Shown: positions 1 to 29,017 of the stretch, in pieces
Layout: the number at the start of each line of letters is the position of its first letter
Position numbering within the stretch: position 1 is the first letter of the stretch
Source: a virus
Virus record (IMG/VR): IMGVR_UViG_3300023174_000511
Location: 1-29,017 of that record
Reading direction: 5' to 3' (one strand)
DNA: 29,017 bases
Notes under the pieces: model-generated
The model's input: the letters and a program-made list of their open reading frames with translations, nothing else
The model's database searches: none
What the model was told of the DNA's origin: nothing
Program-made: the position numbers and the translations under genes

Positions 1-3000
1 CAAACTTACATGCGCGATTTAATCAATAATTTTATTTTTACAAATACACAGGCCACTCCGCTATATGGACAAAACATAGTTCCGCAAGTATTCATCAATG
101 GTGCCAATGCAGAATCAGGTGCAAGCACACGAAATACAGCAGAATGGTTGATTCTTCGTAATGTTATTTTAAATGGAACTGGTAGCATCCCTGCAAAGGT
201 CAATGGTGTTAGTGCTGTTAAACTGTTGGGCAAATACGACAGCAGTGAATTGCTACTGATCACAGACACAAACAATGGTAAAATCCTTTACAACTTTGCT
301 GATAATGCAAATACCATCGGACTAGAATATAAAACTGGTGTAAGCAGCGGTGACGGACAGCCTTTGAGTGATCTAGATTTTCCAACATGGTATAACACTC
401 AAGACGGTATTACCACAATTACCTTTAGCCAAGATACAACCAATTTAACAGCAACATCTGTAATACAGATATTTGTTGAAGAACCCAGTCAACAGATTCG
501 TCCTTGGGAATTTGGCACAGATGCTATCGAACGTATGCGTGTTGCCGCTCCACAGGCCATGCTTGACGCTGACTTTGAGTACGGACTACAGCCTACCAAA
601 TGGCAGGCAATAGGTTTACAAAGAAGTATTCCGTCGTTGTATGAAATTCCGGGAACTGACACCGGCGTACTCAACGTAATTACAGATGCATCAGTAAACA
701 CTGGTAGCTTTGGATCATCATTGATTACAGTGACCACTAACGGTCCTCATGGATTCAGCATTGGAACTCCAATCACTATCAGAGGCATGAGTAGTGGAGT
801 TTCTGGCTTTGCAAGAGCAGAAGGTAGTTTCTTGGTAAACTCGGTGCCAAGTCCTAATTCGTTCACCTACTATTCATCCAGTAAGGTTGGCACAACCAAC
901 GGAGAGATATTATATACCAGTTCGGTTCAATTGAGACAAGCAGGATTCTACACAGGTGCATCAATTGGTACACCAACATTTAGTGTAGCCAGTAATGGTT
1001 CCAACGGTTCTATTACCACCCAATTTATCACAGCGGCTGGTGCGACCGGTATTGCCTATTCTGGAACAGCACCTAGTGCAGGTTCTCCAATCAGCGGCAG
1101 TCCAGCGATTACCCCAGGTACGTTTATTGGCGGTACTGTAGGTGCTGGTACAGTTAGCGCAAGGATGTTGACCAGTACAGTTAGTGGAGCAAATACCTAT
1201 ATTGACCTTGTTGATACTACTGGAGTGCAACAAGGTATGATTGTTGATGGCGGCTCGAGTACAGCCAGAACTATCACTTCGGTAGAAGCACAGCGAGTAT
1301 ATTTAGACGGCCTATTCAATAGAAGTTTAACAGGTTCAAATAAAACAACCACGTTGGTTTCCGGAACAAATGATCCATCAATTGGTGTCAATGCAAGATT
1401 TGAAGTATCAAGATCTGCCGGTGTATACACAGCACAAGGTAGAATTGACAGCGCCAGTAACGGACAAAACTATAGAGTCAGTGATCAAATTCTAATTCCG
1501 GGTACTTCAATGGGCGGTCAAAGTCCCGCTAACGATTTAACTATCACAATCACCCAGGTGGATAGCGGCGGAACAATTACTGGCTTTAATACCGCAGGTA
1601 CTTCAATTAGTGGTGGTGGAACATATACTGGAGTGTTACAAGATAGTACATCAGGTGCAGGCGGCGGCTCTACTCTTGATGTTGTTAGAACAGGCGGAAC
1701 TGGCGCCTATAACATCACTCTCAGCGATGGTGGATCTGGTTATCAAAGTGGCGATATTGTAACTTTTGCAGGAACAAGTTTTGGCGGGTCGAGTCCAGCA
1801 AACGATATCATAATAAACGTACAAGGTGTTTCGTTTGGAACAAATGCTATTGTAGACTACACCGTTCAAGGTACTCCTATTGGAGCTTCAGGAAATCAAA
1901 CATACAGCGGAGTAGGTGGTAATAATGTTGCACCTGGTGGATCAAATGCAGTGTTTACTATTATCAGCGACAATGGAGTGTATTCTGCAACACCAACTAC
2001 ACCTGGTACTGGATATATTCTTGGAAATCGAATCAAGGTATTGGGAAATATAGTAGGAAACTCATCCCCATTAAATGATGTGATGCTAGTGGTCAGTGGC
2101 ATCACTACAGGTGGAGCAATCACCGCGGTAACAGCAACAGGCTCAGTATATGTTGGCGATCCAATTGTGGTATATCCAGCATTGACATTGAGTGATCCAA
2201 CTACTGCCAGTATTGCTGCAAATACCCTATTGAATACAGGTGCTATTGCAACCATCGAAATAAACTTTGCTAATAATCACGGACTAGTTCCGGGGGCTGC
2301 ATTATTGACGTCTATTACTTCACGCCCAGATCCAGCGTTTGCTGCAACTACAAGAACGCTATCGCAAGCAGCAACTTGGAGTTCAGTAACAGCAGGAAGT
2401 GGAAGATTCGTTGCTGTTGCAACAGGATCAAACCTATCAATTTATTCTGATAACGGACAAACATGGAGTAACGGTGGTAACTTACCAGCCACTGCTACAT
2501 GGACTTCTGTGGCAGCTGGTTTTGATAACGGCGGAACAGGCACTAGATATTATATGGCAGTTGCATCAGGCGGCACAGCCAGTGCATGGTCAACAGATGG
2601 TACAGGTTGGACTTCAACTGCGCTACCAGCTTCTGGTAACTGGAGTTCTGTGGCCTACTATAACGGATTTTGGGTAGCTGTTGCATCAGGCGGCACAGCC
2701 AGTGCATATTCTATCAATGGTAAAACATGGACAGCCGGTGGCGCACTACCAGCTACTGCTACATGGACCAGCGTAAGTGGTGGACTAATCGGATCATTGG
2801 CCTACTTTGTGGCAGTTGCATCAGGTGGTACAACAGCCGCATACTCGTTTGATAACGGTGTTACATGGACTTCAGCAGCATTGCCACAGAGTGTGAACTG
2901 GAGTTCTGTAGCTTATGGTAACTCAAGATTCGTGGCCGTTGCCAATGGTACTACTGTAATGGCATATTCAACAACAGGTACTACATGGGTGCAAGGAGCG

Positions 3001-5532
3001 ATGCCTACCAGCGGTGCTTGGACTTCAATAACATTTGGCGATGAAAACTTCCTTGCAGTAATGAGCGGTACAACCAGTGCGGCAACTTCATTCGATGGAA
3101 CTGGTTGGGTGTCAAGAACAATGAACACCAGTGCAACTTGGTCAAGCGTTAGTTACAACAACTATTCTGGTCTTGGCATATTTCCAGTTGTTGGTAACGC
3201 TACTAATTCTAACTCACTAGTGCTAACTTCTGCCAACCACGGTCTAGCATCAGGGCCATTTATTGTTACTGCTGTACCAACATTGACTTCTATTAGATAC
3301 GCTGCAAGATCAACAGGTACTATCACGGTAAGTACACCAATTAGTGGCGTAGTATATACTCGACCAGATACATTCTTCCAACATCGTCCGTTTGACGGTG
3401 GTGTACAACTAGGTACAGGTGGCCCACAACACGGTGCGCAGGCAGTTCGTCAAAGTAAAAAATATATTCGTTACCAGTCTGGTAAGGGCATTATGTATAC
3501 CACCGGTGCGCTATTTGCTCCAAGTTATAACTTGGCCAGTGCAACATCAACAGGCCTAACCATAAACAGTTTGATCACTTATACAACAGACGATACTGAT
3601 CACGGATTACAACCAGGCTCTACAATTGAAATCTTTGGTTTTACCACATTTGAATTCAACGGATCCTTTGTTGTTGAAAGTATCAAAGATTCAAGAGCAT
3701 TCCGTGTGCGGGCAACTGCTATTTTAAACACAACTACTGCAATTATTGGTAACGATGCTAGAGTGGTTGTTAAAAATTGGCATGGCGCCACTGTACGTGC
3801 AGGAGCATTTGATGATCAAAACGGATTGTTCTATCAATTCGACGGACAGCGATTGTCAGTTGGCAAACGCTCAAGTACTTTCCAATTGGCAGGTACAGTA
3901 ACATGCCAGCCTAACGCAAACGTGGTAACAGGAGCAGGAACACGTTTCCAAGATCAATTGCACGTGGGCGATAAAGTGGTGTTGAGAGGAATGAGTCATA
4001 CTGTAACAGCTATTCCAAGTCAAACACAGCTATTCTTTGCACCTGACTATAGAGGCAATACAACAGCAGTTGGTGCAAAACTTTGTTTGACTCAAGACAC
4101 CCTAATTCCGCAACAAGACTTTAACTTAGATACTGGCGACGGAAATGGACCAAGCGGCTATAACATTTTACCAACAAAGATGCAGATGATCGGTATTCAA
4201 TACTCATGGTACGCTGCTGGATTTATTGAGTTTATGCTAAGGGGTGCCGATGGTAAGTTTGTGTTCTTGCACAGAATACGTAACTCCAACATCAACTTTG
4301 AAGCGTACATGCGTACAGCTAACTTGCCAGTTAGATACGAAGTTCAAAACGAAGGTGCTAAATCTTGGTTGCGAACAGCAATCGGAAATTCAGATACTGT
4401 GTTGACATTGGCCAACACCTATTGGTTCCCAACTAGCGGAACAGTATATGTTGATAACGAAATTATTTCTTATACAGGTAAATCAGGTGATCAACTAACT
4501 GGTTGCTCTAGAGGTACCACTTTCACTAACTATTCTGCCGGTTCAAATAGAACTTACACAGCAGGTGGTGCAACCAGTCACGCTGCTGGCGCAGGCGTAA
4601 TTTTAATCAGCGTTACAATTAGTCCAGCAATTAGCCACTGGGGTAGTGCGTTGTTGACAGACGGTCGATTCGACGAAGATCGCGGCTATTTGTTTACCTA
4701 TGCTGCTACTGGTATTAGCATCAGTACAACAAAAACAACAGCGTTCATGATTCGATTGGCACCAAGTGTGTCTAATGCGTTGACTGGCGACCTAGGCGAT
4801 AGAGACTTGTTAAACAGAGCGCAATTGTTGTTGCAACAAATTGCTGTAACTGCTGAAACAAGTACAGGTGGTATCGTTATTGAAGGAGTGTTAAACCCAC
4901 AGAACTATCCAACAGATCCGGGCAGAGTTACATGGGCTGGCCTATCGGGCGTTGCAGCAGGCGGTCAACCAAGTTTTGCGCAAATTGCACCGGGCGGTAA
5001 CGTTGACTGGGCCAGCGGTGCATCACAGACAACAAAAACTGCTACAACAGCAACAGGTAATACACAGACTAAAACCAACTTCTTGTATTTTACACAAGCA
5101 AGTTGGGAAGCGTGTGGAGCAGTTTTAGGTACTGAGGTGCAGGACGTTACCAAGTTCCCTGCTGGTACTCGTGTGTCTAGAATCCAAGGACCTGCGGAAT
5201 ACGTTGCAACTAATACTGGTTTGGAATATCTAGTGACGTTTACACAGAACTCAAATGCTACTAATATTCCTGGTGCATCAAACGTAACATTCTTATTTGG
5301 TGTTCCACCTTATGCACTACCAGGCGAACAGGTATTCTCGTTCATTAGTAATCCTGGACAGGGTACAGAAAGTTTGGATCTAAGTGGATTGAAAGAATTG
5401 ACCACAACTGCGTTAGGTGGTCGAGGAGCTTTTCCAAATGGTCCAGATATTTTAGCTATCAACGTTTATAAAACATCCGGCACAGCAGTTTCAGGAAATA
5501 TTATTCTCCGTTGGGGCGAAGCGCAGGCGTAA
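1..5532 (+). CDS. Giant virion structural protein, 5' end outside window
   Basis: The reading frame is open to the left edge. The first ATG (base 10) has no room for a ribosome site, so this is probably the 3' part of a longer gene; at least 1843 residues are present. The protein is Gly/Ser/Thr-rich with no membrane segment, typical of a tail fibre, baseplate-periphery or adhesin-like virion protein. It has a conserved-looking N-terminal part, three tandem repeats of about 84 residues (about bases 1387-2180), six to seven W-[ST]-S-V repeats like beta-propeller blades (about 2371-3230), and a C-terminal part ending RWGEAQA. From memory the N- and C-terminal parts resemble the large structural protein of marine T4-like phages, while the propeller looks like an insertion. 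It converges on the minus-strand genes and overlaps the first by 32 bp. The exact virion location cannot be read from sequence. Confidence 0.8.
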   Translation, partial: QTYMRDLINNFIFTNTQATPLYGQNIVPQVFINGANAESGASTRNTAEWLILRNVILNGTGSIPAKVNGVSAVKLLGKYDSSELLLITDTNNGKILYNFADNANTIGLEYKTGVSSGDGQPLSDLDFPTWYNTQDGITTITFSQDTTNLTATSVIQIFVEEPSQQIRPWEFGTDAIERMRVAAPQAMLDADFEYGLQPTKWQAIGLQRSIPSLYEIPGTDTGVLNVITDASVNTGSFGSSLITVTTNGPHGFSIGTPITIRGMSSGVSGFARAEGSFLVNSVPSPNSFTYYSSSKVGTTNGEILYTSSVQLRQAGFYTGASIGTPTFSVASNGSNGSITTQFITAAGATGIAYSGTAPSAGSPISGSPAITPGTFIGGTVGAGTVSARMLTSTVSGANTYIDLVDTTGVQQGMIVDGGSSTARTITSVEAQRVYLDGLFNRSLTGSNKTTTLVSGTNDPSIGVNARFEVSRSAGVYTAQGRIDSASNGQNYRVSDQILIPGTSMGGQSPANDLTITITQVDSGGTITGFNTAGTSISGGGTYTGVLQDSTSGAGGGSTLDVVRTGGTGAYNITLSDGGSGYQSGDIVTFAGTSFGGSSPANDIIINVQGVSFGTNAIVDYTVQGTPIGASGNQTYSGVGGNNVAPGGSNAVFTIISDNGVYSATPTTPGTGYILGNRIKVLGNIVGNSSPLNDVMLVVSGITTGGAITAVTATGSVYVGDPIVVYPALTLSDPTTASIAANTLLNTGAIATIEINFANNHGLVPGAALLTSITSRPDPAFAATTRTLSQAATWSSVTAGSGRFVAVATGSNLSIYSDNGQTWSNGGNLPATATWTSVAAGFDNGGTGTRYYMAVASGGTASAWSTDGTGWTSTALPASGNWSSVAYYNGFWVAVASGGTASAYSINGKTWTAGGALPATATWTSVSGGLIGSLAYFVAVASGGTTAAYSFDNGVTWTSAALPQSVNWSSVAYGNSRFVAVANGTTVMAYSTTGTTWVQGAMPTSGAWTSITFGDENFLAVMSGTTSAATSFDGTGWVSRTMNTSATWSSVSYNNYSGLGIFPVVGNATNSNSLVLTSANHGLASGPFIVTAVPTLTSIRYAARSTGTITVSTPISGVVYTRPDTFFQHRPFDGGVQLGTGGPQHGAQAVRQSKKYIRYQSGKGIMYTTGALFAPSYNLASATSTGLTINSLITYTTDDTDHGLQPGSTIEIFGFTTFEFNGSFVVESIKDSRAFRVRATAILNTTTAIIGNDARVVVKNWHGATVRAGAFDDQNGLFYQFDGQRLSVGKRSSTFQLAGTVTCQPNANVVTGAGTRFQDQLHVGDKVVLRGMSHTVTAIPSQTQLFFAPDYRGNTTAVGAKLCLTQDTLIPQQDFNLDTGDGNGPSGYNILPTKMQMIGIQYSWYAAGFIEFMLRGADGKFVFLHRIRNSNINFEAYMRTANLPVRYEVQNEGAKSWLRTAIGNSDTVLTLANTYWFPTSGTVYVDNEIISYTGKSGDQLTGCSRGTTFTNYSAGSNRTYTAGGATSHAAGAGVILISVTISPAISHWGSALLTDGRFDEDRGYLFTYAATGISISTTKTTAFMIRLAPSVSNALTGDLGDRDLLNRAQLLLQQIAVTAETSTGGIVIEGVLNPQNYPTDPGRVTWAGLSGVAAGGQPSFAQIAPGGNVDWASGASQTTKTATTATGNTQTKTNFLYFTQASWEACGAVLGTEVQDVTKFPAGTRVSRIQGPAEYVATNTGLEYLVTFTQNSNATNIPGASNVTFLFGVPPYALPGEQVFSFISNPGQGTESLDLSGLKELTTTALGGRGAFPNGPDILAINVYKTSGTAVSGNIILRWGEAQA
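1387..2180 (+). repeat. Three tandem ~84-residue protein repeats
   Basis: Within the giant structural protein, three consecutive units share the pattern G-x-Y followed by G-x-x-Y-x-x-[SG]-[DN], then a Gly/Ser loop with SP-x-ND (SPANDL, SPANDI, SPLNDV) and a closing hydrophobic strand with a Gly-rich turn. Periodicity is about 84 residues. The units are diverged at DNA level, so this is an old protein-domain duplication, probably of beta-rich modules. Boundaries are approximate. Confidence 0.6.
2371..3230 (+). repeat. Six to seven propeller-like W[ST]SV repeats
   Basis: The segment W-[ST]-S-[VI]-x5-8-F/Y-[VML]-A-V-[AM]-x-G followed by aYS-x-[DN]G-x-[TG]W and an Ala/Pro-rich linker recurs about every 38-45 residues. 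Six clear copies start near bases 2374, 2497, 2638, 2761, 2899 and 3019, with a degenerate seventh near 3139. Spacing and the Trp/Gly pattern match beta-propeller blades of the BNR/sialidase-like type, and six to seven copies fit one closed propeller. An identical 28-nt DNA stretch recurs at 2560-2587 and 2680-2707, so at least one blade pair is a recent duplication or gene conversion. Propeller function (for example glycan binding) is inference. Confidence 0.65.
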
Positions 5533-5806
5533 TCAACTGGTATTGTTTCCAGTGGGCTAGCTTTTCATCTAAATCCTTGCGGTACTTGGCAACTTTGCTA
5601 CGTATCTCAGGGATTTCGCTTGGGATCTTTCCAGTTATAAAAATCTGTTCGTGATATTGATCAAGGTAAACGATTTGATCTTTTAACTTTAACAGAGTTT
5701 CAACTAACTCGGATTGTAAAATAGTATCAGTTACAGCAGAAATTTTGTCTTGATATTGTATAATATCATTTTGTATGCGCTCGTCGTATTGTAATTTAGG
5801 AATCAT
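5501..5806 (-). CDS. Small helical/coiled-coil hypothetical protein
   Basis: A 101-residue charged protein with no recognised family. Most of it reads as amphipathic helix with regular Leu/Ile/Val spacing, suggesting a short coiled coil; there is no signal peptide or membrane segment. Its start lies inside the end of the upstream Nudix-like gene (11-nt same-strand overlap), so it is likely translated by coupling, since I see no clear Shine-Dalgarno. Its 3' end overlaps the end of the giant structural gene antisense by 32 bp. Its place in the gp14-gp15 transcription unit suggests late expression, but function is unknown. The coding call rests on codon-like composition and tight packing. Confidence 0.6.
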   Translation of the reverse strand: MIPKLQYDERIQNDIIQYQDKISAVTDTILQSELVETLLKLKDQIVYLDQYHEQIFITGKIPSEIPEIRSKVAKYRKDLDEKLAHWKQYQLITPALRPNGE

Positions 5807-6176
5807 TTTCTAGCACCAATATAGTTTCAATTTTAGCTCGGATGAGCTGATTATTTAGTGTGGTTTTTAAACCGGTGTGTAGGTTCTTTGGCAGGTTATT
5901 CAAGCTACTCCAACAGATAGTATCTGCTGCCATAGTTAAAAATTCTCCATCTACCACGCATACATAGGTGCCGTATTCAAACCCTTTATCTTCTGATAGA
6001 TAAAGTTCAATAGGTAAAATTCTTCCTTGTTTATATTGAGATAACAATCCTTGAGCATCTTCTAATAAAGCTGCCTGTCTAGGAAATGTGGGCACAGTCC
6101 ATTTAGAATCCTCAAATATCAAAAGGATTCTACCTGTGTTTTTATCAAGAAAAAGTAATCCGGCACGCTGTTGCAT
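5796..6176 (-). CDS. Nudix-fold protein with degenerate Nudix box
   Basis: A 126-residue protein resembling Nudix hydrolases in outline: an opening strand pair (RAGLLFLDK, GRILLIF), a W-x-V-P motif at 26-29 where Nudix proteins have W-x-x-PGG, a helix, then strands and a late LPKNLHTGL segment of the kind that closes Nudix domains. The catalytic box (G-x5-E-x7-REuxEExGu) is not present: after the WTVP there is no GG pair and no RE-x-x-EE helix. It is therefore probably not a classical Mg-dependent pyrophosphohydrolase and may be a binding or structural derivative. It lies directly downstream of gp15, and its start is preceded by TAAGTA at the late-promoter spacing. Confidence 0.6.
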   Translation of the reverse strand: MQQRAGLLFLDKNTGRILLIFEDSKWTVPTFPRQAALLEDAQGLLSQYKQGRILPIELYLSEDKGFEYGTYVCVVDGEFLTMAADTICWSSLNNLPKNLHTGLKTTLNNQLIRAKIETILVLENDS

Positions 6177-6181
6177 ACCTT

Positions 6182-6187
6182 TACTTA
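6182..6187 (-). promoter_or_regulatory. Candidate variant late promoter (TAAGTA)
   Basis: On the minus strand TAAGTA lies immediately after the gp15 TAA stop and is separated by exactly 5 nt from the ATG of the Nudix-like gene, the same geometry as the TAAATA sites elsewhere in the window. It is one base off the core. An AAAGG sits too close to the ATG (about 1 nt) to be a good Shine-Dalgarno. Plausible but weak. Confidence 0.35.
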
Positions 6188-7852
6188 TTAGGGATCTAGG
6201 TCAAGTCTCCAGTAACCTGATTGATATTCACCTTCAAACGATCTTAGCCATTGCTCACCATCCCATGTATATTGAACGCCGGTTTTAGCGTTGGTGATAT
6301 ACATTGAGAAAGATTGGAAATCACTGCTTTGTGTTGGATCATACAAGTTATTAGCTCGAGTAACATTGTTGATCACTCTGAACATGCCATCGTTAAATTT
6401 TACAATATCGCCTTCTTTGTAAACTACGGCAGATTGATTGGCTTCTAGTTTAGAACTAATTTTCCATTCAGGAGTTAGGTCAATCCAAGCTGTCCCTGAC
6501 CATTCAATAATGGCATTAGCCTTGATTACAGCATCGGTTCCGTTGGCGTTCTTCCAAGCATCTGGACCGTCATATCCGTCTCTTGAACTGCCGTCTAACG
6601 GGTCTTGGCCATACAACATAAGTCCGCCAATATTGATGCTGTTGTTTACATCATCTAACACTAGATATCTAACTCCTACATCTCGGCCACCTACACGCTC
6701 TAACGGATTAAATTTATAGGGATCAATGATAGCATCTATGCTAGTACGGCCACCACCACTTGGAGTTTTAGGATTTGTTAAACTGTAAATTACAGAATTT
6801 AACGGACGATGTTCTTGATCTATGCTTACAACCATGTATGTAGGATCAATCGGGTTCACAGTAAATGTTCCCATGATTTCATAACCGCTTGGTTGTCTAA
6901 AATAAATTCTACTAAAGCCAGGACGATATTCTTGTCCATATTTTTGTAGTACTGACTGCCAATCTATTCGATCGCCTTTCTTATAAGGAATGTCTACACT
7001 GCTATTTGACAAATGCACTTCGGTGTTGGCTAATACTGATAAATCGTAGTCGTTTGCTTGACCGTTTGTGCTTTTCAATAGCAATACACCAAAGTCATCA
7101 AACGTGGTAGACGTAGTAGGACTGTTAGGATGCTGTAGACCCATCTCTAATTGATCAATGCCAATCAAACTGCCGTCATCATTAAAAATGTTAGCAATAA
7201 TGTCTTTGACAATTCCAAGTTTTTTAACTTTAGCAGGAGTTGTAACCCAAATAGGCATGTCAAATTCTAAACTGCAAATGTCTATATCTGATTCTGTTCC
7301 CACAGGTATTGTTCTAGAACTAAAATTTAATGTTTTTAAATTTACAACACTTAAACTGGTCCAATCAATATAGTTGTCTGTGGTTTGAATTTCAAAACTT
7401 GGATTAAAAAATACAAGAATTTGTTCTAACAACTGAAGTTTTTGGTCAGTGTTACTGGTCCATATATCAGCTTTCATTGTTAGTTTGTAAGGGGTAGGCA
7501 TTAGTCTTTCTATGGTATAGTTTGCGCCAGGTGTATTGTTATAAACTGCTTCACCGGCATCATTAAAATCATAGCCTCTTTCTCGAATATTGATTTTACT
7601 AACAAAGGTAGCGTCGGCTAATCTTGAGGTATCAAGTTCCATACCTGTGATATAACATGAAATCTTAGGTACAGTTGGCATTTTGTTTTCGCTATTATCT
7701 CTAATAATAGCAGCAACTTGTCTAGTCATGTCGCCGTAGGTCACAGGGATAGTTTGCTGTGCCCCATCGCCTGCTTGCCATTTAAACCCAATAAAAAATC
7801 GCATGAATTGAGTTACATATCTACGTACCTGGCCATCATAGAAAAAATCCAT
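6188..7852 (-). CDS. gp15: Tail sheath stabiliser / tail completion protein gp15
   Basis: The N-terminal ~225 residues carry the gp15 pattern of T4-like phages: an opening FFYDGQVRRYVTQF, a GDMTRQVA and RDNSENKMPT stretch, FVSKINIRERGYD, then ERLMPTPYKLTMKADIWTS and NYIDWTSLSVVNLK, ending in a PIWVTTPAKVKKLG strand. In T4, gp15 caps the tail tube and sheath and joins tail to head. At 554 residues it is about twice T4 gp15 (272): residues ~230-554 are an extension with two W-x-G-x-x-W decoration-like motifs near the C-terminus. The start codon overlaps the gp14 stop (TAATG), indicating translational coupling with gp14. The minus orientation, opposite to gp13, is unusual. Confidence 0.88.
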   Translation of the reverse strand: MDFFYDGQVRRYVTQFMRFFIGFKWQAGDGAQQTIPVTYGDMTRQVAAIIRDNSENKMPTVPKISCYITGMELDTSRLADATFVSKINIRERGYDFNDAGEAVYNNTPGANYTIERLMPTPYKLTMKADIWTSNTDQKLQLLEQILVFFNPSFEIQTTDNYIDWTSLSVVNLKTLNFSSRTIPVGTESDIDICSLEFDMPIWVTTPAKVKKLGIVKDIIANIFNDDGSLIGIDQLEMGLQHPNSPTTSTTFDDFGVLLLKSTNGQANDYDLSVLANTEVHLSNSSVDIPYKKGDRIDWQSVLQKYGQEYRPGFSRIYFRQPSGYEIMGTFTVNPIDPTYMVVSIDQEHRPLNSVIYSLTNPKTPSGGGRTSIDAIIDPYKFNPLERVGGRDVGVRYLVLDDVNNSINIGGLMLYGQDPLDGSSRDGYDGPDAWKNANGTDAVIKANAIIEWSGTAWIDLTPEWKISSKLEANQSAVVYKEGDIVKFNDGMFRVINNVTRANNLYDPTQSSDFQSFSMYITNAKTGVQYTWDGEQWLRSFEGEYQSGYWRLDLDP

Positions 7853-9165
7853 TATTCGTCCGCCTTAGGTCTTAGAGCCTTTGAAAGACTCTGTTTCTGT
7901 TTAACAACTTTATCGTTGATTACTGAAGTAGTTGGATTGTTGATAAATCCACCTTTTTGTGTTTGTCGACTGTCCTTGCCTTCAAACCTATTTCCAGATT
8001 CTGTATCAGACGGTCCTAGATTGCTCATGGTCATACGCACATTGTCCTCAAATTTAACCCAACGTTTGTTGTCCCATCTAAACAATCGATTGGGGAAATA
8101 ATCAGTACGAAGGCAAAATTGTCCTTCGGCCGGCGCCAACGGAAACGATATTCCAGCGGTAAACGAAGTACCATTAGGCGGTTGTCCGTCTGATGTAAGA
8201 TAACCGGAAGGATAGTCATTGTACTCGGGAGTACGTAGCATAGTGCTAGCGGTAGAGCCTACATAGATAGGGATCCTTTGATTGTTTTCGTCTAGAATAA
8301 AATTACCATTGAGGTCAGTCTCAAACAATGGCATTCCGTTTTCGTCTGTTGCTTGAGTTTGCAACGATGCATTGAGCGTAATATTGTCCGCTGAAACTAA
8401 ATTGGTTTCTCCTGTTGCTAGATCTTTTTGTATTGTATAATAGCGAGTATTATCTAGACCGCTCTTAGGTGCATCAGCTTCTGCTTGATCAAGAACTGCA
8501 GAAGTAATTTGCATTTCTTTTTCGTAAGTTGACATAATATCACGCAAGGTGTTATTAGTAGAGTTACCGTTTGAATCTGTTTGAACTTGATCAAGTATGT
8601 CTTTGAATTCTTGACTGTCAACTAACGGTTTGCACTTTGCACGATACAAATGTGGATACCATGTTACAGAAAATCCTTCTGCTGCACGATTGATTTCTTC
8701 TACTACATAAAATCTTTTTAATGCAAATTGTAGATCGTTTAATGCATACTCATCTTTTAAATGAGGGAGCTCAAATACATCTCCTGCTATTATTTTACGA
8801 CCAATTTTTTCAACAGTATCGTTGATATGAAAAGTGATAAACACTGTGTCGTTTTGTAAGAACAGTCCAAATTGACTTAGATTAAAGTCAATATCTTGTA
8901 AATTATAAACGCCCCTCAACTGATAAACATCCGGATCGTATTTTCGATCTCTATTTTCTAAAAATAATAGATCTTGAATTTGTGTAGGATTTGTAGAAGA
9001 ATATTCAGGAGTGCTTGGAGTGTTTCCTTGAATAGAATTGCCAGGCCCTAGATACTTGTGTACAAGCACATCCGTGCCACCTACTTGGAACATCTCCCAA
9101 ATGGTTTTATCTATAAATTTGTAGTCATTGCCCTTTTCGGGACGGTATAAGCTGAGTCTTGGCAT
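7852..9165 (-). CDS. gp14: Neck protein gp14
   Basis: Begins MPRLSLYRPEKGNDYKF and contains VGGTDVLVHKYLGP and a DLLFLENRDRKYD stretch, the conserved N-terminal face of gp14 in marine T4-like phages; gp14 forms the neck ring between head and tail with gp13. The longer open frame (from 9225) would start inside gp13, so I place the start at 9165, where a TAAATA late-promoter core lies just upstream on the minus strand. The protein is 437 residues against 256 in T4. Residues ~345-385 contain a P-x-EG-x-F-x-LRTDY...LFRWD-x-x-RW motif also seen in gp18. It is coupled to gp15 by a 1-nt stop/start overlap and runs divergently from gp13 across 33 bp. Confidence 0.82.
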   Translation of the reverse strand: MPRLSLYRPEKGNDYKFIDKTIWEMFQVGGTDVLVHKYLGPGNSIQGNTPSTPEYSSTNPTQIQDLLFLENRDRKYDPDVYQLRGVYNLQDIDFNLSQFGLFLQNDTVFITFHINDTVEKIGRKIIAGDVFELPHLKDEYALNDLQFALKRFYVVEEINRAAEGFSVTWYPHLYRAKCKPLVDSQEFKDILDQVQTDSNGNSTNNTLRDIMSTYEKEMQITSAVLDQAEADAPKSGLDNTRYYTIQKDLATGETNLVSADNITLNASLQTQATDENGMPLFETDLNGNFILDENNQRIPIYVGSTASTMLRTPEYNDYPSGYLTSDGQPPNGTSFTAGISFPLAPAEGQFCLRTDYFPNRLFRWDNKRWVKFEDNVRMTMSNLGPSDTESGNRFEGKDSRQTQKGGFINNPTTSVINDKVVKQKQSLSKALRPKADE

Positions 9166-9172
9166 AGTAGTA

Positions 9173-9178
9173 TATTTA
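9173..9178 (-). promoter_or_regulatory. Late promoter core (TAAATA) for gp14-gp15
   Basis: The minus strand reads GGTAAATATACTACTATG: TAAATA, then 7 nt, then the gp14 ATG. This matches the T4 late -10 box TATAAATA read by gp55/gp33/gp45-modified RNA polymerase. The expected transcription start is about 2 nt before the ATG, leaving almost no leader and no room for a Shine-Dalgarno. Confidence 0.65.
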
Positions 9179-9187
9179 CCGCTACGA

Positions 9188-9193
9188 TAAATA
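9188..9193 (+). promoter_or_regulatory. Late promoter core (TAAATA) for gp13
   Basis: The plus strand reads GATAAATAACAGTATG, with TAAATA exactly 5 nt before the gp13 ATG. With T4 spacing (box at -13 to -6) transcription would begin on the A of the ATG. It is arranged back-to-back with the gp14 promoter within 33 bp. Confidence 0.68.
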
Positions 9194-9198
9194 ACAGT

Positions 9199-9957
9199 AT
9201 GAGCCAAACTGACCAATCTAAACAAAGCGTTTACGACTACTGCAAAACCATGCTGGGCGACGGTATGGTTGATGTAGAACTAGATCCGAAACACTACGAA
9301 ACAGCATTACAGCGAGCACTAGCAGTTTTTCGCCAGCGTTCAGACAATGCTGTAGAAGAAAGCTATGTTACACTAGTGCTACATATGGATCAAAATGAAT
9401 ATATTTTGCCAAAGGAAATACAGCAGGTGCGTCAAATTTATAGACGAACTGTTGGTTCAAGAACCGGTGGCGGAACCGGTGGCACAGTATTTGAGCCATT
9501 TAACCTAGCCTACACCAACACCTATTTGTTAGCATCAACTAACATGGGTGGATTGTTGACCTACGAATTATTTGCACAGTACCAAGAACTGGTTGGCAAA
9601 ATGTTTGGAGCATTTATCAATTTTAATTGGGCTCCGCAAACTCGAAAGCTGACTATCATGCAACGTCCTAGAAGTGACGAAAGCGTATTGCTATGGGTTT
9701 ATAATACCAAACCTGATTTTGCATTGATTGATGATGTGTATTCAGGTCAATGGATTAAAGACTATGCATTGGCCAACTGCAAAATGATGCTAGGACAGGC
9801 TCGTGAGAAGTTTGCTCAAATTGCTGGACCACAAGGCGGTAGCAGTTTAAACGGCTCTGCAATGAAAACAGAAGCCCAAGCTGAAATTGATAAACTAACA
9901 GACGACCTAATGAAATTGGTTCCTGGCGGTCAAGGATATTCTTTCATTATCGGTTGA
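9199..9957 (+). CDS. gp13: Neck protein gp13
   Basis: A 252-residue homologue of gp13, the T4 neck (head-to-tail adaptor) protein. Recognisable features are the early YDYCKTMLGDGMVDVELDP segment, a helix with ALQRALAVFRQRS, LPKEIQQVRQIYRR, then LLTYELFAQYQELVG and a late WIKDYALANCKMMLGQAREKF segment followed by a Gly-rich tail ending YSFIIG. Its length is close to T4 gp13 (309). It starts from a leaderless-type late promoter. Only gp13 keeps the plus orientation; gp14 and gp15, its usual downstream neighbours, are inverted. The TGA stop overlaps the -35 box of the next gene's promoter. Confidence 0.85.
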   Translation: MSQTDQSKQSVYDYCKTMLGDGMVDVELDPKHYETALQRALAVFRQRSDNAVEESYVTLVLHMDQNEYILPKEIQQVRQIYRRTVGSRTGGGTGGTVFEPFNLAYTNTYLLASTNMGGLLTYELFAQYQELVGKMFGAFINFNWAPQTRKLTIMQRPRSDESVLLWVYNTKPDFALIDDVYSGQWIKDYALANCKMMLGQAREKFAQIAGPQGGSSLNGSAMKTEAQAEIDKLTDDLMKLVPGGQGYSFIIG

Positions 9958-9982
9958 CATTACTTCACAAATCGTATAACAT
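9954..9982 (+). promoter_or_regulatory. Sigma70-like promoter for dNMP kinase
   Basis: A perfect TTGACA at 9954-9959 overlaps the gp13 stop codon. Candidate -10 boxes are TAACAT at 9977-9982 (17-bp spacer) or TATAAC at 9975-9980 (15-bp spacer). A TAGGAG Shine-Dalgarno follows at 9993-9998 and the ATG at 10004. This host-type promoter fits early or middle expression of a nucleotide-metabolism gene embedded among late genes. Confidence 0.6.
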
Positions 9983-10003
9983 ATATTATCGTTAGGAGAT
10001 TAT

Positions 10004-10690
10004 ATGATTATAGGGATTTGTGGTTTTATTGGCAGCGGCAAAGATACTGTTGCTGACTATCTAGTAAACTTTCATGAATTTAGACGCGAAAGTTTTGCCA
10101 GCACGTTAAAAGATGCAGTGGCAGCAGTATTTGGTTGGGATCGTACCATGCTAGAAGGGCGCACAAAAGAAGCCCGAGAATGGCGTGAACAAGTAGATCC
10201 TTGGTGGGCACAACGACTAGCAATGCCTACTCTTACACCACGTTGGGTCTTACAATACTGGGGCACTGAAGTGTGCCGCAAAGCATTTCATGATGATATC
10301 TGGATTGCCAGTCTAGAAAATAAACTCCGTAATTCAAAAGATAGCGTTGTAATCAGCGATTGCCGTTTCCCTAACGAAATTCAAAGTATCCGAGATGCGG
10401 GTGGTCAAATTGTTTGGGTACAAAGAGGCGCACTCCCAGACTGGTATCAAACTGCTGTTGATGCAAACAAAGGTAGCAATGTGGCAATCAATGAATTAAA
10501 AATGCGTAAAATTCATGCTAGTGAAACAGCATGGGTTGGCACACAGTTTGATACTATCATTGACAACAACGGTACTATTGATGATCTATATCAACAGTCA
10601 AAGCTAATAGTCAGCAATGAGATCGCCCTGCCTCCAGGTTATGCCTTCTCTTCCGAGAACTTTAGCACAATTAGCGCAAACAGTCTTTAA
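10004..10690 (+). CDS. gp1: Deoxynucleoside monophosphate kinase (T4 gene 1 family)
   Basis: Phosphorylates dNMPs to dNDPs for phage DNA synthesis in the cytoplasm. The N-terminus has a P-loop, GFIGSGKDT (G7 to T15), followed by DYL and a FASTLKDAVAAVFGW segment typical of the dNMP kinase family. Further signatures are LEGRTKEAREWREQVDPWWA, LTPRWVLQYWGTEVCR and SDCRFPNEIQSIRDAGG, which lines the substrate site. Length (228) is near that of T4 gp1 (241). A strong SD (TAGGAG) precedes the start. The last ~28 residues are coded opposite the 3' end of the zinc/HNH-like gene, look non-conserved in character (Ser/Asn-rich), and may be a read-on tail gained by loss of an earlier stop. Confidence 0.88.
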   Translation: MIIGICGFIGSGKDTVADYLVNFHEFRRESFASTLKDAVAAVFGWDRTMLEGRTKEAREWREQVDPWWAQRLAMPTLTPRWVLQYWGTEVCRKAFHDDIWIASLENKLRNSKDSVVISDCRFPNEIQSIRDAGGQIVWVQRGALPDWYQTAVDANKGSNVAINELKMRKIHASETAWVGTQFDTIIDNNGTIDDLYQQSKLIVSNEIALPPGYAFSSENFSTISANSL

Positions 10691-10939
10691 GTTGCTGTGA
10701 CGGCAATTGTTTAAATTACCGTCAATATGAAATACTGAAAAAATTTCACGATGCGGGCTTTTAAACCCGCATTTTTCACATTGTAGTTTTAGCTTATATC
10801 CTGCCCGTTGCCATCTAGGTATATTATGACCTAATCCGTTAGCCATGCATATTTCACAAAGGCTACGGTAGTATACTCTGTTATTTTTTTTGTAGTTTAT
10901 TGCACGGGGTCGTTGTCCGCACTTGCAAATAGGCCTCAT
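10604..10939 (-). CDS. Degenerate HNH / zinc-cluster protein
   Basis: A 111-residue protein with paired cysteines: C5/C7, C28/C31, C54/C57 and C88/C91. FHIDGN (70-75), NNCRHSNL (77-84) and CANC (88-91) follow the HNH order H-IDG(N/D)...N...NL...C-x-x-C. The final catalytic His after CxxC is absent (A92-K93) and the first His pair is F-H, so nuclease activity is doubtful; a DNA-binding or structural zinc role is as likely. It ends WRQGDLIADY. The last 87 bp overlap the dNMP kinase gene antisense. TAAATA lies exactly 5 nt before its ATG on the minus strand, pointing to late expression from a leaderless transcript. Confidence 0.72.
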   Translation of the reverse strand: MRPICKCGQRPRAINYKKNNRVYYRSLCEICMANGLGHNIPRWQRAGYKLKLQCEKCGFKSPHREIFSVFHIDGNLNNCRHSNLKTVCANCAKVLGREGITWRQGDLIADY

Positions 10940-10944
10940 GCTAA

Positions 10945-10950
10945 TATTTA
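10945..10950 (-). promoter_or_regulatory. Late promoter core (TAAATA) for the HNH-like gene
   Basis: The minus strand reads TGTAAATATTAGCATG, with 5 nt between TAAATA and the ATG at 10939. This is the same geometry as the gp13, tube-like protein and methyltransferase genes. No Shine-Dalgarno is visible. Confidence 0.65.
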
Positions 10951-11006
10951 CACCTTTTCAGCCCCTTTTTCTATAGGTCTAACTGTACGTTTTTCCTGAT
11001 TGGCGC

Positions 11007-11037
11007 TAAATATATTAGAGTAAATTATTACCAGGAG
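11007..11037 (+). promoter_or_regulatory. Late promoter plus SD leader for tail sheath gene
   Basis: TAAATA at 11007-11012 (in GCTAAATATA) would start transcription near 11018, giving a leader of about 28 nt. CAGGAG with core AGGAG at 11033-11037 is a strong Shine-Dalgarno 8 nt before the ATG at 11046. This is the one late promoter here with a conventional leader, fitting the very high output needed for a sheath protein. Confidence 0.6.
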
Positions 11038-11045
11038 ATAACGGA

Positions 11046-14000
11046 ATGGCACTAACTTCCCCAGGCGTACAGGTAACAGTAATCGACGAGAGTTTTTATA
11101 CACCAGCTGAACCTGGTACAACTCCCCTTATTGTTATAGCCACAGCCCAAAACAAGTCCAATGCATCAGGCACTGGAACAGCGGCAGGAACAACTAAAGC
11201 TAACGCTGGCAAAGCATATAAAGTAACTAGCCAAAAAGATCTAGTAGATTTCTTTGGTGTTCCTTTCTTTGAGAAAACAGCAAGCGGTAGCCCAATACAC
11301 GGCAGCGAAAGAAACGAATACGGCCTACTAGCAGCTTACAGCTACTTAGGTGCTTCCAACGCAGCATTTATTATTAGAGCTGATGTAGATTTAACACAGC
11401 TTCAGCCAAGAACAGCAGCCCCGGGAGCGGAACCAACTGACGGCAAGTGGTGGATTGATACTAAAACCACTACATGGGGTATCTTAGAGTGGAATGGTTC
11501 TCCATTAGCAAAAACAAGTCCAAATGGACAGAAATTTGCAGCTAAGACTCCTATTGTATTGACTGATGCAGACGATGCAAGAGTACTAAACAATGCACCG
11601 CGTGTGTCTGTTGGTTCTATTGGTGACTATGCAGTAGTTTTACAAACAGTAAAAGGTCTAGAAGGTACAGGCAGCTTTACAGCATCTAAAGAAACTGCAC
11701 GTTTTTACTTTAAATCTCCAGGCAATGGCATTTTAGCAGCAGGTACATGGGTTCAAGTTGGATCTAATGACTGGTGTGCAAGTTGGCCTGTTGTAGTAGG
11801 TAATGCTACAGCTACATTAGCTACTGGTGACAGATACCTAGTAAATGGTACACAAGTTCAAGTTGGCGCCGGCGCAACGACTGCCGCAAAACTAACAACA
11901 TTGGCTGCTGACATTACTGCTAAAGTACAAGGTGTTACAGCGAATTCAGTAAACAACAAACTTTACATCTATTCAAATGGTTCAACTGATATCACTGGTG
12001 ATTCAACTCTCAGTGGTGCCGTTGTATTTGCTAATGATACAGGCGGAGATACTCTAGCTGATTTAGGAATTGCTCCTGGCACATACTTACAACCAAAATT
12101 GACACATGCTCCACATACTTCTGTCCCAGCATATAAAATAACTGACCAAACAGCTATTGCTGGTTATCCAACAGGGTCTGTATGGATTAAAACAACTGAG
12201 CCAAGCAATGGTTCTCGTTGGCGTGTAAAGCGTTATAATGGCAGTACACAAGCATGGGTTTCATACTCAGCTCCATTATACGGTTCTACTCATGAAGCAG
12301 TTTATTATCTTGATAGATCAAATGGCGGATTAGGTCTTCCAGTAGATTCTATCGTTGTTCAATATAACAGCGACGAATATAACGGCTACACAAGTCCAAA
12401 AAATTCTGGTGCGGATATAACATTGCCAAGTGCTTCATACAAAGTATGGCGTCGTGCTCGTGCAGGTGCAACAGTAATTACTTCAAATGTTGTAACAACA
12501 ACATTCACTGGAGCAAAAACATTCACAATTAAAGAGTCTATTGTAGGTCAAGAAGATCTTGACACTGCAAAACTTATTAGCTTTACCGCAGTTAGCGGCG
12601 ATTGGGAAGCTACTGCAATTGACGTTGCTGGCAAAATCAATGCTGCCGGCTTTAGCAATATCGAAGCAGCAGTTACAGCTAATTCAGAATTACAAATTTA
12701 TCACAAAGCAGGTGGCGACTTTAGATTGACCGACGGAACAGGTTCTCCGTTGAGCATCATGTTCACTCCTTACAGTCTAGCAGCTGGAACTGGAACTACT
12801 GATTTTTATGCGCTTCCAACAGAAGCAACTGAAGATTATCTAGCTTCAAACTTCCAACCATTAGCAGCAGCAAATTTTTCAGCAGGTCCTACAGTACCAC
12901 TGAACGAGCCAACAGACGGACAGTTATGGTATACCAATGACTTCAGCAAAGTTGATATCATGGTTCATAATGGCACAACATGGAAAGGTTACAAGCAGGT
13001 ATTTGCAACTACTGATCCTGCAGGCCCACAAGTTAAAGCAACAGCGCCAACTACACAAAGTGACGGCACAGCTCTTGTAACTAACGACCTATGGATCAGC
13101 ACAGCTGACATGGAAAATTATCCAACTATCTATCGTTATAGTGATGATTTAAAAGCATGGCAACTAGTTGATACTGCTGATCAAACAGGCGAAACAGGAA
13201 TTTTATTTGCTGATGCACGTTATGGTACAAGCGGTGCAAGTGGTAATACAGCGGCATCTATTGTTGAATTATTATCAAACGATTTCTTAGACTTTGACGC
13301 ACCAGATCCTGCACTATATCCAAAAGGTATGTTGCTATGGAACTTACGCAGAAGCGGCGGCAATGTTAAAAAATATCGTAACAACTACATTGATGTTACC
13401 GCAGATAACCCACGTTACAACAGCAGCGAAAGCATGGAAAACTATGCAACTGATCGCTGGGTAACAGCAAGTGCTAATCAAGAAAACGGTGCAGGAACAT
13501 TTGGTCGCAAGGCACAACGTCAAGTTGTTGTTCAAGCATTGAAGAGTTTGATTGATACAAGTAGCGAGATTCGTGATACTGAACGTCGTAACTTTAACCT
13601 AAGTGCTGCTCCTGGCTACCCAGAAGTATACAGCAACTTGGTAAACTTGAATATTGATCGTAAGTTGACATCATTTGTTATCGCTGACACTCCGTTACGC
13701 TTAAAAGCAGATGCAACTTCATTGATCAACTATGGTACTAACGCAAATGGAGCCCTTGATAACGGCGACGCAGGTGTTGTAACATATGACGAATATTCCG
13801 CATTGTACTATCCAAACGGATTTACAACAGACTTAGGTGGTTCTAATGCAGTTGTTCCAGCATCACACATGATGTTGAAAACAATCGCTCTAAGCGACCA
13901 AGTTAGCTATCCATGGTTTGCTCCAGCAGGAACAAGACGCGGTGGCATTACTAACGCAACAGCAGTTGGCTACATTGATAGCGTAACTAATGAATTCCAA

Positions 14001-14438
14001 TCAGTTGCACTAAACGAAGGTACAAGAGATGTATTGTATGATCTAAAGATCAATCCAATTCCGTTCTTTGTTGGTGTTGGCCACGTTGCATTTGGTCAAA
14101 AGACTCGTGCAAGAAATGCTTCAGCGGTAGATAGAATCAACGTAGCACGTTTAGTTGTGTACTTACGCAGCCAACTAAACAAGCTAGCTCGCCCATACTT
14201 GTTTGAGCCAAATGACAAGATCACTAGAGATGAAATCAAAGGTGCTGTTGAAAGTTTGTTACTAGAATTAGTAGGTTTAAGAGCGTTGTATGACTTTGCT
14301 GTAGTTTGTGACGAAAGTAACAACACTGCAAGTAGAGTTGATCGTAACGAACTTTATGTTGATATTGCAATTGTGCCCGTAAAAGCAGTTGAGTTCATTT
14401 ACATTCCATTGCGTGTCAAGAATACAGGAGAGATTTAA
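11046..14438 (+). CDS. gp18: Tail sheath protein gp18, enlarged
   Basis: The contractile tail sheath subunit. The N-terminus (MALTSPGVQVTVIDESFYTP, then PLIVIATAQNKS) and C-terminal third (SLIDTSSEIRDTERRNFNL, KINPIPFF, RINVARLVVYLRSQLNKLARPYLFEPND, and a final IVPVKAVEFIYIPLRV) are the conserved sheath core. At 1130 residues it far exceeds T4 gp18 (659); the extra ~470 residues lie in the middle. They include four copies of a DG-x-x-W...YNG-x-x-W type motif (near bases 11431, 12170, 12908 and 13057) and two alike domains with LTTLAADITAKVQGVTAN and AIDVAGKINAAG-type helices plus an L-x-IY strand. These are probably surface domains projecting from the sheath. A strong SD precedes the start, and gp19 follows directly. 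Confidence 0.93.
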   Translation: MALTSPGVQVTVIDESFYTPAEPGTTPLIVIATAQNKSNASGTGTAAGTTKANAGKAYKVTSQKDLVDFFGVPFFEKTASGSPIHGSERNEYGLLAAYSYLGASNAAFIIRADVDLTQLQPRTAAPGAEPTDGKWWIDTKTTTWGILEWNGSPLAKTSPNGQKFAAKTPIVLTDADDARVLNNAPRVSVGSIGDYAVVLQTVKGLEGTGSFTASKETARFYFKSPGNGILAAGTWVQVGSNDWCASWPVVVGNATATLATGDRYLVNGTQVQVGAGATTAAKLTTLAADITAKVQGVTANSVNNKLYIYSNGSTDITGDSTLSGAVVFANDTGGDTLADLGIAPGTYLQPKLTHAPHTSVPAYKITDQTAIAGYPTGSVWIKTTEPSNGSRWRVKRYNGSTQAWVSYSAPLYGSTHEAVYYLDRSNGGLGLPVDSIVVQYNSDEYNGYTSPKNSGADITLPSASYKVWRRARAGATVITSNVVTTTFTGAKTFTIKESIVGQEDLDTAKLISFTAVSGDWEATAIDVAGKINAAGFSNIEAAVTANSELQIYHKAGGDFRLTDGTGSPLSIMFTPYSLAAGTGTTDFYALPTEATEDYLASNFQPLAAANFSAGPTVPLNEPTDGQLWYTNDFSKVDIMVHNGTTWKGYKQVFATTDPAGPQVKATAPTTQSDGTALVTNDLWISTADMENYPTIYRYSDDLKAWQLVDTADQTGETGILFADARYGTSGASGNTAASIVELLSNDFLDFDAPDPALYPKGMLLWNLRRSGGNVKKYRNNYIDVTADNPRYNSSESMENYATDRWVTASANQENGAGTFGRKAQRQVVVQALKSLIDTSSEIRDTERRNFNLSAAPGYPEVYSNLVNLNIDRKLTSFVIADTPLRLKADATSLINYGTNANGALDNGDAGVVTYDEYSALYYPNGFTTDLGGSNAVVPASHMMLKTIALSDQVSYPWFAPAGTRRGGITNATAVGYIDSVTNEFQSVALNEGTRDVLYDLKINPIPFFVGVGHVAFGQKTRARNASAVDRINVARLVVYLRSQLNKLARPYLFEPNDKITRDEIKGAVESLLLELVGLRALYDFAVVCDESNNTASRVDRNELYVDIAIVPVKAVEFIYIPLRVKNTGEI

Positions 14439-15080
14439 ATGTCACTAACATCGTTAAATAGATTTTCTGTTCCACCAGCAGGCGCCAATAGCAATACAGC
14501 ATTGCTAATGCCTAAATTAAAATATCGCTTTAGAGTGATATTGTTAGGCTTTGGTGTTGAAGGTAGTACAGAATTGACCAAACAAGTTTCTGATGTTACT
14601 AGACCAACAGTTACATTTGAAGAAATGCCAATCGAGATTTATAACTCGAAGGTAAAACTAGCAGGCAAACCAAGTTGGGGCGATTTAACATTGAACCTAC
14701 GTGATGATGCAAGCGGGTTAGTTCAGAAACTAGTTGGACAACAGATTCAGAAGCAGTTCGACTTTATGGAACAAGCATCTGCACGTTCGGGTATTGATTA
14801 CAAATTCCAAATGAACATCGAAACACTAGACGGCGGCAACGGCGCTAGTGAAGCAAACGTTCTAGAAAAATGGGAAGTGTATGGTTGTTTTGTTTCAGAA
14901 GCCAACTACGGTGATATGAACTATGCAACTAACGAACCAGCATCGATTGCACTAACAATCAAATATGATAACGCTGTTCAATTCTCTGGTGCCAATGGCG
15001 CAGGGGTTGATCGTGGTATTGGTGCAGTTGTTGGCCGTACAATTGGTGAAGCAGTTACTGGACGTTCAGGCGCACAGTAA
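14439..15080 (+). CDS. gp19: Tail tube protein gp19
   Basis: Monomer of the inner tail tube. Diagnostic stretches are MPKLKYRFRVILLGFG, the TKQVSDVTRPTVTFEEMPIEIYNSKVKLAGKP loop, WGDLTLNLRDD, KWEVYGCFVSEANYGDMNY and a late IALTIKYDNAVQF strand. Length is 213 against 163 in T4, the difference being an N-terminal arm and a Gly/Ala-rich tail. It follows gp18 immediately, with an SD (GGAGAG) in the gp18 3' end, so the two form an operon closed by a strong terminator 17 nt after the stop. Expected at high copy alongside sheath. Confidence 0.93.
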   Translation: MSLTSLNRFSVPPAGANSNTALLMPKLKYRFRVILLGFGVEGSTELTKQVSDVTRPTVTFEEMPIEIYNSKVKLAGKPSWGDLTLNLRDDASGLVQKLVGQQIQKQFDFMEQASARSGIDYKFQMNIETLDGGNGASEANVLEKWEVYGCFVSEANYGDMNYATNEPASIALTIKYDNAVQFSGANGAGVDRGIGAVVGRTIGEAVTGRSGAQ

Positions 15081-15096
15081 TAGTTTACGCTATACG

Positions 15097-15124
15097 AAAA
15101 ACCCGGGAACACCGGGTTTTTTTG
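15097..15124 (+). terminator. Rho-independent terminator after gp19
   Basis: The stem AAAAACCCGG / CCGGGTTTTT (15097-15106 with 15112-15121) has a 5-nt loop and runs into a T tract to 15123. It closes the gp18-gp19 unit. The next late promoter begins 6 bp later. Confidence 0.9.
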
Positions 15125-15129
15125 TGGCA

Positions 15130-15135
15130 TAAATA
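15130..15135 (+). promoter_or_regulatory. Late promoter core (CATAAATA) for tube-like baseplate protein
   Basis: TAAATA lies 5 nt before the ATG at 15141, within CATAAATATTTGTATG, and differs from the T4 consensus TATAAATA at one position. It sits directly behind the gp19 terminator, so a new transcript starts here, predicted at the ATG itself. Confidence 0.72.
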
Positions 15136-15140
15136 TTTGT

Positions 15141-16229
15141 ATGGCAAATAAATTCACAGCATTTCTTTCAGGTGTAGGACAAGGTCTAACAAACCCCAAA
15201 GGTGGTCTAGCCGACTGGCGCCACGCTACACGATTATTCATCGATGATACTATGCGCTTGGCTCCTAGAACCAAGTTCATGTTCTTTGTGAGATTTGAAT
15301 TAGATAAAACTGTAGTCAACGCACCACAGTTTACCAACAAGCACGTTGAAGAAATTGGATTATTGGTAAAAACTGTAGACTTGCCCAAGTATACATTAGA
15401 CACTGTTACTAAGAATCAGTATAACAGAAAGAAAATAATTTATAAAAATATAAATTACGATCCTATAAATTTAACATTCCATGATGATAGTGCCGGTATT
15501 ATAAATGCCCTATGGGCTATCTATTTTGGTTACTACTCTGCCGATAGAAATAATCCTGACATGGCATACAGTAAATCCAATTATAGAGCGACTGACACGC
15601 CTATTGACAGCTTTAGATATGGCCTAGACAATAATAAATCAGTAGACATGTTTAAATCAATATCAGTCTATACCATGAGTCGCAGACGATTCAACGGGTA
15701 CACTTATATAAACCCAAAAATTAAAACTTGGTCTCATGGTGCAACTGACAGATCGGCAAATGAATTTTTAGATAACGCAATGTCCTTTGAATATGAAGCA
15801 GTACGTTATAGTTCAGGTGAAGTTGCCATAGACAGTCCAATGGGCTTTGCCACATTACATTATGACAATACTCCTAGTCCACTAAGTGTAGCCGGTGGCG
15901 GTGTTGCTAATCTTGTAGGACAAGGCGGTGTACTAGATGGACTAGAACAGATATTTGGTGCAGTTGGCTCGGGGTCAGCATTTGGTAGTGTTGGCGGATT
16001 CTTAGGAACAGCAATTGCAACAGCAAACACCGTTAAAAATTTAAATAATCTTTCAGCAGCAGGACTAAAACGTGAAGCTCTTGGTATTCTTAGCAGTCCA
16101 GCAGCAATACGAGGCGCTATAAACACTGTAGGCGGTGTAGTAGGTGCAGCCTTTCCTAAAAATTCTAATAATACAGATACAACAATAGCAAGCCCTAAGA
16201 TTATGGCCGGCGGGGATAATATAGCATAA
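15141..16229 (+). CDS. Tail-tube-fold baseplate protein (gp48/gp54 type)
   Basis: A 362-residue protein with a structural-protein style. Key stretches are RLAPRTKFMFFVRFEL, HVEEIGLLVKTVDLPKY, NQYNRKKIIYKNINYDPINLTFHDDSAGI, WAIYFGYYSAD, MFKSISVYTMSRRRFN and FEYEAVRYSSGEVA. The paired strands with LPKY...NQYNRKK...P-x-x-L-x-F-x-DD resemble the tail tube fold shared by gp19, gp48 (tube cap) and gp54 (tube initiator). The C-terminal ~110 residues are Gly/Ala-rich low complexity. From memory, similar proteins sit in this position in marine T4-like phages. I cannot decide between gp48 and gp54. Translation is predicted leaderless. The stop overlaps the next start (TAATG). Confidence 0.65.
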   Translation: MANKFTAFLSGVGQGLTNPKGGLADWRHATRLFIDDTMRLAPRTKFMFFVRFELDKTVVNAPQFTNKHVEEIGLLVKTVDLPKYTLDTVTKNQYNRKKIIYKNINYDPINLTFHDDSAGIINALWAIYFGYYSADRNNPDMAYSKSNYRATDTPIDSFRYGLDNNKSVDMFKSISVYTMSRRRFNGYTYINPKIKTWSHGATDRSANEFLDNAMSFEYEAVRYSSGEVAIDSPMGFATLHYDNTPSPLSVAGGGVANLVGQGGVLDGLEQIFGAVGSGSAFGSVGGFLGTAIATANTVKNLNNLSAAGLKREALGILSSPAAIRGAINTVGGVVGAAFPKNSNNTDTTIASPKIMAGGDNIA

Positions 16230-16600
16230 TGGCAACAACTAATTTACCACCTGTAGAAGTGCAAGATAGCGCAGAAGCAACAAAATTATTCTTTGATCAA
16301 TATGGAATAGAACCTGCTGTATATAGTTCTAATGATGTAGCAGCAGCCATAGGTTTTTTTGAAAGTCGAGGGTTTGGCAAAGAAGCAGCGATATCAACAT
16401 CTTCAGCAATTTTAAAACAGGCCAAATACGACAATGTGTCAGTGTTTAAACTTATAGACACACTTAAAGGGCTCGAAGATGTACAACTATCAGCATTGAT
16501 TGGTGAAGTATTAAACAACAATCGTAAGGTAACTTCGACCCTAGGTTACAGATATACCAGTGTAACTAAAACTGAAATACTTAAAAGTGTGGCACCCTAA
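16229..16600 (+). CDS. Conserved-looking structural hypothetical protein
   Basis: A 123-residue soluble protein with two helical parts (VAAAIGFFESRGFGKEAAI and VFKLIDTLKGLEDVQLSALIGEVLNNNR) and an extended C-terminus (STLGYRYTSV). I do not recognise a T4 homologue with confidence. A gp53-like baseplate wedge role is possible from its place between a tube-like baseplate protein and gp4, but nothing in the sequence proves it. It is coupled at both ends by TAATG stop/start overlaps and so belongs to the late unit starting at 15141. Confidence 0.6.
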   Translation: MATTNLPPVEVQDSAEATKLFFDQYGIEPAVYSSNDVAAAIGFFESRGFGKEAAISTSSAILKQAKYDNVSVFKLIDTLKGLEDVQLSALIGEVLNNNRKVTSTLGYRYTSVTKTEILKSVAP

Positions 16601-17040
16601 TGGCAAAGTTTGCACAAGGTCGTTTCGAAATGAAAAATACCGACAAATATGTTGGTAAAAAAGCACCTCTGGCCCGTAGTTCGTGGGAATTTATTTTTAT
16701 GAAAATGCTAGACGAACATCCAGGTGTGCAGAACTGGGCCAGCGAAAGTATACAGATTCCGTATAGATGTCCCCTAACTGGAAAGTACACAATATATGTA
16801 CCGGATTTCTTTATTACCTATGTAGATAAGAACGGTACTAAACATGCCGAAGTAGTTGAAGTAAAACCAGAAAGCCAAACCCTATTAGCAAAGGTGGGTA
16901 AAAGTAAGTATAATCAAGAACAATATGTTAAAAACATGGCCAAGTGGGAAGCTGCCAATGCTTGGTGCAAACAACAAGGTGTTAAATTTCGTATCGTAAA
17001 TGAAGGTGATATTTTTCATCAAGGCACTAAACGCCGATAA
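16600..17040 (+). CDS. gp4: Head completion protein gp4 (TnsA-like nuclease)
   Basis: A 146-residue homologue of T4 gp4/gp50, needed to complete DNA-filled heads before tail joining. It shows the TnsA-like endonuclease pattern: RSSWE (E30), a W-x-SE near 47-50, PDFF (D69) and VVEVKP with E87-V-K89 as the E-x-K pair. The N-terminal QGRFEMKNTDKYVG also matches the T4 form (QGKY...PEKYVG) in outline, as does the WEAANAWCKQQG...F segment near the end. All expected catalytic residues are present. It overlaps the previous stop by one base; its own TAA stop forms part of a TAAGTA element before gp16. Confidence 0.85.
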   Translation: MAKFAQGRFEMKNTDKYVGKKAPLARSSWEFIFMKMLDEHPGVQNWASESIQIPYRCPLTGKYTIYVPDFFITYVDKNGTKHAEVVEVKPESQTLLAKVGKSKYNQEQYVKNMAKWEAANAWCKQQGVKFRIVNEGDIFHQGTKRR

Positions 17041-17043
17041 GTA
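17038..17043 (+). promoter_or_regulatory. Candidate variant late promoter (TAAGTA) for gp16
   Basis: GATAAGTAATACTATG: TAAGTA is 5 nt before the gp16 ATG and includes the gp4 TAA stop. It is one base from the TAAATA core and has the same spacing. No Shine-Dalgarno precedes gp16, which makes this element or coupling to gp4 the only visible start signal. Confidence 0.4.
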
Positions 17044-17048
17044 ATACT

Positions 17049-17528
17049 ATGACAAAGAAACTTGAAGAATTATTTAATTTAGACGAAGCTTCCCCAAAAG
17101 TAGAAATTGCGCCTGTTCCTGAAAAAATTCACACAGAAGTAAACAGCCTAGACGACAGCTATAAAGCTGTTGCTGAAATTACCAAAGGGCTTCCTCAAAT
17201 TAAAGAACTTGATAGCTTAGATGATAGCGAACTTGATGGGCTTGCGGCAAAAGCAGAAGAAGCCTACGACAACCTAATGGATCTAGGCATGAACGTAGAA
17301 GTGCGTTATGCTAGCCGTATTTTTGAAGTGGCAAGTTCTATGATGGGCAATGCTATTACTGCAAAAACAGCTAAAATTGATAAAAAATTAAAAGCTATCG
17401 ATCTTCAAATGAAGAAATATAAGATAGACAAAGATAACAACGAAGATCCAAACGATGTGTTAAACGGCCAGGGTTACATCATTACAGATCGAAACGAGTT
17501 ACTGAAAAAATTGGGTCAAAAGGACTAA
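17049..17528 (+). CDS. gp16: Terminase small subunit gp16
   Basis: A 159-residue protein matching T4 gp16 (164 residues) in size, position before the gp17 region and layout: an acidic N-terminal part, a central helical hairpin (LAAKAEEAYDNLMDLGMNVEVRYASRIFEVASSMMGNAITAKTAK in register with the T4 oligomerisation helices), a Lys-rich helix, and a C-terminal ITDRNELLKKLGQ motif comparable to the T4 PTELMDEIG. It regulates gp17 ATPase and recognises DNA for packaging. Here it is separated from gp17 by three genes, whereas in T4 they are adjacent. Confidence 0.75.
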   Translation: MTKKLEELFNLDEASPKVEIAPVPEKIHTEVNSLDDSYKAVAEITKGLPQIKELDSLDDSELDGLAAKAEEAYDNLMDLGMNVEVRYASRIFEVASSMMGNAITAKTAKIDKKLKAIDLQMKKYKIDKDNNEDPNDVLNGQGYIITDRNELLKKLGQKD

Positions 17529-17531
17529 ATA
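17526..17531 (+). promoter_or_regulatory. Late promoter core (TAAATA) nested in gp16 stop codon
   Basis: The TAA stop of gp16 (17526-17528) is the first half of TAAATA, and 5 nt later comes the ATG at 17537 (ACTAAATACACGTATG). The predicted transcript starts at that ATG. Confidence 0.65.
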
Positions 17532-17536
17532 CACGT

Positions 17537-18127
17537 ATGAAAAGTTTCAAAGACTACCTTGCCGAGAGCAAAAAAACATACCCTTTTAAAATAAGGGTAG
17601 CAGGTGATTTGCCTGAAAGTTTTGAGTCAAAGCTCAAAGAACAACTAGCTGGTGCTGGTGTGTTGAGTTTTGAAAAAACTGGTAAAACACCAATTCAAAC
17701 ACAACCAATGGAATTTCCAGAGTTAAAAAATTGTGAAGTACACATGTACGAAGTAACATGCGAATATCCAATTACTACACCTGAAGTTACAGAAGGTGTA
17801 AAAGCACTAGGATTAGATGAAGCTCACTTTAAAGTAAGAAACAGCAATGATCATACAGAAGATGATGTTGCTGAATTTTCACTTGAACCAAGCGGTGAGT
17901 CATTATTAGAAGATCCATTATATTCAGAAGCTGCAAAAGTAAAAGTAAAAAATTACTTTGGCGACGACTTTAACAAGAGTTTCTTAAAAGATTTAGAAAA
18001 GACTGCCAAGCAACGTAAGAAAGATGGCCCGTCTGAATACAAATTACCTAAAACAAAAACTGACAAAGCGGGATCCAATGGTCCTATGACTAAGGTAAGT
18101 AACCCAGATCCACGCAAAGGAAAATAA
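17537..18127 (+). CDS. Late protein with capsid-targeting-like N-terminus
   Basis: A 196-residue protein of unknown function. It begins MKSFKDYLAES, closely like the T4 capsid targeting sequence MKTYQEFIAE that directs internal proteins into the prohead. The next ~80 residues (FKIRVAGDLPESFESKLKEQL, TPIQTQPMEFPELKNCEVHMYEV, YPITTPEVTEGVKALG) read as a compact alpha/beta domain. The C-terminal ~50 residues are Lys/Pro/Gly-rich and disordered. Similar proteins occur near head genes of marine T4-like phages by my recollection. A prohead core, internal head or portal-associated role is inference. Start fixed by the leaderless-type promoter; no SD. Confidence 0.7.
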   Translation: MKSFKDYLAESKKTYPFKIRVAGDLPESFESKLKEQLAGAGVLSFEKTGKTPIQTQPMEFPELKNCEVHMYEVTCEYPITTPEVTEGVKALGLDEAHFKVRNSNDHTEDDVAEFSLEPSGESLLEDPLYSEAAKVKVKNYFGDDFNKSFLKDLEKTAKQRKKDGPSEYKLPKTKTDKAGSNGPMTKVSNPDPRKGK

Positions 18128-18130
18128 AAC

Positions 18131-18898
18131 ATGAATTTTCAAGACCTACTAAGCAGAATGAAAGAATTGGACCAACCGTCCCAGTCAGCTGCTATACAAT
18201 CGGCACCTGTTGAAGAGTGCGGTTCTCCTATGATGGGAGCCACTGCACCAGAACAGCCACATACTCCACCATCAATGAGTATCAACTTAAACGCACAGGG
18301 TCTTGAAGATATCGAAGATCTAATGGCGTTGATCAAACAAGTAAATCCAGACATGAACAAAGAACCAATCGATGCAATGTTGCCATCATTGATTCCACCT
18401 GGACCAAGCATTACAAGTATTAAACCAGAACTTCCACCGCTAAAGATGCTTCCTGATTTTGATAAAGAACCAGAAGGCGAGCCAATGGACATTCCAGCAC
18501 CAGATTCTATGAACAAACATAGCGAACCTGATGCTGATAACATGGGCGGTCCAAGCGACAATGATGCTGATAACAAAGGCGATGGTATTTCTAAAGCTCA
18601 AGGCGACATAGATAACGATGGTGATCATGACATGGATGATCATGAAGCTGAAAAAGACGAGCCAGAAGAAAAAGAAGAAGAAGCATTTGGAAATTCTGCT
18701 CCTGGCGACGCAGGCCCAGATTACAAAGACGTTGATGCTGCTGTTCCAGATGGCAACGACATGCACAAACCTAAACAGATGTACAAGCACAATTACAAAG
18801 GCGGTGACAATCCTATGTCCATGCCTGAAAGCGATTTACGATCAATGATTCGTGCTGAACTACTACAAAGATTAGCAGAAGCTAAAGGAGCAAAATAA
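18131..18898 (+). CDS. Acidic low-complexity late protein with Ca-binding-like loop
   Basis: A 255-residue acidic protein, largely disordered. Order: a short N-terminal helix (MNFQDLLSRMKELDQ), a Pro/Ser/Met-rich linker, PSMSINLNAQGLEDIEDLMALIKQVNP as the one clearly folded helix, a Pro-rich stretch, an Asp/Glu/Lys-rich region (bases ~18480-18680), then a C-terminal helix (DLRSMIRAELLQRLAEAKG). At 18605-18640 it has D-x-D-x-DG-x-x-D-x-x-D, an EF-hand/dockerin-type calcium loop. It has an AAGGA Shine-Dalgarno and lies 3 nt after the previous gene. Function unknown; a scaffold or internal head role is possible from acidity and neighbours. Confidence 0.7.
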   Translation: MNFQDLLSRMKELDQPSQSAAIQSAPVEECGSPMMGATAPEQPHTPPSMSINLNAQGLEDIEDLMALIKQVNPDMNKEPIDAMLPSLIPPGPSITSIKPELPPLKMLPDFDKEPEGEPMDIPAPDSMNKHSEPDADNMGGPSDNDADNKGDGISKAQGDIDNDGDHDMDDHEAEKDEPEEKEEEAFGNSAPGDAGPDYKDVDAAVPDGNDMHKPKQMYKHNYKGGDNPMSMPESDLRSMIRAELLQRLAEAKGAK

Positions 18899-19341
18899 TG
18901 GCAGATTTATACGGCGTAACAGCGGCAGGCACATCAGTAGCTATTGATGCTAATGCTAGAAAATTAGTAGGCGATGGAGCATCGGGTGTAGGACCATACA
19001 CAAGTTTTGGCACACCAACACTACAGGCAATCAAAATTATTTCTGCAACTATAAATTTTTCTACTTCATATAGTACCGCTAACAGTAATTTTTCAAAAGC
19101 AGTTAGAGCACTACAGGATGAAGCCGAGATTTATTATGTAGGTATCCCGGCAGCAACAGGAACTGGATTTGTTGCCCTAGTAAACTTAAATAAAACCGAT
19201 TCAGGTGACGGTTTTGGTGCATCAACAAACTTTAATGGATCTTATGAAAACATTGAAGACACTATTCGTGCAGCATTAGGCACAGCAGAAGACGATGTTA
19301 CCGTAACTAATGTTGCACTTACTGGTTTAACATTTGCTTAA
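18898..19341 (+). CDS. Small virion-like hypothetical protein
   Basis: A 147-residue protein, Ala/Thr/Gly/Ser-rich and with few Lys or Arg, the composition of a beta-rich virion component. An IKIISATINFS strand, a helix with SNFSKAVRALQDEAEIYYVGIPA, and a C-terminal AEDDVTVTNVALTGLTF strand are visible. I do not recognise the family. It has an AGGAG Shine-Dalgarno just before the preceding stop and overlaps that gene by one base; it is the last gene before a strong terminator. Expression with gp16-region late genes suggests a minor head or head-tail protein. Confidence 0.65.
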   Translation: MADLYGVTAAGTSVAIDANARKLVGDGASGVGPYTSFGTPTLQAIKIISATINFSTSYSTANSNFSKAVRALQDEAEIYYVGIPAATGTGFVALVNLNKTDSGDGFGASTNFNGSYENIEDTIRAALGTAEDDVTVTNVALTGLTFA

Positions 19342-19358
19342 ATCTAATATAAGCACTC

Positions 19359-19385
19359 AATAGGCTCTTCGGAGCCTATTTTTTT
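19359..19385 (+). terminator. Rho-independent terminator with TTCG loop
   Basis: A 9-bp stem AATAGGCTC / GAGCCTATT closed by a TTCG tetraloop, followed by TTTTT. It ends the gp16-region unit. The gp17 promoter begins two bases after the T tract. Confidence 0.93.
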
Positions 19386-19388
19386 CAG

Positions 19389-19394
19389 TAAATA
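19389..19394 (+). promoter_or_regulatory. Late promoter core (TAAATA) for gp17
   Basis: CAGTAAATATAGTATG: TAAATA with 4 nt before the ATG at 19399, one shorter than the usual 5. It lies directly against the preceding terminator T tract. The predicted start is at or one base inside the ATG, so leaderless translation is the simplest reading, though a start 1-2 nt upstream is possible. Confidence 0.6.
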
Positions 19395-19398
19395 TAGT

Positions 19399-20985
19399 AT
19401 GGCAAAATCACTTGACGGCGTTTTAATCAAAAAAGCACATGCTCCTCAAAAGTATACCCTTGAGGAAGTACAGCATTTAGAAGCATGTATGGACCCTGTT
19501 ACGGGGCCGCTATACTTTGCTAAGAACTTCTTAAAAATTCAACATCCTGTGCGAGGATCAATTCCGTTTGTTCCTTACGATTATCAAGAGAAGCTAATTG
19601 AAGCCTATCATGATCATAAACAGACTATTGCAATGTTACCGCGTCAGATGGGTAAGACTACCTGTGCGTGTGCATACTTGCTATGGTACACAATGTTTGT
19701 ACCTGAAGCACAAGTTCTAATTGCTGCTCACAAATATGAAGGTGCGCAGGACATTATGAATCGTTATCGCTTTGGTTACGAGAACCTTCCTGACTTTATC
19801 CGTGCTGGTGTTTATTCTTATAATAGAAACACCATTGAATATGATAACGGAGCACGTATACAAGCGGTAACAACTACAGAAAATACAGGCCGTGGTAAAT
19901 CTCTTTCATTGATCTATTGCGATGAGTTTGCGTTCGTGCAACCTCCAGAAAAAGCCCGTGAATTTTGGACTGCATTATCTCCAACACTATCAACCGGTGG
20001 TAAATGTATTATTACATCAACACCAAACTCAGACGAAGATCAGTTTGCTCTTATTTGGACTGAAGCTAACAAAAAGTTTGACGAATTTGGCAACGAATCA
20101 AAATTAGGTCAAAACGGATTTTATAGTTACTTTGCACACTGGGCAGAACACCCGGATCGAGACGAAGAGTGGGCTAAAGTAGAACGCAGTAAAATTGGCG
20201 AGGAACGATTCCGTCGAGAGTTTGATTGCGAATTCTTGATCTTTGACGAAACTCTAATCAATGCAGTAAAACTAGCAGAAATGAAAGGAGTTGAACCCAT
20301 GATGTCAATGGGACAAACTCGCTGGTATAAAGATGTTGATCCTAAGGCAACCTATCTAATAGCGTTAGACCCTAGTTTAGGTACTGGTGGCGATAACGGT
20401 GCTATTCAGGTGTTTGAAATGCCTAGTATGACACAAGTTGCAGAGTGGTACCATAACCTAACTCCTGTACAAAATCAAGTAAAACATCTAAAAGAGATCT
20501 GTACCTATATCAAAACTAGAGGTGAAGAACGAGGTGGAAATCCGCAGATTTATTATTCTGTAGAAAACAATACACTCGGCGAATCAGCACTTATTTGTAT
20601 ACAAAATATCGGTGAAGACCAATTTCCTGGGCTGTTCCTAAGCGAGCCTATACGTAAAGGACATGTTAGAAGATTCCGCAAAGGGTTTAATACTACACAT
20701 AAGACCAAGATTGCTGCCTGTAGTCAATTAAAGCACCTAGTTGAAACCAAACAAATGAAGATCAATTCAAAGCCTTTGATTTCAGAGTTTAAAAACTATG
20801 TGGCACACGGTATTGGATTTGGGGCAAAAACAGGCGAACACGACGACCTAGTATCCGCTACCCTGCTGATTATACGTATGGCAGAAATCCTAGCAGACTG
20901 GGATCCTAAGATTTACGAAAAAATGACAGAAAGAATATCCGAAGATCAGATGCCAATGCCGATCTTTGTATCAAGCATAATGTGA
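19399..20985 (+). CDS. gp17: Terminase large subunit gp17
   Basis: The DNA-packaging motor: N-terminal ATPase and C-terminal nuclease, docking on the portal. Walker A is PRQMGKT at 81-87; Walker B is LIYCDEFAF at 171-179, with the catalytic D175-E176; the coupling motif is TSTPN at 207-210. The nuclease domain opens with LIALDPSLG (D324) and carries a VENNTLGE motif and a late GEHDDLVSATLL with the third acidic position. All motifs are intact. At 528 residues it is shorter than T4 gp17 (610), mostly at the N-terminus. It is transcribed from its own late promoter and separated from gp16 by three genes and a terminator. Its TGA stop abuts the next promoter. Confidence 0.96.
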   Translation: MAKSLDGVLIKKAHAPQKYTLEEVQHLEACMDPVTGPLYFAKNFLKIQHPVRGSIPFVPYDYQEKLIEAYHDHKQTIAMLPRQMGKTTCACAYLLWYTMFVPEAQVLIAAHKYEGAQDIMNRYRFGYENLPDFIRAGVYSYNRNTIEYDNGARIQAVTTTENTGRGKSLSLIYCDEFAFVQPPEKAREFWTALSPTLSTGGKCIITSTPNSDEDQFALIWTEANKKFDEFGNESKLGQNGFYSYFAHWAEHPDRDEEWAKVERSKIGEERFRREFDCEFLIFDETLINAVKLAEMKGVEPMMSMGQTRWYKDVDPKATYLIALDPSLGTGGDNGAIQVFEMPSMTQVAEWYHNLTPVQNQVKHLKEICTYIKTRGEERGGNPQIYYSVENNTLGESALICIQNIGEDQFPGLFLSEPIRKGHVRRFRKGFNTTHKTKIAACSQLKHLVETKQMKINSKPLISEFKNYVAHGIGFGAKTGEHDDLVSATLLIIRMAEILADWDPKIYEKMTERISEDQMPMPIFVSSIM

Positions 20986-20991
20986 TAAATA
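20986..20991 (+). promoter_or_regulatory. Late promoter core (GATAAATA) after gp17 stop
   Basis: TGATAAATATAACTATG: TAAATA immediately follows the gp17 TGA and precedes the ATG at 20997 by 5 nt. It also decides the start: the upstream in-frame GTG at 20982 lies before the predicted transcript. Confidence 0.68.
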
Positions 20992-20996
20992 TAACT

Positions 20997-22814
20997 ATGG
21001 ACGCAACAGATAATATAGCCAACGATTTATTCTTTAAAATTAGAAGCCGTTTTCAAGGGCTTAAATTAGGCGCCGCTACAGGTGTTACTACAATCAACCC
21101 TGAAGAGGCTAGATTTTTTGATTTTGATTACATGGAGGGTGAAACACCTATCGGACATGTAAGTATCAGTCTTGCTGAAGATAATTCCATGAAGGTTTAT
21201 TTTTCAACAAATATTACAGAATCAATGGATCTTGTACAAAAGAAAAATTGGTACGGATTTTTAAGAGAATTGAGACAGTTCGCAAAAAGACGTCTTATGA
21301 GTTTTGACACTAGAGATATTTCTAAAGATAATCTTGATAAAAGAGATTATGCTTTCCTCAGTCAAAACGCAATTCCTAAGCAAACAACAGCGCCAACTAT
21401 ACAAGCCCCAGTCGGAGAAAGCATTATGAGTGAAAGTCAACTATATGGTAACAAACATGTCAGTTACCAAAAGTTAGAAGATACACGTTTAATTATTAAA
21501 CACAGTCAAGCACTAGCAGATGATATGCAACCTGGTGCTAGAAGCAGACACATTTCTGGACTATTTGTTGAGAACGGTGACGGTGAACGTTTTAAATATC
21601 CTTTCATTCACCTAGCTGGCGCTCGTGCAATGCAACGACATGTGGCCAATGGCGGCAAACCATACGACGAAATTGGCGAAAGCATCATCAACATGAGTGA
21701 AGAAATTGCACAATTAAAGAGTTTTAGTAATTATGTAGTTCGCAACGATCTTATGAATAGCAATACTAACAGTATTGTTGAACGCGGCTCTGAGGCATTA
21801 AATAATCTCCGTGAACAAATCAAGGCATTGAGCAAACAAAGTCACTACGAAGCATATAGAGAAAGTTTCCAGGCAAGACAACCAATGGAAGTTCCACAAG
21901 AAGTTGCAGAAGACTTCACTGAAAAATTCACAATTAGAAACTTTAAAGAAGATATTAAATCAGTATTCCCTGTGTTATACAGATTGATGCAGGAAGATAA
22001 TACCATAGGCTATGACGACATAGTCGCGATGACTTCGAAAGATGAAATCCAAGTAGAAGAATTAAAAGACACTCCACTAGATCCGTTTGCTCGTTTTGAA
22101 CATTGGGCAATGACTCTCGGCGAAGAAAGTTCAATCCAAAGTCAAGATCCAGAAGAGCAAAGGATTGCAGTACAACAATTGCAAAAATTAGTTGGCCAGC
22201 ATTTTCCAGCAGGCGATCAAGGCAGCAATGCTATATCAAGTTTAGACGGCATTATAAATGATCCACGTTTAGAACAAGCAATTAAACAACAGGCAAAAGA
22301 CGAAGGCGATGATTCTTGTGTTAGAGGGTTAGTAAAAGACTGGTTAGAATCTAACGCACCAGACGTACTAGAACAACTAGACTTTGGTGATTACCAAGAA
22401 GAAGAACCGCAAGCCGGTGCAGAAGAACCTGCGCCCGAAGAAGTTCCACAAGAAGCCGCCGATAGTGATGATGACAATTCTCCACCGTGGGATACTGACG
22501 ATGAAGAAAAGTCAAATTTTAAAAAGCCCAACAACCCAAATCGATCAGGCCAAGACAGTGCTAGAGCATTGGCACAAAAAGGCATGAAACAACAGATGAA
22601 TGTTCAAGAAGTTGCAGAATTTATTCACAGCTTTTATGATAAAGATTCAGGCACATTCCCTAAAGGCCCAGAAGGCGTTGCCACAATGGTAGGCAAGAAA
22701 TTTGGTGAACAGGCAGAACATGTTGCTCGTAAGATGGTAGAAAGAATGGCTCCACAACAGGCAAGTCCAGAAGTTTCCGAACTAGCAAGAATTAAAGAAC
22801 TTGCTCGTTGGTAA
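20997..22814 (+). CDS. Large late protein of unknown function (605 aa)
   Basis: I do not recognise this family. The N-terminal ~110 residues (NDLFFKIRSRFQGLKLG, EEARFFDFDYMEG, GHVSISLAEDNSMKVYFS, WYGFLRELRQFAKRRLMSFDTRD) form a compact domain. A middle region (~135-390) has SQLYGNKHVSYQKLEDTRLIIKH, FKYPFIHLAGARAMQRHVANGG and long helices. An acidic Pro/Glu/Asp linker follows (~465-505), then a C-terminal domain with VQEVAEFIHSFYDKDSGTFPKGP and a helix of Ala/Arg/Glu. No catalytic motif stands out. The ATG fits a leaderless late promoter; it is the sole gene before a terminator. Late timing next to gp17 suggests a virion or packaging-associated protein. Confidence 0.75.
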   Translation: MDATDNIANDLFFKIRSRFQGLKLGAATGVTTINPEEARFFDFDYMEGETPIGHVSISLAEDNSMKVYFSTNITESMDLVQKKNWYGFLRELRQFAKRRLMSFDTRDISKDNLDKRDYAFLSQNAIPKQTTAPTIQAPVGESIMSESQLYGNKHVSYQKLEDTRLIIKHSQALADDMQPGARSRHISGLFVENGDGERFKYPFIHLAGARAMQRHVANGGKPYDEIGESIINMSEEIAQLKSFSNYVVRNDLMNSNTNSIVERGSEALNNLREQIKALSKQSHYEAYRESFQARQPMEVPQEVAEDFTEKFTIRNFKEDIKSVFPVLYRLMQEDNTIGYDDIVAMTSKDEIQVEELKDTPLDPFARFEHWAMTLGEESSIQSQDPEEQRIAVQQLQKLVGQHFPAGDQGSNAISSLDGIINDPRLEQAIKQQAKDEGDDSCVRGLVKDWLESNAPDVLEQLDFGDYQEEEPQAGAEEPAPEEVPQEAADSDDDNSPPWDTDDEEKSNFKKPNNPNRSGQDSARALAQKGMKQQMNVQEVAEFIHSFYDKDSGTFPKGPEGVATMVGKKFGEQAEHVARKMVERMAPQQASPEVSELARIKELARW

Positions 22815-22831
22815 AGGTTGTTCGTAGCAGT

Positions 22832-22852
22832 TAGAGTTGATTAGGAACTCTA
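22832..22852. other. 7-bp inverted repeat upstream of terminator
   Basis: TAGAGTT at 22832-22838 and AACTCTA at 22846-22852 form a perfect 7-bp stem with a 7-nt loop. There is no T tract. It lies between the 605-residue gene and its terminator and may stabilise the 3' end of the transcript. Confidence 0.4.
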
Positions 22853-22859
22853 TTAGATT

Positions 22860-22882
22860 GGGCACTTAGGTGCCCTTTCTTT
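22860..22882 (+). terminator. Rho-independent terminator
   Basis: Stem GGGCAC / GTGCCC (22860-22865 with 22870-22875), loop TTAG, followed by TTTCTTTT. It closes the gp17-side transcription unit and separates late from replication genes. Confidence 0.85.
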
Positions 22883-22916
22883 TGGCTAAATGAAATTAAA
22901 CTTTTGTGTAAACTTT

Positions 22917-22981
22917 TTGTCTTACTAGAGCGTTATATATATACGCAGGGAAGATTCTTTGCGTACAACAACATAAAGGAA
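22917..22981 (+). promoter_or_regulatory. AT-rich promoter region and 5' UTR hairpin of secreted-peptide gene
   Basis: A weak sigma70-like pair is visible (TTGTCT at 22917-22922 with an AT-rich TATATA tract at 22934-22943). In the leader, TACGCA at 22942-22947 pairs with TGCGTA at 22960-22965, with AAG/CTT pairing inside the loop. AAAGGAA at 22975-22981 is a good Shine-Dalgarno for the ATG at 22990. No TAAATA late core is present. The rest of the 175-bp gap holds only the inverted repeat and terminator listed above. Confidence 0.4.
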
Positions 22982-22989
22982 ACTTTAAA

Positions 22990-23181
22990 ATGAAATCAGT
23001 AATCGCAATCATTGTATCAGCATTCGCATTGTCCGCTTTCGCAGCAGACGCCCCAAAAGCACCAGAAGCTGCTAAACCAGCTGCATCTGCTCCAGCCAAG
23101 GAGGCAGCTAAGCCTGCAAAAAGCGAACCTGCTAAGAAAGACGCACCTAAAGCAGACACAAAAGCCGCTACTACTAAGTAA
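22990..23181 (+). CDS. Small secreted Ala/Lys/Pro-rich protein
   Basis: A 63-residue precursor. Residues 1-18 are a classical Sec signal peptide: M-K-S, hydrophobic core IAIIVSAFAL, and A-F-A before the likely cut at A18/A19. There is no lipobox. The 45-residue mature part is almost only Ala, Lys, Pro, Glu and Asp, unstructured and rich in Lys. Export to the periplasm is the clear prediction; function is not. Such small Ala/Pro/Lys proteins are common in Betaproteobacteria, so host acquisition is possible. It has its own leader and strong SD and is not in the late-promoter style. Confidence 0.75.
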   Translation: MKSVIAIIVSAFALSAFAADAPKAPEAAKPAASAPAKEAAKPAKSEPAKKDAPKADTKAATTK

Positions 23182-23185
23182 TTTT

Positions 23186-23359
23186 GGAGTAGAAGATAGT
23201 GACCTCATTATTGATGATGAGGTCACATTTGGCCGTAATCGAAAAGCTGGCGAGTTTGGTAAGATAGTTCATGAAGATGAATTATCAGACCATGTAAAAT
23301 TTAGATTATGGTTGGCTAGGCAATTAGCATTAGCAAAATATAAGGAAAAGTGGGCATGA
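23186..23359 (+). CDS. ORF with coding character but no start codon
   Basis: The frame that follows the secreted-peptide stop reads VEDSDLIIDDEVTFGRNRKA, then GEFGKIVHEDELSDHVKFRL and WLARQLALAKYKEKWA. This looks like real protein: a charged N-terminus and an amphipathic helix. It ends at a TGA inside the loop of a terminator, as real last genes do. The frame contains no ATG, GTG, TTG or CTG near its beginning; GGAG at 23186-23189 is a possible Shine-Dalgarno, and a GTG at 23199 is in another frame. Options are a rare start codon, +1 frameshifting from the secreted-peptide ORF, a 1-2 nt indel, or a decayed gene. A 10-bp hairpin lies at its beginning. The left boundary is approximate. Confidence 0.5.
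   Translation, partial: GVEDSDLIIDDEVTFGRNRKAGEFGKIVHEDELSDHVKFRLWLARQLALAKYKEKWA
23199..23226 (+). promoter_or_regulatory. Perfect 10-bp hairpin at start of startless ORF
   Basis: GTGACCTCAT (23199-23208) pairs perfectly with ATGAGGTCAC (23217-23226) around an 8-nt loop. There is no T tract, so it is not a simple terminator. It lies 17 nt after the stop of the secreted peptide and just after a GGAG, where it could sequester a start site or stimulate recoding. Confidence 0.6.
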
Positions 23360-23375
23360 CCCGCTTTTTCTTTTG
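23346..23375 (+). terminator. Rho-independent terminator overlapping stop codon
   Basis: Stem AAAAGTGGG / CCCGCTTTT (23346-23354 with 23360-23368, one G-T pair) with loop CATGA, followed by a T-rich run. The TGA stop of the startless ORF overlaps the loop and the first base of the 3' arm, which supports that frame being (or having been) a gene. Confidence 0.8.
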
Positions 23376-23407
23376 GTAAGATATAATCAAAAATAAACAG
23401 AAATCCT

Positions 23408-23436
23408 TTGACTTTACTAAATAAAAAGCGCATAAT
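23408..23436 (+). promoter_or_regulatory. Sigma70-like promoter for gp32
   Basis: TTGACT at 23408-23413 and CATAAT at 23431-23436 with a 17-bp spacer match the sigma70 consensus at five of six positions each. A TAAATA (23418-23423) lies inside the spacer and could add late transcription. The predicted transcript has a leader of about 50 nt ending in AGGAGG (23481-23486). Confidence 0.65.
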
Positions 23437-23451
23437 AAAACATGTGCATAA

Positions 23452-23495
23452 GGCATATAAAACATTTTAAGGCATAACATAGGAGGCATATAAAA
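23452..23495 (+). repeat. Direct repeats in gp32 leader
   Basis: GGCATATAAAA occurs at 23452-23462 and again at 23485-23495, with the second copy spanning from the SD to the start codon. A partial copy AGGCATAA lies at 23470-23477. The leader is A/T-rich and weakly structured, the kind of RNA that T4 gp32 binds cooperatively to repress its own translation. The autoregulatory role is inference. Confidence 0.5.
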
Positions 23496-24478
23496 TGGCA
23501 ACTCTCGCAGAAATTCGTGCTAAACTTCAAGAAGCACAATCAAAGTCCACAGGACAATCCACCGGCGGTGGAGACAACGCAATTTACCCACATTGGAACA
23601 TGCAAGAAGGTAAGGAAGCAGTAATTCGCTTGCTACCAGACGGTAACCCTGCCAATACATTCTTCTGGGTAGAACGTGCAATGATCAAATTGCCGTTCGC
23701 AGGTATCAAAGGTGAAACAGATTCTAAACCAGTTCAAGTACAAGTACCTTGTGTTGAAATGTACAACGACGGTTCAGTATGTCCAATCCTTTCAGAAGTA
23801 CGTGGTTGGTTTAAAGACAAGAGTCTAGAAGAAATGGGTCGTAAGTATTGGAAGAAGCGTTCATACATTTTCCAAGGCTTCGTGGTTGAAGATCCTATCA
23901 AAGAAGATAAGACTCCAGAGAATCCAATCCGTAGATTTATTATCGGTCCTCAAATCTATCAAATCATCCGTTCAGCACTTATGGATCCAGAGTTGGAAGA
24001 ATTGCCAACTGACTACCTCAAAGGTGTCGACTTCCGTATTGCTAAGACATCAAAAGGTGGCTTTGCTGACTACTCTACTTCAAAGTGGAGCCGTCGTGAA
24101 CGTGCATTGACAGAAGTTGAAGCAGCCGCTTTAGAGTCACACCAGTTGCACAACTTGAGCGACTTCCTTCCTAAGAAACCAACGGATGTTGAGTTGAAAG
24201 TTATGAAGGAAATGTTTGAAGCATCAGTTGATGGCGAAGCCTATGATATGGATCGTTGGGGTCAATACTTCAAGCCAGCAGGTATGGGCCAAGTAACCGG
24301 TGATCCTAATAAGCCTGCAGCCAAAGCAGCCGCAGCTCCAGTTGACGACATTGATGATGAGCCAGCACCGGCTGCTAAGGCTGCTCCAGCACCGGCTGCT
24401 GAAGCAACATCTTCCGATGGTTCTGCTAGTCGTGCCCAAGATATCTTGGCTATGATTCGCAATCGTCAAAAGCAATAA
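23495..24478 (+). CDS. gp32: Single-stranded DNA-binding protein gp32
   Basis: Coats ssDNA in replication and recombination and works with UvsX and UvsY. The N-terminal arm (MATLAEIRAKLQEAQ) is the cooperativity region; the OB-fold core includes WNMQEGKEAVIRLLPDG, FFWVERAMIKLPFAG, VPCVEMYNDGSVCPI, YWKKRSYIFQGFVVED and RRFIIGPQIY. The C-terminal ~45 residues are an Ala/Pro/Asp linker ending in AQDILAMIRNRQKQ. Length 327 (T4: 301). T4 gp32 holds zinc with His64, Cys77, Cys87 and Cys90; here only C84 and C94, at the same C-x9-C spacing, remain, with Ile at the His position and Leu at the last Cys, so the zinc site is probably lost. It has a strong AGGAGG site. Confidence 0.92.
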   Translation: MATLAEIRAKLQEAQSKSTGQSTGGGDNAIYPHWNMQEGKEAVIRLLPDGNPANTFFWVERAMIKLPFAGIKGETDSKPVQVQVPCVEMYNDGSVCPILSEVRGWFKDKSLEEMGRKYWKKRSYIFQGFVVEDPIKEDKTPENPIRRFIIGPQIYQIIRSALMDPELEELPTDYLKGVDFRIAKTSKGGFADYSTSKWSRRERALTEVEAAALESHQLHNLSDFLPKKPTDVELKVMKEMFEASVDGEAYDMDRWGQYFKPAGMGQVTGDPNKPAAKAAAAPVDDIDDEPAPAAKAAPAPAAEATSSDGSASRAQDILAMIRNRQKQ

Positions 24479-24488
24479 GACTAAACTA

Positions 24489-24519
24489 GAGTAGTGCGAG
24501 CAGGTCTCGCACTCTCTTT
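24489..24519 (+). terminator. Hairpin between gp32 and the next gene, attenuator-like
   Basis: AGTGCGAG (24493-24500) pairs with CTCGCACT (24506-24513) around a 5-nt loop; outer GAG/CTC extend it across a one-base bulge. The following CTCTTTC is only weakly T-rich, so it is probably a partial terminator that makes gp32 mRNA more abundant than the downstream uvsX genes, or an mRNA 3' stabiliser. Confidence 0.6.
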
Positions 24520-24539
24520 CATACCTCTGGAGAATAATA

Positions 24540-24731
24540 ATGGCAAAGCTAACTAAACTAGCAAAAGTAAATGAATCAATCACTATCAATCGTTATGACA
24601 ACGCATGGATGGTAGAGATTGGTGGACGAGACAAAAAACAAGATTGGAAGAATACCAAGACAGTCTGCAATACAGAAGAAGAACTTCTTGCTGTAATTAA
24701 AGAGTGGAACACAATGGACCTGGACAACTAA
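24540..24731 (+). CDS. Small protein between gp32 and UvsX
   Basis: A 63-residue soluble protein, MAKLTKLAKV followed by a strand pair (ITINRYDNAWMVEIGGRD) and a C-terminal helix (EEELLAVIKEWNTMDL), a compact beta-beta-alpha layout. I recall similar small proteins beside uvsX in marine T4-like phages, but no function is known to me. A TGGAG Shine-Dalgarno precedes it, and uvsX starts one base after its stop, so the two are co-translated. Location suggests a role in recombination or replication. Confidence 0.7.
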   Translation: MAKLTKLAKVNESITINRYDNAWMVEIGGRDKKQDWKNTKTVCNTEEELLAVIKEWNTMDLDN

Positions 24732-24732
24732 T

Positions 24733-25815
24733 ATGGCTAAAGCATTTGATATTTCTAAATTTAGAAAGTCAATTACTAAGTCTATTGAAGGATTGAGTAT
24801 TGGCTTTAATGATCCAACTGATTGGGTATCTACTAATAACTTTGCGTTGAACTATCTTATCAGCGGTGACTTTAACCGAGGAATTCCTCTAGGTAAAGTT
24901 ACAGTATTTGCTGGAGAATCCGGTGCAGGTAAATCATTTATCTGTTCAGGTAACCTAGTAAAAAACGCACAGGCAGCAGGTATCTATCCTATTTTGATTG
25001 ATACTGAAAACGCTCTTGATGAAAAATGGTTACATGCATTAGGCGTTGATACTAATGAGGATAAACTGCTTAAACTCAACATGGCAATGATTGATGATGT
25101 CGCAAAAACCATCGTTGAATTTGTAGCTGAATACAAAGAGATGGATCCTGCAACTCGACCTAAAGTATTGTTTGTAATTGACAGTCTTGGTATGTTGCTT
25201 ACCCCAACCGATGTAAATCAGTTTCAAGCAGGCGATATGAAAGGCGACATGGGCCGTAAGCCAAAGGCATTGACAGCACTTGTTCGTAACTGTGTAAACA
25301 TGTTTGGTAACTTGAATATTGGTATGGTTGCTACTAACCATACATACGCAAGTCAGGATATGTTTGATCCAGACGACAAGATCAGTGGTGGTCAGGGCTT
25401 TATCTATGCGTCGAGTATTGTAGTTGCCATGCGTAAACTCAAACTCAAAGAGGACGAAGATGGTAATAAGATCTCTGAGGTTAAAGGTATTCGTGCTGCC
25501 TGTAAGGTAATGAAAACACGCTACGCTAAACCGTTTGAGAGTGTACAGGTAAAGATTCCTTATGAAACAGGTATGAATCCATATAGTGGACTGGTCGACT
25601 TGTTTGAAGCTAAAGGCATGCTCAAGAAAGAAGGAAACAGTCTTGTGTACACTACCAAAGATGGCGAGATTATCAAACAGTTTCGTAAGGCATGGGAACG
25701 CAATGACAATCAAGGTCTTGACAAAGCCATGGAAGATATTTCAAAACATGGCGAAAAAACCGAATCAGTGATAACTACTAATGTTGAACCTGAAACGGAG
25801 ACTGAAGAACTATGA
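24733..25815 (+). CDS. uvsX: RecA-like recombinase UvsX
   Basis: ATP-dependent strand-exchange protein for recombination-dependent replication and repair. Walker A is GESGAGKS (61-68), Walker B VLFVID (145-150) followed by SLGML, and the DNA-binding loop region includes GDMKGDMGRKPKALTALVRN. VATNHTYASQDMFDPDDKISGGQG is characteristic of T4-type UvsX. Length 360 (T4: 391). The acidic C-terminus (EPETETEEL) is typical for modulating DNA binding. It lies between a small protein and an acidic small protein and overlaps the latter by 4 nt (ATGA). No promoter of its own is visible; it is probably read from the gp32 promoter through the attenuator-like hairpin. Confidence 0.96.
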   Translation: MAKAFDISKFRKSITKSIEGLSIGFNDPTDWVSTNNFALNYLISGDFNRGIPLGKVTVFAGESGAGKSFICSGNLVKNAQAAGIYPILIDTENALDEKWLHALGVDTNEDKLLKLNMAMIDDVAKTIVEFVAEYKEMDPATRPKVLFVIDSLGMLLTPTDVNQFQAGDMKGDMGRKPKALTALVRNCVNMFGNLNIGMVATNHTYASQDMFDPDDKISGGQGFIYASSIVVAMRKLKLKEDEDGNKISEVKGIRAACKVMKTRYAKPFESVQVKIPYETGMNPYSGLVDLFEAKGMLKKEGNSLVYTTKDGEIIKQFRKAWERNDNQGLDKAMEDISKHGEKTESVITTNVEPETETEEL

Positions 25816-26048
25816 AAGACGATTTAATTGCTGACTTGTGGACACTGGTAGTTGAACATATTCCAGAAAAACAACGCAAAGACGTTGCTGCTGACTTTGT
25901 CAACACACTACTAGATTATGGTATTAAAGAAAGTGTCCTAGAAGGCCTTATGGGTGTAGATCCATATTTGGACCAAGCCATCGAGTATTCCATTGATGGT
26001 GAGGAAATTGAAGAAGACGATTACGACTACAACGAAGACGAGGACTAA
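25812..26048 (+). CDS. Small acidic protein between UvsX and UvsY
   Basis: A 78-residue protein with two helices (DDLIADLWTLVVEHIP and VAADFVNTLLDYG), a third short helix (SVLEGLMGVDPYLDQAIEY) and an Asp/Glu/Tyr tail (EEIEEDDYDYNEDED). The tail may mimic DNA charge or bind a basic partner. I recall comparable genes next to uvsX in marine T4-like phages; function is unknown to me. It starts within the uvsX stop (ATGA) and ends one base into uvsY (TAATG), so all three are translationally coupled, which implies a role with the recombination complex. Confidence 0.75.
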   Translation: MKDDLIADLWTLVVEHIPEKQRKDVAADFVNTLLDYGIKESVLEGLMGVDPYLDQAIEYSIDGEEIEEDDYDYNEDED

Positions 26049-26503
26049 TGAATTGGTACGATAAGGTTAGCAAGGATATTTCTAATATTCCTGATGCAGT
26101 AGCATACTATGAAGCCGAACTAATAGCGGCAAAGGTAGATGTTAAAGTAGCAGGCAATTTAGAAAGAGCTGCGGCTAATATGCCGGGTATTGTTGAAAAC
26201 CGATTTAATCAACTTCAAGAAATCGAAGGTATCTTAGAATATTTAAACATAGAACTAAGACGTCTTCGTAGTCAACATTTTCGTAAGTATTTAGAAAGTT
26301 ATCAACGGGCTTTGTCTTCGAGAGACTGTGAAAAGTTTGTCGAGGGCGAAGCTGACGTTGTAGACTTTGAAAAAATTATCAACGAATTTGCCCTACTGCG
26401 TAATAAATGGTTGGGCATTATCAAAGCACTTGACATTAAACAATGGCAAGTATCAAACATCGTAAAATTACGAACCGCAGGATTAGAAGACGCAACTCTA
26501 TGA
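26048..26503 (+). CDS. uvsY: Recombination mediator UvsY
   Basis: Loads UvsX on gp32-coated ssDNA. At 151 residues it matches T4 UvsY (137) in size and is helical: a first helix with DAVAYYEAELIAA, a central heptad-like helix (NLERAAANMPGIVENRFNQLQEIEGILEYLNIELRRLRSQH in outline), SSRDCEKFVEGEADVVDFEKIINEF, and a C-terminal helix pair (LLRNKWLGIIKALDIKQWQVSNIVKLR) resembling the T4 hexamerisation end (LDAIKSRGFAIKHIQDMR). It immediately follows the uvsX unit and overlaps the sugar dehydrogenase start by 4 nt (ATGA), tying a recombination gene to a sugar gene. Confidence 0.85.
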   Translation: MNWYDKVSKDISNIPDAVAYYEAELIAAKVDVKVAGNLERAAANMPGIVENRFNQLQEIEGILEYLNIELRRLRSQHFRKYLESYQRALSSRDCEKFVEGEADVVDFEKIINEFALLRNKWLGIIKALDIKQWQVSNIVKLRTAGLEDATL

Positions 26504-27297
26504 AAATAGGTATCATTGGGTTTGGCTTTGTTGGCCAAGCTATTGGTTGGGCACACCGTTCTGACGATTTAGTTATACGCGATCCAAAATTAGAAGATAG
26601 CGCCAGCCTTGATCAGTTTACCGGGTGTGATGCAATTTTTATTTGCGTCCCAAGTCCACCTACGGGAGATTTATATGAAAACGGCCGATGCGATAGTTCA
26701 ATTTTAGAACAAACATTAAAAGAATTATTATTTGTTACTATCAATAATCCAATCCCAATTATCTGCAAAACTACTGCGCCGCCAAGCGTATATGCAAGAT
26801 TGCAAAAAGAATATCCAAACATTGTTCATTGTCCGGAGTTTTTAACTGCGGCTAATGCTACTACAGATTATGCTAATGCTGATAGTTGTGTGATTGGTGG
26901 AGATTATGATTGGGCTGTAAAAGCACGTGATGTCATTAGACACGGTCGTCCGATGGTACATGATAAATTCACTATAGTTCCAATCAAAGTTGCAGCATTA
27001 CACAAATATCTAATGAACAGTTATCTTGCTACAAGAGTAACGTTTATGAACGATTTTAAAAAATTAGCAGATGCCGAAGAAGTAGAATGGGAAGATCTAG
27101 CATATCTTGCCAAGCACGACGGGCGGATTGGGTACAGTCATTTAGATGTGCCAGGTCCGGATGGGCAATACGGCTGGGGCGGCGCATGTTTTCCCAAAGA
27201 CGTTGCTGCTATAATTGAAGAAGCAATAGATTTAGAAGTTGATTTAGAGCTATTACAACGAGTAGAAACTCTCAATAAAATACATAGACGACTATAA
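26500..27297 (+). CDS. Short UDP-glucose/GDP-mannose dehydrogenase-like protein
   Basis: A 265-residue NAD-binding sugar-nucleotide dehydrogenase relative. The N-terminal Rossmann motif is GFGFVG (G7, G9, G12). CPEFLTAANA (111-120) matches the family PEFL motif; K169 and N173 in HKYLMNS align with the catalytic Lys/Asn helix. GGACFPKD (228-234 region) holds the catalytic Cys230. Full-length enzymes have about 390-450 residues; this one stops right after the central helix domain and lacks the C-terminal sugar-nucleotide-binding domain. It could be a minimal enzyme with another substrate or one that needs a partner. The start at 26500 (not 26443) is chosen because it begins the Rossmann strand and forms an ATGA overlap with uvsY. 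It converges on the GT17 gene with a 6-bp overlap. Confidence 0.82.
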   Translation: MKIGIIGFGFVGQAIGWAHRSDDLVIRDPKLEDSASLDQFTGCDAIFICVPSPPTGDLYENGRCDSSILEQTLKELLFVTINNPIPIICKTTAPPSVYARLQKEYPNIVHCPEFLTAANATTDYANADSCVIGGDYDWAVKARDVIRHGRPMVHDKFTIVPIKVAALHKYLMNSYLATRVTFMNDFKKLADAEEVEWEDLAYLAKHDGRIGYSHLDVPGPDGQYGWGGACFPKDVAAIIEEAIDLEVDLELLQRVETLNKIHRRL

Positions 27298-28092
27298 AAA
27301 TTTAGTCCAGAATGGAAATTTACGTAATTCTTTTTCTACGATTGCAGGATATCCTGGATTTTTACAATAGATAGTAGTAGTCTTGCCGTTGATTGCATCG
27401 CCGGTGTTTCCAGCGTGAAAATGTTCTAACATTTTTACTGTGTCTTTGTTTTGAGTTTCGATACAACTTTCAGCTTTGTATTTAAGACTTGCATCATCTC
27501 CCATCCACCCCCAGTGCCATCCTGCTGTTTCATTAGGAAATGATACACAATGATCTCTATTCTTTTTCTTTTGGGCGTGACCAACACCTGCTTGTAATCC
27601 TTTATACAGTTCACAAGGATCTTTAAACATATTTTTTTTTGCAACTACATTTCCCGCCCATTTACGATTTACCTTTTGATCAAATTTATAGATATAAAAA
27701 TCTAAAGTACATGTTACAGGCTTATTGGTTTCATTTAAGAATTTAAGTATCTCTGGGAATAATTCTGGATTTAAATTTTCGTCTAGGTCACTATGCATGA
27801 TAACATCATCTTCTGCACAGTCCATATATCCTGATAATAATGCAGCACGTTGGCCATTTTCAATGTCCCAATTTGACCATGTATCTGGAATATCTAATTT
27901 AACAACCTTTAATCGATCACCCAGGTGCTCGTATCTTTTAATATTGTCACTGAGATAATATGGCTTAGGTTTGCCGCTAAGTGTTCTATTGCCTTCGCAA
28001 ATAATCCACCTATCTACATAACTTTTACTAAGTTCGATTCTTAAATCTAATAGATGAAATTCGTTATTGAATAAAGTAGTATCAACAATCAT
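27292..28092 (-). CDS. Family 17 glycosyltransferase
   Basis: A 266-residue GT17-like enzyme (family of beta-1,4-N-acetylglucosaminyltransferases). Features are an opening FNNEFHLLDLRIEL, ICEGNRTLSGKPKPYYL, a D-x-D type SDLDE at 101-105 preceded by DDVIMH, a central LDFYIYKFD and a late GWHWGWMGD followed by EHFHAGN. These match the family order. It transfers a sugar from a nucleotide donor to an acceptor, perhaps host surface glycan or phage DNA or protein; the acceptor cannot be read. It starts one base after the methyltransferase stop, in one minus-strand unit with it. Confidence 0.82.
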   Translation of the reverse strand: MIVDTTLFNNEFHLLDLRIELSKSYVDRWIICEGNRTLSGKPKPYYLSDNIKRYEHLGDRLKVVKLDIPDTWSNWDIENGQRAALLSGYMDCAEDDVIMHSDLDENLNPELFPEILKFLNETNKPVTCTLDFYIYKFDQKVNRKWAGNVVAKKNMFKDPCELYKGLQAGVGHAQKKKNRDHCVSFPNETAGWHWGWMGDDASLKYKAESCIETQNKDTVKMLEHFHAGNTGDAINGKTTTIYCKNPGYPAIVEKELRKFPFWTKFL

Positions 28093-28093
28093 A

Positions 28094-28723
28094 TTAAAAT
28101 TTGTAAATTATTTGATATTCGTCGTATAAGGGAAATATATTTTTTTCTGCCAAATATTGATAAATGGCTCGCCCCTTGCCAGTTCGTTGACCGTTAGATA
28201 AAAATGCATTATCGTCTATAGCAACAATACAATTAGATAGATAGGGTTCTATCGCCTTGAATTCTTTTAAATGATGTTGTGCGCTTGGGTCATCATTGGT
28301 CCAATCGACATCATAACTATCTAGATAAAACAAATTTACAGAATTTAAATCTGATAATGATGCTAACCACGACACACTATCAGAACAAAAAGATCTATAA
28401 TATCGATTGTCTATAAAATTATTAGCAGTATTGACTGCAGATTGATCGATATCAACAGATCGAACAAACCCTCCATGCATTTTTACCAATTCAGCAAATA
28501 AAAATCCACTGTTTCCATCTTTCCAATTATTTGGATTTCTAACAGTTCCTGTTTCTATAATTTGATAATCTGTTGATTTAAGTGTTGATAGCTCATCGAA
28601 TATAATTTGAAAACCATGGGATCTATTATAAATGTCTTTGAGTAACCCTCTTTTAACACCACTGGCATTGATTGCCAATTTTGGTTTATATTCAGTTTGA
28701 AAAGTGTGCATCCATTCGTTCAT
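28094..28723 (-). CDS. Class I SAM-dependent methyltransferase
   Basis: A 209-residue methyltransferase-fold protein. Motif I is IETGTVR (56-62) followed by GNSGFLFAELV; the acidic end of strand 2 is SVDID (89-93); strand 4 is NLFYLDSYD (130-138), and CIVAIDDNAF (165-174) gives strand 5. The type resembles the methyltransferases that act on glycan or small-molecule substrates in glycan gene clusters. The first gene of a divergent minus-strand unit with the GT17 enzyme, with a leaderless-type late promoter. Its target is unknown; methylation of a sugar residue fits the neighbours. Confidence 0.75.
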   Translation of the reverse strand: MNEWMHTFQTEYKPKLAINASGVKRGLLKDIYNRSHGFQIIFDELSTLKSTDYQIIETGTVRNPNNWKDGNSGFLFAELVKMHGGFVRSVDIDQSAVNTANNFIDNRYYRSFCSDSVSWLASLSDLNSVNLFYLDSYDVDWTNDDPSAQHHLKEFKAIEPYLSNCIVAIDDNAFLSNGQRTGKGRAIYQYLAEKNIFPLYDEYQIIYKF

Positions 28724-28728
28724 ACAAA

Positions 28729-28734
28729 TATTTA
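28729..28734 (-). promoter_or_regulatory. Late promoter core (GATAAATA) for methyltransferase-GT17
   Basis: The minus strand reads GATAAATATTTGTATG, with TAAATA exactly 5 nt before the ATG at 28723. It faces away from the next promoter across a 41-bp intergenic region. Confidence 0.7.
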
Positions 28735-28753
28735 TCTGAGTATATTATTGTGG

Positions 28754-28759
28754 TAAATA
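28754..28759 (+). promoter_or_regulatory. Late promoter core (GGTAAATA) for cytidylyltransferase-like gene
   Basis: GGTAAATATTTGCATG: TAAATA exactly 5 nt before the ATG at 28765. With the opposing promoter it makes a divergent late promoter pair. Confidence 0.7.
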
Positions 28760-28764
28760 TTTGC

Positions 28765-29017
28765 ATGAAAAAAATTGTACTTGTAACAGGCGGTTTTGAC
28801 CCTATCCATTCAGGACACCTCAAATATTTCAGAGAAGCTAAAAAATTAGGCGATTGGCTAGTTGTAGGAATCAACAGCGACCTATGGCTATCAAAAAAGA
28901 AAGGCAGGCCATTCATGCCGGTTTGGGAACGATACGAGATTATCAATAATTTAAAAATGGTTGATCAGACTGTGGTAGTTGCTGACGATCCAGATGGTAG
29001 TTGTACCACTTTTATCA
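28765..29017 (+). CDS. Cytidylyltransferase-like protein, 3' end outside window
   Basis: 84 residues are visible before the edge. The N-terminus KKIVLVTGGFDPIHSGHLKY has the HxGH nucleotidyltransferase signature (H15-SGH18), followed by AKKLGDWLVVGINSD, GRPFMPVWERYEII and VDQTVVV, the order seen in HldE/RfaE C-terminal domains and glycerol-3-phosphate cytidylyltransferases. It would activate a phosphorylated sugar or alcohol with CTP or ATP to make a nucleotide-sugar donor. The exact substrate cannot be assigned. It has its own late promoter and probably works with the dehydrogenase, GT17 and methyltransferase genes. Confidence 0.8.
   Translation, partial: MKKIVLVTGGFDPIHSGHLKYFREAKKLGDWLVVGINSDLWLSKKKGRPFMPVWERYEIINNLKMVDQTVVVADDPDGSCTTFI

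Follow-up and report, generated by a model that had tools for sequence, protein, structure and literature searches.

The window analysed here, i.e. the whole stretch of 29,017 nucleotides, is a 29-kb virus record from a T4-like phage and encodes a terminase, a gp32-type single-strand binding protein and a UvsX/RecA-like protein. The closest cultured terminases and gp32 proteins were less than 60% identical to those of the window, and their owners were jumbo phages such as Pseudomonas phage PA5oct and Sinorhizobium phage Phosso. Both phages retained the order of terminase, structural genes and gp32, and neither had an annotated gene at the place where the two reading frames described here, ORF1 and ORF2, are found. 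Behind UvsX, at positions 26443-28723, the sequence read as nucleotide-sugar dehydrogenase-like, glycosyltransferase-like and methyltransferase-like genes.

ORF1 and ORF2 lie on the plus strand in a small unit flanked by two terminators, in which a late-promoter-like TATATATA motif is followed by ORF1, by a startless ORF2 and by a terminator-like stem across the ORF2 stop. ORF1 (22990-23181) is the zero-frame gene of 63 amino acids; it comprises a signal peptide and a Lys/Ala/Pro-rich tail and ends with AAG TAA, the stop codon occupying positions 23179-23181. ORF2 (23180-23359) is an extension of 59 codons plus TGA in the +1 frame. This frame is open from 23180 to the TGA at 23357-23359 without any ATG, GTG or TTG, and it is also open upstream into ORF1. 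Inside ORF2, 17 nt after the ORF1 stop, lies a conserved RNA hairpin at 23199-23226 on the plus strand, GTGACCTCAT(8 nt)ATGAGGTCAC.

The upstream border of the unit is the terminator-like hairpin of the preceding gene (22860-22875, plus strand). The motif GCGTTATATATATA at 22930-22943 on the plus strand, upstream of ORF1, is late-promoter-like by its resemblance to the T4-type late promoter. In 60 of 84 relatives ORF1 was preceded by a corresponding pattern, GCGTTATATA[TC][AG]T, which looks like the late promoter of this phage lineage; in several relatives it was followed by an inverted repeat, e.g. TACGCAGG...TGCGTA. At the downstream end, folding predicted a terminator-like stem with a T tract at 23342-23372 on the plus strand. 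This agrees with the original prediction of a terminator overlapping the ORF2 stop; a pattern scan for terminators in the window did not list this stem. In 85 of 89 relatives a T-rich tract occurred within 50 nt of the ORF2 stop. Further small proteins with signal-peptide-like starts (MKKFMLALMLMI, MNKLIFVAGLAL) were encoded downstream of the unit in several relatives, which suggests a cluster of exported late proteins.

A search of IMG/VR with the ORF2 protein returned 104 stretches and a search with a profile 313. Junctions could be extracted from 226 usable loci, several contigs having been fetched repeatedly, and these represented 89 distinct sequences. Identity of ORF2 to the window dropped to about 60% among them. 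Each of ten large records (200-383 kb) held exactly one copy of ORF1/ORF2. ORF2 was always found behind ORF1 and never without it, whereas the downstream gene varied (gp32 in about half of the relatives, others elsewhere); the pair thus moves as one gene. No relative was detected in bacterial genomes or in cultured-phage records; for ORF2, the annotated phage collection contained no match, and comparison with Pfam, PHROGs and PDB gave nothing above noise. The structure model of ORF2 was poor (pLDDT 69) and contained one C-terminal helix. Neither ORF2 homologues with a start of their own nor in-frame fusions were found in viral scans with ORF2 and with ORF1.

The arrangement at the junction was strictly maintained. 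In 89 of 89 distinct junctions, as in 81 of 81 loci of the first set, ORF2 stood in the +1 relation to ORF1, and further distinct loci (L182, L237-L240, L242 and L244) agreed with it. The startless +1-frame ORF behind the stop of the secreted peptide, as originally described for the window, was confirmed and is conserved. Among distinct junctions, the ORF2 motif lay 40, 43, 46 or 49 nt from the ORF1 stop and at no other distance, from which it follows that indels were confined to whole codons. ORF1 ended in a Lys codon in all 89 sequences, AAG in 80 and AAA in 9, and the stop codon was UAA in 88 and UGA in one (L030, AAA_UGA_U). The Lys-rich tail of ORF1 was conserved as well (KS..AKKD). Some 13 to 19 codons before the stop, the Lys, Pro/Gly and Lys codons of this motif were nearly invariant at the third position over 58 sequences while their neighbours varied, a possible RNA-level element. 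With ORF1 as bait, ORF1-like exported Lys/Ala-rich proteins without ORF2 were also found in other phage contigs (L229, L235, L241). Since the Lys-ending tail was present in two of these (L229, L235), a terminal Lys alone is not diagnostic. The same bait retrieved additional distinct loci of the usual arrangement, including L246, where ORF2 had diverged almost beyond recognition, yet AAG_UAA was still followed by an ORF2-like frame in +1.

Selection on the two frames was compared by dN/dS, using 58 distinct sequences aligned by codon (173 close pairs). For the final 30 codons of ORF1 the ratio was 0.226 in frame 0 and 1.07 when these bases were read in +1; ORF2 in its +1 frame gave 0.24, with 0.19 for its first 14 codons. 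These values indicate that the coding frame switches at the ORF1 stop. At the same time, no NTG or ATN position was common to the relatives. One of them (L046) had no NTG in its entire open +1 frame, two (L031, L074) had no ATN near the hairpin, and an ATG at the start of ORF2 occurred in none of the 89 distinct sequences. Because there is no shared start and the frame switches at the stop, we infer that ribosomes arrive from ORF1 and skip one base. Conserved +1 junctions, frame-switching selection and the absent start codon together lend strong support, as far as sequence comparison reaches, to the +1 recoding that had been among the options proposed for the window. We put the probability that ORF1 and ORF2 are fused by a +1 frameshift at roughly 0.85.

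Two other origins of the arrangement have to be weighed against this reading. An indel introduced during sequencing or assembly, or a gene that was broken only recently, could have produced the appearance of a single window, and a small indel had indeed been suggested for it. The same +1 junction in 89 distinct sequences, which come from many metagenomes and are under purifying selection to either side of it, leaves practically no room for such an error, and what we observed looks like a conserved, previously unannotated genetic switch instead. The other possibility is that ORF2 is a separate protein, translated by internal initiation or re-initiation at a non-AUG codon, either a CTG or GTG within ORF1 or an ATT, ATA or ATC near the hairpin, perhaps aided by the hairpin or by GGAG/AAGGA. 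Suitable elements do exist: most relatives carry a +1-frame CTG or GTG 44-71 nt upstream of the stop, most have ATT or ATA codons at the hairpin, many have AAGGA about 80 nt upstream, and in the window AAGGAGG stands 9 nt before a CTG. Against this stand several observations. One relative is devoid of NTG and two are devoid of ATN at the hairpin, Shine-Dalgarno-like sequences lacked conservation and proper spacing in most relatives, and the +1 frame upstream of the stop was unconstrained (dN/dS 1.07). An ATG could easily have been supplied by selection, but, as noted, none was. The more specific proposal of a rare start codon after GGAG fails likewise, this GGAG being particular to the window and a few other sequences and missing from nearly all relatives, with selection setting in right after the stop. 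We consider independent initiation of ORF2 improbable.

If the frame is shifted from ORF1, the shift would probably take place exactly at the final Lys codon. The proposed site, AAG_UAA_U at 23176-23182 on the plus strand, has the Lys codon in the P site and the stop in the A site; AAG_UAA was present in 80 and AAA_UAA or AAA_UGA in 9 of the 89 relatives. AAG was strongly preferred here: it was used for the terminal Lys in 52 of 58 sequences and for 341 of 746 other Lys codons of ORF1 (Fisher P = 2e-11, the counts ignoring shared ancestry), and the other genes of the window contained 376 AAA and 136 AAG codons. After the stop, T was the commonest base, A and G were also found, and C never occurred; UAAU was the commonest tetranucleotide. 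Several of these properties count against a +1 shift. AAG_UAA differs from classical +1 slippery sites, as tRNA-Lys(UUU) on AGU would hold one Watson-Crick pair. Re-pairing from AAG to AGU is thus poor, and AAG is preferred though AAA would allow better re-pairing after a +1 shift. UAAU, too, is generally regarded as an efficient stop. A Shine-Dalgarno-like stimulator was absent from the near upstream region of the site; matches were located either downstream of the stop or at least 44 nt ahead of it. In E. coli the sole tRNA-Lys pairs relatively weakly with AAG (PMC5009743), and such weak pairing would fit detachment of the tRNA from the codon.

A special phage suppressor or four-base tRNA was considered and rejected, the tRNA sets of the large relatives being ordinary by anticodon as far as these possibly incomplete records go. 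Transcriptional slippage was likewise rejected since there is no homopolymer run at the junction. Most large relatives with tRNA clusters had only tRNA-Lys UUU and two also had CUU; only two tRNAs were found in a 280-kb relative (L064) and none in the 200-kb record behind L046, either of which may be incomplete. Eight of the ten records L298-L307 (280-383 kb) carried about 24-41 tRNA genes, a nearly full set. In one 320-kb relative, ARAGORN predicted a phage-encoded tmRNA with the tag peptide ANDEQFALAA in the tRNA cluster (L304, 10464-11008, minus strand).

The hairpin had been proposed as a perfect 10-bp stem, which was borne out (23199-23208 pairing with 23217-23226); folding added two A-U pairs. 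The 91-nt region folded at z = -4.2. Its pairing was evolutionarily maintained: over 71 distinct sequences, 92.8% of the cells of the ten pairs were paired, compared with 24-64% when the pairs were slid along the alignment. On a tree built without the hairpin region, 24 independent double changes that kept pairing were counted, against 1-2 in the slid controls; 11 of the 24 fell on one pair (C-G to or from U-A). The hairpin was also more stable than synonymous-codon recodings of the same sequence, with z < -1 in 54 of 58 distinct relatives and a mean z of -3.06, and in a sliding scan of the fused coding region it gave the only strong peak of structure selection (z -3.8), directly behind the stop. 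From pairing, compensatory changes, stability and scan peak we conclude that the hairpin is a real RNA structure, under selection beyond that on the encoded amino acids.

Its function is less clear-cut. Between stop and hairpin there were 17 nt in most relatives and 11, 14 or 20 nt in others. We estimate from ribosome geometry that a ribosome pausing at the stop would not reach most of these hairpins with its leading edge. Stimulators of -1 frameshifting typically lie 5-9 nt from the shift site (PMC5472766); the greater distance here counts against a classical stimulator. It is conceivable, at odds somewhat below even, that the hairpin acts elsewhere, in mRNA stability, transcription pausing or protein binding, and that the +1 shift is brought about by the stop and the nascent chain only. 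The long and variable spacing would suit such a role, as would a loop that showed no conservation beyond its codons, and the diverged locus L246 lacks the conserved hairpin (an alternative 7-bp pairing, CGTACAG/CTGTACG, was seen there by eye only). Against this stands its position as the sole strong structure-selection peak of the fused coding region, just behind the recoding stop, and we lean slightly towards a hairpin that helps the +1 shift.

A stop after the take-off codon, a nearby hairpin and a Lys-rich nascent chain also recall T4 gene 60 (PMC5009743), and a bypass of this type had been suggested. In translational bypassing or stop-hopping, tRNA-Lys would leave AAG and land on an AAN codon overlapping the stop or past the hairpin; among the 80 junctions with AAG, 38 could indeed offer AAA or AAG as landing codon through UAAA or UAAG. 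Most often, however, UAA is followed by T, which yields AAU and not a Lys codon, so that take-off and landing codons are mismatched, and L030 with AAA_UGA_U has no AAN at all. Moreover, protein selection extends from directly after the stop through the hairpin (dN/dS 0.19 for the first 14 codons), leaving no untranslated gap that would be skipped. Bypassing is therefore disfavoured and appears even less probable than independent initiation.

For the +1 frameshift, the following sequence of events may be envisaged. ORF1 and ORF2 would form one gene, expressed by late transcription of a one-gene unit. Ribosomes would translate the signal peptide and the Lys-rich tail and, on reaching the terminal AAG, pause while UAA occupies the A site. 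Some of them would skip the U, move to +1 with peptidyl-tRNA-Lys in the P site and proceed into ORF2, giving a fusion of about 122 amino acids whose C-terminal extension has about 60 residues; the remaining ribosomes would terminate and release the 63-residue protein. Weak pairing of tRNA-Lys with AAG and/or the Lys-rich nascent chain might assist, and the hairpin might stimulate or regulate the shift. For gene 60, the nascent peptide is reported to promote +1 shifting at CCC_UGA in E. coli (PMC5009743); that the conserved KS..AKKD tail acts in a similar manner is a guess by analogy.

The locus shares features with several known recoding systems. In phage SPP1, gene 17.1/17.1* shifts to +1 at CCC_UAA (PMC6316719), and in the Listeria phages PSA, A118 and A500, tsh shifts at CCC_UGA (PMC5009743). 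As in these cases, a phage gene would be shifted at its last sense codon, the exact codon being inferred here, to give a C-terminally extended minor product from the +1 frame. There, the site is a Pro codon with good re-pairing from CCC to CCU, and the products are tail proteins of Gram-positive phages; here, it is Lys AAG or AAA (89 of 89, no CCC) in the gene of an exported protein of large T4-like phages, with a conserved hairpin. The RF2 gene prfB equally shifts to +1 with the stop in the A site; it uses a Shine-Dalgarno-like AGGGGG three nt upstream of the site CUU_UGA_C and serves RF2 autoregulation (PMC12421855). Our locus has no such element, the site is AAG or AAA followed by UAA (UGA once) and never by C after the stop, and the product is unrelated. 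Gene 60 resembles it in the stop beside the departure codon, the nearby hairpin and the Lys-containing nascent chain (PMC5009743), whereas our locus has no skipped non-coding gap, in most relatives no matched landing codon, a shift by a single nucleotide and a hairpin that lies downstream and not at the take-off site. Finally, the cardiovirus EMCV has a stem-loop with compensatory changes beyond the usual 5-9 nt, at 13-14 nt compared with 11-20 nt here (PMC5472766). Frameshifting in EMCV, however, is in the -1 direction on a slippery heptamer, takes place on eukaryotic ribosomes and requires the RNA-binding protein 2A (PMC5472766); the phage locus has no candidate for a stem-loop-binding protein, and its loop is not conserved beyond the codons.

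As is generally expected of programmed +1 frameshifting, the downstream frame at this locus is coding, under selection, in +1 to the upstream ORF, startless and conserved. Shifting to +1 at a stop is a known kind of event; AAG_UAA, the poor re-pairing and the distant hairpin would be new here. Our search of the open-access literature turned up no description of the gene, and none of AAG_UAA serving as a utilised +1 site. Only few utilised +1 frameshifts are known from phages; the cases found were SPP1 and the Listeria phages, both on slippery Pro codons. The present case is repeated throughout a large group of uncultured phages, and it combines a poorly re-pairing site with a hairpin that covaries and lies at an unusual distance.

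In conclusion, a conserved part of a phage protein is missed by gene callers, the ORF2 half having no match in Pfam, PHROGs or among annotated phages. A more far-reaching and speculative idea, which we regard as possible and rather unlikely, is that this lineage of large T4-like phages shifts to +1 at AAG_UAA independently of tRNA re-pairing. The driving force would then be the Lys-rich nascent chain as it emerges with its signal peptide and/or the distant hairpin, possibly with a phage factor, and the extended exported late protein would be made only in a given state, such as late infection, low release factor or Sec engagement. The many natural variants of this one signal lend themselves to direct tests of what drives a bacterial +1 shift at a stop codon.
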